A stretch of DNA of 64,000 nucleotides from Streptomyces durmitorensis (GTDB lineage Bacteria; Actinomycetota; Actinomycetes; Streptomycetales; Streptomycetaceae): NCBI RefSeq assembly GCF_023498005.1, contig NZ_CP097289.1:4898001-4962000 (forward strand). The letters are read 5' to 3'. The translations under genes and the position numbers were made by a program. Shown one piece after another: positions 1-64,000 of the stretch. Position 1 is the stretch's first letter. Every line of letters starts with the position of its first letter. The notes beneath the pieces were generated by a model. That model was not told the DNA's origin, made no database searches, and saw only the letters and a list, made by a program, of their open reading frames with translations.

Positions 1-260
1 GCGCCGTTCCCGCAGATGGCGAGGCCGTGCCCGTGGACGTGCGAGCTGACGACGTCCATCCAGCGGGCCGGCCGACCGGTGACGAAGAAGACCTCGATCC
101 CGGCCCGCTCGGCGGCGGCGAGTGCGGCGACGGTGCGGTCGGACACGGACTTGTCGTCACGCAGCAGGGTGCCGTCCAGGTCCGTGGCGATCAGTCGGGC
201 CTTGGGCCGGTGGGGGACGGAGGCGGCCGGGGACTTGGGCCGTGGGGTAGCTGAGGTCAC
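1..260 (-). CDS. HAD-superfamily (Cof-type) phosphatase, N-terminal part
   Basis: Only the first 86 codons lie in the window; the gene runs off the left edge. A GTG start at 260 gives a short proline-rich leader and then the HAD motif [11 protein letters not shown], whose two Asp are the nucleophile and acid/base of HAD phosphatases. Motif II (VTGR) follows about 35 residues later, and then AICGNGA, which is typical of the Cof/sucrose-phosphatase subgroup. It resembles the HAD protein at 11420-12244 and may be its paralogue. Cof-type enzymes dephosphorylate sugar phosphates or nucleotides; the substrate cannot be read here. The start is uncertain because no strong ribosome-binding site is seen. 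Confidence 0.8.
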   Translation of the reverse strand, partial: MTSATPRPKSPAASVPHRPKARLIATDLDGTLLRDDKSVSDRTVAALAAAERAGIEVFFVTGRPARWMDVVSSHVHGHGLAICGNG

Positions 261-321
261 GCCATCGATTGTCCCGCATATACGTGCACGGGCGTGCGCT
301 GGGGCGCACATCTGAGTGCCT

Positions 322-1245
322 TTACGCCCCTGCTGTGCTGCCTCCCAGCTGGACCAGGGCCTCCGTGGCGATCCGCTCGAAGACCTTCTCGTCGGCCGCG
401 AAATCCGTCCCTGGCAGCGGCCAGTGCAGAACGATCTCGTTGAAGCCCAGCTCAGCGTGGTTGCCGGCGAAGTCCACGAACGCGTCGAAGGAGTCGAGGG
501 GGCGGTCCGGGGTGAAGCCGGTGAGCAGGATCTTGTCGAGCTCGGCGACATCGCGGCCGATCGCGTCGCAGGCCGTGGCCAGCTTCTCGGCCTGGCCGCG
601 GATGGCTTGAAGTGACTGCTCGGGGGTGCCGTTCTCGAAGAGCTTCGGGTCGCCCGTGGTCACCCACGCCTGCCCGTGGCGCGCGGCGAGCTTCAGGCCG
701 CGCGGTCCGGTGGCGGCCACCGCGAAGGGGAGCCGGGGGCGCTGGACGCAGCCCGGGATGTTCCGCACCTCGGATGCCGAGTAGTACTCGCCCTCGTACG
801 AGACGACGTCTTCGGTAAGGAGGCGGTCGAGCAGGGGCAGGAACTCGCCGAAGTGATCGGCACGCTCGCGCGGGGTCCAGGGCTCCTCACCCGACTTGAG
901 CAGCGCGGTGGCGTCGAAGCCGTTGCCGCCCGCGCCGATGCCGAGGGTGATCCGGCCGTCGGAGACGTCGTCCAGCGTGATCAGGCCCTTGGCGAGGGTC
1001 ACCGGGTGCCGGAAGTTCGGCGAGGTGACCAGAGTGCCCAGGCGCAGCCTGTCGGTGGCGGCCGCGGCGGCGGTCAGGGTCGGCACCGCGCCGAACCAGG
1101 GCCCGTCGCGGAAGGTCCGCCAGGAGAGGTGGTCGTAGGTGTACGCGGTGTGGAAGCCCAGCTCCTCGGCCCGCTGCCAACGCTCCTTGCCGCCCTCGTG
1201 CCAGCGGCGGACAGGCAGGATCACGGTGCTCAGACGCAAACTCAT
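322..1245 (-). CDS. LLM-class (luciferase-like) flavin/F420-dependent oxidoreductase
   Basis: A 307-residue protein of the usual length for bacterial luciferase-like TIM-barrel oxidoreductases. It opens with a beta strand (LSTVILPV), followed by YTYDHLSW, corresponding to the conserved cofactor-site region, and a [14 protein letters not shown] strand-loop, typical of the F420-dependent subgroup. The [11 protein letters not shown] segment fits the phosphate-binding loop. The partner cofactor, F420 or FMN, is inferred from actinobacterial relatives; the substrate is unknown. It stands alone between a HAD gene and a small unknown gene, all on the minus strand, with no overlap to suggest a shared pathway. 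Confidence 0.85.
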
Positions 1246-1299
1246 GTATCAGAGCGTATGCCCCCGCGGGCCGGTCCGGCTTTCAGCGGAACCTGCTGC

Positions 1300-1749
1300 T
1301 CAGCCGCGGTACCTGCTGCTCAGCCAGGGGGTGAGGACGACCATCGGGATGTACTCCTTGTGCGTCCGGTCGCCCGGCAGCGGCACGATCAGGTGGTAGC
1401 CGGGAGGGAAGCGCCGCCCTTTCACATGGGCGAGACCGCCGAGGACCGATCGCAGGAACGCGGGCACGTGGTCGCGCGGGATGTCGGCGCATTCGACGCC
1501 CTCGACGGTGATCAGCGCGTCGTCGTCGGGGTAGAGCCGCACCGAGAGGCGGGGCGGGCCGCCGAATTCCACGAAGGCCTCGTGGGGCAGTGATCCGTCG
1601 GGGTCGGTGGTCACGCCGATCCCCGCCGCGCTGCGGCGCGAGGTCTGGTCGGCACCGATGTCGTGCGAGATCTCCAGCTCCCGCTCGTACTCCTGGGCGA
1701 TCTCACGGAGTGCGGCGAGCGCGGCCTCGGTGCTGTGCAGATGCTCCAT
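1300..1749 (-). CDS. conserved hypothetical protein, 149 aa
   Basis: I do not recognise a named family. The ATG at 1749 opens an N-terminal helix rich in Glu and Ala, then a mixed alpha/beta body with an FGGPPRLSVRLYPDDDALITVEG strand region split across two hydrophobic stretches. No signal peptide, membrane segment or Cys/His metal site is visible. Codon use is typical of the surrounding genes, with high third-position GC, which supports real coding. It follows kptA on the same strand across a 73-bp gap holding three TGGTCAGTG repeats (1786, 1809, 1820), so co-transcription is possible but not shown. Confidence 0.65.
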   Translation of the reverse strand: MEHLHSTEAALAALREIAQEYERELEISHDIGADQTSRRSAAGIGVTTDPDGSLPHEAFVEFGGPPRLSVRLYPDDDALITVEGVECADIPRDHVPAFLRSVLGGLAHVKGRRFPPGYHLIVPLPGDRTHKEYIPMVVLTPWLSSRYRG

Positions 1750-1822
1750 GCCCGTCGATCCTGCCTGATCCTGTCCGGTCCTACCTGGTCAGTGCCCTGC
1801 TCAGCGCGTGGTCAGTGTCTGG

Positions 1823-2437
1823 TCAGTGCTTGTCCGGGAAGCGGAGATAGGCAGGGGGCACGGCGCTGGTGAGCCAGACTCCATTGGCGCTGACCTGGAA
1901 CACATGTCCGTCGCGGTGCATCGCGCCGGCGTCGACGGAGAGCACGACGGGGCGCCCGCGGCGGGCGCCGACGCGGGTGGCGGTCGCGCGGTCGGGCGAG
2001 AGATGCACGGCATGGCGGTTCATGGGCCGCAGGCCTTCGGCGCGGATCGCGGCCATATTGCGGGCCACCGTGCCGTGGAAGAGATACGCGGGCGGGGCCG
2101 CCGGAGGCAGATTGAGGTCGACGTCGACGGAGTGGCCCTGACTGGCATGGATCCGGTCGCCTTCCACGGCGAAGCGCTTCTTGTCGTTCACGGCCACCAC
2201 GTGCTCCAGCTCGGCGCGGGTGAAGCGGAAACCGTGCGCCGCCGCGGCGGCGAGGAGGGCGTCGATCTCCGTCCAGCCGCTCTCGTCGAGGGTGAGCCCG
2301 ATTCTGCCGGGCTCGTGACGCAGATGCTTTGAAAGGTATTTCGACACCTTCACGGTGCGCCGCGCGGTGGCCGCTTCGTCGGAGGGGAAGTCGGAGGGGG
2401 CGTCCGAGGGCGCGTCCGAGGGGGGTTCTCTATTCAT
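1823..2437 (-). CDS. kptA: RNA 2'-phosphotransferase, Tpt1/KptA family
   Basis: A 204-residue protein matching the Tpt1/KptA family along most of its length. These enzymes remove an internal 2'-phosphate from RNA using NAD+, giving ADP-ribose 1'',2''-cyclic phosphate. After about 25 residues of Pro-Ser-Asp repeats it shows VSKYLSKHLRHEP, with the family's early Arg-His pair, then LFHGT and NRHAVHLSPDR, which form the NAD-binding site, and ends with FPDKH. The repeat-rich N terminus (PSDAPSDAPSD) is outside the conserved domain. The physiological substrate in bacteria without tRNA splicing is unsettled. The upstream gap to the MerR gene holds DnaA-box-like sites. Confidence 0.92.
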   Translation of the reverse strand: MNREPPSDAPSDAPSDFPSDEAATARRTVKVSKYLSKHLRHEPGRIGLTLDESGWTEIDALLAAAAAHGFRFTRAELEHVVAVNDKKRFAVEGDRIHASQGHSVDVDLNLPPAAPPAYLFHGTVARNMAAIRAEGLRPMNRHAVHLSPDRATATRVGARRGRPVVLSVDAGAMHRDGHVFQVSANGVWLTSAVPPAYLRFPDKH

Positions 2438-2508
2438 CCGTTCAGCCTCGCTCCGAACCGTTCTCCCCGCACTTGATTTTCGTCCACCGACTTTTCATCC
2501 ATCACTTT

Positions 2509-2575
2509 TCGTCCACAGGTTTGATCCACAGCCAAGTCCAGTTATCCACAGGGGAATTGGCGATTCTGTGGACAA
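2509..2575. promoter_or_regulatory. group of DnaA-box-like 9-mers upstream of kptA
   Basis: Within 67 bp there are two exact matches to the Streptomyces DnaA-box form TTRTCCACA: TTATCCACA at 2542-2550 (plus) and TTGTCCACA at 2567-2575 (read on the minus strand). Two one-mismatch copies lie beside them, TCGTCCACA at 2509-2517 and TGATCCACA at 2522-2530. A weaker two-mismatch copy is at 2480-2488. The group fills the gap between the kptA start and the end of the MerR gene, and the surrounding bases are unusually AT-rich for the window. Binding by DnaA is inferred from sequence only. Confidence 0.6.
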
Positions 2576-2587
2576 CGACCAAGCGAT

Positions 2588-3658
2588 TCAGGTCTTTTGA
2601 CCAACAAATCCACTATTGCTGTGACTTGCGGCAAGTGAGTCCAATGTCCTGGCCTGTACTTCCCGTTCAGTGGCCGCTGAGATGAACGCGGCAGCGTTCT
2701 CCCGCCCAACAAGCCCCTCGACGGCCTGCATTGTCGAAGCGGGCAAGGCCACCGGAAGCGGCTCATTCGTGCGCTGGGCGGGCTGACCCGACGCGAGGTG
2801 GTGCTGGAGGTGACGGGTGGCGAACAGGCGCATCGCGCGGGCCAGTTCGGCATCGACCGACTGCTGGGCGAGCGGCCTCAGGCGCCGTACCAGGGCGGCC
2901 GCTTCCGCGGCGTCAGCCTCGCTCGGCGGGTGATTCCCGAGATAACGCGCGAAGACGTGCTCGGTCGTGAACTCCAGGAAACGGGCGGCTATGTGCTCGA
3001 CCTGTCCTCTCAACTCCCGTAGATGGCCGGAGATTGCGGACAACGGAACACCGGCAGCATGCAACTCCACGGCGACCGCGAGCTCTTGAGGGCTCGGCAC
3101 CAGGAATTCGTCGTCACGGCCCGGCATGGGCTCGAGCACGCCGAGTGCGATCGCGTCGGCCACCGCCGCCTCGTCCGGATCGCCGCCGAACGCCGCGTCC
3201 AGCTCTGCCCGGGTCATCCGGTCGGCCTTCTCGTCCGTCCATGGTCCTTCGACCTCGGCGGCGAGCCCCAGGACACCGCTGAGCCCCCGGCCCGCGTCCC
3301 AGGCCTCGAGCAGCTCCTTGATGGAGGCCAGGGTGTAGCCCCGGTCGAGCAGATCGGCGATCTGCCGCAACCGGGACAGATGCGCGTCGCCGTACACATT
3401 GGCCCGGCCGCGCCGCTCGGGCCGGGGGAGCAGGCCGCGGTCCTGGTAGGCGCGGATCGTACGGACCGTGGCGCCGCTGTGGTGCGCCAGGTCCTCGATG
3501 CGGTACTCCACGGGCCTGGGCTCGGTGCCGTGGTGCTCCACGGGCCTGGGCTCGGTGCCGTGGTGCTCCATCGGCCTGGGCTCCGTGCCGTGGTGTTCCA
3601 CCGCCACCTGCCCCGCCACCTGCCCCGCCATCTGCCCCGCGTCCGACTGCTCGTCCAC
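2588..3658 (-). CDS. MerR-family transcriptional regulator
   Basis: A GTG start at 3658 preceded by GGAGGCGGGG gives 356 residues; reading further upstream runs into the next gene in a wrong frame. Residues 51-120 are a MerR winged helix (EYRIEDLAHHSG, then VRTIRAYQDRGLLP and a typical wing). The long C-terminal part has no Cys cluster for metal binding and is presumably an effector or multimerisation domain. Residues 20-49 are three copies of a 10-residue unit, EHHGTEPRP plus M or V, encoded by a 30-bp tandem repeat, and residues 9-19 repeat GQ(M/V)A. It is the last gene of a four-gene minus-strand run and probably regulates that operon. Confidence 0.87.
   Translation of the reverse strand: MDEQSDAGQMAGQVAGQVAVEHHGTEPRPMEHHGTEPRPVEHHGTEPRPVEYRIEDLAHHSGATVRTIRAYQDRGLLPRPERRGRANVYGDAHLSRLRQIADLLDRGYTLASIKELLEAWDAGRGLSGVLGLAAEVEGPWTDEKADRMTRAELDAAFGGDPDEAAVADAIALGVLEPMPGRDDEFLVPSPQELAVAVELHAAGVPLSAISGHLRELRGQVEHIAARFLEFTTEHVFARYLGNHPPSEADAAEAAALVRRLRPLAQQSVDAELARAMRLFATRHLQHHLASGQPAQRTNEPLPVALPASTMQAVEGLVGRENAAAFISAATEREVQARTLDSLAASHSNSGFVGQKT
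3506..3595 (-). repeat. 30-bp tandem repeat (3 copies) inside the MerR gene
   Basis: Three adjoining 30-bp units, 3506-3535, 3536-3565 and 3566-3595, are nearly identical; the third differs at a few positions. They encode three EHHGTEPRP(M/V) units before the DNA-binding domain. The period is a multiple of three, so copy-number change would keep the frame. A shorter 12-bp repeat (CCCCGCCACCTG-like) follows at about 3601-3640 and encodes the GQVA repeats. Confidence 0.9.
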
Positions 3659-3684
3659 GCTCCCCGCCTCCGTAAACCCTCGTG

Positions 3685-4617
3685 CTAGGCGATGGCCGCG
3701 CGGCCGACCGCAGCGGCCGCGGCCCGCGCCGCGGGTGACTCCGCCAGATATTCGACGGCCTTGCGCAGCGAGCCTTCCTGCGAGGGATGGTACGACCGCC
3801 GCAGATAGCGGGGTATGGCCGTGCCGAGCTCCCGCCATGTGGGCAGCAGGCCCTTCCGGACCGCCTTGTTGTGCTCGCCCAGCGAGTAGCGAAGACGCCC
3901 CGCGAGCTGGGGGTCCCGGCGCATCAGATAGGCGGTGCCCCAGACCCACAGGTACAGCATCACGGGCGCGGTGACCGTCATGCCGGCGATGCGGCGGGCA
4001 TAGCGGGACAGGCCTTCGCCGCCGCAGTGCTGGTACATGTCGAAGGCGACCGAGCGGTGCTCGACCTCCTCCGCGCCGTGCCAGCGCAGCAGGTCGAGCA
4101 TGACCTCGTCGGCGTCCGCCTGGTCCAGGCCCTCGGCGTGCAGCACCCAGTTCCCCAGGACCGCCGTGAACTGCTCGATCGCCGCGACGACCGCGAGGCG
4201 GAAGCGCAGCCACTCCTGCGTCGGTATCGGCGCGCCCAACGGCGGGTTCTCGCCCAGGAGTTTCTCGAAGAGGAAGTCGACGTACTTGGTGAAGGCGGCG
4301 GTGTCGAGCCGCTGCGCCGCCAGGTGGTCGAGCACATGCGCGTGCTGCACGCTGTGCGTGGCCTCCTGGCCCATGAACCCCTTGACGTCCTTGAGCAGTA
4401 CCGGATCGGTGACCAGGGGCAGGCCTTCCTTGAAGACCTTCACGAACCACCGCTCCCCCGCCGGGAGAAGCAGATGCAGCACGTTGATGACGTGGGTGGC
4501 GGTGGGCTCGTCCGGTATCCAGTGCAGCGGGGTCCGCTCCCAGTCGAACGAGACCCTGCGCGGAACGATCGTGTAATGCTCCTCGGTGTTCGTGTCGGTG
4601 CTCTTCTCCGTGCTCAC
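3685..4617 (-). CDS. PF10118-type predicted metal-dependent hydrolase (all-helical)
   Basis: The GTG at 4617 overlaps the TGA of the upstream fusion gene by 4 bp, giving 310 residues. The protein matches the predicted metal-dependent hydrolase family PF10118: FDWERTPLHWIPD near the N terminus, then Glu/His-bearing helices (FMGQEATHSVQHAHV, IEQFTAVLGNW, WHGAEEVEHRSVAFD) that resemble a di-iron carboxylate site. A hydrophobic stretch (VTAPVMLYLWVWGTAYL) lies in the C-terminal half. The reaction is unknown. Tight coupling to an EphD-like epoxide hydrolase/SDR suggests a shared lipid or hydrophobic substrate; that is inference. Confidence 0.85.
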   Translation of the reverse strand: MSTEKSTDTNTEEHYTIVPRRVSFDWERTPLHWIPDEPTATHVINVLHLLLPAGERWFVKVFKEGLPLVTDPVLLKDVKGFMGQEATHSVQHAHVLDHLAAQRLDTAAFTKYVDFLFEKLLGENPPLGAPIPTQEWLRFRLAVVAAIEQFTAVLGNWVLHAEGLDQADADEVMLDLLRWHGAEEVEHRSVAFDMYQHCGGEGLSRYARRIAGMTVTAPVMLYLWVWGTAYLMRRDPQLAGRLRYSLGEHNKAVRKGLLPTWRELGTAIPRYLRRSYHPSQEGSLRKAVEYLAESPAARAAAAAVGRAAIA

Positions 4618-6395
4618 AGCGGCGGCTCCAATCGGGCGATCGCACGCAGGGCCTTGGGCGTGAAGCGGGACATGAGGTGGGCGCCACGGGCCTCCGGGGT
4701 GACCGGGACCACGGCCTGGTTCTTGACGACCGCGCGCAGGATCGCGTCGGCGACCTTCTCCGGCGGGTAGTTCCGCAGGCCGTACAGGCGGGAGGCCTTC
4801 TTCTGGCGGCGCTTCTCCTCTTCGGCGTCGACTCCGGCGAAGTGGCTGGTCGCCGTGATGTTCGTGTTCACCAGGCCCGGGCATATCGCGGAGACCCCGA
4901 TGCCCTGGCCCGCCAGCTCCGCGCGCAGGCACTCGCTCAGCATCAGGACCGCCGCCTTGGACGTGCTGTAGGCGGGCAGGGCCTTGGAGGGCTGATACGC
5001 CGCCGCGGACGCGGTGTTGACGATGTGGCCGCCCTGGCCGCGCTCGGCCATCTGCTTGCCGAAGAGCCGGCAGCCGTGGATCACGCCCCACAGATTGACG
5101 TCGAGGACCTTCTTCCAGTCCTCGGAGGTCGTGTCGAGGAATGAGCCGGAGAGGCCGATGCCCGCGTTGTTCACCAGGACGTCGACGATGCCGTACTCCC
5201 TGGCGACCTTCTCGGCGAGCTTCTCCATGGCCTGCTCGTCGGACACGTCGACCGTCTCGCCCCAGGCTTCGGGGGCGCCGACCAGCCGGGACATCTCCGC
5301 CGTGCGCGCCGCGCTCTCCGCGTCCCGGTCGACGGCCACCACACGCGCGCCCGCCTCGGCGAACGCGAAGGCGGTGGCCCGGCCGATGCCGCTGCCCGCG
5401 CCGGTGATCAGGACCAGCTGGCCGCCGAAGCGGTCGGCGTGCTTGCCCGTGGCCACACTGTCGTTCGTGGGCACGCCGTCCTCATTGCTGGTGACGAAGT
5501 CGGTGATCCATGCCGCCAGCTGGTCGGGGCGGGTGCGCGGCACCCAGTGCTTGGCCGGGATGCTGCGGCGCACCAATTCCGGTGCCCACAGCTCCAGTTC
5601 GTCGTAGAGCCGCTCCGACAGGAAGATGTCGCCGGACGGCGTGATGAGCTGCACGGGCGCGTGGGCGTAGGCATCGGTGCGGGGCCTGCGCATCCGCGCG
5701 CGGACGTTGTCGCGGTAGAGCCACGCTCCGTGCGCGGCGTCCGAGGGCAGTGACGACGTCGGGTAGTCGCCCGCGGGCACCTTCTCCATGCGCTGGAGGA
5801 TCTTCGGCCACTGCTTGCCGAGAGGGCCGCGCCAGGCGAGCTCGGGGAGCACCGGCGTGTGCAGCATGTACACGTACCAGGACTTGGCGCCCTGGCCGAG
5901 GAGCTGGCCGACCTTGCGCGGTGTGGGCCGGGTCATCCGCTTCTTGATCCAGTGCCCGAAGTGGTCGAGCGAGGGCCCCGACATCGAGGTGAAGGACGCG
6001 ATGCGCCCCTCGGTGCGCTTGACGGTGACGAACTCCCAGGCCTGCACCGAACCCCAGTCGTGGCCGACCAGGTGCACCGGCTTGTCCGGGCTCACCGCAT
6101 CGGCGACGGCCACGAAGTCATCGGTCAGCTTCTCCAGGGTGAACCCGCCGCGCAGCGGCTGCGGAGCCGTCGACCTGCCGTGGCCGCGCACGTCGTAGAG
6201 CACGACATGGAAGCGGTCGGCGAGGCGCTCGGCGACCTGTGACCACACCTCCTTGGAGTCGGGATATCCGTGGACGAGCAGCACCGTGGGCTGTGTCGGG
6301 TCGCCCAGCTCGGCGACGCACAGCTCTACTCCGCCCGTACGCACCCAGCGCTCGCGGGCGCCCTCGATCCCCTTGGTGATTCCTTCCGTGCTCAT
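4614..6395 (-). CDS. EphD-like fusion: alpha/beta-hydrolase plus short-chain dehydrogenase
   Basis: 593 residues in two complete enzyme domains. Residues 15-300 are an epoxide-hydrolase-like alpha/beta hydrolase: HGYPDS oxyanion region near 42-47, nucleophile Asp113 in GHDWGS, and a late His at 283 in AKHW. Residues 325-593 are an SDR: TGAGSGIG at 331-338, NNAG at 409-412, Ser463, Tyr476 and Lys480 of YSTSK. The same architecture and length occur in mycobacterial EphD (about 592 aa), reported to act in lipid/mycolate metabolism. Streptomyces lacks mycolates, so the substrate must differ. The start overlaps the M24 gene stop by 4 bp (ATGA), and the end overlaps the next gene by 4 bp. Confidence 0.92.
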   Translation of the reverse strand: MSTEGITKGIEGARERWVRTGGVELCVAELGDPTQPTVLLVHGYPDSKEVWSQVAERLADRFHVVLYDVRGHGRSTAPQPLRGGFTLEKLTDDFVAVADAVSPDKPVHLVGHDWGSVQAWEFVTVKRTEGRIASFTSMSGPSLDHFGHWIKKRMTRPTPRKVGQLLGQGAKSWYVYMLHTPVLPELAWRGPLGKQWPKILQRMEKVPAGDYPTSSLPSDAAHGAWLYRDNVRARMRRPRTDAYAHAPVQLITPSGDIFLSERLYDELELWAPELVRRSIPAKHWVPRTRPDQLAAWITDFVTSNEDGVPTNDSVATGKHADRFGGQLVLITGAGSGIGRATAFAFAEAGARVVAVDRDAESAARTAEMSRLVGAPEAWGETVDVSDEQAMEKLAEKVAREYGIVDVLVNNAGIGLSGSFLDTTSEDWKKVLDVNLWGVIHGCRLFGKQMAERGQGGHIVNTASAAAYQPSKALPAYSTSKAAVLMLSECLRAELAGQGIGVSAICPGLVNTNITATSHFAGVDAEEEKRRQKKASRLYGLRNYPPEKVADAILRAVVKNQAVVPVTPEARGAHLMSRFTPKALRAIARLEPPL

Positions 6396-7243
6396 GCGGC
6401 GGCCCTCTCCTCAGCCCAGCGCCGCACATGCGGCAGATCGTCATCCAGCCAGAACGCGCTCTGCTCGGGGTCCTTGGAGTCGGTGACGACCAGGATCTCC
6501 TCGAACTTCGCGCCCGTACCCCTGAATCCGAGGTGCGGTTCGACCGCCCAGAGCCCCGGCTGGGGCGGGTGGTCGGAGAATTTGTACGGCGACCACAGCG
6601 GCGACCAGCCGTCCCGGTGCCCATGGATCGCGTCGCTCGCCAGACCCTTCAGGGACTGCGTGCCGAAGCCGAAGACATGCGGCGACCTGCGGCGCTCCTT
6701 GACCCGGTCGATCTTGTGCGCGATGACGCCGAAGGGATACGCGCGATGGCGGTTGGCATAGCCCTGGCGGACCATGAGCCGGTCCACGTCCTCATAGATC
6801 TCGCGCAGCGTGCGGCGCTCACGCACCTCGCGCAGGAGCAGCTCGCGGTGCGCCTCCAGGTCGGAGAGCAGCTTGTCGTGCAGGGGGTTCAGGCCCAGGC
6901 AGCCGGAGTAGCCGATGTCCGCCGTGTATCCCTTGTAGACCGGGGCCATGTCGAGGATGAAAGGCATCCCGGGCTCAAGGCGGCGGTTGGTGGGGAAGAA
7001 CTGCAGCGGTATCCGGAAGTTCGCGAACGCCGTGCGGTCCCCGAACCAGGCGAAGGGCAGGTGGAACCAGTCCCGCACACCCCGCTCCCGCAGCCACTCA
7101 CGCTGCATCCGCGCCGCCTCGCGCTCGGTCACGCCCGGCTTGAGCTGCGCCGCGACCGCCTCCGCGCATTCATACGCGAGGGTCTGTACTTCCCTGAACC
7201 CCCGCAGTTCCGCGGAGAGTTCGCCTGCCACTGCTGAGGTCAT
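6392..7243 (-). CDS. M24-family metallopeptidase-like protein
   Basis: A 283-residue 'pita-bread' fold protein of the creatinase/methionine-aminopeptidase type. Predicted metal ligands are visible: Asp98 and Asp109 in FILDMAPVYKGYTADIG, a central His (IAHKI), and two Glu in VEPHLG and KFEEILVV. The N-terminal creatinase domain is absent. Spacing and motifs differ from true methionine aminopeptidases, so it could be a dipeptidase, a small-molecule hydrolase or a non-peptidase relative. It is the first gene of a four-gene overlapping operon (M24, EphD-like, PF10118, MerR). Confidence 0.83.
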   Translation of the reverse strand: MTSAVAGELSAELRGFREVQTLAYECAEAVAAQLKPGVTEREAARMQREWLRERGVRDWFHLPFAWFGDRTAFANFRIPLQFFPTNRRLEPGMPFILDMAPVYKGYTADIGYSGCLGLNPLHDKLLSDLEAHRELLLREVRERRTLREIYEDVDRLMVRQGYANRHRAYPFGVIAHKIDRVKERRRSPHVFGFGTQSLKGLASDAIHGHRDGWSPLWSPYKFSDHPPQPGLWAVEPHLGFRGTGAKFEEILVVTDSKDPEQSAFWLDDDLPHVRRWAEERAAA

Positions 7244-7310
7244 GCCACCGTCCGTCCGTGTCCGTCATCGCAGTCCGCGTGACCGGTCCATCGCAGTACG
7301 CGTCCGTAAC

Positions 7311-7332
7311 TTGACACTGATGAATGTGACAA
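7311..7332. promoter_or_regulatory. imperfect inverted repeat, candidate operator of the M24-EphD operon
   Basis: The arms TTGACAC (7311-7317) and GTGACAA (7326-7332) are inverted copies with only the central base unmatched, separated by 8 bp. The element sits 68 bp upstream of the M24 start. On the minus strand TTGTCA could serve as a -35 element. A MerR regulator is encoded in the same operon, so autoregulation here is a reasonable guess. The rest of the 268-bp gap (7244-7511) shows nothing further that I can name. Confidence 0.35.
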
Positions 7333-7511
7333 TGCTCAGCGGCTACGTCAATAGCTGTGCACGAGCCGGGCCGGACTCCGGGGTAGACCGAGGGGTATCC
7401 CCCAGGGGGCGACCTCAGGACGACCCCTACGGGCCCGTAATACCCGAGAGTGACGCGAGGACAGCACCCTGGTCTGACGCTCGATGTGGTCTGCGCCACT
7501 ACCTTCGAAAT

Positions 7512-8543
7512 GTGACTGTGATCGCGACCGAAAGCCTGAGCAAGCGGTTCCCGAGGGTGACCGCGCTTGACCGGCTCTCCATGGATATCGGGCCCGGTGT
7601 AACCGGACTCGTCGGAGCCAATGGAGCCGGCAAGTCCACACTGATCAAGATCCTGCTGGGTCTGTCCCCCGCCACGGAGGGCACCGCCGCTGTGCTCGGC
7701 CTCGACGTCGCCACCAGTGGCGGCCAGATCCGTGAGCGCGTCGGCTATATGCCCGAGCACGACTGCCTGCCGCCCGATGTGTCGGCCACCGAATTCGTCG
7801 TCCACATGGCGCGCATGTCGGGACTGCCGCCCACGGCGGCCCGCGAGCGCACCGCGGACACCCTGCGGCACGTCGGTCTCTACGAGGAGCGCTATCGCCC
7901 CATCGGGGGTTATTCGACGGGGATGAAGCAGCGCGTGAAGCTCGCGCAGGCCCTCGTCCACGACCCCGACCTGGTCTTCCTGGACGAGCCGACCAACGGC
8001 CTCGACCCCGTGGGCCGTGACGAGATGCTGGGCCTCATCCGCCGCGTCCACACGGACTTCGGCATCTCCGTCCTGGTCACCTCGCACCTGCTCGGTGAGC
8101 TGGAGCGCACCTGCGACCACGTCGTCGTCATCGACGGCGGCAAGCTCCTGCGGTCCAGCTCCACCACCGACTTCACCCAGACCACCACGACGCTGGCCGT
8201 CGAGGTGACGGACACCGACGAACACCCCGACGGCACCAAGGTGTTCCGCGAGGCGCTGCAAGGCCGCGGGGTCGCCACCCACGAGGGAAGCGGCCTGCCC
8301 GGTGCCGGGCACACCGTGCTGCTCGAAGCGGTCGGCGACGAGACGTACGACCTGGTGCGCGATCTCGTCGCGGACCTCGGCCTCGGCCTGGTCCGGATGG
8401 AACAGCGCAGGCACCACATCGCAGAGGTCTTCCAGTCCGAGCAGGCAGAGCAGCCCGAGCCGTCCGGACAGCCTCAACCGTCCCAGCAGGCAAAGCAGTC
8501 CGACCAGGAAGCGCGGAAGGAGGCGGTCCGCCATGGCGGTTGA
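7512..8543 (+). CDS. ABC transporter ATP-binding protein
   Basis: 343 residues from a GTG at 7512; a second GTG at 7518 is equally possible and neither has a clear ribosome-binding site. Walker A is GANGAGKST (35-43), the signature is YSTGMKQRVKLAQAL, and Walker B is LVFLDEPTNGLDP, so the ATPase core is complete. The C-terminal extension ends in a Gln/Ser/Pro-rich tail (about 30 residues) of low complexity. The next gene starts 11 bp before its stop, so it is the first gene of a coupled ATPase-permease-ATPase-permease operon. Substrate unknown; this exporter type is common in Streptomyces. Confidence 0.92.
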   Translation: MTVIATESLSKRFPRVTALDRLSMDIGPGVTGLVGANGAGKSTLIKILLGLSPATEGTAAVLGLDVATSGGQIRERVGYMPEHDCLPPDVSATEFVVHMARMSGLPPTAARERTADTLRHVGLYEERYRPIGGYSTGMKQRVKLAQALVHDPDLVFLDEPTNGLDPVGRDEMLGLIRRVHTDFGISVLVTSHLLGELERTCDHVVVIDGGKLLRSSSTTDFTQTTTTLAVEVTDTDEHPDGTKVFREALQGRGVATHEGSGLPGAGHTVLLEAVGDETYDLVRDLVADLGLGLVRMEQRRHHIAEVFQSEQAEQPEPSGQPQPSQQAKQSDQEARKEAVRHGG

Positions 8544-9438
8544 GCAGCCCCCGGCACACGCCGGCGAACAGACCCAGATCCACAACATCGGCTATCGCAA
8601 GTACGACGGAGCTCGCCTGGGCCGCGCCTATGCCCGCCGCTCGCTCTTCTCCCAGAGCCTGCGCGGGGCGTACGGCCTCGGCCGCTCGGCCAAGTCCAAG
8701 GTCCTTCCCATGATCCTCTTCGCGGTGATGTGCGTCCCCGCCGCGATCATGGTGGCGGTCGCCGTGACCACGAAGGCGAACGACCTCCCCCTCGACTACA
8801 CCCGCTACGCGATCGTGCTGCAGGCAGTGATCAGTCTCTATCTGGCCGCCCAGGCCCCCCAGACGGTCTCCCGCGACCTGCGCTTCAAGACCGTTCCCCT
8901 CTATTTCTCCCGCCCCATCGAGCACAGCGACTACGTACGCGCCAAGTTCGCGGCGATGGCCTCCGCCCTCTTCGTCCTCACGGCCGCACCGCTGCTCGTC
9001 CTCTACGTAGGCGCACTGCTCGCCAAGCTCGACTTCGCGGACCAGACGAAGGGCTTCGCCCAGGGGCTCGTCTCCGTGGCGCTGCTCTCGCTCCTCTTCT
9101 CCGGCATCGCGCTCGTCGTCTCGGCGATCACACCCCGCCGCGGCTTCGGGATCGCCGCCGTCATCGCCGTACTGACCATCAGCTACGGAGCGGTGTCCAC
9201 GGTCCAGGCCATCGCCTACGAACAGGGCAGCACCGACGCCATCGCCTGGCTCGGCCTCTTCTCGCCGATCACGCTCATCGACGGCGTACAGACCGCCTTC
9301 CTCGGCGCGACCTCCGCCTTCCCCGGAGGGGAAGGCCCCTCGTCCGGCACGGGCGTGGTCTACGTGATCGTCGTCCTCGCCCTCATCGCGGGCTGCTACG
9401 GCGCACTGCTGCGCCGCTACCGAAAGGTCGGGCTGTGA
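8533..9438 (+). CDS. ABC transporter permease
   Basis: 301 residues from the ATG at 8533, overlapping the ATPase gene. After a soluble N-terminal region (IHNIGYRKYDG, typical of ABC-2-like permeases) there are about six hydrophobic segments, including LPMILFAVMCVPAAIMVAVAV, ALFVLTAAPLLVLYVGALL, GIAAVIAVLTISYG and a last segment VVYVIVVLALIAGCYGALL close to the C terminus. It would pair with the upstream ATPase. Its stop overlaps the next ATPase start as GTGA. Confidence 0.9.
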   Translation: MAVEQPPAHAGEQTQIHNIGYRKYDGARLGRAYARRSLFSQSLRGAYGLGRSAKSKVLPMILFAVMCVPAAIMVAVAVTTKANDLPLDYTRYAIVLQAVISLYLAAQAPQTVSRDLRFKTVPLYFSRPIEHSDYVRAKFAAMASALFVLTAAPLLVLYVGALLAKLDFADQTKGFAQGLVSVALLSLLFSGIALVVSAITPRRGFGIAAVIAVLTISYGAVSTVQAIAYEQGSTDAIAWLGLFSPITLIDGVQTAFLGATSAFPGGEGPSSGTGVVYVIVVLALIAGCYGALLRRYRKVGL

Positions 9439-10346
9439 GCACCATCAACATCGACCACACCTCCCGCTGGTTCGGCAACGTGGTGGCGGTCAACGACATC
9501 ACGATGAACGTCGGTCCCGGCGTGACCGGCCTCCTCGGCCCGAACGGCGCGGGAAAGTCCACCCTCATCAACATGATGGGCGGCTTCCTCGCCCCCTCCA
9601 CCGGCAGCGTCACCCTCGACGCCAAGCCGATCTGGCGCAACGAACAGATCTACAAGGACATCGGCATCGTCCCCGAGCGCGAGGCGATGTACGACTTCCT
9701 CACCGGTCGCGAATTCGTCGTCGCCAACGCCGAGTTGCACGGCCTGGACGAGCGGGCCGCGCACAAGGCCCTCGCCACGGTAGAGATGGAGTACGCGCAG
9801 GACCGCAAGATCTCGACGTACAGCAAGGGCATGCGCCAGCGCGTGAAGATGGCGTCCGCCCTCGTGCACGAACCGTCCGTGCTCCTGCTCGACGAGCCGT
9901 TCAACGGCATGGACCCCCGCCAGCGCATGCAGCTCATGGACCTGCTGCGGCGCATGGGGGACGAGGGCCGCACGGTCCTTTTCTCCTCGCACATCCTCGA
10001 AGAGGTCGAGCAACTGGCCTCGCACATCGAGGTGATCGTGGCCGGCCGGCACGCGGCCAGCGGCGACTTCCGCAAGATCCGCCGCCTGATGACCGACCGC
10101 CCGCACCGCTACCTCGTGCGTTCCAGCGACGACCGCGCCCTGGCCGCCGCCCTGATCGCAGACCCGTCGACGGCAGGAATCGAAGTCGACCTCAAGGAAG
10201 GCGCCCTGCGCATCCAAGCCATCGACTTCGGGCGCTTCACCGCCCTGTTGCCACGCATCGCCCGCGATCACGACATCCGGCTCCTGACGGTCTCGCCCTC
10301 GGACGAGTCCCTCGAGTCGGTCTTCTCCTATCTCGTCGCGGCCTGA
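9435..10346 (+). CDS. ABC transporter ATP-binding protein (second)
   Basis: 303 residues with Walker A GPNGAGKST (35-43), signature YSKGMRQRVKMASAL and Walker B VLLLDEPFNGMDP. The C-terminal third is a soluble domain seen in ABC-2 exporter ATPases. It is clearly related to the ATPase at 7512, sharing the unusual NVGPGVTGLLG/DIGPGVTGLVG lead-in, which points to duplication of an ATPase-permease pair. The start is set by the GTGA overlap with the preceding permease. Confidence 0.93.
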   Translation: MSTINIDHTSRWFGNVVAVNDITMNVGPGVTGLLGPNGAGKSTLINMMGGFLAPSTGSVTLDAKPIWRNEQIYKDIGIVPEREAMYDFLTGREFVVANAELHGLDERAAHKALATVEMEYAQDRKISTYSKGMRQRVKMASALVHEPSVLLLDEPFNGMDPRQRMQLMDLLRRMGDEGRTVLFSSHILEEVEQLASHIEVIVAGRHAASGDFRKIRRLMTDRPHRYLVRSSDDRALAAALIADPSTAGIEVDLKEGALRIQAIDFGRFTALLPRIARDHDIRLLTVSPSDESLESVFSYLVAA

Positions 10347-10357
10347 AGGGAGCCATC

Positions 10358-11077
10358 GTGTACGACCCCACTGTCGCCCGGCTCACCTACCGGGCCCTGC
10401 TCGGCCGCCGCCGGGCTCTGATCCTCTTCGCCCTGCCTGTCCTGCTGATCGTCATCTCCGCCGCGGTCCGCGGATTCAGCGGCGCCGACGACCAGGTCGC
10501 CTCCGACCTCCTCGGCGGCTTCGCGCTCGCCACGATGGTGCCGATCATCGGCGTCATCGCGGGCACCGGAGCCATCGGCCCCGAGATCGACGACGGCTCC
10601 GTCGTCTATCTCCTCTCCAAGCCGGTCAAGCGCCCCACGATCATCCTCACCAAGCTCATCGTCGCCATCGCCGTGACCATGGCCTTCTCGGCGATCCCGA
10701 CCTTCATCGCGGGCATGATCCTGAACGGCAACGGCCAGCAGATCGCGGTGGCCTACACCATCGCCGCCCTGGTCGCCTCGATCGCGTACGCGGCCCTCTT
10801 CCTGCTCCTGGGCACGATCACCCGGCACGCGGTGGTCTTCGGACTCGTCTACGCCCTCGTGTGGGAGGCGCTCTTCGGATCGCTGGTCGCCGGGGCACGC
10901 ACGCTCAGCGTCCAGCAGTGGTCGCTCGCCGTCGCCCAGAAGACCGCGGGCGGCGACCTGGTCACCTCGGACGTCGGCCTCCCGGTCGCCACGGTGCTCC
11001 TGGTCGGCGTCACGGTCCTCGCCACGTGGTATGCCGGGCAGAAGCTGCGGTCGCTGACGCTGGCCGGGGAGGAGTGA
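10358..11077 (+). CDS. ABC transporter permease (second)
   Basis: 239 residues from a GTG preceded by AAGGGAG. Six membrane segments are visible: ALILFALPVLLIVISAAV, GFALATMVPIIGVIAGTGA, LIVAIAVTMAFSAIPTFIAG, YTIAALVASIAYAALFLLL, AVVFGLVYALVWEALFGSL and LPVATVLLVGVTVLATWYAG. EIDDGSVVYLLSKPVKR between segments 2 and 3 is characteristic of ABC-2 permeases. It closes the operon; a strong hairpin lies about 245 bp downstream. Confidence 0.9.
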   Translation: MYDPTVARLTYRALLGRRRALILFALPVLLIVISAAVRGFSGADDQVASDLLGGFALATMVPIIGVIAGTGAIGPEIDDGSVVYLLSKPVKRPTIILTKLIVAIAVTMAFSAIPTFIAGMILNGNGQQIAVAYTIAALVASIAYAALFLLLGTITRHAVVFGLVYALVWEALFGSLVAGARTLSVQQWSLAVAQKTAGGDLVTSDVGLPVATVLLVGVTVLATWYAGQKLRSLTLAGEE

Positions 11078-11169
11078 TTAATTCAGTGGCGGGCAATTCG
11101 AGGCGCGGGCACAGTAGTTGTGTCACCGCGCCACGAGCCTGGCGCCCGCTTACCGGGAGAGGAGCCGAC

Positions 11170-11229
11170 GTGTCCATCACCAGTCCGTCGAGTTCCCGGC
11201 AGGGCAGCCCGCGGCAGGCTCCGGAGTAG
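11170..11229 (+). CDS. possible 19-aa small protein
   Basis: A GTG at 11170 preceded by GAGAGGAG at good spacing opens a 19-codon frame rich in Ser, Pro and Gln (starts VSITSPSSS), ending TAG. It lies in the 342-bp gap between the ABC operon and the convergent HAD gene. The ribosome-binding site is better than that of many larger genes here, but composition alone cannot show coding. Apart from this frame, the downstream hairpin and a 23-bp-period repeat, I see nothing else in the gap. Confidence 0.28.
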   Translation: MSITSPSSSRQGSPRQAPE

Positions 11230-11320
11230 TTACTCACTCCGTAGAGCCCCGCCACGGGGGAGTTGCCCGGGGCGGCCGCTTCGAGCGCGCACTTCGCTGC
11301 GCGGGCCGCCCACCCAACGT

Positions 11321-11367
11321 CGCACTGGAGCCGGGCACCGAATCTCTCGGTGCCCGGCTCCAGTGCG
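11321..11367. terminator. bidirectional hairpin between ABC operon and serS-HAD operon
   Basis: A perfect 21-bp inverted repeat (arms 11321-11341 and 11347-11367) with a 5-nt loop. It lies between two convergent operons and lacks a long T-run, as is usual in Streptomyces. Confidence 0.85.
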
Positions 11368-11375
11368 TTGGCTAT

Positions 11376-11416
11376 GTCAGTGTGGTGGCCACGCCACGGT
11401 CAGTGTGGTGGCCACG
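11376..11416. repeat. 18-bp direct repeat, 23-bp period, beside the HAD stop codon
   Basis: GTCAGTGTGGTGGCCACG occurs exactly twice, at 11376-11393 and 11399-11416, just downstream of the HAD gene stop (11420). Each copy contains the GTGGCCAC palindrome. Confidence 0.9.
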
Positions 11417-11419
11417 TCC

Positions 11420-12244
11420 TCAGGCCAGGAACCGCTCGAGCACCGCCGCGATGCCGTCGTCCTCGTTCGACGTCGTCACCTCGTCCGCCACCGTCTTGAG
11501 TTCCTCGTGGGCGTTGGCCATCGCCACGCCATGTGCCGCCCAGCCGAACATCGGGATGTCGTTGGGCATGTCCCCGAAGGCGATCGTGTCCGCGGCCTTC
11601 GCGCCCAGGCGGCGCGCCGCGAGCGAAAGCCCCGTCGCCTTGGAGAGGCCGAGGGGAAGCAGTTCGACGATGCCCTCGCCGGCCATCGTCACGCCGACCA
11701 GACCACCCGCCACCTGACGCGCCACCGAGGCCAGCTCGTCGTCGCTCAGGCCCGGGTGCTGGACGTACACCTTGTTCAGCGGAGCCGACCACAGCTCGGC
11801 GACATCGGTGAACGGGACGGCGGGCAGCGGGCCGTCCTGGACCGCGTACCCAGGACCCACGATCACCTCGCCGTCGAGACCGTCACGGCTCGCGGCCAGC
11901 GCCAGCGGGCCGATCTCCGCCTCTATCTTGGCCAGGGCGAGGCCCGCCAGCTGCCGGTCGAGCGTGACCGACGTGAGCAGCCGGTGCTCGCCCGCGTGGT
12001 AGACCTGCGCGCCCTGCCCGCACACCGCCAGGCCGTCATAGCCCAGGTCGTCGAGGATGTGCCGGGTCCACGGCACGGCACGGCCGGTGACGATGATGTG
12101 CGCGGCGCCCGTCGCGGTGGCCGCGGTGAGCGCGTCGCGCGTGCGCGCCGAGACCGTGTCGTCGGAGCGCAGGAGCGTTCCGTCGAGGTCGGTCGCGACG
12201 AGCTTGTACGGGAAGGACGGCGTGGCGGGAGCAGGGTGGCTCAC
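11420..12244 (-). CDS. HAD-superfamily (Cof-type) hydrolase
   Basis: 274 residues from a GTG that overlaps the serS stop by 4 bp (GTGA), so it is translationally coupled to serS. Motif I is [11 protein letters not shown], motif II VTGR, motif III includes a Lys (LGLSKATGL) and motif IV is [11 protein letters not shown], a complete HAD catalytic set. The C2-type cap domain lies between II and III. Cof-type family members act on phosphosugars, FMN or nucleotides; the link to serS may be only positional. Confidence 0.9.
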
Positions 12245-13530
12245 TTGTTGATGGGCTCCAAGATCTCTCGTCCCCCCAGGTACGGACGCAGCACCTCGGG
12301 CACCCACACGGAGCCGTCGGCCTGCTGGTGGTTCTCCAGGAGGGCGACGATCGTGCGCGGGACGGCGCAGAGCGTGCCGTTCAGCGTGGCGAGCGGCTGC
12401 GTCACCTTCTTGCCGTCGCTCTCGTCGCGCATCCGGATCGACAGGCGGCGCGACTGGAAGCTGTCGCAGTTCGACGCGGAGGTCAGCTCGCGGTACTTGC
12501 CCTGCGTCGGGATCCACGCCTCGCAGTCGAACTTCCGCGAAGCCGACGAGCCCAGGTCGCCCGTGGCCACGTCGATCACCTGGAACGGCAGACCGAGGCC
12601 GGTCAGCCACTGCTTCTCCCACTCCAGGAGCCGCTGGTGCTCGTTCTCCGCGTCCGCCGGGTCGACGTACGAGAACATCTCGACCTTGTCGAACTGGTGC
12701 ACGCGGAAGATGCCGCGAGTGTCCTTGCCGTACGTGCCGGCCTCACGGCGGAAGCAGGGCGAGAAGCCCGCGTACCGCAGGGGCAGCTTGTCGGCGTCGA
12801 TGATCTCGTCCATGTGGTAACCGGCGAGCGCGACCTCGGAGGTGCCGACCAGGTAGTAGTCGTCCTTCTCCAGGTGGTAGACGTTCTCGGCGGCCTGGCC
12901 GAGGAAGCCCGTGCCCTCCATGGCGCGCGGGCGGACCAGGGCGGGCGTCAGCATCGGGATGAACCCGGCCTCCGTCGCCTGCGCGATCGCCGCGTTCACC
13001 AGGGCCAGCTCGAGCAGTGCGCCGACACCCGTGAGGTAGTAGAAGCGCGATCCGGAGACCTTCGCGCCGCGCTCGACGTCGATGGCGCCGAGCATCTCGC
13101 CGAGCTCCAGGTGGTCCTTGGGCTCGAAGCCCTCGGCCGCGAAGTCGCGCGGGGTGCCGATCGTGTCGAGGACGACGAAGTCCTCCTCGCCGCCGACCGG
13201 GACGTCCGGGTGCACGAGGTTGCCCAGCTGGCCGAGGAGGCGCTTGGTCTCCTCATCCGCCTCGTCCTGGGCGGCGTTGGCCGCCTTGACGGCGGCGGAG
13301 AGCTCGCCGGCCTTCTTCAGGAGCTCGGCCTTCTCGTCACCCGAGGCCTTGGGGATGAGCTTGCCGAGCGCCTTCTGCTCGGAACGGAGCTCGTCGAAGC
13401 GGAGCCCGGACGACCTGCGCCGCTCGTCGGCGGAGAGCAGGAGGTCGACGAGCGCGACGTCCTCTCCACGGGCGCGCTGGGAGGCGCGAACACGGTCGGG
13501 GTCCTCACGGAGCAGGCGAAGGTCAATCAC
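12241..13530 (-). CDS. serS: seryl-tRNA synthetase
   Basis: 429 residues, the normal length for a bacterial class II SerRS. It starts with [10 protein letters not shown], typical of SerRS, followed by the long two-helix coiled coil (about residues 30-105) that recognises the tRNA-Ser variable arm. The class II motif 2 region reads [21 protein letters not shown] and motif 3 [20 protein letters not shown], with the ATP and seryl-adenylate residues present. The GTG start follows a GGTGGG ribosome site. It is first in a two-gene operon with the HAD protein. The 618-bp region upstream carries a cluster of DnaA-box-like sites. Confidence 0.98.
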
Positions 13531-13814
13531 CCCACCAGGCTACCGTCGAGCGGTTCCGGCTCACGACTCGATATTCCACTCTGGGGCGTTATGGTCGATT
13601 TGCCGGAATGGGAATTCCCGAAAGCGGCGCGACGGAATTGAGCCACCGGGCAGTCATCGGGCAGCCGTCACGCAGTCGCCGAGTACTGGCCACCGGCCGT
13701 TCCGGACCCGCAGGTTCCGGGTCAATGAAAAGGGTCCCATTCCCCGAAATGGGGCAGAGGGGACGTGCCCCCTTGACCCGATCCCCTTGTGAGGAGCGGG
13801 ACTTGAGGCCCCGG

Positions 13815-14125
13815 TTGTCCACAGGAATATCCCCTTCGGAAAAGTTATCCACAGGCTGTGCGAAAGATCTGTGGATGCCGGAAGAGATCGTTCCGAAAGC
13901 CGCATGCGCGACGAAGGATTCCCGTCCCAAACCACCCTCACACCCACTTTCGAGTGGAAATGGTTCGCTCCAAAGAGTTGATCAATGGAAAAGAGTGGAC
14001 GAGGGGTGACGTGCGCGACTGTGGACGGACTTGTGGGTTGTAGGCCGATTTGTCGACCATGTCGTGCTTCGTTGTCGACTTGTCCCCAGGTCGAGAAGCG
14101 TGCCTGTGGATAACTTTGTGGACAA
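13815..14125. promoter_or_regulatory. DnaA-box cluster between serS and pheA
   Basis: The 618-bp gap 13531-14148 has no convincing gene. It contains four exact TTRTCCACA matches: TTGTCCACA at 13815-13823 and TTATCCACA at 13845-13853 on the plus strand, and inverted TGTGGATAA at 14105-14113 and TGTGGACAA at 14117-14125. Degenerate copies lie between (13870-13878, 14020-14028, 14080-14088, and TTGTCGACN at 14050 and 14072). The region is AT-richer than its surroundings. A high-affinity DnaA-box cluster near oriC called D78 is known in S. coelicolor; I infer this may be its counterpart. Smaller marks in the gap are a GGGAATTCCC palindrome (13610-13619) and a CCCATT/AATGGG hairpin near 13736. Confidence 0.72.
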
Positions 14126-14148
14126 CGTAAATCAGCAGGTAAGACTGC

Positions 14149-15084
14149 TCAGAACCGGCCGTCCTGGCACTGCGTCAGCCAGTCCGACGCCGCAAGGAAC
14201 TCGCCATCGGTCGTCCCCGGCCGCAGCGGACGGACGTCATCGGTCGTCACCCCGGCCCGCGGGTACGACCCGAGGAAGCGCACCTGCGGGCAGATCCGCT
14301 TGAGGCCCATCAACGCCTCGCCCACGCGGCGGTCCGTGATGTGCCCCTCGGCGTCCACCGAGAAGCAGTAATTGCCGATGCGCTGGCCAGTGGGGCGCGA
14401 TTCGATCCGCATCAGGTTGACCCCACGCACCGCGAATTCCTGGAGCAGTTCGAGCAGGGCGCCCGGGTGGTCGTCGCCGAGCCAGATGACCACGGACGTC
14501 TTGTCCGCGCCGGTCGGTGCCGCGGGTCGGGCCGGGCGGCCGACCAGGACGAAGCGGGTCTCGGCGGTCGCCGCGTCGTGGATCTCGCTGACCAGGGGCT
14601 CAAGGCCGTACGTCGCCGCCGCGAACTCGCCCGCGAAGGCCGCGTCGAAGCGTCCCTCCTGGACGAGGCGCGCGCCGTCCGCGTTCGAGGCCGCCGACTC
14701 CCACAGGGCGTCCGGGAGGTTCGCGGCGAGCCAGTTGCGGACCTGGGGCTGGGCCACGGGGTGGCCGGTCACCGTCTTGATGTCCTTGAGCTGGGTGCCG
14801 GGCCGCACGAGCAGCGCGAAGGCGATCGGCAGGACGACCTCGCGGTAGATCATCAAGGGCTCGCCCTTGGCGAGCTCGTCGACGGTGGTCGTCACGCCGC
14901 CCTCGACCGAGTTCTCGATCGGCACGAGTGCCGCGGCCGCGTCGCCGTTACGGACCGCGTCCAGCGCCGCCGGCACGGACACCATCGGGACGAGCTCCCT
15001 GGTGGCCGCTTCCGGGAGCGTACGGAGGGCGGCTTCGGTGAAGGTGCCCTCGGGGCCGAGATAGGTGTAGCGCATCGCCGACAT
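14149..15084 (-). CDS. pheA: prephenate dehydratase
   Basis: 311 residues, monofunctional (no chorismate mutase domain). The catalytic domain starts YTYLGPEGTFTEAAL and has the conserved ENSVEGGV and, near residue 175, the catalytic TRF triad in AETRFVLVG. Residues from about 195 form an ACT regulatory domain with the ESRP motif (MRIESRPTG), which in this family binds phenylalanine for feedback inhibition. It converts prephenate to phenylpyruvate in phenylalanine biosynthesis. The end lies 24 bp from the outermost DnaA box of the serS/pheA gap. Confidence 0.97.
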   Translation of the reverse strand: MSAMRYTYLGPEGTFTEAALRTLPEAATRELVPMVSVPAALDAVRNGDAAAALVPIENSVEGGVTTTVDELAKGEPLMIYREVVLPIAFALLVRPGTQLKDIKTVTGHPVAQPQVRNWLAANLPDALWESAASNADGARLVQEGRFDAAFAGEFAAATYGLEPLVSEIHDAATAETRFVLVGRPARPAAPTGADKTSVVIWLGDDHPGALLELLQEFAVRGVNLMRIESRPTGQRIGNYCFSVDAEGHITDRRVGEALMGLKRICPQVRFLGSYPRAGVTTDDVRPLRPGTTDGEFLAASDWLTQCQDGRF

Positions 15085-15208
15085 ACCGTCACCCTAATGG
15101 CCCGTACGTGGCATGGCTCACGCGTCTCACGGAGCGGCACCCGCCCCACGTACGCGCATGTGGCACCAGGCCGCGCCCGCTCCCGCGCACCACCACGGGC
15201 GCCCGCCC

Positions 15209-15295
15209 CGCGCACGAAGGGGCGCTCGGCCCGCGCAGGAAAGCATGCTCGGCCCACGTACGAATGGGTGCTCGGCCCGCGTACCAAAGGGGCGC
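15209..15295. repeat. 23-bp tandem repeat (about 3.8 copies) between pheA and dtpA
   Basis: Units at 15209-15231, 15232-15254, 15255-15277 and a partial one from 15278 share the core CTCGGCC and a CGxGxAxGAA-like lead, with several substitutions. The array fills much of the 220-bp gap and stops 10 bp from the dtpA stop codon. Confidence 0.85.
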
Positions 15296-15304
15296 AAGCG
15301 CCTC

Positions 15305-16552
15305 CTACGCCTCCAGGAGCCGCTGTCCCACGTACTCGCCCTTCGCCGCACCGCCCGGCACCGCGAAGAGGCCGCTCGCCTCGTGCCGGATGAACTCCGA
15401 CAGCGCGTCCCCCCGGTCGAGCTTGCGCTGCACCGGCACGAAGCCGCGGAGCGGGTCGGCCTGCCAGCACACGAAGAGCAGGCCCGCGTCCGGCTCCCCG
15501 TCCTTGTCGAAGCCGTCGTGGTACGAGAACGGGCGGCGCAGCATCGCGGAGCCGCCGTTCTGGTCGGGCCGGGTGATGCGGGCATGGGCGTTGAGGGCGA
15601 TGACGTACTTGCCGTCCGCGTCCGCCTTCTCCAGCTTCGGCTCGGTGCTCTCCGTGCCGCCGGTCAGGGGTGAGCCGTCCGACTTGTGGCGCCCGATGAC
15701 CGCCTCCTGGTCCCCCAGGCCGAGCTTCTCCCAGTCGTCCAGGAGCATCCGGATGCGGCGTACGACGGCATAGGAGCCGCCCGCCATCCAGGAGGGGTTC
15801 CCCGTGGCGGGCACGTAGATCCGCCGGTCGAAGTCGTCCTCCGACGGCTTCGGGTTGTTCGTGCCGTCGATCTGGCCCATCAGGTTGCGGGTCGTCATGG
15901 GGTGCGCGGTCGCGCCGGGCGAGCGGTTGAAGCCGTTCATCTGCCAGCGCACCCGTGCTGCGTCCCCTGCCTCCTTCTGGAGGGCGCGCAGCGCGTGGAA
16001 GGCGACGAGCGGGTCGTTCGCGCCGATCTGCACCCACAGGTCGCCGTCGCTGCGCGCCTTGTCGAGACGGTCGGAGGAGAAGTCCGGCAGCGGGTCGAGC
16101 GCCGACGGGCGCTGCTTCTCCAGGCCGGTGCGCCCGAAGAAGCTGTGGCCGAAGCCGAAGGTGACGCTCAGGGACGACGGACCCGCGTCCCGGGCGACAT
16201 CCGTGTCCCCGCCCTCCGCGGCCTTGCCCGCCATCAGCCGCTCGGCCGTCGCCGACCAGCGGCGCAGCAGGGCCGCCGCCTCCTTGCGGCCCGCGCCCGC
16301 CGCGAGGTCGAAGGCCACCAGATGGCCGCGGGACTGGACGGGCGTGGTGATGCCCGGCTGATGTTTCCCGTGAAACATGACCGTGTCCGCGCCAAGGGAC
16401 GTCAGGGACGCCGCACGGGACGATGCCGCTCCCTCCGAGGCGTCCGATGGCGCCGCGGCGTACCCGGCCGCACCGCCCGCCGCGCCGAGCGCGAGACCGG
16501 TGGCGCCGGCGGTGCCGAGCAGCCGCCGCCTCGAAATCCCGTTGTCCGCCAT
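15305..16552 (-). CDS. dtpA: Tat-exported dye-decolorising (DyP/EfeB-type) peroxidase
   Basis: 415 residues. The N terminus has a twin-arginine signal (SRRRLLG at 7-13) and an Ala-rich hydrophobic core, so folded, haem-loaded protein would be exported. DyP hallmarks are the GQIDG (GxxDG) motif with the catalytic Asp and a late NAHARI segment carrying the proximal haem His. The gene is last in a cluster with a CopC-CopD fusion, ECuC and Sco. In S. lividans the equivalent peroxidase, DtpA, takes part in extracellular copper trafficking to the oxidase GlxA. The start ATG lies 11 bp after the copCD stop. Confidence 0.93.
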   Translation of the reverse strand: MADNGISRRRLLGTAGATGLALGAAGGAAGYAAAPSDASEGAASSRAASLTSLGADTVMFHGKHQPGITTPVQSRGHLVAFDLAAGAGRKEAAALLRRWSATAERLMAGKAAEGGDTDVARDAGPSSLSVTFGFGHSFFGRTGLEKQRPSALDPLPDFSSDRLDKARSDGDLWVQIGANDPLVAFHALRALQKEAGDAARVRWQMNGFNRSPGATAHPMTTRNLMGQIDGTNNPKPSEDDFDRRIYVPATGNPSWMAGGSYAVVRRIRMLLDDWEKLGLGDQEAVIGRHKSDGSPLTGGTESTEPKLEKADADGKYVIALNAHARITRPDQNGGSAMLRRPFSYHDGFDKDGEPDAGLLFVCWQADPLRGFVPVQRKLDRGDALSEFIRHEASGLFAVPGGAAKGEYVGQRLLEA

Positions 16553-16563
16553 GGTGGTTCCGT

Positions 16564-18534
16564 TCAGCCGATCTGCACGTTCTTGTTCACGGTCACTTGG
16601 TCGATGTCGGAGGTGCGCACGGTCACCGCGATCTTCCACTTGCCGGCCATCGGAATCTGCACCCCGTTGGAGCTCCAGTGTCCGGTGGCGATGTGGTCGG
16701 GCGAGACGGGCAGCGGGCCGACGTCCTTCGACTTGAGGGTGAAGGAGACCTTCACCTCGGGGATGTCGAAGGCGCTGCCATTGGGCCGCTTCACGAAGAT
16801 GTGCATCTCGTTGCTGCCGGTGCGGCCCGGGTCCAGGTCGAGCTGGAGGGTGCCCTTGCCGTCGTCGGAGCCCGTATCGAAGGGGAACTTGAGGGAGAGC
16901 GGCCCCGACCGCTGCGCGGCGGCGGCAGCCGTCTTCGAAGCGGCGGCCTCCTCCTCCGTGCGTCCGGGCTCGGTGGAGGTGAGGACCGTGGTGACGGCGA
17001 GCAGGACGACGGCGACGCCCGCCTCGGCGAGCACGGAGCGGCGCAGGCCGGACCGGTTGGGGTCCGCGTCGCGGATCCGCTTCTCGCGGGCGGTGCTCAT
17101 GGCGGCCTGCTGGCGGGCAAGCTGGGCGGAGCGCTTGGAATCGGCTCCGGCGGCCCCTGCGGGCACCGTCACCGGCTTCTTCTCCACGCGCTTGGCCGCG
17201 GCACGCTTCTCCGCGCGCTTCTCGACGACGGTCGCCGCAGCGGCCTCCGGGGCGAGGTCGCCCGCCTGGCCCGCGATCCGCGCCGTCCAGCGCCGCGAGA
17301 TCCCGGCGATGCCGACGAGGACGACCACCAGGCCGACCTTGATGAGCAGCAGCTGTCCGTACCACGTACCGGTGAGCGCCGACCACGAGCCGACCTGCCG
17401 CCAGGACTGGTAGAGCCCGGTCGCGGCGAGGGCGACGACGCTGCAGAACGCGACCCGCGAGAAGCGCCGCACCGCCCCGGCCTCCACCGACGGCGCGAAG
17501 TAGAGGGCGACGACGAGCGCCGCGAGCCCGCCGAGCCAGGCGGCGACGGCGAGCAGGTGCACGACGTCCACGGGCATCGCGAGCCCGGCCTGGATGCCGG
17601 TCGACGCGTGCTCGGCCATGGCCCAGGTCGCGCCGAGCCCGACGGCGACGACGCCTCCGCCGATCGCGAGCCCGAAGGTGAGGTCCTTGCGCTCCTTGGG
17701 GTCGGTCCGCTTCTCGTACGCACCGAAGAGCACCGCGATGAAGAGCGCGGCGGCGGCGAGCAGCAGCAGCCGTGAGACGAGCGCGGCGCCCGTCTTCGTC
17801 TGGAGCACGTCGCCGAGCTTGGCCATGTCGAAGGCGTCGGCGATCTTCCCCGACCCGGTGTACGGAGCGCGCAGCAGCAGCATGACGAGCGTGGACGCGG
17901 TGAGCGTGACCCAGCCGGACACCACGAGGCGCTGCACGGGCCGCACGCCCGCGCCGCCCGGCCAGCAGCCGAGCACGAAGGCCGCCCCGCCGACGACGAG
18001 GATGAATCCGGCGTACGAGAGGTAGCGCGCGAAGCCGTAGAGCCCGCCGACGAATCCGCCGCCCACTTCCTGGTCGGGCAGCGCGACCTTGGTGTCGGAC
18101 GGCGCGCCCACGGAGAAGGTGTAGGCCCCGGAGATGGGGTGGCTGTCGGCGGAGACGACCTGGTAGGCGACGGTGAAGGTGCCGTCGGGCAGCCCCTTGT
18201 GCAGGTTCACGCCGTACGTGTTGGACCCGAGGTCACTGGTCTTGCCGGTGTCGACGCGCTTGCCGGCCGGGTCGAGCACCCGTACGGAGCCGTCGGACAT
18301 GGCGACCTTCTCGGAGAAGGTCAGCGACACGCGGGCGGGCGCCTTGTCGACCACCGCCCCCTGCTTGGGGTCGCTGCCCGTCAGCGCGGCATGGGCGGAG
18401 GCGGGGGCCGCCGTGGCCAGCAGGGCGCCGAAGAAGACGGCGACGACGAGCAGGAGCCGTCCGACGCCGGGTGTTATCCCGAAGCGGGCGGCGGCCCCGG
18501 AGCGAGCTCCACAGCGGGGAGCGATGGTCTGCAT
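16564..18534 (-). CDS. CopC-CopD-YtkA-like copper transport fusion protein
   Basis: 656 residues in three parts. A signal peptide ends ASA, so the mature protein would begin with His (HAALTGSDP), the copper ligand of CopC; a second CopC-type site is DSHPISGAY. Then about eight membrane segments form a CopD domain (about 165-420), including a His in HLLAVAAWLGG. A charged Ala/Lys/Glu-rich linker and a last membrane helix lead to a C-terminal YtkA-like extracellular domain (about 540-656). The same three-domain layout occurs in Bacillus YcnJ. It likely moves copper across the membrane for cuproenzyme supply. Confidence 0.92.
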   Translation of the reverse strand: MQTIAPRCGARSGAAARFGITPGVGRLLLVVAVFFGALLATAAPASAHAALTGSDPKQGAVVDKAPARVSLTFSEKVAMSDGSVRVLDPAGKRVDTGKTSDLGSNTYGVNLHKGLPDGTFTVAYQVVSADSHPISGAYTFSVGAPSDTKVALPDQEVGGGFVGGLYGFARYLSYAGFILVVGGAAFVLGCWPGGAGVRPVQRLVVSGWVTLTASTLVMLLLRAPYTGSGKIADAFDMAKLGDVLQTKTGAALVSRLLLLAAAALFIAVLFGAYEKRTDPKERKDLTFGLAIGGGVVAVGLGATWAMAEHASTGIQAGLAMPVDVVHLLAVAAWLGGLAALVVALYFAPSVEAGAVRRFSRVAFCSVVALAATGLYQSWRQVGSWSALTGTWYGQLLLIKVGLVVVLVGIAGISRRWTARIAGQAGDLAPEAAAATVVEKRAEKRAAAKRVEKKPVTVPAGAAGADSKRSAQLARQQAAMSTAREKRIRDADPNRSGLRRSVLAEAGVAVVLLAVTTVLTSTEPGRTEEEAAASKTAAAAAQRSGPLSLKFPFDTGSDDGKGTLQLDLDPGRTGSNEMHIFVKRPNGSAFDIPEVKVSFTLKSKDVGPLPVSPDHIATGHWSSNGVQIPMAGKWKIAVTVRTSDIDQVTVNKNVQIG

Positions 18535-18548
18535 CAGCGATCAGTCCC

Positions 18549-19040
18549 TCAGTGCGACGCGTGCTTGCCGGGCTTGGGGTTGTACGTGGCGGCCTTCACC
18601 GGAACCTCAATCTCGATGGGGTCCGACTTCTCGAAGTGCAGCGTCACCGCGACCTTGTCGCCCTGCTTCGGCTTGTGCTTGAGCTCCTCGAACATGAGGT
18701 GGTTGCCGCCCCGCGCGAAGTCGAGCTCGCCGTTCGCGGGCACGTCGAACGACTTCTGCTCCTTCATCGCGTTGCCCTTGGTGCTGTGCAACGTGACCTT
18801 CTGCGCGAGGGAGCTGGTCACCGAGGTGAGCTTGTCGGCGGCGCCCTTGTTCGTGACGGTGAAGAACCCGGACGCCATGGAGTCCATGGCGGGTTCGGGC
18901 ATGAAGGCGCCCGCGACCTTGAGCTCGGGCTTGTCCGATGCCTTGTCGGCGTCCTTGTCGCCGGACGAGTCGGAGCAGCCCGCGAGGGCGAGGCCCGCCG
19001 TCAGCGCCATGGCCCCGGTGACGAGAGTGCGGCGGTTCAC
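18549..19040 (-). CDS. ecuC: PCu(A)C-type copper chaperone lipoprotein (ECuC)
   Basis: 163 residues. A lipoprotein signal with lipobox LAGC places it on the outer membrane face. The PCuAC domain has the Met/His ligands spread as in the family (EPAMDSMASGFFTV, LHSTKG and GGNHLMFEEL). The start ATG overlaps the sco stop by 4 bp, so the two are coupled. In S. lividans ECuC and Sco exchange copper for cytochrome c oxidase assembly and morphological development. A tail of Lys/Pro and His residues (KPGKHASH) ends the protein. Confidence 0.93.
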   Translation of the reverse strand: MNRRTLVTGAMALTAGLALAGCSDSSGDKDADKASDKPELKVAGAFMPEPAMDSMASGFFTVTNKGAADKLTSVTSSLAQKVTLHSTKGNAMKEQKSFDVPANGELDFARGGNHLMFEELKHKPKQGDKVAVTLHFEKSDPIEIEVPVKAATYNPKPGKHASH

Positions 19041-19687
19041 GGGGTGGCTCCCTTGACGAGCTTGGGGAGATCCTTGGTGTAGTCGTCCACGGTGGTGTCC
19101 TCGCCGTACAGGACGTACCCGGCGTCGGTCTTCGGCGAGAACGCGATGACCTGCGTGCCGTGCATCGAGACGACCTTGCCCTTCTCCTTCTTGGAGGGCT
19201 CGATGCTGATGCCGAGGGTGCGGGCGCTGCCCTGGATGGTGTCGAAGTCACCGGTCAGGCCGATGAAGTCGGTGTCCTGGGCCTTGAGCCACTTGCCGAG
19301 GGCGGCGGGGGTGTCGCGCTCGGGGTCGGTGGTGACGAAGACGACCTGGAGCTTTTCCTGTTCGGCCTTGGGCAGCTGCTTCTTGGCGACGGCGATGTTG
19401 CTCATCGTCAGGGGGCAGACGTCGGGGCAGTTGGTGTAGCCGAAGTAGATGAGCGTCGGCTTGCCCTTGGTCTCCGCGCGCAGGTCGTACTTCTTGCCGT
19501 GTGTGTCCGTGAGGACGAGGTCCGGCTTCTCGAAGGGCTTGTCGAGGATGGTCGCGGCCTTGTCGCCGTTGGACTCGACGGAGACGTCCGCGACGGGCTT
19601 CTTGCTGTCGTCACCGCCGCCGCAGGCGGACAGGGTGAGGGCGGCCGCGGCCAGCATGGCGGCGGCGAGCAGCTTCTTCTTGCGCAT
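19037..19687 (-). CDS. sco: Sco (SCO1/SenC) copper chaperone lipoprotein
   Basis: 216 residues from the ATG at 19687; an upstream ATG at 19723 would put the charged MRKKK signal start inside the protein, so I reject it. The lipobox is LSAC. The thioredoxin-like fold carries the copper site CxxxC in TNCPDVCP and the distal His in SMHGTQV. Sco proteins deliver copper to the CuA site of cytochrome c oxidase. First gene of the sco-ecuC-copCD-dtpA run; the ycnI gene lies 78 bp upstream on the same strand. Confidence 0.95.
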   Translation of the reverse strand: MRKKKLLAAAMLAAAALTLSACGGGDDSKKPVADVSVESNGDKAATILDKPFEKPDLVLTDTHGKKYDLRAETKGKPTLIYFGYTNCPDVCPLTMSNIAVAKKQLPKAEQEKLQVVFVTTDPERDTPAALGKWLKAQDTDFIGLTGDFDTIQGSARTLGISIEPSKKEKGKVVSMHGTQVIAFSPKTDAGYVLYGEDTTVDDYTKDLPKLVKGATP

Positions 19688-19765
19688 ACGAAAATGTCCC
19701 AGATGTGAGGGGGCCGGGCGCACCGGGGGCAGGTGAAACGCACCCGGTGCGGCCCGAAGGGTGGC

Positions 19766-20524
19766 TCAGCTGTTGGCGCGACGACGGCCGGCGAGCACGC
19801 CGAACGCCACTCCCGCAGCGCCGACGACGATGCCGACGACGCCGAGGACGCGGGCGGTGGAGTCGCTGCTGTCGGACGAGGCGGCGGACTCACTCTTCTC
19901 GTCCGACTTCGCGTCCGCCTTGGCGTCGTCGTGCGAGGCGGCGGCGCCGTGGCCGTCCTCGGAAGCGGCGGTCAGCGCGAGGGCCGGCGCCGGGTGCTCC
20001 GGCTCCTCCTGGCCCTTCTGCTGCGGCTCGATCCAGCGGACGACTTCCTTGTTGTCGTACGTCTGGACGGCCTTGAAGACGAGCTCGTCGGCGTCCTCGG
20101 GCAGCGCGCCGAGCGAGAGCGGGAACTTCTGGAAGGTGCCCGGCTGGACGCCCTTGCCGTCGGCGGTCCAGGTGACCTTGGAGACGGCCTCGTCGATCTT
20201 CTCGCCGTGCATCTCAAGGGGCTTGTCGAGCTTCGTCTTGGTGACCTTCGCGGTCCAGCCGGGGACGGGCTGCGTCATGACCGAGGCCAGCGGGTGGTCC
20301 TCGGGGAAGGACACCTCGAGCTTGTTGGTCGAGGCGTCGTCCATCTCGTTCGGCACCTTGAAGTTGACCGTGGCGTAGCCCCCCTTGGCGGCCTCGCCCT
20401 CGGCGGTGACGCTGACGTGCGCGAAGGCGGGGACGGAGAGCAGCAGGACGGCAGAGGCGGCGACGCCACCGACGACGGAGACGCGGGAGGCCTTCACGGT
20501 GGACAGCGCAGACAGAACAGACAT
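19766..20524 (-). CDS. ycnI: YcnI-family copper-binding membrane-anchored protein (DUF1775)
   Basis: 252 residues. A signal peptide ends AFA, leaving a mature N-terminal His (HVSVTAEG) that binds copper in YcnI proteins. The DUF1775 beta-sandwich fills residues 38-175. A long Asp/Ser/Lys/Glu linker then leads to one C-terminal membrane helix (VVGIVVGAAGVAFGVLAG) and a basic end (RRRANS), which anchors the domain outside the cell. Adjacency to the CopCD fusion reproduces the ycnJ-ycnI pairing of other Gram-positive bacteria. Confidence 0.92.
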   Translation of the reverse strand: MSVLSALSTVKASRVSVVGGVAASAVLLLSVPAFAHVSVTAEGEAAKGGYATVNFKVPNEMDDASTNKLEVSFPEDHPLASVMTQPVPGWTAKVTKTKLDKPLEMHGEKIDEAVSKVTWTADGKGVQPGTFQKFPLSLGALPEDADELVFKAVQTYDNKEVVRWIEPQQKGQEEPEHPAPALALTAASEDGHGAAASHDDAKADAKSDEKSESAASSDSSDSTARVLGVVGIVVGAAGVAFGVLAGRRRANS

Positions 20525-20689
20525 GGCAGAAACACTCCACTTTCAGCGGTGATGATCAGCAGTGCCGAACTGGTCGGCAGTGGTGATCAGGGGAGAGTGC
20601 GCGCGGCGACGAACCGAGCGGGCACGCGCGCGTGGACGCCGCCGGGCGTGAAGCACCTCTCCGTAGTGCTGCGGTAGGAGTGCGTCGCG

Positions 20690-21511
20690 TCAGGCAGCGA
20701 GTGCGAGTGCGGCGGTGGCCGGCGGGCCACGCCTGATCACCGTGTGCTGGAGCGCGGTGGTGTGCGGCGTCAGCGGTCCGAAGAACGCTGTACGGGGCGC
20801 GTGCGGGCCCGCGTCGGGCGCCCCGGGAAGTCCGGCGCGCAGGGCGCGTACGAGAGCGAGCGCACCGCGCAGGGAACGCACGAGCGCCCCCTCGGCGACT
20901 CCATACGCCCCGTGCGCCGAGAGCCGCACGAGCCGGAGCAGCGCGATGTCGCCGCGGCGCAGCAGCCATCCGGCGGCGACGGCGGCGAGTACGTGCCCCA
21001 GGAGCATGGGAAGCGACGGGAGCAGCGACATCGAGTCCATCGCGGAGTCCGCCGCCGTGGCCGGGGCGCTGTGATGGACGGCGTGGCCCGCGGCACCGCC
21101 GCCCGGCTCCATGCCTGCCGTCGACAGAATCCGATGGGCCTGGGCCGGGCTGATGTTGGCGGCACCCGCCCCGCACACCAGACGTGCGGCCCGCTCCACC
21201 AGGGAGGGGGCGGCGGCCGTCGCCGTGCCGCCGCCGTGCTGGCCGACTCCGAAGAGAACGTGCAGGCCCACCTGCCCGGCGGCCAGCGCCGCGGCGATGC
21301 CCGGCAGCGAGCGCTCACGCCCGGCGAGCGGTGCCGCGACGGCCAGGACGGCGAGGAATCCGACACCGAGCGTCCACAGCGGGACGGCGGCGCAGGAAGC
21401 GAGCACATGGCCCCCGGCGGACAGCACGACGCAGAGCACGGCGAACACCGAGGCTCTCAGCAGCCGGAGGTCGACTCCGGCGCGCGCTTCACGCTGGTGG
21501 GGGGCAGTCAT
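20690..21511 (-). CDS. conserved membrane protein, 273 aa, beside the copper cluster
   Basis: Not assigned to a named family. About five hydrophobic segments are visible: LLRASVFAVLCVVLSAGGHV, PLWTLGVGFLAVLAVAAPL, GIAAALAAGQVGLHVLFGVG, a His/Met-rich loop (GHAVHHSAP, DSMDSMSLLP) and MLLGHVLAAVAAGWLLRRGD. The C terminus is a soluble Ala/Arg/His-rich tail. His and Met residues in the loop would suit copper, which fits the neighbouring ycnI, but that is inference. A 165-bp gap separates it from ycnI; transcription could be joint. Confidence 0.75.
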   Translation of the reverse strand: MTAPHQREARAGVDLRLLRASVFAVLCVVLSAGGHVLASCAAVPLWTLGVGFLAVLAVAAPLAGRERSLPGIAAALAAGQVGLHVLFGVGQHGGGTATAAAPSLVERAARLVCGAGAANISPAQAHRILSTAGMEPGGGAAGHAVHHSAPATAADSAMDSMSLLPSLPMLLGHVLAAVAAGWLLRRGDIALLRLVRLSAHGAYGVAEGALVRSLRGALALVRALRAGLPGAPDAGPHAPRTAFFGPLTPHTTALQHTVIRRGPPATAALALAA

Positions 21512-21780
21512 GGCCGGAACATCATTGCACTGGGCTTACCCGCCGCATACGGCAGGTCCGCAAGCTCCCATGGATGCCGATCGGTGCGCATCGATGCCGA
21601 TGGGCACCGAATGGGTGTCTTTCGGAGGGCCTGAAAGTGGCTTGTGGGGGACGTGTCTACACCGTCCCGACCCGTCCGCGCGTCGGCCGTATGGGCGGCA
21701 TCACGTCAACTGCGCGCTTATACACGGGCGCTTGCGGCAATACGTATCGGTATGTCGAGCCGCGGCCAGGAGGCTGGAGC

Positions 21781-22224
21781 ATGAGCATGTGGTGGTCTCT
21801 CCATTTGCGGCGCGAAGCTGCGAGCGTCCCACTGGCCCGTCGGCTGCTCATCGGCACGATGGAGAGCGCGGGGGTGGATCCCGACGTCTCGTACGACCTG
21901 TCGGTGGCCCTCAGCGAGGCCTGTGCCAACGCGGTGGAGCACGGCGGGGCGACGGTCCCCGAGGGCGCGGCCGGGGCGTATCGGGTGACGGCGTACCTCG
22001 ACGGCGAGAAGTGCCGCATCGAGGTGGCCGATTCAGGACCGGGATTCGTCCCCGTCGCGCAGCCCGTTTCCGACACCGCCGAGCACGGACGGGGTCTCTA
22101 TCTCATCCAGGAGCTCGCCGATCATGTGCACTTCGGCAACAGGCCGGGCGGCAGGGGCGGCGCGGTGATCAGCTTCGACAAGATCCTCAAGTGGCGCGAG
22201 GACGCACCGCTCGTCACGGCCTGA
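21781..22224 (+). CDS. RsbW-like ATP-binding protein (HATPase_c_2)
   Basis: 147 residues from an ATG with AGGAGG 8-14 nt upstream. It is a stand-alone GHKL ATPase domain: the N box is VALSEACANAVEHG, the G1 box is EVADSGPGF, and G2 is EHGRGLYLI. No dimerisation or phosphorylation domain is present. Such proteins in Streptomyces are anti-sigma kinases or their relatives; the partner is unknown and no sigma factor or antagonist lies beside it. The 269-bp region upstream is a divergent promoter region holding direct GATGCCGAT repeats near 21571-21600 and an ATACGTAT palindrome at 21740-21747. Confidence 0.9.
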   Translation: MSMWWSLHLRREAASVPLARRLLIGTMESAGVDPDVSYDLSVALSEACANAVEHGGATVPEGAAGAYRVTAYLDGEKCRIEVADSGPGFVPVAQPVSDTAEHGRGLYLIQELADHVHFGNRPGGRGGAVISFDKILKWREDAPLVTA

Positions 22225-22279
22225 GAGCCCGTCTGGCCGCCTGCCGGCCCCTCCCTGGTCAAGTCCGGCGGCGAGCCCG

Positions 22280-23716
22280 CTAGCCGGGAGGCAGCGCCCT
22301 GCACAGGGCCTCGAGCGCCGCTCCGTAGGCGTGCTCCGGCGGCGTGGAGTAGCCGACGACCAGACCGTCGGGTGCGGGCATCGTGGCCTCCGGGTGGCGG
22401 AAATCGGCGAGGCCCTCCAGCGCGAGGCCCTGCCAGGCGGCCGCCTTCGCCGTGGACTGCTCGGTGCCGGGCGGCAGCCGCAGGACGGCGTGCAGGCCCG
22501 CGGCGACTCCGGTCGGGCTGATGTGCGGGGCGTGGGTCGCGAGGGCGGCGACGAGCTGATCGCGGCGGTGGCGGTAGCGCTGACGCATCCGGCGGACGTG
22601 CCGGTCGTAGTGGCCCGACTCGATGAGGTCGGCGAGCGTGAGCTGGTCGACGACGCTCGCCCACGCCTCCCGTTCGCCCTTCGCCGCGAGCACCCCGTCG
22701 ATGAGGTGTTCGGGCAGAACAAGCCACCCGAGGCGCACCCCCGGAGAGAGGCTCTTGCTGACCGAGCCCATGTAGACGACGCGTTCGGAATCCAAACCCT
22801 GTACGGCGCCCACCGGCTCCCGGTCATAGCGGAACTCGCCGTCGTAGTCGTCCTCCAGGACGAGGCCGCCGCTGGTGCGCGCCCAGTCGATCACCGCGGC
22901 GCGCCGGGCCGGGTGCAGGGGGCCGCCGGTCGGGAACTGGTGTGCGGGCGTGAGCAGAACGCCCCTGACTCGCTGACCCCCGGTCAACTCCTCGATCCGG
23001 GCGCCCTTTTCGTCGAGGCCGAGCGGCACCGTCCGTACGCCCGCGGTCCCGAGGATCGAGCGATGGAAACCGAGGCCGTACGACTCCACGGCCAGCGGCC
23101 CCTTCAGCATCCCGCCTCCCCCGCTCCCGAACAGCAGCCGCAGGGCGTGCGCGAACCCGGAGCACACCACGATCCGCTCCGGGTCGGTGCGCACCCCGCG
23201 GGCGCGCCCCAGGTAGCCGGCGAGCGCACGGCGCAGCTCGATGCGCCCCTGCGGGTCACCCGGCCCGAAGGCCTCGTTCGGCGCGGAGCTGAGGGCGCGC
23301 CGGGCCGCGGCGAGCCAGGCGGTACGCGGGAAGGAGGCGGCGTCCGGCTGGCCTTGGCGCAGGTCGTACGTGGGCGGGGCGGGCGCGGCGGGCCGGGTGG
23401 GCGCCCGCTTGGGGACACGGGTGCGCGCGGGAGGCGCCGCCCGGTCGGCCACCCGGGTGCCGGACCCCTGCCGCGCGGTCAGCCAGCCCTCGGCTACCAG
23501 CTCGGCGTAGGCGTCGGCGACGGTGTTGCGGGCGATGCCCAGATCGGCGGCCAGGGAGCGGTAGGGCGGAAGCCGCGTCCCCGGAGCGAGCCGCCCCTCG
23601 CGCACGGCGTCGCGCAGCGCGCGGATGAGGACGGCGCGGCGGCCGCCCGCCCCGGAGAGCTCCAGGTGCAGGTCACTCCCGATGCGCTCGGCCAAATTGA
23701 CCCATGATTCCGCCAT
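22280..23716 (-). CDS. MocR/PdxR-type regulator (GntR HTH plus aminotransferase domain)
   Basis: 478 residues. Residues 20-100 are a GntR winged helix (LIRALRDAVREGRLAPGTRLP ends helix 1; LGIARNTVADAYAEL is the recognition part). After a Pro/Arg/Ala linker the rest is a fold-type I PLP aminotransferase domain, with the PLP lysine in MGSVSKSLSPG and LEDDYDGEFRYD. MocR proteins sense PLP or amino-acid-like effectors. It is divergent from the AhpD-like gene with only about 41-47 bp between the starts, so it most likely controls that gene and itself. Confidence 0.92.
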   Translation of the reverse strand: MAESWVNLAERIGSDLHLELSGAGGRRAVLIRALRDAVREGRLAPGTRLPPYRSLAADLGIARNTVADAYAELVAEGWLTARQGSGTRVADRAAPPARTRVPKRAPTRPAAPAPPTYDLRQGQPDAASFPRTAWLAAARRALSSAPNEAFGPGDPQGRIELRRALAGYLGRARGVRTDPERIVVCSGFAHALRLLFGSGGGGMLKGPLAVESYGLGFHRSILGTAGVRTVPLGLDEKGARIEELTGGQRVRGVLLTPAHQFPTGGPLHPARRAAVIDWARTSGGLVLEDDYDGEFRYDREPVGAVQGLDSERVVYMGSVSKSLSPGVRLGWLVLPEHLIDGVLAAKGEREAWASVVDQLTLADLIESGHYDRHVRRMRQRYRHRRDQLVAALATHAPHISPTGVAAGLHAVLRLPPGTEQSTAKAAAWQGLALEGLADFRHPEATMPAPDGLVVGYSTPPEHAYGAALEALCRALPPG

Positions 23717-23763
23717 GGGAATGCACCCTATCCGAGGTCTATTTCACCCGTAGATTCATGGTC

Positions 23764-24249
23764 ATGACGAACAACGAGAACGCCGCACAGCTTCACACGC
23801 ACACCCCTCGCCTCAACTTCGCCAAGGCCGCCCCCAAGGCGTTCAAGGCCGTGATCGGGCTCGACGCCGCCGCCCGTGACGGACTCGACCCGGCCCTGGT
23901 CGAGCTGATCCAGATCCGTGCCTCGCTGCTCAACGGCTGCGCGTACTGCCTCCACATGCACACCTCCGACGCTCGCAAGGCCGGCGAGGACGAGGCGCGC
24001 CTGCACATGGTCGGCGTCTGGCGCGAGGCGAGGAACTTCTTCACGGAGAAGGAGCAGGCGGCTCTCGACCTGACCGAGGCCGTCACGCTCGTCCACCAGG
24101 GCGGCGTACCGGACGACGTCTACGCCCGCGCGGCCGCGCAGTTCGACGAGACGGAGCTCGGCCACGTCCTGGCCCTGATCTTCACCATCAACACCTGGAA
24201 CCGCATCGCCCTGAGCACCGCCAAGGTCGCGGGCGAGGACGAGCGCTAG
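23764..24249 (+). CDS. AhpD-like carboxymuconolactone decarboxylase family protein
   Basis: 161 residues from the ATG at 23764; an ATG at 23758 is also possible. A TAGATT at 23751-23756 would place a leaderless start near 23764. The family's redox motif is intact, with the CxxC and a His two residues beyond (GCAYCLHMH). AhpD-like proteins act as alkylhydroperoxidases or disulfide reductases. The divergent MocR regulator suggests response to a vitamin B6 or amino-acid-like signal. A convergent terminator follows 40 bp after the stop. Confidence 0.9.
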   Translation: MTNNENAAQLHTHTPRLNFAKAAPKAFKAVIGLDAAARDGLDPALVELIQIRASLLNGCAYCLHMHTSDARKAGEDEARLHMVGVWREARNFFTEKEQAALDLTEAVTLVHQGGVPDDVYARAAAQFDETELGHVLALIFTINTWNRIALSTAKVAGEDER

Positions 24250-24289
24250 GCCCCGGAGGCACGGCTCCGGGTAACGCGGCCCCGGAAAC

Positions 24290-24330
24290 GCAGAACCGGG
24301 CCCCTTCTTAAAGAAGAGGCCCGGTTCTGC
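24290..24330. terminator. convergent hairpin terminator (ahpD-like / pepP)
   Basis: 20-bp inverted repeat with one mismatch, arms 24290-24309 and 24311-24330, centred on AAAGAAG. It sits between the two convergent stop codons. Confidence 0.85.
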
Positions 24331-24337
24331 AGAGCGC

Positions 24338-25834
24338 TTAACCCTTGAGCTCAGCCATCCACGCCTCGACGTCATCCGCACGCCGCGGCAGCGCGGCCGA
24401 CAGGTTCTTGTTGCCGTCGGCCGTCACGAGGATGTCGTCCTCGATCCGCACGCCGATGCCGCGGTACTCCTCCGGCACCGTCAGGTCGTCCGCCTGGAAG
24501 TACAGACCGGGCTCGACGGTCAGGCACATGCCCGGCTCGAGGACACCGTCGGCGTACGTCTCACGGCGCGCGGCGGCGCAGTCGTGGACGTCCATGCCGA
24601 GCATGTGGCCGGTGCCGTGCAGGGTCCAGCGGCGCTGGAGACCCAGCTCGAGGACGCGCTCGACCGGGCCTTCGACGAGGCCCCACTCCACGAGCTTCTC
24701 GGCGAGCACGCGCTGCGCGGCGTCGTGGAAGTCGCGGAACTTGGCGCCCGGCTTGACCGCCGCGATGCCGGCCTCCTGGGCCTCGTACACGGCGTCGTAG
24801 ATCTTCCGCTGGAGATCGTCGAAGCGGCCGTTGATCGGCAGCGTCCGCGTCACGTCGGCGGTGTAGTACGTGTGCGTCTCCACACCGGCGTCGAGCAGCA
24901 GCAGCTCCCCGGAGCGCACCGCGCCGTCGTTGCGCACCCAGTGCAGCGTCGTGGCGTGCGGGCCCGCGGCGCAGATCGAGCCGTAGCCGATGTCGTTGCC
25001 GTCGACGCGGGCGCGCAGGAAGAACGTGCCCTCGATGTAGCGCTCGCTGGTCGCCTCGGCCTTGTCCAGGACGCGCACGACGTCCTCGAAGCCACGGGCG
25101 GTCGAGTCGCACGCCTTCTGCAGCTCGCCGACTTCAAACTCGTCCTTGACCAGACGGGCCTCTGAGAGGAAGACGCGCAGTTCCTCGTCGCGCTCGGCGG
25201 TGACCTTGTCGGTCAGCGCGGCCTCGATGCCGGCGTCGTAGCCCCGGACGACACGGACGGAGCCGGTCGCCTCGCGCAGCTGGTCGGCGAGCTCGCGCAC
25301 GTCGGACGCCGGGATGCCGTGCAGCGTCTCGGCCTCGGTGAGGGAGTGCCTGCGGCCGACCCACAGCTCGCCCTGGCCGTCCAGCCAGAACTCGCCGTTC
25401 TCGCGGTCGGAGCGCGGCAGCAGGTAGATGGTGGCCTCGTGGCCGCTCGTGCCGTCCGCGAAGTCCGTCGGCTCCAGGACGAGGACGCCGTCCTCGGTCT
25501 GGTTGCCGGTCAGGTACGCGTACTCGACGGAGGCGCGGAAGGCGTACTCCGTGTCGTTCGAGCGGGTCTTGAGGTTGCCCGCGGGGATCACGAGGCGCTC
25601 GCCCGGGAAGCGCGCGGAGAGCGCGGCACGGCGGGCGGCGGTGTGCGCGGCCTGGGCGATCGGCTGCAGGTCGTGCAGCTCCGTGTCGGCCCAGCCGGAC
25701 TTCATGTTCTCGGCGAGCTCGTCGGAGACGCCCGGGTACAGGCCGTTCTTGCGCTGCTTGATCGGCTCTTCCTCGGACTCGATCTCCAGGTCTTCCGGGG
25801 TCTCCGGGTTCTCCGGAATGAGCTCCTCCGACAC
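24338..25834 (-). CDS. pepP: Xaa-Pro aminopeptidase (aminopeptidase P, M24B)
   Basis: 498 residues, the usual length of Streptomyces aminopeptidase P. An acidic N-terminal tail (rich in Glu) precedes the creatinase-type N domain. The catalytic pita-bread domain shows the five metal ligands: two Asp in LLLDAGVETHTYYTADVTR, His in HGTGHMLGMD, and Glu in LTVEPGLYF and GVRIEDDILV. It removes an N-terminal residue before proline, using two Mn ions. Cytoplasmic. It is monocistronic by its flanking hairpins. Confidence 0.95.
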   Translation of the reverse strand: MSEELIPENPETPEDLEIESEEEPIKQRKNGLYPGVSDELAENMKSGWADTELHDLQPIAQAAHTAARRAALSARFPGERLVIPAGNLKTRSNDTEYAFRASVEYAYLTGNQTEDGVLVLEPTDFADGTSGHEATIYLLPRSDRENGEFWLDGQGELWVGRRHSLTEAETLHGIPASDVRELADQLREATGSVRVVRGYDAGIEAALTDKVTAERDEELRVFLSEARLVKDEFEVGELQKACDSTARGFEDVVRVLDKAEATSERYIEGTFFLRARVDGNDIGYGSICAAGPHATTLHWVRNDGAVRSGELLLLDAGVETHTYYTADVTRTLPINGRFDDLQRKIYDAVYEAQEAGIAAVKPGAKFRDFHDAAQRVLAEKLVEWGLVEGPVERVLELGLQRRWTLHGTGHMLGMDVHDCAAARRETYADGVLEPGMCLTVEPGLYFQADDLTVPEEYRGIGVRIEDDILVTADGNKNLSAALPRRADDVEAWMAELKG

Positions 25835-25856
25835 GATCTGCCTCCTATGTACGACA

Positions 25857-25898
25857 CTGGGCCCCCTCCATCGTACGGGCGTACGGAAGGGGGCCCAG
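25857..25898 (-). terminator. hairpin downstream of the GAF-PP2C gene
   Basis: Arms beginning CTGGGCCCCC (25857) and ending GGGGGCCCAG (25898) pair over about 13 bp with a one-base bulge; the loop holds an inner CGTACG pair. It lies 36 bp after the phosphatase stop and before the pepP start. Confidence 0.8.
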
Positions 25899-25933
25899 AG
25901 CCGGAAGGCCCATTACATGCCGTATTGCGGAGG

Positions 25934-27304
25934 TCACTCGAAACGGGCCGCGAGGAGAACCACGTCCTCGTCGCTGTCGGCCGCGTCAAGACCGTCGGGC
26001 AGCACCGTCCGCAGGACGTGATCGACGAGCGCGTCCGGGTCGTCGCGCACCGCTTTCGGCACGCTCGCCGCCGCCGCGTGCAGCCGCGCGAAGGCGCGGT
26101 CCATGGCGTCCCCGGTGCGGTGCAGCAGCCCGTCCGTATAGAGAAGCACCGTTTCTCCCGGCTCCGTCTTGAACTCCACGCTCGGCGCCTCCCAGCAGGC
26201 GAGCATCCCCAGCGGCGCCGAGAGCGAGGTCTCCACGAACTCCGTGCGCCGCTCGCCGATCACGAGCGGCGGGCTGTGCCCGGCCCCGGCAAGGACGATC
26301 TTGCGCAGCGCCGGTTCGCAGTACGCGAAGAGGGCCGTCGCCGACCGCGCGGGCTCGGTGAGCCGAAGCAGCAGCTCCAGATCGGACAGTACGGCGACGG
26401 GGTCCTCGCCCTCCATCACGGCGTACGCCCGCAAGGAGGCCCGCAGGCGCCCCATCGCGGCGACGGCGCTCGGCCCGGACCCGGTGACGGACCCGACCGC
26501 GAGGCCGAGCGCGGCGTCGGGCAGCGGCAGCGCGTCGAACCAGTCGCCGCCTCCGCGCGCGGAGGTGCGGTGCCGGGCGGCGAGCTGCACTCCGGCGACC
26601 CGCGGCAGCCGCGAGGGCAGCAGCTCCTCGCGCAGGGTGGCCTCCGTCGTGCGGGCGCGCTCCAGTTCGATCAGCCGCGCCAGATGCTCGGCGGCCTGGC
26701 GTGCGTAGAGGCCGACGAGGTGCCGCTGGCGCTCGCCGGGCTCCGCCGGCTCGTCGTACAGCCAGACGGCGGCGCCGATCCGGCCCGCCGCCTCGGTGGA
26801 CAGGGGCAGCGCGTAGCTCGCGGCGTAGCCGAGCCGGGCGGCGACCTCGCGGTGGCGGGGGTCGAGGGTGGTGTCGGCGAGCAGGTCGGCGTTGACGATC
26901 CCGGTCTCGGAGCCCGGCGGCGCGTCGAGGAGCCGCCCGAAGGCGGTGGCGCCGCGGGGCACGGTCTCGATGTGGCCGAGGTCGGCGCGGGCGAGGCCGA
27001 GGCCGACGGTGGTGTCGGGTCCGAGCCCGTCGGCGGGCTCCAGGACGAGCAGGCCGCGGCGGGCGCCGACCAGGGCGGCTCCGGCGCGCAGCAGTTCGTG
27101 CAGGGCTTCGTCGAGCGTGGCCGTGCGGGCCAGGCGTTCGGTGAGCTCCTGCAGGGTGGTGAGATCGGAGATCCAGCCCGCGAGCCGGTCCTGGATCATG
27201 AGGGTCGGTGCGCTCTGGGCCTGTGGGGCGGGCGCGACAGTGTGGTCTTGTGGCGGAACAGTTGAATCGATTCCGGCCACTTTCGGGAGGTGCGGAGCGT
27301 TCAT
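25934..27304 (-). CDS. GAF-domain PP2C/SpoIIE-type protein phosphatase
   Basis: 456 residues from the ATG at 27304, chosen for the GGAAAG site upstream; in-frame ATGs at 27358 and 27391 would add 18-29 residues of low-GC codons. Residues about 60-215 form a GAF sensor domain, followed by a short coiled linker and a PPM/SpoIIE catalytic domain: GGGDWFDALPL, LLYTDGLLHR and DSDEDVVLLAARFE supply the metal-binding Asp residues. Such proteins dephosphorylate anti-sigma-factor antagonists. Two RsbW-like ATPases are in the window (21781 and 30564) but neither is adjacent. Confidence 0.9.
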   Translation of the reverse strand: MNAPHLPKVAGIDSTVPPQDHTVAPAPQAQSAPTLMIQDRLAGWISDLTTLQELTERLARTATLDEALHELLRAGAALVGARRGLLVLEPADGLGPDTTVGLGLARADLGHIETVPRGATAFGRLLDAPPGSETGIVNADLLADTTLDPRHREVAARLGYAASYALPLSTEAAGRIGAAVWLYDEPAEPGERQRHLVGLYARQAAEHLARLIELERARTTEATLREELLPSRLPRVAGVQLAARHRTSARGGGDWFDALPLPDAALGLAVGSVTGSGPSAVAAMGRLRASLRAYAVMEGEDPVAVLSDLELLLRLTEPARSATALFAYCEPALRKIVLAGAGHSPPLVIGERRTEFVETSLSAPLGMLACWEAPSVEFKTEPGETVLLYTDGLLHRTGDAMDRAFARLHAAAASVPKAVRDDPDALVDHVLRTVLPDGLDAADSDEDVVLLAARFE

Positions 27305-27898
27305 GGCTGACGGCTTTCCGGCCGGTGCGTATTGCTCAATAGCATCGCAAACCCCCATGTCATTCTGCGCCGCTAGCAATGTTCTCCACATCTACACGCA
27401 CTGATGAGGGGATGTCCAGCATTGTCCAGCCGGGATTCCTGGTGTCCGTGGGAATTCTGTGGCGTTTAGGCGATCTTGGTAACTTGGCTCAAAAGTGCCT
27501 GAGGCGACGGCCTATTGCGATCGACTGGGATTGTTCAACAAGGGGCACTCCCAGGCCCTCAGGCACGGGAGGCGCGTCACAGCGGCCGTGATGGGTACGT
27601 ACTCGGTGATGACCAGGGGCAGTTGAGATCAGCCCGGAACCTGGTGACGGACCCGGGCGTCTTAACTCACGACGACCGTGCCCCATCCTCCCGTGGGGGA
27701 GGCGGCGAATAAGTACGCGGGACAGCAAACGCCAGGCACCGCCACCCCACGCCACGCTAACGCTCGGCCCCCTAGGGGTTCCCCATGCCGCAGGCTGGGG
27801 TGTGATGCGCCAGTTCTACGCACAGCGAAGTGATCCACACATGGTGTGATGTGGCCCGCCGTGTTCCTCGGCGTGTAAACGGAAAGGAACGAGCGCTC
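27305..27898. other. 594-bp intergenic region with several palindromes
   Basis: Between divergent genes. It contains a TATTG/CAATA palindrome near 27331-27342, a 10-bp inverted repeat GTGCCTGAGG (27495-27504) and CCTCAGGCAC (27557-27566), a CCCCTAGGGG palindrome (27769-27778), and CACAC-ATG-GTGTG (27836-27848). One candidate small gene (27495-27626) is listed separately. The stretch from 27770 to 27898 is likely the promoter and leader of the primase-like gene. No tRNA or known riboswitch is recognisable. Confidence 0.6.
27495..27626 (+). CDS. possible 43-aa small protein
   Basis: A GTG at 27495 opens a 43-codon frame ending TGA at 27626. The predicted product is basic, with segments CDRLGLFNKGHSQALRHG and VTAAVMGTYSVMTRGS that look protein-like, with hydrophobic and charged residues mixed as in real coding. 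No good ribosome-binding site precedes it, so it might be leaderless or not translated. The first ten bases are one arm of a 10-bp inverted repeat whose other arm lies inside the frame. I do not recognise a family. Confidence 0.35.
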   Translation: MPEATAYCDRLGLFNKGHSQALRHGRRVTAAVMGTYSVMTRGS

Positions 27899-28576
27899 AT
27901 GCGCGAGATCCTCGGAAGGCGACGCAGGCTCCTGTCCCGGCTCACCGGCAGGAAGTCTGACCAGAGTCCTGGTCTGATCGGCGCGGCACTGACCTTTGCG
28001 ACGGCATGGAAGTGGCCCGTGGTGCCCGGCGTCGGACTCGACCGGCGAGACGGCACCCGCTGCGCCTGCCCCGACCCCGACTGCACGGTGCCAGGAGCTC
28101 ATCCGCTCGACCCCGGCCTGCTGACCGCGACGACCGACGAGCGCATGGTGCGCTGGTGGTGGACCAACCGCCCGGACGCGCCCATCGTGCTCGCGACCGG
28201 CGCGAGCGCCCCCTGCGCCGTCAGCCTGCCCGCGATCGCGGGCGCGCGTGCCCTGGCCGCGCTCGACCAGATGGGCATCAGGCTCGGCCCGGTCGTGGCG
28301 ACCCGCACCCGTCTCTTCCTGCTCGTCGCGCCGTACTCCATGGAGCAGTTGGGCGAACTGCTGTACGCCAAGGACTTCGTGCCGGGCTCACTGCGCTTCC
28401 ACGGAGAGGGCGGATATCTCGCGCTGCCGCCCTCCGGGACGGGCCAGGGTCCGGTGCGCTGGGAGCGGGCTCCGCTGCCCGGCTCGGCGGCGCCGTGGGT
28501 GCCCGATGTCGAGGCCGTGGTGGACGCGGTGGTCGACGCGCTCACTCGTACGGGTGTGAGCGCGCCCGAGTTGTAG
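27899..28576 (+). CDS. primase/polymerase-like (prim-pol N-domain) protein
   Basis: 225 residues from the ATG at 27899, preceded by GGAAAGGAAC. The body resembles Streptomyces proteins annotated as bifunctional DNA primase/polymerase N-terminal domain: GAALTFATAWKWPVVPGVG, a Cys pair loop (CACPDPDC), MVRWWWTNRPDAPIVLATG. The acidic catalytic IDLD motif of active prim-pol enzymes, seen in the gene at 35232, is not visible here, so this may be an inactive relative. No replication or phage genes surround it. Confidence 0.7.
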   Translation: MREILGRRRRLLSRLTGRKSDQSPGLIGAALTFATAWKWPVVPGVGLDRRDGTRCACPDPDCTVPGAHPLDPGLLTATTDERMVRWWWTNRPDAPIVLATGASAPCAVSLPAIAGARALAALDQMGIRLGPVVATRTRLFLLVAPYSMEQLGELLYAKDFVPGSLRFHGEGGYLALPPSGTGQGPVRWERAPLPGSAAPWVPDVEAVVDAVVDALTRTGVSAPEL

Positions 28577-28633
28577 GGGAAATGGGCGCGCGGCGAGCCG
28601 GGCGCCCATCAAACGTCGTTAATGTCAGGGACC

Positions 28634-29278
28634 ATGAACCCCCGCCTGATCGCGCTCATGGGCGTCGTGGCCATTACGGTTCTCCTGCCGCTCGCCGGCG
28701 CGTCCGCGGGGCCTGTGGGCGACGGTGACGCCGAAGCCAAGCCGTCGGAGCGGTCGGCGGACGCGGCACCGGGGGCGGCGCCGGATCCCGACGCGAAACA
28801 GCCCTCCACGGAGAAGTCGGATGCGAAGCGGTCCACTACGGAGGACGCGACTTCGGGCGACCGGTCTTCGGACGGCCGGTCTTCGGACGGCCGGTCCTCA
28901 GACGACGCGTCACTCCTCACGGGGCTCGGCCTCGACAGCGCCGCCCAGTGCGGCCCCGAACTCACATCCCCCAAGGGCATCGAGGCCCAGACATGCGTCC
29001 TGACCCAGGGGCACGACACCTGGGGGCGCACGTACTACCGCAACACGACCGGTGATGAGCTGAGCGCCGTACTGACCGTCATGGGTCCGGGCGGACGCAC
29101 CGTCCAGATGCATTGCGCGGTGGGCGCCGCCGACGAGCCGGGGGCGTGCGAGACGCCGCGGGAGCGTACGACGGGGGATGCCGAGGCGTATTCGGCGGTG
29201 GTGGAGTTCGCCGACGGGAGTGGCGGTCCGCTGCTCCTGCGCTCCGGGAGCAACTCCGCGCGGCCGAAGGCCAGTTGA
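28634..29278 (+). CDS. secreted or membrane-anchored protein of unknown function
   Basis: 214 residues from the ATG at 28634 (another ATG at 28622 adds four). Signal-like start: IALMGVVAITVLLPLAGASAG. Residues 30-95 are a low-complexity Asp/Ser/Lys/Glu region with three SSDGR-type repeats from a 15-bp DNA repeat. The C-terminal 115 residues form a compact domain with two Cys pairs (QCGPEL/QTCVLT and MHCAVG/GACETP) that would suit disulfides outside the cell. No family recognised. A hairpin follows. Confidence 0.75.
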   Translation: MNPRLIALMGVVAITVLLPLAGASAGPVGDGDAEAKPSERSADAAPGAAPDPDAKQPSTEKSDAKRSTTEDATSGDRSSDGRSSDGRSSDDASLLTGLGLDSAAQCGPELTSPKGIEAQTCVLTQGHDTWGRTYYRNTTGDELSAVLTVMGPGGRTVQMHCAVGAADEPGACETPRERTTGDAEAYSAVVEFADGSGGPLLLRSGSNSARPKAS

Positions 29279-29318
29279 GAGCACAGGTCAGACCGGACAG
29301 CAGGCCTGGCATGGAAGG

Positions 29319-29358
29319 GCCCGGTTGCTGGCGACGGGGGATGCACCAGCAACCGGGC
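29319..29358 (+). terminator. hairpin after the secreted-protein gene
   Basis: Perfect 13-bp arms GCCCGGTTGCTGG (29319-29331) and its inverse (29346-29358) with a 14-nt loop, 40 bp after the stop. The following 120 bp to the next stop codon contain nothing I can name. Confidence 0.75.
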
Positions 29359-29480
29359 TACCTGAACGGTAACAAGAGATCTGCTCTGGGCAAATTCGAT
29401 CTCGGATATCCAGACAGGGATTTACCTGCGACGACGGGGAGTTGTGACAGGAGTCACCCGTTCCCCGACTGACTGGTGGG

Positions 29481-30446
29481 TCAGCTAAGCGTCACCTGGC
29501 GGTTGGTGAGACCGCCGCGCGCCCGGCGCTCCTCCGGCGTGAGAGGAGCATCGACGGCGAGCGCCGCCGCGAGCCGCTCGGCGAACTCGGCGGCGGGCTT
29601 CTCGATGTCCTCGGCGCCCATTCCGCTCGGCAGGTCCCACACCGGCACCGTCAGACCGTGCGCCCGGAAGGAGCCGACCAGCCGGGTCCCTTCGCCGAGA
29701 CTCGACGTACCGGCCGCGTGCAGCCGGGCGAGCGCGTCGAGGAGCTGCTCCTCGGGGTGCGGCATGACCCAGCGCAGGTGGTTCTTCTCCGGGGTCTCGC
29801 ACCAGTACGCGGAATCCACGCCGGAGAGCTTCACGGTCGGGATCGCGGCGGCGTTCGCCCGCTCCAGGGACGCGGAGACCTCCGTGGACGCGTTCTCCGA
29901 ATCCGGGACCCAGAACTCGAAGCCCGCGTGCACGATCGGCTCGAATGCGCCGTCGGGGTCGAGGACGTCCTGAAGGCGCGGCCCGTCGGCGGGGGCACGG
30001 CGTGCCTGGACCGGAGAGCCGGGCTCGGCGGTCAGGGCGCGCTGGAGGGTGTCGGCGAGGTCGCGGCTGATGTCGCCGGACGCGGTGTCGTTCTGCAGGC
30101 CGAGCAGGACCGAGCCGTCGTCGCGGCGCAGCGCGGGCCAGGCCATCGGCAGGACGGTCGCCAGGGAGACGGAGGGCACGCCGTCCGGCAGCCCGTCCTT
30201 GAGGGGCAGTTCGACGGTCGCCGCCGGGACGAGCTCGCGCAGAGCCACCCAGTCGCCCTCGCCGGGCAGGCCTTCGAAGGGGCGGTGCACCAGCTCGGTC
30301 ACCGCGTGCGCGGCGGCCCGGCCGTGACAGGCCTTGTAACGGCGGCCCGAACCGCAGGGGCAGGGTTCGCGGGCACCGACGACAGGAACCTGCCCGTCCG
30401 TCAGCTGAGGCTGCTTGCCCTTGGTCTGAGGGCGCTTCTTGGCCAT
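29481..30446 (-). CDS. SEC-C motif protein (DUF5926-like)
   Basis: 321 residues from the ATG at 30446, with GGAGA upstream. A basic Lys/Gln-rich start (MAKKRPQTKGK) is followed by a SEC-C zinc motif, EPCPCGSGRRYKACHG (about residues 27-42), the same module that ends SecA. The remaining 275 residues are an alpha/beta domain that in Streptomyces is catalogued as DUF5926 (from memory). It is often mis-annotated as SecA; no DEAD motor domain is present. Function unknown; nucleic-acid or protein binding through the zinc motif is plausible. Confidence 0.82.
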   Translation of the reverse strand: MAKKRPQTKGKQPQLTDGQVPVVGAREPCPCGSGRRYKACHGRAAAHAVTELVHRPFEGLPGEGDWVALRELVPAATVELPLKDGLPDGVPSVSLATVLPMAWPALRRDDGSVLLGLQNDTASGDISRDLADTLQRALTAEPGSPVQARRAPADGPRLQDVLDPDGAFEPIVHAGFEFWVPDSENASTEVSASLERANAAAIPTVKLSGVDSAYWCETPEKNHLRWVMPHPEEQLLDALARLHAAGTSSLGEGTRLVGSFRAHGLTVPVWDLPSGMGAEDIEKPAAEFAERLAAALAVDAPLTPEERRARGGLTNRQVTLS

Positions 30447-30563
30447 CTTGGGTGTCTCCCGGATGCGGCTTTCCAGCGTGGCTCTTCGTACGTCTTGGGC
30501 GTACGGGCGCGAGCCTAGCCGCTCACCCAAAGGGCGTCGGGATTCAGCCTCGGTCGGCCTGAC

Positions 30564-31181
30564 TCAGTCGAGGTCGTCGAAGGGGTCCGCGTACGCGGAG
30601 TCGGCTATCGCGGCACCCGAGGGGGCCGCGACGCGCGTAGCGAAGTCCTCGTGACGGTGCCCGGCATGTACGGCGGCCCACACCGTGACCTCGCCATGGG
30701 TGTCGTCACGCACGCCCCACGCATCGGCGAGGGCCGTGATGATGTTGAGCCCACGACCGCCGTGCGCGGTGACCGAGGGCGTGGCCGGAACGGGGCGGGT
30801 CGGGCCGCCCCCGTCCGTCACCTCGACGGTCAGCCGTCCTGCCGCGTCCACGCGCCAAGCGGCCAGGACATCACCGTCGCCCACCATTCCTTCGCCCAGC
30901 GGTCTGCCGTGCCGACAGGCATTGCTGAGCAATTCCGAAAGGATCAGTACGGCATCGTCGACGACCGATTCCGGCACTCCGTTCCCGCGCAGTTGATCGC
31001 GCATACGGTGCCTTGCTTCTCCCACGCCCGCCGGGCCATGGGGTACGGCCATGCTCGACGACGCGGGCACCTCCCGTGCCACCACCAACGCCACCCCCGA
31101 GACCTCCTTCGCCCCACGCCACGGTGTGAATGCCCCAATGGACTGGACCGGAAACCGGCCAATCCTTGTGCGGTGACGCAC
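30564..31181 (-). CDS. RsbW-like ATP-binding regulatory protein
   Basis: 205 residues if the GTG at 31181 is the start; the exact start is uncertain because several upstream GTG codons stay in frame. A GHKL ATPase domain: VLILSELLSNACRHG is the N box, VEVTDGGGP the G1 box and HGGRGLNIITALAD the G2 box. It has an N-terminal extension (RIGRFPVQSIGAFTPWRG) typical of a Streptomyces subgroup, and a C-terminal Asp/Ala tail. Likely an anti-sigma-type kinase without a neighbouring partner. Confidence 0.85.
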   Translation of the reverse strand: MRHRTRIGRFPVQSIGAFTPWRGAKEVSGVALVVAREVPASSSMAVPHGPAGVGEARHRMRDQLRGNGVPESVVDDAVLILSELLSNACRHGRPLGEGMVGDGDVLAAWRVDAAGRLTVEVTDGGGPTRPVPATPSVTAHGGRGLNIITALADAWGVRDDTHGEVTVWAAVHAGHRHEDFATRVAAPSGAAIADSAYADPFDDLD

Positions 31182-31243
31182 TCGTAACGATCGAATACGG
31201 ACCGAACGCGCCGGTGCACACCCCGTAACCGCCGTGATGGCGG

Positions 31244-32056
31244 TTAGCGGCGTCCCAGCTGGGACAGCACTTGCTTGGGGCGATTGGTGATGATGGCGTC
31301 GACGCCGAGTTCGGCGCAGAGCTCCACGTCCTCGGGTTCGTTCACGGTCCACACGTGCACCTGATGGCCCGCGCGTTTGAGTTTGGCCACGTAGGCGGGG
31401 TGGTTGCGGACGATCCGCATGCCCGGTCCCGCGATCCGAACGCCTTGGGGAAGGCGGCCGTCGCGGTGGCGCGGCGAGACGAACTGCATCAGATAGACCG
31501 TCGGCAGGGTCGGGGACGCGGCCCGCACCCGGTGCAGAGAGCGTGCCGAGAAGCTCATGACGCGTACGGGAGAGGGGCCGCCGGCGGGCGGGGCGTCCAG
31601 ACCGAAGCGCTTCAGTAGAAGAAGCAGCCTTTCCTCCACCTGGCCCGCCCAGCGGGTGGGGTGCTTGGTCTCGATGGCCAGCTGGATGTTGCGCCCCGAA
31701 GCGTTGCTTTCGGCCACAAGATCGAGGAGCCGCTCCAGGGTGAGGACGGAGGTGTCCTCCCAGTCGGGGCCTTCGTCGGCCTCACCGTGGTTGTTCTTCC
31801 AGGAGCCGAAGTCGAGTGTCGCGAGGTCGGCGAGCTCCAGGGCCGACACGGCTCCTCGGCCGTTCGACGTACGGTTCACGCGGCGGTCGTGGACGCAGAC
31901 GAGGTGTCCGTCCGCAGTGAGGCGTACATCGCATTCGAGGGCGTCGGCACCGTCCTCGACCGCCTTCTTGTACGCGGCCAGCGTGTGCTCGGGGGCGTCT
32001 TCGGAGGCTCCGCGGTGGGCGACGACCTGGATCTGGGGCTGTCGTGCGAGGGTCAC
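31244..32056 (-). CDS. glycerophosphodiester phosphodiesterase
   Basis: 270 residues from a GTG. TIM-barrel GDPD family: VVAHRGASEDAPEHTLAAY carries the first catalytic His and metal Glu, LECDVRLTADG the metal Glu/Asp pair, and CVHDRRVNRTSNG the second catalytic His. There is no signal peptide, so it is a cytoplasmic GlpQ/UgpQ type that hydrolyses glycerophosphodiesters to glycerol-3-phosphate and an alcohol. The end motif DAIITNRPKQVL is conserved. It is divergent from the HtrA-like protease. Confidence 0.94.
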   Translation of the reverse strand: MTLARQPQIQVVAHRGASEDAPEHTLAAYKKAVEDGADALECDVRLTADGHLVCVHDRRVNRTSNGRGAVSALELADLATLDFGSWKNNHGEADEGPDWEDTSVLTLERLLDLVAESNASGRNIQLAIETKHPTRWAGQVEERLLLLLKRFGLDAPPAGGPSPVRVMSFSARSLHRVRAASPTLPTVYLMQFVSPRHRDGRLPQGVRIAGPGMRIVRNHPAYVAKLKRAGHQVHVWTVNEPEDVELCAELGVDAIITNRPKQVLSQLGRR

Positions 32057-32242
32057 CGCGTCATGGTGCCATCACGGGGTACCCGCCGGTGTGCCCACGG
32101 TGTGGCGCACGCAGCGCCGGATCCACAGGATCGGCTTATGGTGCCCTGACAGCCCATGGGAAAAGCTGACTGCAGACACATGCACAGTTGGGCACAGCCA
32201 GGCCGTGACCGAGAACGACAGCGTGGACCGAGGAGTAGAGCT

Positions 32243-33703
32243 GTGAGCACCGAGAACGAGGGCAACGAGGTACCCCCGGCCCCGTCAGCGCCTCCTGTGC
32301 CGGTGGAAACTCCCGCTGCTTCCGCCGAGCCCGTAGCGCCCGCTTCGACCCCCGACCCCGCGGCGCCGCCTTCCGCGGCGTTCGCCCAGGAACCGGCGGC
32401 GCACCAGCCTCCCGCGCACGCCGGTGCCACCGCGGGCGCGCCCCCGCAGGCCTCCGGCGCCGGGGCGTGGCCGCCTCCGCAGCCGCCCGCCGTTCCTTCG
32501 TACGCCCAGGGTGGAGGTTCAGGCTCCGGGTGGGGTGCGTCGTACGCGGCGCAGCATCCGGAAGGGCCCAAGCCCGCGGGCAAGCGCGGTGGTCTGATCG
32601 CCGCGGTGCTCGTGGCCGCCCTGGTCGCCGGCGGCGTCGGCGGCGGCATCGGCTTCTGGGCGGCCGACCGGAACGACGACAGCACGGGCTCGACCACGGT
32701 GTCCGCGTCGAACACCCCGGCCGACCTCAAGCGCGACCCCGGCACGGTCGCCGACATCGCGGGCAAGGCGCTGCCCAGCGTCGTCACCATCGAGGCCCAG
32801 GGCGGCAACGGCGAGGGCGGCACGGGCACCGGCTTCGTCTACGACACGCAGGGCCACATCCTCACGAACAACCACGTCGTGGCCTCCGCGGCCGACGGCG
32901 GGAAGCTCGCGGCGACGTTCTCGGACGGCAAGAAGTACGACGCCGAGGTGGTCGGCCGCGCCGAGGGCTATGACGTGGCGGTCATCAAGCTCAAGGAGAA
33001 GCCCTCGAACCTGAAGCCGCTCCCCCTCGGCAACTCCGACAAGGTGGCCGTCGGCGACTCGACGATCGCCATCGGCGCCCCCTTCGGCCTCTCGAACACG
33101 GTCACCACCGGCATCGTCAGCGCCAAGGACCGCCCGGTGACCTCCAGCGACGGCGCCAGCAGCAAGAGCTCGTACATGAGCGCCCTGCAGACCGACGCCT
33201 CCATCAACCCCGGCAACTCGGGCGGCCCACTGCTCGACGCGGGCGGCGCGGTCATCGGCATCAACTCCGCGATCAAGCCCGCGGAGAGCGGCGGCGGCCT
33301 CGGTGGCGGCGGCGGTCAGTCCGGCTCCATCGGCCTGGGCTTCGCGATCCCGGTGAACCAGGCGAAGAACGTCGCACAGCAGCTGATCAAGAACGGCCAG
33401 GCGGTCTACCCCGTGATCGGTGCCTCGGTCTCCCTGGAGGAGAGCACGGGCGGCGCCACGATCTCCCCGGAAGGCGCGAGCGGTTCGGAGGCGGTCACCC
33501 CGAACGGCCCCGCGGACAAGGCGGGCCTCAAGCCCGGCGACGTCATCACGAAGCTGGACGACACGGTGATCGACAGCGGTCCGACCCTGATCGGCCAGAT
33601 CTGGACCCACAAGCCGGGCGACACCGTCGAGATCACGTACAAGCGCGACGGCAAGGAGCACAAGGTCGACGTGGTCCTGGGCCAGCGCAAGGGCGAGAGC
33701 TGA
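32243..33703 (+). CDS. HtrA/DegP-like membrane serine protease with PDZ domain
   Basis: 486 residues from the GTG at 32243 (GAGGAG upstream). The N-terminal 110 residues are a cytoplasmic Pro/Ala-rich region, followed by one membrane helix (GGLIAAVLVAALVAGGVGGG). The trypsin-like S1C domain has the triad His211 (TNNHVV), Asp244 (GYDVAVIKL) and Ser326 (NPGNSGGPLL). Residues from about 395 are a PDZ domain (GPADKAGLKPGDVITKLD). It should act outside the membrane in protein quality control or signalling. A hairpin and tRNA-Ser follow closely. Confidence 0.95.
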   Translation: MSTENEGNEVPPAPSAPPVPVETPAASAEPVAPASTPDPAAPPSAAFAQEPAAHQPPAHAGATAGAPPQASGAGAWPPPQPPAVPSYAQGGGSGSGWGASYAAQHPEGPKPAGKRGGLIAAVLVAALVAGGVGGGIGFWAADRNDDSTGSTTVSASNTPADLKRDPGTVADIAGKALPSVVTIEAQGGNGEGGTGTGFVYDTQGHILTNNHVVASAADGGKLAATFSDGKKYDAEVVGRAEGYDVAVIKLKEKPSNLKPLPLGNSDKVAVGDSTIAIGAPFGLSNTVTTGIVSAKDRPVTSSDGASSKSSYMSALQTDASINPGNSGGPLLDAGGAVIGINSAIKPAESGGGLGGGGGQSGSIGLGFAIPVNQAKNVAQQLIKNGQAVYPVIGASVSLEESTGGATISPEGASGSEAVTPNGPADKAGLKPGDVITKLDDTVIDSGPTLIGQIWTHKPGDTVEITYKRDGKEHKVDVVLGQRKGES

Positions 33704-33717
33704 CCCGCTACTCTTGT

Positions 33718-33747
33718 CCCCGCACCGCCCTGATCGGCGGTGCGGGG
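33718..33747 (+). terminator. hairpin between protease gene and tRNA-Ser
   Basis: 12-bp perfect stem (33718-33729 with 33736-33747), 6-nt loop. The right arm covers the first two bases of the tRNA, so it may end the protease transcript or act in tRNA 5' processing. Confidence 0.65.
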
Positions 33748-33830
33748 TGGGTTGCCCGAGCGGCCTAAGGGAACGGTCTTGAAAACCGTCGAGGCGCAAG
33801 CCTCCGTGGGTTCAAATCCCACACCCACCG
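33746..33830 (+). tRNA. tRNA-Ser(TGA)
   Basis: Cloverleaf: acceptor GGTGGGT pairs with ACCCACC, the D arm includes CCCGAGCGGCCTAAGGG, the anticodon arm ACGGT-CTTGAAA-ACCGT gives anticodon TGA, and the long class II variable arm is followed by a TTCAAAT T-loop. The discriminator is G, correct for serine. CCA is not encoded. Confidence 0.97.
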
Positions 33831-33838
33831 CAGTGGTT

Positions 33839-33875
33839 GAGAGCCTCTGACCAGCAACATCGGTCGGAGGCTCTC
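33839..33875 (+). terminator. terminator of tRNA-Ser(TGA)
   Basis: 14-bp stem with one G-T wobble (33839-33852 with 33862-33875) and a 9-nt loop, followed by CGCTTTTCG. Confidence 0.85.
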
Positions 33876-34013
33876 CGCTTTTCGCGTCCCTGCGGCTGGA
33901 TGAAACCGGGCTACTCCACGTGGGCGCCGCCCGGCGAGCCTAGGAGAAGGTGCGGGCCGAGTGCGGTGTCGTTCTCCGCGGAGATCACTGGATCCGACTC
34001 AGAGGAGACACTC

Positions 34014-34238
34014 GTGTTGAAGCGCATCGCATCCGCCCTCGCCGTGGCCACCGTCGCAGGGTTCCTGGCGGCCGGCACCGCCGTCGCCGACGACCCGGGC
34101 ACCACCTTCAGCGAGGGCCGCTACGCAGGCCAGACCTTCACCAACATGGGCGGTCCCTACGGGATCACCACCGGCGGTCAGGCGGACGGCGGCCACCGGG
34201 ACGGAACCACGCTCCACGGCTTCGGCTTCGACGGCTGA
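34014..34238 (+). CDS. small secreted protein, 74 aa
   Basis: GTG at 34014 with AGAGGAGA at proper spacing. Residues 1-25 are a typical signal peptide (LKRIASALAVATVAGFLAAGTAVA) cut before DDPG, leaving a mature peptide of about 49 residues rich in Gly and Thr (FTNMGGPYGITTGG). No Cys. Not recognised; too short and without chaplin or SapB features. It is flanked by terminators, so it is its own transcription unit. Confidence 0.78.
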   Translation: MLKRIASALAVATVAGFLAAGTAVADDPGTTFSEGRYAGQTFTNMGGPYGITTGGQADGGHRDGTTLHGFGFDG

Positions 34239-34255
34239 CCTTCTCTGCCGCAGCG

Positions 34256-34286
34256 AAAGGGTGTCTCTCACCGGGAGGCACCCTTT
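34256..34286 (+). terminator. terminator of the small secreted protein
   Basis: AAAGGGTG (34256-34263) pairs with CACCCTTT (34279-34286); inner pairs extend the stem, and TTTTCCC follows. A classical intrinsic terminator. Confidence 0.85.
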
Positions 34287-34438
34287 TCCCGTCCGAGAGG
34301 CGCTGAGGGGGTGGTGCCAGCGACACCCCCGAGAGGCCGGGTCACCGGATGCCGCGGGCCGATCGGATTCGCGAACGTGGAGGACGTCAGCACGGCACTC
34401 CCCGGCAACGTCCCCACCGCGAAGATTCGAGGCCCGTC

Positions 34439-35178
34439 ATGAGCACCAGCGCACTGCCGTACGCAGCCGCTCCCTCCGCTCCCGCTGCTCCCGCCGGTCT
34501 TTCCCCCGTGGGCTCCTCGGAGGTTCCGGAGTCCCCGGGCTTCTGGCGGGCGCCGTTCGCCGCCTCCACGTACCGGGAGATCGGCTACACCGTGACGTCG
34601 CTGCCCGTCGCCATCGTGGGCTTCACCTTCGCCGTGACGATGTTCGCGCTCGGCGTGAGCCTGTTCGTCACGGTGCTCGGACTGCCGGTCCTCGCCGCCG
34701 CATTGGCCGGGGCACGAGGGCTCGGAGCCGCCGAGCGGGGGCGGGCGCGGACGCAGCTGGGGCTTGAGGTCGCCGGTCCCGCCGCCGTGGAGAGGCCGCG
34801 GGACGCGGGTGCGTGGGAGGGGTGCGGGCACGGCTGTCGGACGGTGCGGGCTGGCGGGCGCTGCTCTTCCAGTTCGTGATGTTCCCGTCGCGGGTGGTGT
34901 CCTTCGTTCTCAGCGTGACCTTCCTGGTCACCGGCTGGGTGGTCGCGCTCCTTCCGGCGTACTCCTGGGTGTTCCCGCGCTACGTCGACTGGCCCGGCTA
35001 CCGGCTGTTCGACTACACCTCCGGCGGTGAGCGCCACGCGTTCTACCTGGAGTCGCCGGTGCAGATCGCGGGGGCGTCCCTTGTCGGCCTCGCCATCGTC
35101 TTCCTCACTCCGAAGCTGGTCCGTGCGCTGACGAACATCGACCGTGCGGCGGTGCGTTCGCTGCTCGGCAAGAGCTAG
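34439..35178 (+). pseudogene. sensor-domain membrane protein broken by a frameshift
   Basis: The first frame (ATG 34439) encodes a Pro/Ala-rich start, FWRAPFAASTYREIGYTVTSLP and two membrane segments (VAIVGFTFAVTMFALGVSLF, VTVLGLPVLAAALAGARG), then degenerates after about 34810. A second frame, open from about 34813 to 35178, continues with DGAGWRALLFQFVMFPSRV, two more membrane segments and a normal C terminus (VRALTNIDRAAVRSLLG). Together they match the 'putative sensor' membrane domain (PF13796-like) found alone or before histidine kinases. The switch lies in the G-rich GTGGGAGGGGTG stretch at 34813-34824, where a one- or two-base indel or a sequencing error is most likely. Confidence 0.78.
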
Positions 35179-35231
35179 GGGCCAAGAGCTGAGGGCTAAG
35201 GGCTAGGGCTAAGGGCTGAGGGGCGTCCGCG
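35179..35231. repeat. short GGGCTAA/GGGCTGA tandem repeats
   Basis: The 53-bp gap between two convergent stop codons is mostly repeats of AGGGCTAAGGGCTGAGG-like 7-mers, close to the stop of the frameshifted sensor gene. Confidence 0.75.
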
Positions 35232-36110
35232 TTACGCGTGCCCCGTCAGCCGTGCCGCCGACGCGATCGTCGAGCGCGCCTCGTGCTCCGTCAGGCCGAC
35301 CCGGAGCGCGGCATCGGTGAGGTCATCGGTCAGGGACTCGCCGATGCCGTTCTCGTAGGCGCGGCAAGCGGCCCAGAACAGGCGGGTGTTGCGCTGGCCC
35401 TCGTGCGCGGCGAGCACGAACTGGACCAGGCCCTGGCCCCGTTGGACCGGCGCCGGGACCGGCGTATGCGGGAGCGCGGGCTGGTGGATGCGGGGCGGCG
35501 GCGTGAGCAGGCGCAGCAGGGCGGGCGGGCAGCTCGCCGGAGGGAGATGCGCGGTGCCGGCCACGGCGCTGTAGACACCGTGTTCGGTGCGCGAACCGGG
35601 GCCGACGAGATAGCCGCCCGCGCCCCGGATGTCGATGCCGGGGGCGAGGCGGCCCGCCGAGTTGGGGATGACGGCATCGGGCGGACCCGCGAGCCAGATG
35701 TGGCGGCCGCCGCTCGGGGTCGCCACGACAACCGTGGCCGGGATCGTGAACAGGTGGCGCAGCGCCAGTTCCCGCAGGGCCGCCGGAGCGTCCGTACCGG
35801 ACTTGGTGTCCAGGTCGATGCCGATCAGGTGGTGCGGCGGCAGCCCGCACGCGATGCCGTAGCCGGTGGCCCAGGGGGCGGCGGTGAAGAGCTCGCGGAT
35901 ACGGCGCGGATCGGTCGACGCGTCGTACACGCCGTGTCCGGGGCGGCCGCATTCGCCGTGGCAGGGGGTCGGTTCGGGCTGCTCGTGGTGGGGGGAGCGG
36001 AGCGCCGGCAGCTTGGTGCGGGAGAGCGGGATGACGGCGAGACCGCGTTCGGCGGCGGACAGGGCGTGGGCGAGTGCGAGCGTCGTGGCATGGCGGTCGA
36101 TGGTGGCCAT
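35232..36110 (-). CDS. bifunctional DNA primase/polymerase-type protein
   Basis: 292 residues from the ATG at 36110. Prim-pol fold (PF09250-like): ALAHALSAAERGLAVIPL, a Cys/His loop (CHGECGRPGHG), GYGIACGLPPHHLIGIDLD with the catalytic acidic IDLD, and TPSGGRHIWLAGP with the conserved His. A C-terminal helical tail (about 225-292) is likely a PriCT-like region. Such proteins occur in plasmids and phages but are also scattered in Streptomyces chromosomes; none of the neighbours is a mobile gene. DNA synthesis activity is inferred. Confidence 0.83.
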   Translation of the reverse strand: MATIDRHATTLALAHALSAAERGLAVIPLSRTKLPALRSPHHEQPEPTPCHGECGRPGHGVYDASTDPRRIRELFTAAPWATGYGIACGLPPHHLIGIDLDTKSGTDAPAALRELALRHLFTIPATVVVATPSGGRHIWLAGPPDAVIPNSAGRLAPGIDIRGAGGYLVGPGSRTEHGVYSAVAGTAHLPPASCPPALLRLLTPPPRIHQPALPHTPVPAPVQRGQGLVQFVLAAHEGQRNTRLFWAACRAYENGIGESLTDDLTDAALRVGLTEHEARSTIASAARLTGHA

Positions 36111-36481
36111 GCCGCCATTTTCGTACAAGCGTTCGAAGAAGGGAAGGGGGGCTCGCGCGACGCGCGGGCGAAACGCGGGTATGACCGCCGATCTGCACGA
36201 AGTGGCGGAACGCTTCAGCACGTGCGGCGCCTGGGTTTGGTCGGGGTTCCTGGGGCTGAGCTGGGGCTATGGGGGAGCGAAGCGTGTTTATCGACTTGTA
36301 CTCACGCTTGCGGGGGAATCAGGGCTTCCGGGGTGGTTCGCCGGGGATTCGGTGGGCAACTCTGGACTCGCGACGTCGTGCAGAACCCCCCGGTGCGGTC
36401 GGCCAACTGCCTGGGAAACAGCCGTACTTCAGGTACCTCCGGCATCTCGCCGGTGCGTATCCCCGTTCTGGAGGAATTGAC
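36111..36481. other. 371-bp intergenic region, divergent promoters
   Basis: Lies between the prim-pol gene and a small secreted protein. A lower-GC patch at about 36285-36305 (TTATCGACTTGTACTC) may hold a promoter. The downstream 150 bp form a long leader for the secreted-protein gene. I looked for a c-di-AMP (ydaO-type) riboswitch, common before secreted hydrolases in Streptomyces, and did not find its conserved blocks. Confidence 0.5.
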
Positions 36482-36793
36482 ATGGCAAGCATCCGTACCG
36501 CTCGCGTCATCGCTGCCGCCGCAGCCCTGCCCCTGGCCGCCGCACTCTTCTCGGGTGTCGCGATGGCCGACAACGGCGCCTTCGCGGACGACGGATCGAA
36601 TGCGGGCGTGGCGACCGTCAACGGCAGCGGCGTCGGCGGCAACAACAACGGCAACTCGTCCACGTCGCAGCAGCAGGCGGTCGGCTCGGGCGCCTCGAAC
36701 CAGAACAACACCGCCCAGGTGAACGGCTCGGCGTTCACGGCGATCGACCAGTCGAACGAGAACATCGCCGTCAACTTCACCCATCTCTGGTGA
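36482..36793 (+). CDS. small secreted Asn/Gln/Gly-rich protein, 103 aa
   Basis: ATG at 36482 with GGAGGAA upstream. Signal peptide (ARVIAAAAALPLAAALFSGVAMA) cleaved before DNGAFADD. The mature part of about 75 residues is rich in Asn, Ser, Gln and Gly (GGNNNGNSSTSQQQAVGSG) and ends NIAVNFTHLW. It lacks the paired Cys and motif pattern of chaplins and rodlins, though similar low-complexity secreted proteins are found on Streptomyces hyphae. Function unknown; surface role is a guess. Confidence 0.8.
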   Translation: MASIRTARVIAAAAALPLAAALFSGVAMADNGAFADDGSNAGVATVNGSGVGGNNNGNSSTSQQQAVGSGASNQNNTAQVNGSAFTAIDQSNENIAVNFTHLW

Positions 36794-36847
36794 AGCAACG
36801 GCCCACGGGGTAGCTCCTGGGGTCAGCTCGATGGGGTGTGTGGCGTT

Positions 36848-36879
36848 CTGCGCGGCGGTGCATCTGCACCGCCGCGCAG
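36848..36879 (+). terminator. hairpin after the Asn/Gln-rich secreted protein
   Basis: 15-bp arms 36848-36862 and 36865-36879, perfect inverted repeat; the innermost pairs must open to form the loop. 55 bp after the stop. Confidence 0.8.
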
Positions 36880-36897
36880 GCGCGTTCGAGGTCGGGC

Positions 36898-37000
36898 GAG
36901 GCGGCTCCCCCCGTTGTGGGTCGGGCGAGGCGGCTGCCCCCGGCACAGGAGGTGGGCCGAGGCGGCTGCCCCCGCATCTGAGGTGGCTGCCCCCGCATCC
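36898..37000. repeat. imperfect GAGGCGGCTGCCCCCG repeats
   Basis: Four copies start at about 36898, 36927, 36959 and 36980, with irregular spacing (29, 32, 21 bp). They fill the gap between the terminator hairpin and the igr-like operon promoter. Confidence 0.75.
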
Positions 37001-37012
37001 GGGGTGATCTCT

Positions 37013-37056
37013 TGACACCGCGACAGTTTCTGACGGACAGTCAGAAACCATTGTCG
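37013..37056 (+). promoter_or_regulatory. promoter and palindromic operator of the igr-like operon
   Basis: A TTGACA -35 element lies at 37013-37018. Overlapping the expected -10 region is a perfect 9-bp inverted repeat, GTTTCTGAC (37026-37034) and GTCAGAAAC (37040-37048), with a 5-bp spacer; outer CGACA (37021-37025) and TGTCG (37052-37056) extend the symmetry with an offset. The size and position fit a TetR-type repressor. It does not match the mycobacterial KstR consensus as I remember it, so a different regulator is likely. Confidence 0.7.
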
Positions 37057-37091
37057 GTGCGACGCCCGTACGCGAAGGAGAGGCCGCCGCC

Positions 37092-38282
37092 GTGCACCTC
37101 GCCCCCACCGAACGCCAACAGCAGCTGCGCGCCGAACTGCGCGCGTACTTCGCCGATCTGATGCCAGGAGGGCCGCCCGCAGGGGGCGACCTGGAGGGGC
37201 AGCGCCGGCTGCTGCGGCGCATAGGGGCCGACGGCATGCTCGGCCTCGGGTGGCCGGTCGAGTACGGCGGGCAGGGGCGCGGACCCGACGAGCAGTTCGT
37301 CTTCTTCGACGAGGCCTACTGCGCGGGCGCACCCGTGTCGATGGTCACCCTGAACACCGTCGGGCCGACCCTCATGAAGTACGGCACCGAGGAGCAGAAG
37401 GCCGCCTTCCTGCCGCGCATCCTCAGCGGTGACCTCGTCTTCGCGATCGGGTACAGCGAGCCGTCGGCGGGGACCGATCTGGCCTCGCTGCGGACGAGAG
37501 CGGTGCGCGAGGGCGATGGGCCCGACGGCGCGTGGGTCATCGACGGGCAGAAGATCTTCACGTCGAACGCCCAGAACGCCGACTGGATCTGGCTGGCCTG
37601 CCGCACCGACCCCGAGGCCCCCAAGCACCAAGGAATCTCGATCATCCTCGTGCCGACCGACGCGCCCGGTTTCTCGTGGACGCCGATCGAGACGGTGGGC
37701 GGCCTGACGACGACGGCGACGTACTACGACCAGATCCGCGTGCCCGCCACGCATCTGGTCGGCGACGAGAACGGCGGCTGGGGGCTGATCACCAACCAGC
37801 TCAACCACGAGCGGGTGGCACTCGCCGCGATCGGTATGCAGGCCGAGGATTTCTACGACGCGGCCCTCGCCTTCGCCCGTACGCCCGATCCGATGACGGG
37901 CGAACGCCGGATTGACGCTCCGTGGGTCCGGTCGAGACTGGCCGAAGCGCAGGCGCGGCTGGCGGCAACGCGCCTGCTCAACTGGCGTTTGGTGGGGGAT
38001 GTCGGGGCGGGTGTGCTGGCGCCGGGAGACGCGAGCGGCGTGAAAGTCGTGGGAACCGAATCGGCCGTGGAGGTGTACCGAATATGTCAGGAAGTCACGG
38101 GCGAGGCGGGTCTGGTGCGGGCCGGTTCACCCGGGTCCCTGGCGCTCGGCACGGGCGGTGAGGGGGAGTTGGAGCGGATGAACAGGGCGGCACAGATCAA
38201 TACGTTCGGGGGCGGGGTGAGCGAGGTGCAGCGGGAGATCGTGGCGACGATGCGCCTCGGGATGCGGAGGGGACGGCGGTGA
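37092..38282 (+). CDS. acyl-CoA dehydrogenase, FadE29/ChsE2-like
   Basis: 396 residues from a GTG (AAGGAGAGG upstream). Acyl-CoA dehydrogenase fold: FAIGYSEPSAGTDLASLRTRA and IDGQKIFTSNAQNADWIW are the conserved FAD-contact blocks, and ITNQLNHERVALAAIGM precedes the C-terminal helices. Size and context match FadE29 of the mycobacterial igr operon, which forms an alpha2-beta2 heterotetramer with FadE28 and desaturates a steroid three-carbon side chain. The stop overlaps the next start as GTGA. Substrate in Streptomyces is not known. Confidence 0.9.
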   Translation: MHLAPTERQQQLRAELRAYFADLMPGGPPAGGDLEGQRRLLRRIGADGMLGLGWPVEYGGQGRGPDEQFVFFDEAYCAGAPVSMVTLNTVGPTLMKYGTEEQKAAFLPRILSGDLVFAIGYSEPSAGTDLASLRTRAVREGDGPDGAWVIDGQKIFTSNAQNADWIWLACRTDPEAPKHQGISIILVPTDAPGFSWTPIETVGGLTTTATYYDQIRVPATHLVGDENGGWGLITNQLNHERVALAAIGMQAEDFYDAALAFARTPDPMTGERRIDAPWVRSRLAEAQARLAATRLLNWRLVGDVGAGVLAPGDASGVKVVGTESAVEVYRICQEVTGEAGLVRAGSPGSLALGTGGEGELERMNRAAQINTFGGGVSEVQREIVATMRLGMRRGRR

Positions 38283-39196
38283 CCGATCTTTCGTACGAGA
38301 CGCTGAAGACGTTCGAGGGGCGAGCGGCCGCCACGTCGGGTGTGGGCAAGGACCTGGTCAACGAGCCGATGATCCGGCACTGGTGCGAGGCCATGGGAGA
38401 CGTCAACTTGGCCTATGCGGGGGCGGATCCGATCGCGCCGCCGACCATGCTCCAGGCCTGGACGATGGGCGGGCTCTCCGGGCACCAGGGACGGTCGGCT
38501 GCCTACGACGAGTTGTTCGCGCTCCTGGACGGCGCGGGGTACACCTCGGTCGTCGCCACGGACTGCGAGCAGGAGTATCTGCGGGCGCTGCGGCCGGGGG
38601 ACGAGATCACCTTCGACGCGGTCATCGAGTCGGTGTCGGAGCGCAAGACGACCAAGCTGGGCACGGGGCATTTCGTCACGACGCGGATGGACGTCAGAGC
38701 GGGCGGCGAGCCGGCGGGTACGCATCGCTTCCGCATCCTCAAGTACGCACCGGCGGCGCGGAAACCACAGGGCAAGAGGCCCCGCCCTGTGATCAACCGG
38801 GACAACGCCGGGTTCTGGGAAGGCGTGGCCCGGCACCAGCTCCTGATCCAGCGCTGCGGCGGCTGCCGGACACTGCGCTTCCCTTGGCTGCCCGGCTGCA
38901 ATGCCTGCGGGTCGCTCGAATGGGACACGGTCGAGGCGAGCGGCGAGGGCACGGTCTATTCGTACGTGGTCATGCACCACCCGCCCTTCCCCGCCTTCGA
39001 TCCGCCGTACGCCGTCGGGCTCATCGACCTGGCGGAGGGCGTGCGCATGGTCAGCAATGTGGTGGGCGTGCCCAGCGACAAGGTGCGGATCGGACAGCCG
39101 GTGCGGCTCGAATTCCAGCAGGTGGACAAGGAGCTGGAGCTCCCGGTGTTCCGGGCCGTCGAAGGCATGATCGGCACGGCGGGGGGCGAGGTCTGA
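38279..39196 (+). CDS. ChsH2-like protein: MaoC hydratase domain plus DUF35 OB-fold
   Basis: 305 residues. The N-terminal half is a MaoC-like hot-dog domain (WCEAMGDVNLAYAG; PTMLQAWTMGGL). The C-terminal half from about 180 is a DUF35 domain with a zinc ribbon, RCGGCRTLRFPWLPGCNACG, followed by an OB-fold (GTVYSYVVMHHPPFPAF). In M. tuberculosis ChsH2 the MaoC part pairs with ChsH1 to hydrate the enoyl-CoA and the DUF35 part docks the aldolase Ltp2. All three partners are present here in the same order. Confidence 0.92.
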   Translation: MTDLSYETLKTFEGRAAATSGVGKDLVNEPMIRHWCEAMGDVNLAYAGADPIAPPTMLQAWTMGGLSGHQGRSAAYDELFALLDGAGYTSVVATDCEQEYLRALRPGDEITFDAVIESVSERKTTKLGTGHFVTTRMDVRAGGEPAGTHRFRILKYAPAARKPQGKRPRPVINRDNAGFWEGVARHQLLIQRCGGCRTLRFPWLPGCNACGSLEWDTVEASGEGTVYSYVVMHHPPFPAFDPPYAVGLIDLAEGVRMVSNVVGVPSDKVRIGQPVRLEFQQVDKELELPVFRAVEGMIGTAGGEV

Positions 39197-39197
39197 C

Positions 39198-40469
39198 ATG
39201 GACTTCACGCCCACGGAGGAGCAGACCGCCGCGCGGGAGCTCGCCGGAGAGATCTTCGGGGACCTGTCCACACCCGAGCGGCTCGCGGCGGCGGGCACGG
39301 GGTCGGATGCCGAGCTGTGGAAGGCCCTGTGCGCGGCGGGGCTGCCCGGCGCGGTGGAGGATGTCGGGCTGCTCGGGCTCGTCCTGCTGCTCGAGGAGCA
39401 GGGGCGGGTGACGGCACAGGTGCCGTTCGCGGCGAGCTGTGTCTATGGGCTGCTCGCGGTGGCGGCGCATGGCACGGAGGAGCAGCGGACGCGGCTGCTG
39501 CCGGGGCTGCGGGACGGTACGGCGGTGGCGGCGGGGGCGTTTCCGGCGCGGGGCGGCGTAGTGGTGGCCTCCGTGGATGGGGCGCCGTTTGACGGACCGA
39601 CCGGGGCGCCTGCCGGGGAGCCGGAGCTGGCCGGGACGCTGACCGGGGTGGTGCCGTGGGTGCCATGGCTGCGGGACGCCACGGAGGTCCTGGTCGCGGT
39701 GCGCGATCCCGCGCCGCGGGGCGGCCACAGCCTGTGGAGGGTGCGGGTGGCCGACGCGGGGACGGAGCCGGTGGATCTGACCGCGCCCTGGGCGGCGGGG
39801 CGGCTGGTCCTTGACGGGGTTCCTGGGGAGCGGATCGGCGGAGAAGGGGCGTACGACGACGTCCTTGCGAGCGCGCGAACAGCCTTCGCCGGGCTGCAGG
39901 CCGGGGTGTGCGCGGGGTCGTTGGCCCGTGCGGTGGCCCACACGAACGAGCGGGAGCAGTTCGGCAGGCCGCTCGCGTCCAAGCAAGGGGTCCAACTGCG
40001 GGCGGCGGACGCCCATATGGACACCGAGGCGATACGGGTCACGGCGTACGAGGCCGCCTGGCGGCGTGACGCCGGACTGCCGTACGGCACGCATGCGCTG
40101 ACTGCCGCGTGGTGGGCATCGGAGGCGGGCAAGCGCGTCGTGCACGCGGGCCAGCATCTGCACGGCGGCATGGGGGCCGACCTCGACCATCCCGTGCACC
40201 GGCACTTCCTGTGGGGGCGGCAGCTGGACGCGTACCTCGGCTGCGGGAGCGAAGTCCTCCAGGAAATGGGCGACTTGATAGCGGAGAACGCGGAGAACGC
40301 GGAGGACGCAGAGAACGCGGAGAGCGCCGAGAGCAAGCACAGCGTCCAGAGCGAGCAGCGCAGCGTCCAGAGCGAGCAGCGCAGCGTCCGGAGCACGCAG
40401 CACAGCGTCCGGAGCACGCAGCACAGCGTCCAGGGCAAGCACGACACCGTGCAGGAGGAGACGGCATGA
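39198..40469 (+). CDS. acyl-CoA dehydrogenase, FadE28/ChsE1-like, with repeat tail
   Basis: 423 residues, starting one base after the ChsH2-like stop. Residues 1-360 are an acyl-CoA dehydrogenase-type chain (DFTPTEEQTAARELAGEIF; FAGLQAGVCAGSLARAVAHTNEREQFG) lacking some canonical blocks, as expected for the partner subunit FadE28. The C-terminal 60 residues are low-complexity: AENAENAEDAENAE, then 7-residue units such as SVQSEQR and SVRSTQH. Mycobacterial FadE28 is about 339 residues, so the tail is extra. Its stop overlaps the chsH1-like start (ATGA). Confidence 0.9.
   Translation: MDFTPTEEQTAARELAGEIFGDLSTPERLAAAGTGSDAELWKALCAAGLPGAVEDVGLLGLVLLLEEQGRVTAQVPFAASCVYGLLAVAAHGTEEQRTRLLPGLRDGTAVAAGAFPARGGVVVASVDGAPFDGPTGAPAGEPELAGTLTGVVPWVPWLRDATEVLVAVRDPAPRGGHSLWRVRVADAGTEPVDLTAPWAAGRLVLDGVPGERIGGEGAYDDVLASARTAFAGLQAGVCAGSLARAVAHTNEREQFGRPLASKQGVQLRAADAHMDTEAIRVTAYEAAWRRDAGLPYGTHALTAAWWASEAGKRVVHAGQHLHGGMGADLDHPVHRHFLWGRQLDAYLGCGSEVLQEMGDLIAENAENAEDAENAESAESKHSVQSEQRSVQSEQRSVRSTQHSVRSTQHSVQGKHDTVQEETA
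40279..40459 (+). repeat. tandem repeats encoding the C-terminal tail of the FadE28-like protein
   Basis: A 9/15-bp GCGGAGAACGCGGA-type repeat (about 40279-40330) is followed by 21-bp units AGCGTCCAGAGCGAGCAGCGC, roughly six copies in two variants, to about 40459. All periods are multiples of three and the frame is kept. Confidence 0.88.
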
Positions 40470-40921
40470 CCGGGGGACAGTACGCGGCAGGAGGTGGCGG
40501 TGTGAGGGTCGGTGATGAGCTGGCGGAGCTCACCATCCCGGTCACCCGGACACTGATCGTCTCCGGTGCGATCGCGTCGCGGGACTACCAGGACGTGCAC
40601 CACGACTCGGTGATCGCCCAGGAGAGGGGCTCCCCCGACATCTTCATGAACATCCTGACGACGAACGGCCTGGTCGGCCGGTTCATCACGGACCACTTCG
40701 GGTCCGGGGCGATCCTCCGAAAGGTGGCGATCCGGCTGGGTGCGCCCAACTACCCCGGAGACACGATGGTATTGAGCGGTTCCGTGGAGAAGGTCGACGG
40801 CGACACGGCCACGGTGAAGGTGGTCGGGGCCAACGGCATCGGCAAGCACGTCACCGGCACGGTCACGGTCACGGTTCCGGTCACGGTTCCGGGCGGGACG
40901 TCGGCAGGGGGCGCGGCATGA
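40466..40921 (+). CDS. ChsH1-like MaoC-family enoyl-CoA hydratase subunit
   Basis: 151 residues from the overlapping ATG at 40466. Single hot-dog MaoC domain with the hydratase motif DVHHDSVIAQERGSPDIFMN, which carries the catalytic Asp/His equivalents, and RLGAPNYPGDTMVLSG. A Gly-rich start and a Val/Thr repeat tail (TVTVTVPVTVPG) lie outside the domain. It should pair with the ChsH2-like protein. The stop overlaps the ltp2-like start (ATGA). Confidence 0.9.
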   Translation: MTGGQYAAGGGGVRVGDELAELTIPVTRTLIVSGAIASRDYQDVHHDSVIAQERGSPDIFMNILTTNGLVGRFITDHFGSGAILRKVAIRLGAPNYPGDTMVLSGSVEKVDGDTATVKVVGANGIGKHVTGTVTVTVPVTVPGGTSAGGAA

Positions 40922-42084
40922 GCGTACGTACGCGCGATCTCCTCGGAGGGAAGGCCGCCGTCGTCGGGATCGGGGCCACCGAGTTCTCCAAGGACTCGGG
41001 GCGCAGTGAGCTCAGGCTCGCCGTGGAGGCGGTGGGCCTCGCGCTCGAGGACGCCGGGCTCGGTCCCGGGGACGTCGACGGCATGGTCACGTTCACGATG
41101 GACACGAACCCGGAGATCACCGTCGCGCAGGCGGCGGGGATCGGGGAGCTCTCGTTCTTCTCGCGCGTTCACTACGGCGGAGGCGCGGCCTGCGCGACCG
41201 TCCAGCAGGCGGCCCTCGCGGTGGCGACGGGAGTGGCCGAAGTCGTCGTCTGCTATCGCGCGTTCAACGAGCGCTCGGGGCGCCGGTTCGGCTCGGGCGT
41301 GCAGCACCGCGAGCCGTCGGCGGAGGGCGCGGCGCTCGGCTGGGCCCTGCCCTTCGGGCTGCTGACCCCCGCCTCCTGGGTGGCGATGGCGGCCCAGCGC
41401 TATCTGCACACCTACGGCCTCACCCCCGACGCCTTCGGCCATGTGGCGGTCACCGACCGGAAGTACGCGGCGACGAACCCTGCGGCCTATTTCCACGGGA
41501 AGCCGATCACGCTCGCCGATCACGCGGCCTCGCGCTGGATCGTCGAGCCGCTGCGGCTCCTGGACTGCTGCCAGGAGACCGACGGCGGGCAGGCGATCGT
41601 CGTGACGAGCGTGGAGCGGGCCCGGGATCTGCCGAAGCCGGCGGCGGTGATCACGGCAGCGGCCCAGGGCGCGGGCCGGGCGCAGGAGCAGATGACCAGC
41701 TTCTACCGCGACGACCTGAGCGGGCTGCCCGAGATGAGCGTGGTGGCACGGCAGTTGTGGCGGAGCTCCGGTCTCGCGCCCGGTGACATCGACGTGGGCA
41801 TTCTCTACGACCACTTCACGCCGTTCGTGCTGATGCAGCTGGAGGAGTTCGGCTTCTGCGGACCGGGTGAGGCGGCGGACTTCGTGGCCGAGGAGACGCT
41901 GCCGCTGAACACGCACGGAGGGCAGCTCGGGGAGGCGTATCTGCACGGGATGAACGGCATAGCGGAGGCGGTCAGACAGGTGCGCGGCACGTCCGTGAAC
42001 CAGATACCGGGCGCCGCGCGCACTCTGGTCACCGCGGGCACCGGTGTCCCCACATCGGGGTTGATTCTGGCGGCGGACGGCTGA
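40918..42084 (+). CDS. Ltp2-like thiolase-fold retro-aldolase
   Basis: 388 residues; mycobacterial Ltp2 has about the same length. Thiolase fold: AAVVGIGATEFSKDSGRSE, GGGAACATVQQAALAVATG, and two Tyr-bearing segments, GILYDHFTPFVLMQLEEFGF and LGEAYLHGMNG, where Ltp2 has its catalytic tyrosines. The classical thiolase Cys/His set is not all present. In the sterol pathway it releases propionyl-CoA from the hydroxylated side chain while bound to the DUF35 domain of ChsH2. Last gene of the five-gene overlapping operon. Confidence 0.92.
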   Translation: MSVRTRDLLGGKAAVVGIGATEFSKDSGRSELRLAVEAVGLALEDAGLGPGDVDGMVTFTMDTNPEITVAQAAGIGELSFFSRVHYGGGAACATVQQAALAVATGVAEVVVCYRAFNERSGRRFGSGVQHREPSAEGAALGWALPFGLLTPASWVAMAAQRYLHTYGLTPDAFGHVAVTDRKYAATNPAAYFHGKPITLADHAASRWIVEPLRLLDCCQETDGGQAIVVTSVERARDLPKPAAVITAAAQGAGRAQEQMTSFYRDDLSGLPEMSVVARQLWRSSGLAPGDIDVGILYDHFTPFVLMQLEEFGFCGPGEAADFVAEETLPLNTHGGQLGEAYLHGMNGIAEAVRQVRGTSVNQIPGAARTLVTAGTGVPTSGLILAADG

Positions 42085-42135
42085 ACGCGCGCGTGTCCCG
42101 GGCTGGGCGCGGTCGCAGGGCCCTTCACTCGGCGT

Positions 42136-43050
42136 ATGCGCTGCCGAAAGCTGATGATGGGACTTGTCCTCGCCGTCGCCCTCGCCGCTCTGGCCGTGTG
42201 CGTGCCACCGACCGGCGCCGCGAGCAGACCCGAGGCCGAGGGGTTCGGGGCAGAAGGGCGCGGGGCAGAAGGGCTCGGCGCAGAGGGGCGCGGGGCAGGG
42301 GCGGCGGATCGTGGCGCCGGGTGGGCGCCCGGGGTCTCGACCTTCCGAGGCTGGGCCTTCGACACCTGCCTCGCCCCGTCCGTAGGCACGATGCGCCGCT
42401 GGAAGGCCTCCGACTACCAAGCGGTGGGCATCTATTACGCGGGCCGCGGCCGTGCGTGCAAGCGCCAGCCGGAGCTGACCCGCGGCTGGATGCGCGCGGT
42501 GCGGGGGATGGGATGGAAGGTGCTGCCGGTGTACGTCGGTTCACAGTCCCCCTGTGTCACCGCCAAGCACAAGAAGGACGTACGCATGGGACGGCACCCC
42601 TGGAGGCAGGGGACGCGGGAGGGACGTGACGCGGTACGGAAGGCGAAGGCGCTGGGGATGCGGCAGCTCAGCCCGCTCTATCTGGACATGGAGGCCTACA
42701 CCCACCGGAAGAAGAAGTGCGCCAGGACCACCCTGGCCTTCGTGCGGGCCTGGGACCGCGAGGTGCGCAGGCTCGGGTTCGTCCCGGGGTTCTACAGCAG
42801 TGCGAACTCCGGCGTACGGCACATGGAGGCGGCGCGGCGGGCAGGGGTGCGGGATCTGCCGGCGGTGATGTGGTTCGCGCGCTGGCACGTGCGGCCGCAC
42901 CTGTATCGCGAGCCCGCACTGCGGAGGAACGCGTGGCATCCTGAGCGGCGGATCCACCAGTACGCGGGGAACGTGAAGGAGCGGCACGGCGGGCGCACGC
43001 TCAAGATCGACCGGAACCTCATGCACGCGCCGGTGGCCCGCATCCGCTAG
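42136..43050 (+). CDS. secreted DUF1906 (glycoside-hydrolase-like) protein
   Basis: 304 residues. Signal peptide (KLMMGLVLAVALAALAVCVPPTGAA as hydrophobic core), then about 25 residues of GAEGRGAEGLGAEG repeats, then the DUF1906 domain: FRGWAFDTCLAPSVGTMRRW, YQAVGIYYAGRG, SPLYLDMEAYTHRKKKC with the acidic catalytic-like Asp/Glu, PGFYSSANSG, and RIHQYAGNVKERHGG near the end. The family (related to Rv2525c) adopts a GH25-like TIM barrel and is often Tat- or Sec-exported; the cell-wall substrate is unproven. Confidence 0.88.
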   Translation: MRCRKLMMGLVLAVALAALAVCVPPTGAASRPEAEGFGAEGRGAEGLGAEGRGAGAADRGAGWAPGVSTFRGWAFDTCLAPSVGTMRRWKASDYQAVGIYYAGRGRACKRQPELTRGWMRAVRGMGWKVLPVYVGSQSPCVTAKHKKDVRMGRHPWRQGTREGRDAVRKAKALGMRQLSPLYLDMEAYTHRKKKCARTTLAFVRAWDREVRRLGFVPGFYSSANSGVRHMEAARRAGVRDLPAVMWFARWHVRPHLYREPALRRNAWHPERRIHQYAGNVKERHGGRTLKIDRNLMHAPVARIR

Positions 43051-43210
43051 GCCGCAGGCGCGCCCTCTCAGGGATGAACCCTCAGAGGTCTGCTCTGCCT
43101 CCTCCACCTTCAGGAGGTGGGGCTACCACCCCGCGTACAACCTGAGGCGGACACGGCTTAGGGACCTGCGGCCGATCCGCTGAAGTAGGGGGCGCTTCTA
43201 GCGTGGAGCC

Positions 43211-43774
43211 ATGACCGTATCCATGGTGCCCATGTGCACCAGCGCATCGAAGGCCGCGACGCGGACAGCGAGTCCTTCGGCGTATCCGTCGTTCGCGTCG
43301 TACGTACGGGCACGTCAGCCCGTGTTGTTGCGCACCGCGCGCTCGCTGACCGCGAATCCGAGCGATGCCGAGGATCTGCTGCAGACCGCCCTCACCAAAA
43401 CCTATGTCGCGTGGGACCGGATCGAGGACCATCGGGCGCTCGACGGCTATGTCCGCCGGGCCCTGCTGAACACCCGGACCTCGCAGTGGCGCAAGCGCAA
43501 GGTCGACGAGTTCGCGTGTGACGAGCTTCCCGAGCCCGAGGTGACGCCGGTCGCGGATCCGGCGGAGCAGCAGGTGCTCAGGGACGCGATGTGGCGCGCG
43601 ATCATGAAGCTGCCCGCGCGGCAGCGGGCGATGGTCGTCCTGCGGTACTACGAGGACCTCAGCGAGGCCCAGACGGCCGAGGTGCTCGGAGTGTCCATCG
43701 GCACCGTCAAGAGCGCGGTCTCGCGTGCGCTCGGCAAGCTGCGCGAGGACCCGGAACTCACCCCGGTCCGGTGA
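43211..43774 (+). CDS. SigE-family ECF RNA polymerase sigma factor
   Basis: 187 residues. Region 2: LLRTARSLTANPSDAEDLLQTALTKTYVAWDRI is the core-binding/-10 recognition block with the ECF AEDLLQ motif. Region 4: MKLPARQRAMVVLRYYEDLSEAQTAEVLGVSIGTVKSAVSRALGKL is a typical helix-turn-helix, shown here split by its motifs. This subgroup ('SigE family') is numerous in Streptomyces and usually lacks an adjacent anti-sigma factor, as here. Its stop codon lies inside the first unit of a 23-bp repeat. Confidence 0.93.
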   Translation: MTVSMVPMCTSASKAATRTASPSAYPSFASYVRARQPVLLRTARSLTANPSDAEDLLQTALTKTYVAWDRIEDHRALDGYVRRALLNTRTSQWRKRKVDEFACDELPEPEVTPVADPAEQQVLRDAMWRAIMKLPARQRAMVVLRYYEDLSEAQTAEVLGVSIGTVKSAVSRALGKLREDPELTPVR

Positions 43775-43822
43775 CCGGACGCGCCCCGGTCCGGTGACCG
43801 GACGCACGCCGGTCCGGTGATC
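43761..43822. repeat. 23-bp tandem repeat (2.7 copies) over the sigma-factor stop codon
   Basis: CCGGTCCGGTGACCGGACGC starts at 43761, 43784 and (partly) 43807. Each unit contains the small hairpin CCGGTC-CGGT-GACCGG, so the array may also help termination. Confidence 0.9.
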
Positions 43823-43862
43823 GCCGCAGTTCCGCGGGACCTTTCTTCTCCCGTACTAGTGA

Positions 43863-43878
43863 CATACCGTGCGGTATG
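43863..43878 (+). promoter_or_regulatory. palindromic candidate operator of the acyl-CoA ligase gene
   Basis: CATACCG-TG-CGGTATG, a perfect 7-bp inverted repeat with a 2-bp centre, 87 bp upstream of the start. TetR-family regulators of fatty-acid genes bind sites of this size. No regulator gene is adjacent. Confidence 0.6.
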
Positions 43879-43964
43879 CGGCAAGAATCTGGCGAGCCCT
43901 ACTGCCAGGTAGGTCATCCGGGAGCCGCCCTGGATGAATGCCGCGCGCCCACCGGGAGGACGCC

Positions 43965-45614
43965 GTGCTGAGCACGATGCAGGACGTACCACTGACCGTC
44001 ACCCGCATCCTCCGGCACGGGACAACCGTGCACGGGTCGTCGCAGGTCACCACATGGACCGGCGAGGCCGCTCCGCAGCGCCGCAGCTTCCGTGAGATCG
44101 GTGAACGCTCCGCCCAGCTGGCGCACGCGCTGCGCGAGGACCTCGGGGTCGATGGCGACGAGCGAATTGCCACCTTTATGTGGAATAACGCTGAACACGT
44201 CGAGGCATACTTCGCGGTCCCCTGTATGGGCGCCGTCCTGCACACCCTCAATCTCCGGCTGCCCGCCGACCAGTTGACCTGGATCGTGAACCACGCGGCC
44301 GACCGCGTCATCATCGTCAACGGCTCCCTCATCCCGCTCCTCGCGCCCCTGCTGCCGCAGTTGCCGACGGTCGAGCACCTGGTGGTCTCGGGCCCCGGCG
44401 ACCGTTCGCCGCTGGCCGGGATCCAGGCGCAGGTGCACGAGTACGAGGACCTGCTCGCCGCCAAGCCCACGACGTACGACTGGCCCGAGCTGGACGAGCG
44501 CACGGCCGCCGCCATGTGCTACACCTCCGGCACCACCGGCGACCCCAAGGGCGTCGTCTACTCCCACCGCTCCATCTACCTGCACTCCATGCAGGTCAAC
44601 ATGAGCGAGTCCATGGGCCTGACGGACGCCGACACCACGCTCGTCGTCGTCCCGCAGTTCCACGTCAACGCCTGGGGTCTGCCGCACGCGACCCTGATGG
44701 CCGGCGTGAACATGCTGATGCCGGACCGCTTCCTCCAGCCCGCCCCGCTCGCCGAGATGATCGAGACGGAGCGGCCCACGCACGCGGCCGCCGTCCCCAC
44801 CATCTGGCAGGGCCTGCTCGCCGAACTCACCGCGAAGCCGCGTGACGTCAGCTCGCTCGGCCAGGTCACCATCGGCGGCTCGGCCTGCCCGCCCTCGCTG
44901 ATGGAGGCCTTCGACAAGCTGGGCATGCGGGTCTGCCACGCCTGGGGCATGACCGAGACCTCCCCGCTCGGCACGGTCGCCCGCCCGCCGGCCAAGTCCA
45001 TCGGCACGGACGAGGAGTTCGGCTACCGCCTCACGCAGGGCCGCTTCCCGACCGGAGTCGAGGCCCGCCTGGTCGGCCCCGGCGGCGAGCACCTGCCGTG
45101 GGACGGCGAGGCGGCAGGCGAGCTGGAGGTGCGCGGGCCGTGGATCGCGGGCGCGTACTACGGCGGCGCGGGCGGCGAGGCCCTCAAGCCCGAGGACAAG
45201 TTCAGCGCGGACGGCTGGCTGAAGACCGGCGACGTCGGCGTGATCACCCCCGACGGCTTCCTGACGCTCACCGACCGTGCGAAGGACGTCATCAAGTCGG
45301 GCGGCGAGTGGATCTCCAGCGTCGAACTGGAGAACGCGATCATGGCCCACCCGGACGTCGCCGAGGCGGCGGTCGTCGCCGTCCCCGACGACAAGTGGGG
45401 CGAACGCCCGCTCGCCACGGTCGTGTTGAAGGAGGGCGCGAGCCTCGAGTACGCCGCCCTGCGCGACTTCCTCGCGGGCACCATCGCCAAGTGGCAGCTG
45501 CCCGAGCGCTGGGCGATCGTGCCCGCCGTACCCAAGACGAGCGTCGGCAAGTTCGACAAGAAGGTGCTGCGCAGGCAGTACGCGGCCGGGGAGCTGGACG
45601 TCACGAAGCTCTGA
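43965..45614 (+). CDS. fatty-acyl-CoA ligase (FadD-type AMP-binding enzyme)
   Basis: 549 residues from the GTG at 43965, preceded by GGGAGG. ANL superfamily: P-loop YTSGTTGDPKGVVYSH, the A5 region WGMTETSP, the ADP-binding TGDVG, hinge DRAKDVIKSGGEWIS and the catalytic Lys in KTSVGKFDKK. It activates a fatty acid as AMP then CoA ester. Size and the NLRLPADQLTWI segment fit medium- or long-chain ligases. A palindromic operator lies upstream and a perfect hairpin downstream. It could feed the igr-like operon 1.9 kb upstream, but is separated by two unrelated genes. Confidence 0.93.
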   Translation: MLSTMQDVPLTVTRILRHGTTVHGSSQVTTWTGEAAPQRRSFREIGERSAQLAHALREDLGVDGDERIATFMWNNAEHVEAYFAVPCMGAVLHTLNLRLPADQLTWIVNHAADRVIIVNGSLIPLLAPLLPQLPTVEHLVVSGPGDRSPLAGIQAQVHEYEDLLAAKPTTYDWPELDERTAAAMCYTSGTTGDPKGVVYSHRSIYLHSMQVNMSESMGLTDADTTLVVVPQFHVNAWGLPHATLMAGVNMLMPDRFLQPAPLAEMIETERPTHAAAVPTIWQGLLAELTAKPRDVSSLGQVTIGGSACPPSLMEAFDKLGMRVCHAWGMTETSPLGTVARPPAKSIGTDEEFGYRLTQGRFPTGVEARLVGPGGEHLPWDGEAAGELEVRGPWIAGAYYGGAGGEALKPEDKFSADGWLKTGDVGVITPDGFLTLTDRAKDVIKSGGEWISSVELENAIMAHPDVAEAAVVAVPDDKWGERPLATVVLKEGASLEYAALRDFLAGTIAKWQLPERWAIVPAVPKTSVGKFDKKVLRRQYAAGELDVTKL

Positions 45615-45636
45615 CGCGAGGCCTGACAGCGGGTTG

Positions 45637-45670
45637 ATGCGCCGCGCCCCCGGCCGGGGGCGCGGCGCAT
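45637..45670. terminator. convergent terminator, 34-bp perfect palindrome
   Basis: Arms 45637-45653 and 45654-45670 are perfect inverses (ATGCGCCGCGCCCCCGG and its complement). It separates the ligase gene from the convergent 4.5-kb sensor gene. Confidence 0.9.
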
Positions 45671-45701
45671 CGCCGTACTCCGAGGCCTAGTACTCCGAGG
45701 G

Positions 45702-48700
45702 CTAGTTCGTGCCGATCTTCGCCAGCAGGTCCACGATCCGGCCCTGCACCTCGGTGCTCGTCGACCGCTCCGCGAGGAACAGCACCGTCTCCCCCGCCGC
45801 GAGCCGCGGCAGCTCCGTCTGGTCGACGGCGGCGGTGTAGACGACGAGCGGGGTGCGGTTCAACTGGCCGTTCGCGCGCAGCCAGTCGATGATCCCGGCC
45901 CTGCGGCGACGTACCTGCATCAGGTCCATCACCACCAGGTTCGGCCGCATCTGCGCCGCGAGCGTCACCGCGTCCGCGTCGCTCTCGGCCCGCGCCACCT
46001 GCATGCCACGCCGTTCCAGCGTCGCGGTCAGGGCGAGCGCGATCTCCTCGTGCTCCTCGATGAGCAGGACGCGCGGCGGGTGCTGCTCGCTGTCGCGGGG
46101 TGCGAGGGCCTTCAGGAGTACGGCGGGGTCGGCGCCGTACGCCGCCTCGCGCGTCGCCTGGCCGAGTCCCGCCGTGACCAGCACGGGAACCTCGGCGGCC
46201 ACGGCGGCGGTGCGCAGCGACTGCAGGGCCGTACGCGTGATCGGTCCGGTCAGCGGGTCCACGAACAGGGCCGCGGGGAACGCCGCGATCTGGGCGTCGA
46301 CCTCTTCGCGGGAGTTCACGATCACGGGACGGTAGCCGCGGTCGCTCAGCGCCTGCTGGGTGGTGACGTCGGGCGCGGGCCAGACGAGGAGGCGGCGCGG
46401 GTTGTCCAGCGGCTCGGGCGGCAGTTCGTCGTCCATCGGCTGCGGCTGGGGCCGGTTGGCGACCTCGACGGCACCGCCGGGACCGTCCAGCGGCTCCGGA
46501 CCCTCGTCGGCGTCCTCGTCCGGTGCGCCTATGGCGTACGAGCGGCCGGTGCCCTCCGTGGAGGACCCGATACGGGACTGCGGCTGGGCCGGCGCCTGGG
46601 TCTGAGCCTGGGGCTGCGCCTGGGTCTGCGCCTGAGGGTGCGGGCGGGCCGCGGCCTCGGGGCGCTCTTCGGCCGCCGGGTCAGGGCGGGTGGAGAGCCT
46701 GCGACGACGACCGGAGCCACCGACGGACCCTCCGAGGGAGCCGCCGCCTCCGAGGGTGTGGGACTGCGACTGCCCAGGGTTTTGAGCCGGGGCCTGCTCG
46801 GGCAGCGGGCCCGCGCCCGCGGTGGGCTGCGGGGCCTGGGGCTTGGCCGGTGCCTGCGGCGGCACCGAAGCCTGCTGGGGTTGCTGGGGTTGCTGGGGCG
46901 GCTGCTGAGCCGGAGGTGTCTGCGGGGGCAGCGGAGGCTGCGGCGCCTGCGGGATCTGCGGATTCTGCGCTGCCGGTGCCGTCGGTGCCGCAGCCTGGCC
47001 CTGCTGCAGCCCGAGGCGGCGCTGCTGCTGCTCGGCGATCTGCTGGCCGAACGGCACGCCCTGCCCGAGCGTACGCACGCTGATCGCGCGCCCCTGCGTC
47101 GAGTTGGGGTCGCCGGGCGCGGCCTCGGCGGGCAGCGGCTGCGCGGCGCGCGCCTGCGTCCCGCGCTCGGGCGGGAGCGCGACGCCCCTGCCGGGTGTGT
47201 GGACGCCCCGCGCGGGGGTGCCTGTGCCTTCGCCGTACGTGGTGGCCTGCGAGGGAACGCCGGCGGGCGGGGTCCCTTGCGCGTCCCCCGCGGAACCGGC
47301 GGCCGCGGGCGCACCTGGGGCGGCCGGAGCGCTGAGTGCGCTGGGCGCACTGGGTGCACCAGGAGCGGCCGGAGCGGCCGGAGCTTCCGGCGCCGGACGG
47401 GACCGGCGGCGGCCCGTCGGCGCGTCCGCCGGGTGAGGCTGCGGCGGGGTGTGGTCGTCGGCCGGATCGTGCAGGGCCGCTTCGTGCTGACCCGTGTCGT
47501 CCTGGTCGGCCGAAGCGGGCGGCAGTGCGAAGACGCGCCCGCTGGGAGCCTCCTCGGCGGCGGCCCGCTCCTTGGCGGCGGCAAGCGCACGGCGGCGCCG
47601 CCCCGTCGGCCGGGGCGAGGCCTCGCCCGCGTCACCGGCGGAAGCAGCCGAACCGGCGACAGCCACAGCCGTCCCCGCCCCGGAGCCGCTTACCCCGGAG
47701 CCACCGGCCCCGGAACCCCCGGCGGCAGCACCCTCCTGCCCGCCACCGCCCGAAGGCAGCGCGGGCGGCAACGCCAACTGCTCATCACTGCCGCGCCGCG
47801 CCCGCTGCCCGGACGCTGCGGGGGCCACGCCCCCGGCGGGAACCGGCACGCCCTGCGGCGGCACCGTCTGCCCGAGAGCCGCCGACCCGGCCGCGTGCTC
47901 GGCAGCGGTCACGACGGAGCCCACGGAACCGGCCGACCCGGCAGAACCGGCAGAACCGGCGGAGCCCTCCGCGGCGCTGGGCCGACCACGCCGCCGCCCC
48001 GTACCACCAGAAGTCTGCGAACCCTGTGATCCCTGTGATCCCTGCGAACCCTCGGCCGACGCGGGCGCCCCCGGAGCCACCGGCACCTCGGCCGAAGCCG
48101 AGCCTGAACCCAAGCCCGAGCCCGAGCCCGAAGCCGCAGCCTCAGCAACAGCCTGCGCCTCAGCAGCTTCAGCAGCTTCAGCAGCTTCAGCGGCCTCCGC
48201 CGCACGCCGCCCCCGCCGCCGTCCGGTCCCGCTGGGCGAAGCTCCGCCTCCCGAGGTGGCACCCTCGGCATCCGAGCTCTCCAGGAAAGAGTCCACCGAA
48301 GGACCGGCGGCGCGCCGGGCCCGTCGCCGTCCGCCACCCGTGGCGGGCGAAGCCTGCGAGGGCACCACGACCGAAGAGCCGACGGAGGCACCGGCCGCCG
48401 CCTCAGAGGCAAGAGAAAGAGCAGGAGCAGAGGCAGCGGCAGAGGCAGCGGCAGCGGCGGAGGCAGGAGCAGAGGCAACAGCCGCCCCGCCCCCCGCACC
48501 GATCGGCACCTCAAGAACGTACGCATTGCCGCTCATCCCCGGCACCTCATGCGTCTGCAGCACGCCGCCGTGCGCCCGCACGATGCCCCGGACGATCGGC
48601 TCGTGCACCGGGTCTCCCCCGGCGTACGGTCCCCGCACCTCGATGCGGACGACCTCACCGCGCTGAGCGGCGGCCACGACCACGGTCGAGTCCACGTACC

Positions 48701-50204
48701 CACCGGGGGCCACGGCCGAAGGGGCCACACCGGCACGCGCGTTGCCCGTGGCGTCGATCCCCGCCACGTCGGCGACCAGGTGCGCGAGCGCCGTGGCGAG
48801 CCGCCCCGGGTCCACCTCGACCTCGATCGGCGGCGCGTGCACCGCGAACTGCGCGCGTCCGGGCCCGATCAGCTCGACCGCGCCCTCCACGCCGCTCGCG
48901 ACGACGGCATCGAGCATGACCTTCACGCACGTCAGCTGATCCGCACCCGAGTCGAGCAACTGGAAGCCAAGGACATTGTCGACAAGCGTGGTGATGCGCG
49001 CGTACCCGGCGGAAAGATGATGGAGAACCTGATTCGCCTCGGGCCACAACTGCCCGGCGTCATCGGCGGCAAGGGCCGAAAGCTCACTCCGCAGCTCGTC
49101 CAGCGGCCCCCGCAACGACGACCCGAGCACGGCGAGCAGCTGCTCGTGCCGCGCGGCCAGAGCGTCGTACCGCGCCTTCTCGCGCTCGGTCAGCTCCTCG
49201 AACCGGTCCTTCTCGCGCTCGGCGAGCGCCGCGTACCGCTCCTGCTCGGCGGCGATCTCCTCCGCGCGCTGCTCGGCCGCGGCGGCCAGTTCCGCCGCGT
49301 GCCGCTCGGTGGCGGCCCGCAGTTCTTCCGTGCGCCGCTCGGTCGCGGCCTGCATCTCCTCGGCGTGCTGCGCGATCGCGGCCTCGTGCTCCTCGGCCAG
49401 CGCGTCGTAGGGCCGCCGGTCGGTGAACGTCATGACCGCGCCGACGAGCTGGTCCCCGTCCCGCACCGGCGCCGTGGTCAGGTCGACGGCGACCCGGTCG
49501 CCGCTCTTGGACCACAGGACCTGTCCGCGCACCCGGTGCTTGCGCCCGGAGCGGAGCGTGTCGGCGAGGGGGGACTCCTCGTACGGGAAGGGCTCACCGT
49601 CGGCGCGCGAGTGGAGCACCAGGTGGTGCAGCTCCTGCCCGCCCAGGTCGCTGGCCCTGAAGCCCAGTATCTGGGCGGCGGCCGGATTGACGAGGACGAC
49701 CCGTCCGTCGGTGTCCGTCCCGACGACACCTTCGGCGGCGGCGCGCAGGATCATCTCGGTCTGCCGCTGGGAGCGCGCGAGTTCGGCCTCGGTGTCCACG
49801 GCGCCCGAAAGGTCGCGTACGACGAGCATGAGCAACTCGTCGCCGGTGTAGCCGTAATTGTCGTACGCGTCCCGGATGTCCTCGAGGTTCGAGCTGGTGA
49901 CCTCGACGGGGAACTCGCTGCCGTCCGTGCGCCGCGCGATCATCCGCGTCGGCTTCGTACGCCCGCGCTCGTCGATGGATTCGGGCCTGCGCATCGATCC
50001 GGGAATGAGCCGGGAGTCGAACTCCGGCAACAGATCGAGGAGGCCACGGCCCACGAGGGCGGTGCCCGGCGTCTCGAACGCCTCGAGCGCGATCGCGTTC
50101 GCGTTCACGACGGTCCCGTTGGCATTCACGAGGACCAGCGCGTCCGGGAGCGCGTCGAGTATGGCTGCGAGGCGAGCAGCGCCTCGGGATGGCCTGCTGC
50201 TCAC
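45702..50204 (-). CDS. 1500-aa PAS / degenerate histidine kinase / receiver-like protein with 700-aa disordered linker
   Basis: Residues 8-135 and 150-262 are PAS domains (NANGTVVNANAIALEAF; TDGRVVLVNPAAAQILGF). Residues 270-355 form a Glu/Ala coiled coil. Residues 356-570 keep the outline of a kinase core but the H box reads GSSLRGPLDELR, with no phospho-acceptor His, and the N box (LAHLVADVAG) lacks its Asn. Residues 571-1267 are Ala/Pro/Ser/Gly/Gln-rich with many short repeats. Residues 1378-1500 are receiver-like with Asp1427 in VVMDLM but no clear catalytic Lys. I infer a scaffold or sensor without its own kinase activity. Confidence 0.88.
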   Translation of the reverse strand: MSSRPSRGAARLAAILDALPDALVLVNANGTVVNANAIALEAFETPGTALVGRGLLDLLPEFDSRLIPGSMRRPESIDERGRTKPTRMIARRTDGSEFPVEVTSSNLEDIRDAYDNYGYTGDELLMLVVRDLSGAVDTEAELARSQRQTEMILRAAAEGVVGTDTDGRVVLVNPAAAQILGFRASDLGGQELHHLVLHSRADGEPFPYEESPLADTLRSGRKHRVRGQVLWSKSGDRVAVDLTTAPVRDGDQLVGAVMTFTDRRPYDALAEEHEAAIAQHAEEMQAATERRTEELRAATERHAAELAAAAEQRAEEIAAEQERYAALAEREKDRFEELTEREKARYDALAARHEQLLAVLGSSLRGPLDELRSELSALAADDAGQLWPEANQVLHHLSAGYARITTLVDNVLGFQLLDSGADQLTCVKVMLDAVVASGVEGAVELIGPGRAQFAVHAPPIEVEVDPGRLATALAHLVADVAGIDATGNARAGVAPSAVAPGGYVDSTVVVAAAQRGEVVRIEVRGPYAGGDPVHEPIVRGIVRAHGGVLQTHEVPGMSGNAYVLEVPIGAGGGAAVASAPASAAAAASAAASAPALSLASEAAAGASVGSSVVVPSQASPATGGGRRRARRAAGPSVDSFLESSDAEGATSGGGASPSGTGRRRGRRAAEAAEAAEAAEAAEAQAVAEAAASGSGSGLGSGSASAEVPVAPGAPASAEGSQGSQGSQGSQTSGGTGRRRGRPSAAEGSAGSAGSAGSAGSVGSVVTAAEHAAGSAALGQTVPPQGVPVPAGGVAPAASGQRARRGSDEQLALPPALPSGGGGQEGAAAGGSGAGGSGVSGSGAGTAVAVAGSAASAGDAGEASPRPTGRRRRALAAAKERAAAEEAPSGRVFALPPASADQDDTGQHEAALHDPADDHTPPQPHPADAPTGRRRSRPAPEAPAAPAAPGAPSAPSALSAPAAPGAPAAAGSAGDAQGTPPAGVPSQATTYGEGTGTPARGVHTPGRGVALPPERGTQARAAQPLPAEAAPGDPNSTQGRAISVRTLGQGVPFGQQIAEQQQRRLGLQQGQAAAPTAPAAQNPQIPQAPQPPLPPQTPPAQQPPQQPQQPQQASVPPQAPAKPQAPQPTAGAGPLPEQAPAQNPGQSQSHTLGGGGSLGGSVGGSGRRRRLSTRPDPAAEERPEAAARPHPQAQTQAQPQAQTQAPAQPQSRIGSSTEGTGRSYAIGAPDEDADEGPEPLDGPGGAVEVANRPQPQPMDDELPPEPLDNPRRLLVWPAPDVTTQQALSDRGYRPVIVNSREEVDAQIAAFPAALFVDPLTGPITRTALQSLRTAAVAAEVPVLVTAGLGQATREAAYGADPAVLLKALAPRDSEQHPPRVLLIEEHEEIALALTATLERRGMQVARAESDADAVTLAAQMRPNLVVMDLMQVRRRRAGIIDWLRANGQLNRTPLVVYTAAVDQTELPRLAAGETVLFLAERSTSTEVQGRIVDLLAKIGTN

Positions 50205-50450
50205 GACGACGCTTCCTCCCTGGTTACTGCTGCTTGCCGACTCGCCCAGGCCATCTTGCCCCGCGGCCCGCGGCGTGTCACGGGAGGGAGTCTACGGGGA
50301 GTGGTTGTGCGAGCGACGCCGGATGAGAGGGAGGTCGCACGCAGAAGATGTGAGGCTTCCGTACCGCCTGGTCACGACGGTGTGGCGGCCGGACGGATTC
50401 ACGCGTGGCCGGAACCGGACTTGGCCGTGGCCGAAAGGGTTCGGCCGGGG

Positions 50451-50894
50451 CTAGGCGCCGGCCTCGGGCAGCACCGGGACGAGCTTGTCCCAGCGGGAGA
50501 TCTCGCATCCGTTGCTGCGGTCGTACGTCGCGTCGACGGGCCGCCCGTTCCAGGTGCCCGTGATGTGCGCGGTGGCGGGACCGCCGTACTGCATGGTGCA
50601 GGCCGAGCCGGCCGGCGTGGGCGCGAAGGTGTCCTTGCCCCAGGTGCCCTGGTCGAGCTTCGAACACGCCTCCTCCGCCCGCGGGTGCGTGCCGCCCGCG
50701 GGGTGACACTCCAGCTCGAACGTCCCGTCCCGCCCGTCCCCGGCGTCGGTCACCTTCACCGTGAGCCGGTCGGGGGTCGACTCGGTCAACGGCGTCGACA
50801 GGTGCAGGGGCCCCATGTCGGCGTGGGCGACGACGGGCGCGGCGGACAGCGCGGCGACGGACGCGGCGGCGGTGAGGACGAGGCGGCGCAGCAT
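50451..50894 (-). CDS. SSI-family (subtilisin inhibitor-like) secreted protease inhibitor
   Basis: 147 residues from the ATG at 50894; an upstream in-frame ATG at 50936 would hide the signal peptide. Signal: RRLVLTAAASVAALSAAPVVAHA, then a mature chain starting DMGPLHLSTPL. The four Cys of SSI are present: ELECHPAGGTHP, EEACSKLD, SACTMQYGG and SNGCEISRW. By alignment to SSI (CPMVYD) the reactive bond would be Met-Gln in CTMQYGG, an unusual P1' and a changed loop (GGP instead of DPV). Extracellular inhibition of serine proteases is expected. The 240-bp region before it (50205-50450) holds nothing I can name. Confidence 0.9.
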   Translation of the reverse strand: MLRRLVLTAAASVAALSAAPVVAHADMGPLHLSTPLTESTPDRLTVKVTDAGDGRDGTFELECHPAGGTHPRAEEACSKLDQGTWGKDTFAPTPAGSACTMQYGGPATAHITGTWNGRPVDATYDRSNGCEISRWDKLVPVLPEAGA

Positions 50895-51108
50895 GACGGG
50901 GCTCCACTGGGTGCGGGGTACCGGGTACGCGAACACGTACGGGCTCTACCGCGTCTAACGCCGTTGACGCCGCGACGTTGCGGGCGGGGAAAGACACTTT
51001 GCTCTGCGGGCCGCCCGACTAGTACCTTGGAAGCCGCGATTGGTGACACGCCACCCGGCTGTGTCATCATCTGCACGCACCCCTCGCGTTCGCGCAGGTG
51101 TGCAAGCT

Positions 51109-51199
51109 GGAGGCGTCGCCTAGTCCGGTCTATGGCGCCGCACTGCTAATGCGGTTTGGGACTTAAATCCCATCGAGGGTTCAAATCCCTCCGCCTCCG
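51109..51199 (+). tRNA. tRNA-Ser(GCT)
   Basis: Acceptor GGAGGCG pairs with CGCCTCC, the anticodon arm CCGCA-CTGCTAA-TGCGG gives anticodon GCT, a long variable arm (TGGGACTTAAATCCCA) follows, and the T-loop is TTCAAAT. The discriminator is G and CCA is not encoded. Confidence 0.97.
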
Positions 51200-51210
51200 C
51201 TGCAAGATCC

Positions 51211-51241
51211 CGAAGCCCCGGTCCCCTGGACCGGGGCTTCG
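51211..51241 (+). terminator. terminator of tRNA-Ser(GCT)
   Basis: Perfect 14-bp stem, arms 51211-51224 and 51228-51241, 3-nt loop, followed by GCGTTTCGC. Confidence 0.88.
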
Positions 51242-51390
51242 GCGTTTCGCTGCCCAGAAGCACGTTTCCGCAGGTCGCAAGCGGTGTGGTCAATGGATTT
51301 CACATGGCGGCGGCGGTCATGTAATGTTCTTCCTGTCGCCGCGAACGGGCCGAAAGGCCGGGGAGCGAAGGCAAACAAAAGAAAAACCAA

Positions 51391-51463
51391 GCACTCGTAG
51401 CTTAACGGATAGAGCATCTGACTACGGATCAGAAGGTTGCAGGTTCGAATCCTGCCGAGTGCA
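51391..51463 (+). tRNA. tRNA-Arg(ACG), used as integration site
   Basis: Acceptor GCACTCG pairs with CGAGTGC, the anticodon arm TCTGA-CTACGGA-TCAGA gives anticodon ACG, and the T-arm is GCAGG-TTCGAAT-CCTGC. The discriminator is A and CCA is not encoded. Its 3' half from 51422 is duplicated at 55528, so the intact gene is the left junction of an integrated element. Confidence 0.98.
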
Positions 51464-51466
51464 CAG
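51422..51466 (+). repeat. attL core (3' half of tRNA-Arg)
   Basis: 45 bp from the anticodon loop (CTACGGATC) to GTGCACAG just past the tRNA end. It matches 55528-55572 in 44 of 45 positions; the difference is C51452 versus T55558. Confidence 0.92.
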
Positions 51467-51470
51467 CAGA

Positions 51471-51506
51471 CCAGAGGCCCTAGCGGGTAACCGCTAGGGC
51501 CTCTGG
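51471..51506. terminator. terminator shared by tRNA-Arg and the integrase remnant
   Basis: Perfect 16-bp stem (51471-51486 with 51491-51506), GTAA loop, then CGTTT. The integrase stop codon (51480-51482) lies inside the left arm. Confidence 0.88.
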
Positions 51507-52125
51507 CGTTTGCGGTGACGGCAGTCGTTGACGGCAACCGCCCTGGATCGCGGCAGGCGACCTGGCTGGGGTGTAGATGCCCATCGTCACGCGGATGGAG
51601 CTGTGCCCGAGGATTTCCATGATGGTCCGGGCGCCGGAACCCTGCTCGTGCAGGAGTGAGGCGCAGGTGCGCCGAAGATCGTGGAAGCGGACCTGACGGA
51701 TGCCCGCCCGGTTGCTCAGGGTCTCGAAGGCGCGGCTCAGGTTCCGGGGCTCGATCGGCGTCCCGTTGCGTGTGGTGAACGCAAGATCCGATGCCGTCCA
51801 CTTCTCACCGTCCGCCAGCCGGTCGGGCCTCCGCTGAGCGCGGCGAGCCCGTAATGCCGTCCGGCACTCCTCTGGCAGCGCGAGCCGACGCGTGGAGCGG
51901 CGGGTCTTCGTCGGCGGTCAGCGACAGCTCACCGCCGACCCGCTGGAGGCTCTGCCGGATGTCGATCACGCCGTCCGCAAGATCGACGTCCTTCCAGGAC
52001 AGCCCGAGGATCTCACCGCGGCGCAGGCCGAGCCGGACCGCCAGTTCGTACGCGGCCGACAGCCGATCCCTGCTGGCAGCCGCCCGTACCCGGCCCTCGC
52101 CGTGCAGTCGGTAATCCCCTCGCAT
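51480..52125 (-). pseudogene. tyrosine integrase, N-terminally truncated and frameshifted
   Basis: Reading leftward, one frame to about 51905 encodes DRLSAAYELAVRLGLRRGEI with the first catalytic Arg (LGLRRGEILGLSW), then VDLADGVIDIRQSLQ. A frame change near 51900-51905 then gives TRRSTRRLALPEECRTAL, the HDLRRT (HxxR) box, LGHSS with the second His, and the tyrosine in TMGIYTPA, ending TAG at 51480. All the C-terminal catalytic residues are intact, but the N-terminal arm- and core-binding domains are missing beyond about 52075. One TTA codon (in RTALRA) is present. It lies 17 bp from the tRNA, as AICE integrases do. Confidence 0.85.
51516..51537. promoter_or_regulatory. candidate integrase arm-type sites, left side
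   Basis: TGACGGCAG (51516-51524) and TGACGGCAA (51529-51537), a direct repeat 13 bp apart, about 50 bp from the att core. The same pair occurs on the right side at 55422-55442. Confidence 0.6.
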
Positions 52126-52170
52126 CTGCTCGGGTCCCCACCGAGCCCGCAGAACGTGGGGGAGCCACGT

Positions 52171-52200
52171 CGATCGGCTTCGATCGGCTTCGATCGGTGA
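52171..52200. repeat. 10-bp tandem repeat CGATCGGCTT
   Basis: Two exact copies (52171, 52181) and a partial third (52191), just before the integrase remnant and after the 39-aa gene. It may mark the deletion junction that removed the replication and transfer genes. Confidence 0.8.
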
Positions 52201-52209
52201 GGACGGGAG

Positions 52210-52329
52210 TCAGAGGAGAGTCGAGCTGGACGCCAAGGTGAAGCCGATGACCAGGCCACACGATCCGGAGTTCATGCAGATCAGCAGTGGGCCGGTGAAC
52301 TGCCCCAACCGGGCGATTGCTTGGCGCAT
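52210..52329 (-). CDS. possible 39-aa protein coupled to the DUF7848 gene
   Basis: The ATG at 52329 shares its A with the TGA of the DUF7848 gene (TGATG), a strong sign of coupled translation. The product starts MRQAIARLGQFTGPLLIC and is mostly hydrophobic, so it could be a single-span membrane peptide. No family recognised. Downstream the element is broken, so this may be the truncated start of a larger gene. Confidence 0.45.
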   Translation of the reverse strand: MRQAIARLGQFTGPLLICMNSGSCGLVIGFTLASSSTLL

Positions 52330-52565
52330 CAGGCTCGCCTCCAAGCCCGCCACGGGCGCGTGATGATCTCGCGATAGGTGTGGTGGGACGGGTGCTTGCC
52401 ACAGTGTTCGAGGACCCAGGCCTGTGGCTCGGCGAAGTCCTCCCCAACCGGGGACATCTCGCCGTCGACCGCGCACTGCATGGCGTACGTCGCCGGTTCC
52501 GCGTCAGGTTCGCGATCGGGTTCGAGGGTCCACGTCTCGTACCGCAGTACAGCGCGCGGGCTCAC
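52329..52565 (-). CDS. DUF7848-like small protein, 78 aa
   Basis: A GTG at 52565 overlaps the previous stop as GTGA. The sequence YETWTLEPDREPDAEP, then CAVDGEMSPVGEDFAEPQAWVLEHCGKHPSHHTYREI, shown by its motifs, matches a small family common in AICEs and Streptomyces prophage-like regions (DUF7848, from memory). Relatives have a CxxC pair (CAVC); here the second Cys is replaced (CAVDG), leaving one Cys there and one in EHCGKHP, so a zinc site may be incomplete. Function unknown. Confidence 0.75.
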   Translation of the reverse strand: MSPRAVLRYETWTLEPDREPDAEPATYAMQCAVDGEMSPVGEDFAEPQAWVLEHCGKHPSHHTYREIITRPWRAWRRA

Positions 52566-52783
52566 CGACCCCACCGCCCATTGGCTACAGCCACTTTGGC
52601 GCTGAGCCCCTCCGCTTGACTGGGATGGCGGAGCGCATCGGGTGGGACGTCCCACTCCAGGCCCCCGCATGGCGGCCGGAGTTGCACATAGGGACCCTCA
52701 TGTCCCATCACGACGCCCGCTTTGCCAGTGCGCTCATCCACCATGAGAACGCCGATAGTTGGAAGAGCCGCGTTGTCGGTCAC
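52562..52783 (-). CDS. small conserved AICE-type protein, 73 aa
   Basis: From a GTG at 52783. GVLMVDERTGKAGVVMGHEGPYVQLRPPCGGLEWDVPP is a beta-rich fold seen in many small Streptomyces proteins encoded just before a DUF7848-type gene in integrative elements. No catalytic motif. First gene of a three-gene overlapping minus-strand set, divergent from the XRE regulator; the 206-bp intergenic region has GTCCC repeats at 52933, 52952 and 52964 (ACGTCCC twice, CCGTCCC once), a possible operator. Confidence 0.7.
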   Translation of the reverse strand: MTDNAALPTIGVLMVDERTGKAGVVMGHEGPYVQLRPPCGGLEWDVPPDALRHPSQAEGLSAKVAVANGRWGR

Positions 52784-52989
52784 TACTGCCTTCTCCTCGC
52801 CGCGGGAACGAACCGGATCGGAGCCAGGCCGCCGAATGACTCGGCAATCAGTCGGCATCCGTCCGTGCTCACGCGAAGAAGCATCAGGCGAACCGGTAGG
52901 ACCTAGAAACCACCCCCAAACCCCACTTCAGGACGTCCCGCGTCGGGTAGAACGTCCCTAGTGCCGTCCCAAGACTCAGGGGGAGACTC

Positions 52990-53736
52990 ATGCAGAACGA
53001 GAGACTACGTGCCGTCATGGCGGCCGGAGGCTGGACGTATGCCGCCCTCGCAAAGGCAGTTGAGGTGGACCCCAAGTCGGTTGAGCGATGGGTGAATTTG
53101 GGCCGTACGCCGCGCCGTGCCACAGCCTTACAGGCGGCTGAAGCCCTAGGAGAAGACGTGCACGCACTCTGGCCGGCACTTCGGCAGGCCCGCCCCGCCC
53201 GCGCGATCAGCCCGGAACTCGTTGCCCTCTATGAGCAGCGTGCAGACATCCCCGTGTCCACGTTCGTGGACATGATGACGCAGGCCCGCGAGCGCATCGA
53301 CGTGTTGGTGTACGCGGCCGTCTTCCTGCACGAGGCGTACCCGCGGCTGAACGATCTGCTTCGTGAACGTGCCGCCGAGAGCTGCACCGTACGCATCGCG
53401 GTAGGCGACGCCGAAAGCTCGAACGTCCAGGCTCGCGGCCAGGAGGAGCGGTTCGGTCACGGCATCGAGTCCCGGTGCCGGCTGGCCCTGATGCACTACC
53501 GCTCTCTGGTCGGGGTATCTGGCATCGAAATAAGGACCCACGGAACGACGCTCTACAACTCCTTGTACCGCGCCGACGACCAGATGCTGATCAACGCTCA
53601 CGTCTGGGGAGTGAACGCGTACGGCGCCCCGGTGTGGCATCTCCGTCGTAACGGGGATGGCGGCATGTTCGACACCTACGGCCAGAGCTTCGACGCGGTA
53701 TGGGCGACGGCGGAGCCGGTACAGGAGGAGGAGTGA
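52990..53736 (+). CDS. XRE-type HTH regulator with C-terminal DUF5919 (PLD-like) domain
   Basis: 248 residues from an ATG with GGGGGAGA upstream. Residues 5-60 are a helix-turn-helix (MAAGGWTYAALAKAVEVDPKSVERWV). The rest, from about 75, is a DUF5919-like alpha/beta domain (ISPELVALYEQRADIP; RIDVLVYAAVFLHEAYP; EIRTHGTTLYNSLYRADDQMLINAHVWG) that resembles half of a phospholipase D fold. Leu47 is encoded by TTA (53128-53130), so translation should depend on the bldA tRNA. The Nudix gene starts 2 bp after its stop. Likely regulator of the element or sensor of a small ligand. Confidence 0.85.
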   Translation: MQNERLRAVMAAGGWTYAALAKAVEVDPKSVERWVNLGRTPRRATALQAAEALGEDVHALWPALRQARPARAISPELVALYEQRADIPVSTFVDMMTQARERIDVLVYAAVFLHEAYPRLNDLLRERAAESCTVRIAVGDAESSNVQARGQEERFGHGIESRCRLALMHYRSLVGVSGIEIRTHGTTLYNSLYRADDQMLINAHVWGVNAYGAPVWHLRRNGDGGMFDTYGQSFDAVWATAEPVQEEE

Positions 53737-53738
53737 CC

Positions 53739-54209
53739 ATGTCGCGGACCGAGTACTACGACGACCCGAACGCACCCAAGCCGAACAGCATGGTTGTCGC
53801 GGCCTCAGCGGTCGTCACCGACGAGCACGGTCGCATCCTGCTTCAGCGACGCCGCGACAACGACCTCTGGGCGCTGCCCGGGGGCGGCATGGACCTCACT
53901 GACTCTCTGCCCGGTACTGCGGTCCGCGAGGTCAAGGAAGAGACCGGTCTCGACGTCGAGATCACGGGCCTCGTCGGTACGTACACCGACCCGAAGCACA
54001 TCATCGAGTACACGGACGGCGAGGTCCGACGACAGTTCAACGTCTGCTTCACCGCCCGGGCCATCGGCGGTCAGCTCGCGATCTCCAATGAGTCAACTGA
54101 ACTCCGGTTTGTCAGTCCGGAGGAACTCAAGGACTTGACGATGCACCACACTCAGCGGCTCAGGCTCCAGCACTTCCTGGAGCACCGCGAGCGACCGTAT
54201 CTGGGCTGA
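53739..54209 (+). CDS. Nudix hydrolase, element-borne
   Basis: 156 residues from the ATG at 53739 (AGGAGGAGG 8-16 nt upstream; a GTG at 53733 is also possible). The Nudix box reads GGGMDLTDSLPGTAVREVKEETGL: the REVKEETGL half is exact, while the usual first Glu is replaced by Asp. It starts with RTEYYDDPNAP, common in AICE-linked Nudix proteins. The pSAM2 immunity factor Pif, which blocks redundant transfer, is a Nudix-motif protein on the same class of element, so an immunity role is possible; a housekeeping hydrolase cannot be excluded. Confidence 0.88.
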   Translation: MSRTEYYDDPNAPKPNSMVVAASAVVTDEHGRILLQRRRDNDLWALPGGGMDLTDSLPGTAVREVKEETGLDVEITGLVGTYTDPKHIIEYTDGEVRRQFNVCFTARAIGGQLAISNESTELRFVSPEELKDLTMHHTQRLRLQHFLEHRERPYLG

Positions 54210-54317
54210 CGGCGACGGACCGTGGCCTAAGCGGTGGAACATCTGCAGGTACGGACAGGTGTGTTGATGCTGCCCGGGATATCTGTGGTGTCATCTCGGC
54301 TGTGAGAGTCTGACGGC

Positions 54318-54959
54318 GTGTCTGGACGCCTGGGTGGCCCCGAACCTTCACAGCGTTTCTCTGACGAGCAGATCGTCAACTGGTTGATTGACGAGTGCCG
54401 AGACGCAGGGAACCGTGTCTCGGCCCTGACCACTTCGGGTGACCGGATCCTCGCTGCAGGCAGCACCGTGATCGCACTGCTGGCCACCATCGCTGTCGGC
54501 GGGGGCAAAGGCTACCTACTGATGTGGCTGCCCCTAGGCGTTTCCATCGTCATCGTCTACGGGCTCTATCTGAACAACATGACCCGAGCACTGATCGGCT
54601 ACAAGATCGGTCTTGAGAAGGAGATCGAGAAGCGAGTTGGTGTCCCACTGATCACGTGGCAATCCCGGGTCAACGTTCGGGCCGGCAGCAGCCATCACGT
54701 GAAGAGTCTGCTTCTTATGGGGGCGGTCGTGTACGCGGCGAGCGCAGGACTCGGCCTCAGCCAGGCCTTTCACACGTTGGTGTCCGGCGCCTGGGGCCAA
54801 GAGCGAGCGTGGCTGTACATAGCGCTGACAAGCGTAAGCATCATCCTCGGTACCGCTGTCATCTGCTACTGCCTGTGGATCCAGCGCGGCACCCGCAAGG
54901 CCACGGAACAGCAGGTCACAAGCATGTTCACCGCCACTGGGCGGCCCAACAATTTATGA
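54318..54959 (+). CDS. four-helix membrane protein of unknown function, element cargo
   Basis: 213 residues from a GTG. A soluble N terminus (QIVNWLIDECRDAGNRVSAL) leads to two membrane segments (IALLATIAVGGGKGYLLMW, LPLGVSIVIVYGLYL), a basic/amphipathic loop (GLEKEIEKRVGVPLITWQSR), and two more segments (SLLLMGAVVYAASAGLGL, YIALTSVSIILGTAVICYCLW). The penultimate codon is TTA (54954-54956). I do not recognise a family. A membrane protein beside a regulator and a nucleotide hydrolase would also fit a surface-exclusion or defence module, but nothing in the sequence proves it. Confidence 0.75.
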   Translation: MSGRLGGPEPSQRFSDEQIVNWLIDECRDAGNRVSALTTSGDRILAAGSTVIALLATIAVGGGKGYLLMWLPLGVSIVIVYGLYLNNMTRALIGYKIGLEKEIEKRVGVPLITWQSRVNVRAGSSHHVKSLLLMGAVVYAASAGLGLSQAFHTLVSGAWGQERAWLYIALTSVSIILGTAVICYCLWIQRGTRKATEQQVTSMFTATGRPNNL

Positions 54960-55527
54960 GGCAACCCGTGGAGTAGCTCCCTATGGCTAGGTCGCGTTTC
55001 ATTGGGACTCCCTCTTGGCTATCGTTCCTGCAACCTCACCTTGGATTTACGCAATGATTGATGACGGCCCAGCTTACAAAGGGCTGTTGCATTGTTCCGT
55101 TAAGCGATTTGATCTCGGCCTCTCGGCGCGGCCGTGGCCTCCCGATCGCAGTAGCCAGGATTGGGGAACATACTGGCAAATGCGTTTCTGATGCACACTC
55201 TTCCGAGTCGGTCTGGGTGTGCGAAAATTGATTGAAGCAGCAAAAATTTCGACTGAAGTTCAAGCCCGACCGTTCGAGGTTCCTTCGCACCGTTGCGTGG
55301 TAACTCGCGCAGGAGAGTTGCGCTGGCCGCCGTCTGAGGCTGGTGTAGTCGCGATCAGCCAGACTGCTGTGCTGAGGCCAGACTGGCGCAAGGCAGGAGC
55401 AGGTGACGTTAGAGCTGAGATTGACGGCAGTTCTGACGGCAACGACGGCACACAATCACGCATGGTCGCTTAACTGAGCGATCAAGGCCGGAGCTGGACA
55501 GTCCCTCGCCTGTGGATTTGCCCGATC
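54960..55527. other. low-GC right flank of the element, no convincing gene
   Basis: About 570 bp with clearly lower GC than the rest of the window. Open frames on both strands lack Streptomyces codon bias and ribosome-binding sites, so I call none. It contains the right arm-type repeats at 55422-55450. Confidence 0.7.
55422..55450. promoter_or_regulatory. candidate integrase arm-type sites, right side
   Basis: TGACGGCAG (55422-55430) and TGACGGCAA (55434-55442), then CGACGGCA (55443-55450), the same pair in the same order as at 51516-51537, 78 bp from the right att core. Confidence 0.6.
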
Positions 55528-55572
55528 CTACGGATCAGAAGGTTGCAGGTTCGAATCTTGCCGAGTGCACAG
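55528..55572 (+). repeat. attR core (copy of the tRNA-Arg 3' half)
   Basis: 44 of 45 bases identical to 51422-51466. Only the 3' half of the tRNA is present, so it is not a functional tRNA gene. The T at 55558 breaks a T-stem pair. Confidence 0.92.
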
Positions 55573-55576
55573 GCTG

Positions 55577-55606
55577 AGAGGCCCCGGACGAGAGTCCGGG
55601 GTCTCT
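55577..55606. terminator. hairpin at the right junction
   Basis: Stem of 13 pairs (55577-55589 with 55594-55606; one G-T), 4-nt loop, followed by TTCG. Probably the original terminator downstream of the uninterrupted tRNA-Arg, and convergent for the oxidoreductase gene. Confidence 0.8.
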
Positions 55607-55627
55607 TTCGTGTGGCCCCTGTGCGGG

Positions 55628-56824
55628 TCAGGCCGCCAGCTTCGTGGTCGGGGTCGTCTCGGGGTGGTTCTGTGTGACCCGGCGGGGCCTCGTCGGGATT
55701 CCGAGCAGGGGGTTGGCCACGCCCCAGGCCGCGCCCTTGCAGATCAACTCCTTGTAGACGGCGGCGAGCCGGCCCGTCAGGGCGCTGCGGACCGCGCGGT
55801 CGTCGGCGGTGACGTACTGGATCAGGCCGTCCTTGCGGCCCAGCGAGATGCACTGGTTGAAGTAGCGCATCGGGGTCTTCGGGATCTTGCCGCCGGTCAG
55901 GCGGGCCGCGATGGCGTCCGCGGCCTGCCATGCCATCGGGGTGCCCGTGGCGCAGGACATCCGCAGCGGCTTGTCGCCGGGGCCCATCGCCATGGCCGCG
56001 TCGCCGACCGCGTACACGTCCGGGTGCGAGACCGAGCGCATGGTCCGGTCGACCACGATCTGGCCGGTGTCGGTGACGTCAAGCGTGGTGGCCCGTGCGA
56101 TGGGGTGGACCGCGAAGCCGGTGGTCCACACGGTGACCGCGGCCGGGATGGACGTGCCGTCGGCCGTGGTGACGGCGTCGGGCGTCACGCCGGTGACGGC
56201 TGCCTGCTCGTGTGCGGTGATGCCGAGCCTCGCGAAGACCTTCCGTACGTGGGCGCGGCCCTTGGGCGAGAGCCAGTCGCCGAGTCCGCCGCGGGCGGCG
56301 AGGGTGACGTCGAGGTCCGGGCGGGCCTCGGCGATCTCGGTCGCGGCCTCCAGACCGGTGAGGCCGCCGCCGACGACGACCACGGGCTGCCCCGCGTCCA
56401 GGCCGGCCAGGCGCTCGCGCAGCCGCAGTGCTCCGGGGCGCCCTGCGAGCTCGTGGGCGTGCTCGGCGGTGCCGGGGACGCTCTGGGCGTTCCAGCCGCT
56501 GCCGAGGGCGTAGACCAGGGTGTCGTACGGAAGTTCCTCCGCGCCCTGCTCGTCGCTGACGGCGACCGTCTTGGCGTCGACGTCGACGCCGGTGACCTTG
56601 GCGAGCCGCAGTTCCACGCCGGTGTTCGCGAACATCTCGCTGAAGGGCCGGGGCCTGAGGTCCTGGCCGACCGTCAGCTGGTGCATCCGGACGCGCTCGA
56701 CGAAGTCGGGCTCGGCGTTGACGAGGGTGATGGCGACATCCTCGCGGCTCAACCGCTTGGCAAGGCGCCCGGCGGCGATGGCTCCGGTGTATCCGGCTCC
56801 GATGACGACGATGCGGTGCTTCAT
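55628..56824 (-). CDS. NDH-2-like NAD(P)H/FAD oxidoreductase
   Basis: 398 residues. Two Rossmann motifs: HRIVVIGAGYTGAIAAGRLA at the N terminus (FAD) and PVVVVGGGLTGLEAATEIAE near 165 (NAD(P)H), then the FAD-binding DVYAVGDAAMAMGPGDKP. It resembles type II NADH dehydrogenases but lacks an obvious membrane-anchoring C terminus. It follows an ECF41 sigma gene on the same strand with 122 bp between, the arrangement known for ECF41, whose neighbour is usually a carboxymuconolactone decarboxylase, oxidoreductase or epimerase and is the sigma factor's target. A perfect CRP-like palindrome lies in the gap. Confidence 0.9.
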   Translation of the reverse strand: MKHRIVVIGAGYTGAIAAGRLAKRLSREDVAITLVNAEPDFVERVRMHQLTVGQDLRPRPFSEMFANTGVELRLAKVTGVDVDAKTVAVSDEQGAEELPYDTLVYALGSGWNAQSVPGTAEHAHELAGRPGALRLRERLAGLDAGQPVVVVGGGLTGLEAATEIAEARPDLDVTLAARGGLGDWLSPKGRAHVRKVFARLGITAHEQAAVTGVTPDAVTTADGTSIPAAVTVWTTGFAVHPIARATTLDVTDTGQIVVDRTMRSVSHPDVYAVGDAAMAMGPGDKPLRMSCATGTPMAWQAADAIAARLTGGKIPKTPMRYFNQCISLGRKDGLIQYVTADDRAVRSALTGRLAAVYKELICKGAAWGVANPLLGIPTRPRRVTQNHPETTPTTKLAA

Positions 56825-56903
56825 TTTCCTGCTCCTGTCATCAGCTCTTCAGCGGGTTCGTCACTTGAACCGGGTAGCCCGCTGTTTCCTGACAGGTGTG
56901 TGG

Positions 56904-56919
56904 TGTGAAGCACGTCACA
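56904..56919. promoter_or_regulatory. CRP/FNR-type palindrome TGTGA-N6-TCACA
   Basis: TGTGAAGCACGTCACA, an exact match to the CRP half-sites, 80 bp upstream of the oxidoreductase start and just downstream of the ECF41 stop. Streptomyces Crp binds related GTGN6CAC sites. Function inferred. Confidence 0.55.
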
Positions 56920-56945
56920 TCATGGGCAGGGGGGAGGACAGGTGG

Positions 56946-57890
56946 TCAGAAGGCCTTTAGCAAGGGGTCTCCGTGGTCCCTGGTCGCCCACTGCCGGGTC
57001 GCGCGTTCGAGCTTGTCGGGGTTCACCTGGTTGCGGAACGCGACGATGCCCTCGTCGGTGATCTCCAGGCACATGACGCCGACGACCCGGTCGTCGACGA
57101 CCACCACGACGGCGGGGGCGCCGTTGGCGGTCGAGATGTAGATGTCGGGTGAGCCGCCGACGTAGGCGCGCTTGGCCTCGCTGGGCTTGAACAGGCCCCG
57201 CATGAACTTCGCGACCGCGACAGCGCCCTCGAACGCCTTGGCGCGCGCCGGGACCTTGCCGCCGCCGTCGCCGATGGAGATGGCGTCCTCGGTGAGCAGC
57301 CGCACGAGCGGCTCGGTCCGGCCGCTGGTGGCGGCCGCGAGGAACTCCTCGACGATCCGCTGGGCGGCGGCCTCGTCGATCTCGGTGCGGGGCTTGCCGG
57401 CCGCGACGTGCTTCTTGGCGCGGTGGAAGATCTGCTGGCAGGCGGACTCGCTGATGTCGAGGATCTCGGCGACCTCCCGGTGCGGATAGCCGAAGGCCTC
57501 CCGCAGCACGTACACCACACGCTCGTTGGGCGAGAGGCGCTCCATGAGGGTCAGGACCGCGTACGAGACCGATTCGCGCTGTTCGACGGTGTCGGCGGGG
57601 CCGAGCATCGGGTCGCCGGCGAGCAGCGGCTCGGGCAGCCACTGGCCCACGTAGGTCTCGCGCCGGGCGCGGGCCGATGTGAGCTGGTTGAGGCACAGGT
57701 TGGTGAGGACCTTCGTCAGCCAGGCCTCGGGGACCTCGATGCGGTCGACGTCGGCGGCCTGCCAGCGCAGGAACGTGTCCTGCACAGCGTCCTCGGCGTC
57801 GCTCGCGGAGCCGAGGAGGCGGTAGGCGATGGCCTCCAGGCGGGGCATGAAGGCCTCGAACCGGTCCGTGTCGTTCATGGTCACAGCCAT
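56946..57890 (-). CDS. ECF41-family RNA polymerase sigma factor with SnoaL-like C-terminal domain
   Basis: 314 residues from the ATG at 57890; MNDTDRF at 57878 is an alternative. A TAGGAT seven bases upstream suggests a leaderless start. Region 2 (RLLGSASDAEDAVQDTFLRW) and region 4 (LSPNERVVYVLREAFGYPHREVAEIL) are typical, and about 120 residues of SnoaL-like fold follow. All three ECF41 signatures are visible: WLPEP in the linker, DGGGK and NPDKL in the C-terminal domain. In this family the C-terminal domain controls activity in place of an anti-sigma factor. The likely target is the adjacent oxidoreductase gene. Confidence 0.95.
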   Translation of the reverse strand: MAVTMNDTDRFEAFMPRLEAIAYRLLGSASDAEDAVQDTFLRWQAADVDRIEVPEAWLTKVLTNLCLNQLTSARARRETYVGQWLPEPLLAGDPMLGPADTVEQRESVSYAVLTLMERLSPNERVVYVLREAFGYPHREVAEILDISESACQQIFHRAKKHVAAGKPRTEIDEAAAQRIVEEFLAAATSGRTEPLVRLLTEDAISIGDGGGKVPARAKAFEGAVAVAKFMRGLFKPSEAKRAYVGGSPDIYISTANGAPAVVVVVDDRVVGVMCLEITDEGIVAFRNQVNPDKLERATRQWATRDHGDPLLKAF

Positions 57891-57968
57891 GTTCCGGATC
57901 CTAGCCCGCACGGCGCGCGGCGCCCTCGGGTCCTGGAAGTCCGGGCCATATTGACATGCTCGGCACAA

Positions 57969-57980
57969 TGGTCCGGACCA
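57969..57980 (+). promoter_or_regulatory. DasR-like box upstream of the chitinase gene
   Basis: TGGTCCGGACCA is a perfect 12-bp palindrome matching the DasR/chitinase-box form TGGTCYRGACCA, 39 bp before the chosen start. A TTGACA lies at 57951-57956. DasR, the GlcNAc-responsive GntR regulator, controls chitinase genes through such sites in S. coelicolor. Confidence 0.75.
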
Positions 57981-58018
57981 ATCTTGCAGAGGATGCGACG
58001 TCCGACGGGAGTGATGAC

Positions 58019-58834
58019 GTGGTGTGGAGAAGGCGAGGCCGAGTCCTGGCCGTGCTCGTGGCGGTCGCGTTGCTCTGCGGGGTGGGCGGGGTCAATTCCT
58101 TCGCGGCGCCCAGCGGCCTCAAGGGTGGGGAGGCCAGCGGCCCCAAGGGTGCGGAGGCCAGCGGCCCCGATGGTGGGGAGGCCGGGGGTCCCCATGGTGG
58201 GGAGGAGCGGGGCAAGGGCCGATTCGTCGTCAGCGAGCGGCAGTTCGAGCGGATGTTCCCCGAGCGGGACTCCTTCTTCACGTACGAGGGTCTCGTCGAG
58301 GCGACTCGCGCCTATCCCGAGTTCGCGCGGACGGGGAGCCGGACGGTGCGGCGGCAGGAGGCCGCCGCCTTCCTGGCCAACGTCAGCCATGAGACCGGCG
58401 GCCTTTTCTACGTGGTGGCGCAGGACGAGTCGACCTATCCCGTCTTCTGCGACAAGACCCAGCCCTTCGGGTGCCCGGCCGGGGAGTCCGCGTACTACGG
58501 GCGGGGCGCGATCATGCTGAGCTGGAACTTCAATTACAAGGCCGCCGGGGACGCGCTGGGGATCGACCTGCTCAATGACCCGTGGCTGGTGGAGCGCGAT
58601 CCGAAGGTGGCCTGGATGACCGCCCTTTGGTACTGGAACACCCAGACCGGGATGGGCACCCTGACCGGGCACGAGGCCATGGTGCTGAAGAAGGGCTTCG
58701 GCGAGACCATCCGCAGTCTCAACGGGCCCGAGTGCGACGGAGGGCGGCCCGAGCAGGTGAAGCACCGGGTCGGGCTCTACCGGGACTTCGTACGGGTGTT
58801 GCATGCCACGCCCGGACGGCACCTGAGTTGCTGA
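58019..58834 (+). CDS. GH19 chitinase, secreted
   Basis: 271 residues from the GTG at 58019 (GGGAG upstream). Reading back to the ATG at 57956 stays open but would put the DasR-like box inside the gene, so I reject it. Signal peptide: basic WRRRGRVL then AVLVAVALLCGVGGVNSFAA. A Gly-rich repeat (GGEASGPKGAEASGP) from 24-bp DNA repeats replaces the usual carbohydrate-binding module. The GH19 domain has the catalytic Glu in ANVSHETGG, AYYGRGAIMLSWNFNYKAAG (family signature), and ALWYWNTQTG. It hydrolyses chitin outside the cell. Confidence 0.93.
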   Translation: MVWRRRGRVLAVLVAVALLCGVGGVNSFAAPSGLKGGEASGPKGAEASGPDGGEAGGPHGGEERGKGRFVVSERQFERMFPERDSFFTYEGLVEATRAYPEFARTGSRTVRRQEAAAFLANVSHETGGLFYVVAQDESTYPVFCDKTQPFGCPAGESAYYGRGAIMLSWNFNYKAAGDALGIDLLNDPWLVERDPKVAWMTALWYWNTQTGMGTLTGHEAMVLKKGFGETIRSLNGPECDGGRPEQVKHRVGLYRDFVRVLHATPGRHLSC

Positions 58835-58856
58835 GCCGGGGCGCGAGACTGTCCCC

Positions 58857-59771
58857 ATGGAGTGGCGTAGTGCGGGGCTGAGCTGGGCGGACCGGGAGCG
58901 GCCCGTGCTCGTGTGGGAGCGCGGGGACGTCAGCCCGCTGGTCGTGGGGCGGCGCGTGGGGTTCCGGGCCCTGGGACGGCGGGAGTGCGTGGGGGCGCGG
59001 GGGAACGCGTGCCCCGTCGCCGCCGTCGTGCCGGGGCGGGGGACCCAGGCGCGGTGTGCCGAGTGCGCGCGCCTCGACCGGGCGCACTCGGTGGCCGCCG
59101 ACACCATCGCCGACGATCCGCGGACCTACCGCGTCTATCTCGCGTGGTTCGGCGCCGGGATGGTGAAGGTCGGGATCACCCGTGAGGAGCGGGGAGCGAC
59201 TCGGCTGCTCGAACAGGGGGCCGTCGCCTTCGTCTGGCTGGGGCGCGGGCCCCTGATGGCCGCGCGACGGGCCGAGGAGCTGCTGCGGGTCGCCCTCGGG
59301 GTGCCGGACCGGATCTCGTACGCCAGGAAGCGGGCCGTCAGGGCCGCCTTGCCGGGCGTGGAGGAGCGGCGGCGTGAGCTGGAGCGGATGTATGGCTTCG
59401 CCCTCGCGCTCGACGGGTGGCCCGAGTCGCTGGAGCGGGTGGCGCTGGGGGAGCGCGGTGCGGGGGGCCGCAATGTGGTCGACCACGGTGTGGTCGACCA
59501 CGGTGAGCTGTTCGGGGTGGAGCGGCTCGGGGGCGTCGGCGGGTTCGCCGTCACCGAACTCGTCGACGGCGGTGTGGTGCTGGGGGATCTTGTCGCCGTG
59601 GCCGGGCCCGATTTGTATCTCGATGACGGTGGGTTCGGCGGGGGCGACGGGCGTCTTGTCGTGCTCGACAGCAGGCTGCTGCGGGGATGGCGGCTCGAAG
59701 GGGCCAGGGGCGCGGAACGTACGACTGTTCCCGTGCGGGAGGTTCCCGTGGTGCAGGGCGGGCTCTTCTGA
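58857..59771 (+). CDS. DUF2797 protein
   Basis: 304 residues. Recognised as the DUF2797 family from the opening WRSAGLSWADRERPVLVWERG and YLAWFGAGMVKVGITREERG near residue 97, and a Cys set RECVGARGNACP/ARCAECARLD that could bind zinc. The KVGIT segment and following Arg resemble a GIY-YIG-like nuclease strand, a distant similarity that I cannot prove. Cytoplasmic, no membrane segment. A four-copy 24-bp repeat begins right after the stop. Confidence 0.82.
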   Translation: MEWRSAGLSWADRERPVLVWERGDVSPLVVGRRVGFRALGRRECVGARGNACPVAAVVPGRGTQARCAECARLDRAHSVAADTIADDPRTYRVYLAWFGAGMVKVGITREERGATRLLEQGAVAFVWLGRGPLMAARRAEELLRVALGVPDRISYARKRAVRAALPGVEERRRELERMYGFALALDGWPESLERVALGERGAGGRNVVDHGVVDHGELFGVERLGGVGGFAVTELVDGGVVLGDLVAVAGPDLYLDDGGFGGGDGRLVVLDSRLLRGWRLEGARGAERTTVPVREVPVVQGGLF

Positions 59772-59772
59772 G

Positions 59773-59868
59773 TCTCGGGCGGAGCGGCGTACGGGGTCTC
59801 GGGCGGAGCGGCGTACGGGGTCTCGGGCGGAGCGGCGTACGGGGTCTCGGGCGGAGCCGCGTACGGAG
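59773..59868. repeat. 24-bp tandem repeat, four copies, directly after the DUF2797 stop
   Basis: TCTCGGGCGGAGCGGCGTACGGGG at 59773, 59797, 59821 and 59845; the first three are identical, the last has changes (GCCGCG, GGAG). The array starts one base after the TGA. Confidence 0.95.
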
Positions 59869-59974
59869 CTTCGTCCCGATCAAGCTGACCGGATGGTCAA
59901 GTCTCGCTGCCCGTACGGCAATGAAGGCGGGGAGAGGGTGGACAGGCGGGTGGGGCGCGGCCGAGTCTGGGGAC

Positions 59975-60355
59975 ATGAGTGATCAGTCCGTTGCACCTGT
60001 TCCCCCCTTCGAACCGCCCTACTACGCCGTCGTGTTCACCTCGCTGAGGACCACCGCCGAAGACGGCCACGACGACGGCTATGACGACGGCCACGACGAC
60101 GGCTATGACGCGACCGGGGCCCGCATGGACGAGCTCGTCGCCTCCGTGCCCGGCTTCCTCGGCATGGACTCCGCGCGGACGCCCGGCGGGCTCGGCATCA
60201 CCGTCGGGTACTTCCGGGACGAGGACGCGATTCTGCGGTGGCGCGGCGATGCCGAGCACCGCACGGCCCAGAAGCGCGGGCGCACTGAGTGGTACGACCA
60301 GTACGTCGTCCATGTCGCCAAGGTGGAGCGGAGTCACGGCTTTGAACGGGTATGA
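59975..60355 (+). CDS. antibiotic-biosynthesis-monooxygenase (ABM)-like protein
   Basis: 126 residues from the ATG at 59975 with GGGGAC upstream. Ferredoxin-like ABM fold: PPYYAVVFTSLRTT, MDELVASVPGFLGMDSARTPGGLGITVGYF and EWYDQYVVHVAKVERS. An inserted acidic repeat, GHDDGYDDGHDDGYDATG, encoded by GACGACGGCYAYGAC units at about 60070-60110, sits in the first loop. Such proteins act as small oxygenases, haem-degrading enzymes or polyketide-related proteins. Its end overlaps the amidohydrolase start. Confidence 0.78.
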   Translation: MSDQSVAPVPPFEPPYYAVVFTSLRTTAEDGHDDGYDDGHDDGYDATGARMDELVASVPGFLGMDSARTPGGLGITVGYFRDEDAILRWRGDAEHRTAQKRGRTEWYDQYVVHVAKVERSHGFERV

Positions 60356-61262
60356 GGGCGAAGGCAACGGCCATGACGGTGAAGGCAGGGCCGTCCGCGA
60401 CTTCTGGGAGCGGCTCGGACTGCCCGGCCTCATCGACGTGCACACGCACTTCATGCCCGAGCGTGTGCTGGCCAAGGTGTGGGACTACTTCGATTCCGCC
60501 GGACCGCTGACCGGCGTGCAGTGGCCCATCGCCTATCGGCACGAGGAGGAGCAACGGCTCGCGCTGCTGCGGGAGTTCGGGGTGCTCGCCTTCACGTCGA
60601 TGGTCTATCCGCACAAGGCGGGTATGGCGCAGTGGCTCAATGGATGGGCCGCCGATTTCGCCCACCGGACGGACGACTGTCTGCACACGGCGACCTTCTT
60701 CCCCGAGCCGGGGGTGGAGGCGTATGTGCGGGATGCCGTCGATGCCGGGGCCCGGATCTTCAAGTCCCATGTGCAGGTGGGGGGTTACGACCCGAACGAC
60801 CCCGCGCTCGTGCCCGTCTGGGGGCTGCTCGCCGAAGCCGGGATCCCGGTCGTCGTGCACTGCGGGTCGGGGCCCGCGCCGGGCAAGCACACCGGGCCCG
60901 AGCCGATCGGGCGGCTGCTCGCGCGGCACCCACGGCTGCGGCTCGTGGTGGCGCACATGGGCATGCCGGAGTACGTCGACTTCCTGGACCTTGCCGAGCG
61001 GTACGGCGAGGTCAGGCTGGACACGACCCTGGCGTTCACCGACTTCTGCGAGGAGCTCTCGCCGTTCCCGCGCGCGCAGCTGCCGCGGCTCGCCGATCTG
61101 GGGGACCGGATCCTGCTGGGCTCGGACTTTCCCAACACCCCGCACGCGTACGTTCATCAGCTGCACGCGCTGGAGCGGCTCGGCCTGGGGGACGAGTGGC
61201 TGCGGGCGGTGTGCCACGGGAACGCGGCCCGGCTCTTCGGGCTGCCGGGCGCCGCCGTCTAG
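60342..61262 (+). CDS. amidohydrolase family protein (PF04909 type)
   Basis: 306 residues if TTG at 60342 is used; ATG at 60312 is an alternative with a longer overlap, and neither start is well marked. TIM-barrel metal hydrolase: GLIDVHTHFMP with the first metal His pair, IPVVVHCGSG, VVAHMGMPEYVDFL, and the C-terminal Asp in ILLGSDFPNTPH. Amidohydrolase-2 members decarboxylate or hydrolyse aromatic and lactone substrates. It overlaps the ABM-like gene, so the two may share a catabolic step. Confidence 0.85.
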   Translation: MNGYEGEGNGHDGEGRAVRDFWERLGLPGLIDVHTHFMPERVLAKVWDYFDSAGPLTGVQWPIAYRHEEEQRLALLREFGVLAFTSMVYPHKAGMAQWLNGWAADFAHRTDDCLHTATFFPEPGVEAYVRDAVDAGARIFKSHVQVGGYDPNDPALVPVWGLLAEAGIPVVVHCGSGPAPGKHTGPEPIGRLLARHPRLRLVVAHMGMPEYVDFLDLAERYGEVRLDTTLAFTDFCEELSPFPRAQLPRLADLGDRILLGSDFPNTPHAYVHQLHALERLGLGDEWLRAVCHGNAARLFGLPGAAV

Positions 61263-61274
61263 CGCGGGGGCGTT

Positions 61275-61315
61275 TCTCAGGGAATTCACAGGTTCTGGCA
61301 AGAGCACTCTCAGGG
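61275..61315 (+). promoter_or_regulatory. TCTCAGGG direct repeats before the two-component operon
   Basis: TCTCAGGG at 61275-61282, a related TTCACAGG at 61285-61292 (10 bp later), and TCTCAGGG again at 61308-61315. The 10- and 33-bp spacings put the copies on the same DNA face, as for OmpR-family regulators. Candidate autoregulatory site. Confidence 0.5.
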
Positions 61316-61336
61316 CCGCGCCGCAGGCTGTGTGCC

Positions 61337-62098
61337 ATGACTACGACCTCGCCCCAGGGGCGTACCGAACTGCTCAGGGCGGACGGGAGCCCCGTCCGCG
61401 TGCTCGTCGTCGACGACGAGGTGTCGCTGACCGAGCTGCTCTCCATGGCCCTGCGCTACGAGGGCTGGCAGATCCGCAGCGCGGGGGACGGCGCCGGTGC
61501 GGTGCGCGCCGCCCGCTCCTTCCGGCCCGACGCCGTGGTGCTCGACATGATGCTGCCGGACATGGACGGCCTCGCCGTGCTCGGACGGCTGCGGCGCGAG
61601 CTGCCCGACGTGCCGGTGCTCTTCCTGACGGCCAAGGACGCCGTCGAGGACCGGATCGCCGGGCTCACCGCCGGGGGCGACGACTACGTCACCAAGCCCT
61701 TCAGCCTGGAGGAAGTCGTCGCGCGCCTGCGCGGGCTCATCCGCAGGGCCGGGGCCTCCGACCGGCGCAGCGAGTCCGTCCTCGCCGTCGGTGACCTCAC
61801 CCTCGACGAGGACAGCCACGAGGTGACGCGGGGCGGGGACTCCATCCACCTCACCGCCACCGAGTTCGAGCTGCTGCGGTTCCTGATGCGCAACCCGCGG
61901 CGCGTGCTCAGCAAGGCGCAGATACTCGACCGTGTGTGGAACTACGACTTCGGGGGCCAGGCCAACGTCGTCGAGCTCTACATCTCGTATCTCAGGAGGA
62001 AGATCGACGCCGGGCGTGAGCCGATGATCCACACCCGGCGCGGTGCCGGATATCTGATCAAGGCCGCGCCTTCGACCGAGGTGGCCGCCGCCTCATGA
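61337..62098 (+). CDS. OmpR-family response regulator
   Basis: 253 residues from the ATG at 61337. Receiver domain with the acidic pair VDDE (about 26-28), phospho-acceptor Asp70 in VVLDMMLPDMDG and Lys120 in TKPF. From about 150 an OmpR/PhoB winged helix: LTATEFELLRFLMRNPRRVLS, YISYLRRKID and HTRRGAGYLI. The stop overlaps the kinase start (ATGA). Resembles the TrcR/MprA type of actinobacteria. No strong ribosome-binding site is seen. Confidence 0.95.
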   Translation: MTTTSPQGRTELLRADGSPVRVLVVDDEVSLTELLSMALRYEGWQIRSAGDGAGAVRAARSFRPDAVVLDMMLPDMDGLAVLGRLRRELPDVPVLFLTAKDAVEDRIAGLTAGGDDYVTKPFSLEEVVARLRGLIRRAGASDRRSESVLAVGDLTLDEDSHEVTRGGDSIHLTATEFELLRFLMRNPRRVLSKAQILDRVWNYDFGGQANVVELYISYLRRKIDAGREPMIHTRRGAGYLIKAAPSTEVAAAS

Positions 62099-63669
62099 GA
62101 CGGCGGCGGCAGCCGCGGTCGCTGCGGACGCGGCTCGTCGTCTCGGCGGTGGCGCTGATCGCCGTCGTCTGCGCGGTGATCGGCACGGTGACGACCATCG
62201 CGCTGCGCTCCCACCTGTACGACCAGCTGGACGGCACGCTCGGCACGGTCGCGATGCGCGCGTCGGGTCCGCTGCCGAAGCCGGGGGCCGACGACCACGG
62301 TGCGCCTTCCCTGGACCAGGGCGATCCGCTGCGGTTCGTCTCCAAGGGGCCCCAGGAGATCGGCACCGTCGGGGCCGTCGTCGAGGACGACGGCTCGGTC
62401 GGCCAGGCCCTGGTCAGCAGGGATCCGGACAGCGGCAGCTTCGAGCCGCGGACCGACCAGCTCGACGCGGCGCAGTCCGACGCGCTCGGCTCCGTGCCGC
62501 GGGACGGGCAGGAGCACAACGTCGAGATCCCGGGCCTCGGCGACTACCGCGTGAAGTACGCGACAGGACCCAACGGCGACTTCCTCGTCGGCATCCCCAC
62601 CACCAAGGTGCAGAACACCCTCGAAACGCTGATCATCGTCGAGGTCAGCGTCACCGCCGCGGGCCTGGTCGCCGCCTCGCTCGCCGGTGCGGCCATGGTC
62701 GGCGTCGCCCTTCGCCCGCTGCGCCGGGTCGCGACGACCGCGACCCGGGTCTCCGAACTCCCGCTGCACAGCGGCGAGGTGACGCTGTACGAACGCGTCC
62801 CCGACACGGAGCCGAACACGGAGGTCGGGCAGGTGGGCGCCGCGCTCAACCGCATGCTCGACCATGTGCACTCCGCGCTGCACGCGCGCCAGGAGAGCGA
62901 GACGCGGGTACGCCAGTTCGTCGCGGACGCCAGCCACGAGCTGCGTACGCCGCTTGCCTCGATCCGCGGATACGCCGAACTGACGCGCCGGGGGCGGGAG
63001 TCGACGGGACCCGACACGCGGCACGCGCTCGGCCGGATCGAGTCCGAGGCACAGCGGATGACGGGGCTTGTGGAGGACCTGCTGCTGCTCGCCCGGCTCG
63101 ACGAGGGGCGCGGTGGTGGCGACACCGGCGGACCAGGTGCCCGACTGCCGCTCTCGTACCAGAGCACTGATCTCTCACCGCTGGTCGTGGACACCGTGAG
63201 CGACGCGCGCGCCGCGGGTCCCGAGCACGTCTGGTCCCTTGAACTGCCGGACGAGCCCGCGCTCGTCCTCGCGGACGCGGCCCGCCTCCAGCAGGTCGTC
63301 GTCAACCTCCTCGCCAACGCGCGTACGCACACGCCCCCTGGCACGAAGGTCACCGCACGCGTGCGCCGTGCCGGACCCGGCGTCTGCCTGGAGGTCGAGG
63401 ACGACGGCCCCGGCATCGCCCCCGCCCTCCTCCCCCACGTCTTCGAACGCTTCGCCCGCGGCGACGCCTCGCGCTCCCGCAACGCCGGATCCACGGGGCT
63501 CGGCCTCGCCCTCGTGCAGGCCATCGTCGCGGCGCACGGCGGTGGTGTGACGGTGGAGAGCGTGCCGGGGCGGACGGTGTTCACGGTGACGCTTCCTACG
63601 GAATCCGTGCAGGTCAGCGGCCCCGGGCGGGACTCACAGGCGGGCCACAGGCTCACCACACAGGCCTGA
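62095..63669 (+). CDS. two-component sensor histidine kinase
   Basis: 524 residues. Two membrane helices (about 14-37 and 178-205) flank an extracellular sensor domain of about 140 residues; a HAMP linker (RPLRRVATTATRVSEL) follows. HisKA has His281 in ASHELRTPLASIRGY; the HATPase has VVNLLANARTHTPPG (N box), DDGPGIAP (G1) and GSTGLGLALVQAI (G2). All catalytic motifs are intact, in contrast to the pseudo-kinase at 45702. Its signal is unknown; the glycosyltransferase downstream suggests an envelope link. Confidence 0.95.
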   Translation: MRRRRQPRSLRTRLVVSAVALIAVVCAVIGTVTTIALRSHLYDQLDGTLGTVAMRASGPLPKPGADDHGAPSLDQGDPLRFVSKGPQEIGTVGAVVEDDGSVGQALVSRDPDSGSFEPRTDQLDAAQSDALGSVPRDGQEHNVEIPGLGDYRVKYATGPNGDFLVGIPTTKVQNTLETLIIVEVSVTAAGLVAASLAGAAMVGVALRPLRRVATTATRVSELPLHSGEVTLYERVPDTEPNTEVGQVGAALNRMLDHVHSALHARQESETRVRQFVADASHELRTPLASIRGYAELTRRGRESTGPDTRHALGRIESEAQRMTGLVEDLLLLARLDEGRGGGDTGGPGARLPLSYQSTDLSPLVVDTVSDARAAGPEHVWSLELPDEPALVLADAARLQQVVVNLLANARTHTPPGTKVTARVRRAGPGVCLEVEDDGPGIAPALLPHVFERFARGDASRSRNAGSTGLGLALVQAIVAAHGGGVTVESVPGRTVFTVTLPTESVQVSGPGRDSQAGHRLTTQA

Positions 63670-63695
63670 CAGACCACTTGGCGAATGTCGGTGTC

Positions 63696-64000
63696 ATGCA
63701 AACCGACTCTTCCCCGGGCGGCGCTTGCTCGGTCCCTCTGCCGGCGCGGGCCCACCTTCCCGCCGGATGGCGCGATGTGCCCGTCCTGGACATCGTGATC
63801 CCCGTCTACAACGAGGAGAAGGATCTGGGGCCGTGCGTGCTGCGCCTGCACGACCATCTCGTACGCACCTTCCCCTACCCCTTCCGGATCACCATCGCGG
63901 ACAACGCGTCCACGGACCGCACCCCCGAGGTGGCGGCGCGGCTCGCGGAATCGAGCGAGGAGGTCCGCTACACGCGCCTCGAACAGAAGGGGCGCGGGCG
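63696..64000 (+). CDS. family 2 glycosyltransferase, N-terminal part
   Basis: Partial: 101 codons before the window ends. The ATG at 63696 has no strong ribosome-binding site. VPVLDIVIPVYNEEKDLG and ITIADNASTDRTPEVAARLA are the GT2 nucleotide-binding start (IPVYNEE) and the ADNASTDRT loop of dolichyl-phosphate-mannose-synthase-like enzymes, which transfer sugars to polyprenyl phosphate at the membrane. It lies 26 bp after the kinase stop and is probably in the same operon. Confidence 0.88.
   Translation, partial: MQTDSSPGGACSVPLPARAHLPAGWRDVPVLDIVIPVYNEEKDLGPCVLRLHDHLVRTFPYPFRITIADNASTDRTPEVAARLAESSEEVRYTRLEQKGRG

Follow-up and report, generated by a model that had tools for sequence, protein, structure and literature searches.

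The closest described systems are (i) datA of Escherichia coli, which is IHF-dependent and stimulates ATP-DnaA hydrolysis, (ii) the oriC-proximal DnaA-box clusters of Bacillus subtilis, of which there are several, and (iii) a DnaA-box cluster of Streptomyces coelicolor, D78. D78 is presumably named for the cosmid carrying SCO3961 and SCO3962, and its position is probably the pheA–serS gap of S. coelicolor; it is reportedly the cluster treated in Smulczyk-Krawczyszyn et al. 2006, J Bacteriol 188:6184. Searches of the open-licence PMC literature listed nothing on point for D78, cluster phasing, or ScbR2 together with DnaA.

The relevant passages of three reviews (PMC4585315, PMC5742627, PMC10950094) state that S. 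coelicolor DnaA-box clusters repress untimely initiation, draw the datA analogy for such clusters, and ascribe the repression of untimely initiation in B. subtilis to its oriC-proximal clusters (Okumura et al. 2012, as cited therein). One of these passages adds that the S. coelicolor clusters are close to oriC. In the sections of the papers that name them, SCO3962 is pheA (PMC6585502) and SCO3961 is serS (PMC4595836).

Here we describe a DnaA-box cluster between pheA and serS of Streptomyces durmitorensis, located in a window of 64 kb (the whole stretch of DNA that was analyzed). This stretch is probably the Streptomycetaceae form of the S. coelicolor cluster that restrains initiation and acts as an ordered DnaA complex; DnaA binding, looping, and the role in replication are predicted. 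Orthology with D78 is very likely. A family-wide module plan is shown, and the new result is the helical phasing of the spacers.

Box Cluster and Its Position Relative to oriC

The original prediction placed four exact TTRTCCACA boxes in an AT-rich stretch, with the plus-facing pair and the minus-facing pair at opposite ends and degenerate boxes in addition. A pattern search recovers the exact boxes (a, b, d, and e) at the same coordinates and in the same orientations (Table 1), and the GC content is 51–60% in the stretch vs 63–78% in the flanking genes (100-bp windows). The degenerate boxes are likewise present: the one single-mismatch box within the stretch is TTGTCCCCA (14080+), and TTGTCGACC (14050+), TTGTCGACT (14072+), and TGTGGATGC at 13870–13878, which reads GCATCCACA on the minus strand, can be read off the sequence. 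Since both flanking genes are encoded by the minus strand, the gap follows pheA and precedes serS. A sigma-70 scan of 13500–14200 found no promoter, host promoters being of a kind that may not fit the scan model.

Table 1. Features of the pheA–serS region (window coordinates)
Feature	Position	Strand	Remarks
pheA–serS intergenic gap, holds the element	13531..14148		618 bp
Box a, exact DnaA box TTGTCCACA	14117..14125	-	23 bp past the pheA stop codon
Box b, exact DnaA box TTATCCACA	14105..14113	-	starts 12 bp after box a; in relatives, GTTATCCACAGG nearly invariant
Module M1, CTGGGGACAAGTCGACA	14073..14089	-	nearly invariant; opposite strand contains TTGTCCCCA (14080-14088 +) and overlaps TTGTCGACT (14072-14080 +)
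Module M2, GTCGACAAATCG	14046..14057	-	nearly invariant; overlaps TTGTCGACC (14050-14058 +)
Segment matching by position the predicted ScbR2 site of S. coelicolor SCO3961	13985..14012	-	sequence not identical; placed via the distance to M2 in locus L296
Central conserved block, GATCAACTCTTTGGAGCGA and ATTTCCACTCGAAAGTGG	13943..13983	-	separated from M2 on one side and box d on the other by about ten helical turns each
Box c, degenerate (GCATCCACA)	13870..13878	-	core TCCACAG nearly invariant
Box d, exact DnaA box TTATCCACA	13845..13853	+	within conserved CACAGCCTGTGGATAA (minus strand)
Box e, exact DnaA box TTGTCCACA	13815..13823	+	30 bp from box d
pheA, prephenate dehydratase	14149..15084	-	Pfam; gene accompanied by the cluster
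serS, seryl-tRNA synthetase	12241..13530	-	Pfam; neighbor on the other side, non-adjacent in four box-keeping loci

The 64-kb window holds six exact boxes vs 0.15 expected from shuffles and 22 boxes with at most one mismatch vs 7.1 expected. Across the whole genome (9.86 Mb) there are 63 exact boxes, with 19 matches to a control pattern read backwards. The pheA–serS cluster is the densest exact-box group genome-wide and the sole group of four within 311 bp. The runner-up has three exact boxes in 211 bp (genome 4793456–4793666; L143, 1957–2167) and lies between DUF881 and rhomboid genes on the opposite side of oriC, approximately 30 kb away from it. A second small group in the window, at 2509–2575 and thus 11 kb from the main cluster, comprises two exact and two single-mismatch boxes; it is flanked by kptA and a MerR-type gene.

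The gene dnaA was located by its DNA-binding domain and dnaN by Pfam. The array between them (genome 4823592–4824156) is taken as oriC on the basis of its position and boxes. It contains 12 single-mismatch boxes and 24 boxes with at most two mismatches, while no exact TTRTCCACA was found in it. Judged by match to consensus, the cluster is the better predicted DnaA target of the two. The M1 and M2 words are absent from the oriC array, and TTGTCCCCA is present there. The pheA–serS cluster starts 87.7 kb from this array and is thereby close to oriC, and it groups several DnaA boxes in non-coding DNA outside oriC, as a D78-type element does.

Two further readings of the stretch were set aside. As for a second origin, oriC lies between dnaA and dnaN, and the element is adjacent to neither, lying between pheA and serS. 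As for a coding function, the stretch is crossed by ORFs of 113 and 133 aa, but only as a mechanical overlap; spacer changes do not come in threes, and the interspecies differences in spacer length (10, 11, or 21 bases) argue against coding.

Conservation in Streptomycetaceae

One of two conditions named as refuting the original prediction was a lack of box conservation between related species; conservation is found across Streptomyces and its family. All 80 relatives that bear names (Streptomyces in 78 titles, Actinacidiphila in one, and "Actinobacteria bacterium" in one) have two to four exact boxes in the pheA–serS gap. Over all sets, at least two exact boxes occur downstream of pheA, counted within 900 bp of the gene or up to serS, in 285 of 288 true pheA loci, a tally in which named and coded sets may share species and from which three distant pheA-like genes (L269, L270, and L364) are left out. 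Excluding 30 loci that were chosen by pattern, the figure is 255 of 258. No exact box was found up to 900 bp upstream of pheA in 290 loci. Box number in cluster-bearing loci ranges from 2 to 5. The genomes with the three distant genes (G097, G085, and G477, respectively) have only that pheA-like gene, the usual pheA seeming to be missing or unassembled. Two other genomes, G215 (L276) and G495 (L352), each have two close pheA copies, with one locus per genome fetched.

A strict pattern of two inverted boxes, TTATCCACA-N236..266-TGTGGATAA, which spans 254–284 bp, matches 238 of 394 family genomes, and its reversed control matches 0 of 394. The 30 loci returned by this pattern, all of genus code g14, are every one flanked by pheA and serS; having been picked by the box pattern itself, they show position rather than frequency. 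Another 30 genomes were opened (29 pattern failures and one match, G008): downstream of pheA, two or more exact boxes are present in 27, one exact box accompanied by four single-mismatch boxes in one, and no exact box in two. Genomes with no exact box found downstream of pheA are one each of genera g2 and g5. In the two cluster-lacking genomes, exact boxes are seen approximately 1 kb upstream of pheA (three in G004, C1:3402625–3402718; one in G001, C56:51988).

Outside the family, no exact box was found within 800 bp downstream of pheA in 25 fetched loci, two of which hold less than 50 bp there. The presence of boxes in nearly all loci of the family and their absence from these 25 loci suggest that the element belongs to Streptomycetaceae.

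Conservation extends beyond the exact boxes. An alignment of 81 gaps shows almost no variation in GTTATCCACAGG at box b, CTGGGGACAAGTCGACA of M1, GTCGACAAATCG of M2, TCCACAG in box c, and, together with box d, CACA-CCTGTGGATAA, whereas boxes a and e and the central block are more loosely conserved. The conservation of M1 and M2 is taken from these 81 gaps, which were not selected for them, and not from the alignment of 178 rows with an M1–M2 distance of 32. On the opposite strand, M1 and M2 resemble weak DnaA boxes (TTGTCCCCA, TTGTCGACT, and TTGTCGACC), to which DnaA would bind.

Helical Phasing and Alternative Readings

The distances between the parts change in a restricted manner. M2 was sought 18–80 bp after M1, and the M1–M2 distances in 261 loci are 29–34, 42–45, 53–55, 64, and 69–70 bp, the last comprising 22 g14 loci that look spurious. 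Because of this doubtful M2 match, g14 (Kitasatospora-like, the genus being a guess) was left out of the phasing test. M2–d distances peak at 203, 213, and 223 bp, with a few at 126–128, 191–193, 235–236, and 245–254 bp, and 163 bp in g14.

Length changes were counted by parsimony on the pheA tree for 206 of the 261 loci, rows lacking any module being dropped. A change is in phase when its size differs by no more than 2.6 bp from a multiple of 10.5 bp, for which the chance expectation is about one half. The M1–M2 start-to-start distance is 32 bp in 178 of the 206 loci and otherwise approximately one, two, or three helical turns more. The M1–M2 and M2–d spacers together show 43 changes of at least 4 bp (14 + 29), of which 41 are in phase (14 + 27); several of those counted, with sizes of 8, 13, and in one case 76 bp, lie at the edge of the 2.6-bp limit, and the events, drawn from a single gene tree, are not fully independent. 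Restricted to changes of 4–60 bp, 40 of 42 inside the cluster are in phase. The control gap from the pheA stop codon to M1 has 57 of 96 in phase (Fisher p = 5e-6 vs cluster) and the control Dyp–pheA gap 54 of 89 (p = 1e-5 vs cluster). Changes of 8–13 vs 14–18 bp divide 31:0 in the cluster, 21:15 from the pheA stop to M1, 10:11 in the Dyp–pheA gap, and 33:3 from box d to serS.

The spacing rule persists in a larger sample. With 231 loci (the 206 plus 25 of 30 fresh ones; the Dyp–pheA control belongs to the 206-locus run alone) and five parsimony costs, 86–91% of cluster spacer changes are in phase vs 55–65% from the pheA stop to M1, with p from 6e-6 to 0.004 against that gap and from 8e-6 to 0.02 against the d-to-serS segment. 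In the fresh sample of 30 genomes, treated by the same rules, 10 of 12 deviations are in phase and the off-phase two are +14 and +18, several deviations possibly coming from related species. The M1–d distances of g3 and g4 (217–218 and 207 vs the usual 235) are not whole turns.

Partial phasing is also seen between box d and the serS start (window 13531–13845), unlike in the two other gaps and unexpectedly for a control: 65 of 83 changes are in phase (p = 0.01 vs cluster). Phasing may therefore not stop at the DnaA boxes, or it may be coupled to the promoter of serS.

Were the stretch a passive sink of high-affinity DnaA boxes, box number would matter and geometry would not, and spacings would be free to drift. 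Passive titration fits the exact boxes, which beat the oriC boxes in match quality, and the variable box number; it also fits the S. coelicolor clusters as the passages of PMC4585315, PMC5742627, and PMC10950094 portray them, solely as repressing untimely initiation. However, the spacers change mostly by whole helical turns, and in the 81 gaps, which were not chosen for M1 and M2, these weak modules show about the same degree of conservation as the exact boxes. Box e is also held in place: in 230 loci with an exact box d, a box with at most one mismatch was found within 10–100 bp in 138, and in 137 of these it is 29–32 bp from d (an earlier search range of 26–35 bp gave 198 loci, all at 29–33). 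Titration alone needs no fixed spacings, yet the spacers change mostly by whole turns, which argues for an organized, phase-dependent DnaA complex over passive titration alone. At oriC, according to the relevant passage of PMC4285127, whole-turn changes in box spacing are tolerated and part-turn changes are not, so the spacing rule of the cluster fits a DnaA complex. We consider passive titration unlikely and operation through an ordered, phase-dependent complex fairly likely. What stands of the original prediction is the conserved, oriC-proximal, non-coding DnaA-box cluster; its plain "titration site" gives way before the whole-turn spacers.

Control of serS transcription by DnaA and other factors, which would tie tRNA charging to replication, is a less probable reading still. 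The stretch sits upstream of serS, box d keeps a partly phased distance to the start of that gene, and ScbR2 binds a probe from upstream of S. coelicolor serS (table of PMC4595836). Four loci (L164, L165, L170, and L176) nevertheless keep two or three exact boxes after pheA with no serS within about 1.5 kb, so the boxes there go with pheA and not with serS. In both annotated cases, the next long gene is convergent (a polysaccharide deacetylase in L164 and a diacylglycerol kinase in L176). Regulation of serS only is weakened by these loci, and in the scbR2 mutant, serS expression is 0.947-fold (PMC4595836, tabulated value).

In that table, SCO3961 appears as a ScbR2 target with gel-shift confirmation and a predicted site of 28 bp; as given there, the site is a computer prediction and the gel shift used a promoter probe (PMC4595836). 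Among 392 Streptomyces genomes, the S. coelicolor 28-bp SCO3961 site has one exact match (G226) and seven matches with one or two mismatches. G226 is taken as S. coelicolor or a near relative. Its gap has the same four boxes, and the 28-bp site lies between M2 and box d, 144–171 from the pheA stop codon. Since a sequence close to that of S. coelicolor occurs in only 8 of the 392 genomes, any ScbR2 link would be limited to that clade.

The presence of a structured RNA, transcribed as part of the 3′ end of pheA or of the serS leader, is highly improbable and was rejected, for although the single strand has a better fold than shuffled sequences (z = -4.5), the inverted boxes alone make much of the stem, Rfam gives no match up to E = 1, and the central hairpin rule holds in just 46 of 206 loci.

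Proposed Complex and Comparison with Known Systems

In the proposed ordered complex, exact boxes a, b, d, and e, which match the consensus better than any oriC box here, would for that reason be the first to be filled by DnaA, followed by the weak boxes of M1, M2, and c. The inverted box groups, approximately 260 bp apart, and the modules between them would occupy fixed helix faces, so that binding of DnaA, together with bending proteins, would shape the stretch into a single ordered loop or wrap. The complex would withdraw DnaA by holding it and possibly also by converting ATP-DnaA to ADP-DnaA as datA does, and this withdrawal would delay initiation at oriC, 88 kb away. Replication reaches the locus soon after oriC, so the doubling of the locus would strengthen the brake shortly after every initiation. 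A genuine spacing rule would make the Streptomyces element a geometry-dependent complex and more than a sink.

The predicted ScbR2 site inside the cluster is a possible link from antibiotic signaling to replication; such a site would tie the two together in antibiotic producers. A bolder version, which we regard as speculative and improbable, is a phase-locked DnaA machine in which the inverted exact boxes and weak boxes fold into a fixed loop that actively inactivates DnaA and in which, in the S. coelicolor clade, ScbR2 binds mid-loop so that antibiotic signals switch initiation directly. If this were true, the published ScbR2 target "serS" (0.947-fold) would really be a replication-control target.

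Compared with known systems, the cluster resembles E. coli datA as a non-coding DnaA-box cluster that, as datA does, would lower initiation, and datA is the model for the proposed mechanism; datA requires IHF and promotes ATP-DnaA hydrolysis, and the two are likened without sequence kinship. The B. subtilis clusters are similarly near oriC, and they repress untimely initiation as the cluster here is proposed to do, but there are several of them, whereas here there is one compact inverted array with phased spacers. Streptomyces oriC shares with the cluster its many DnaA boxes, the weak box TTGTCCCCA, and spacing rules of a like kind, while it is an array of 24 boxes (at most two mismatches), none exact in this genome, and is missing the M1/M2 words. 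S. coelicolor D78 likewise has boxes clustered outside but near oriC in Streptomyces, probably in the same pheA–serS gap; it belongs to another species, and for the element described here a family-wide module plan and helical phasing are shown.
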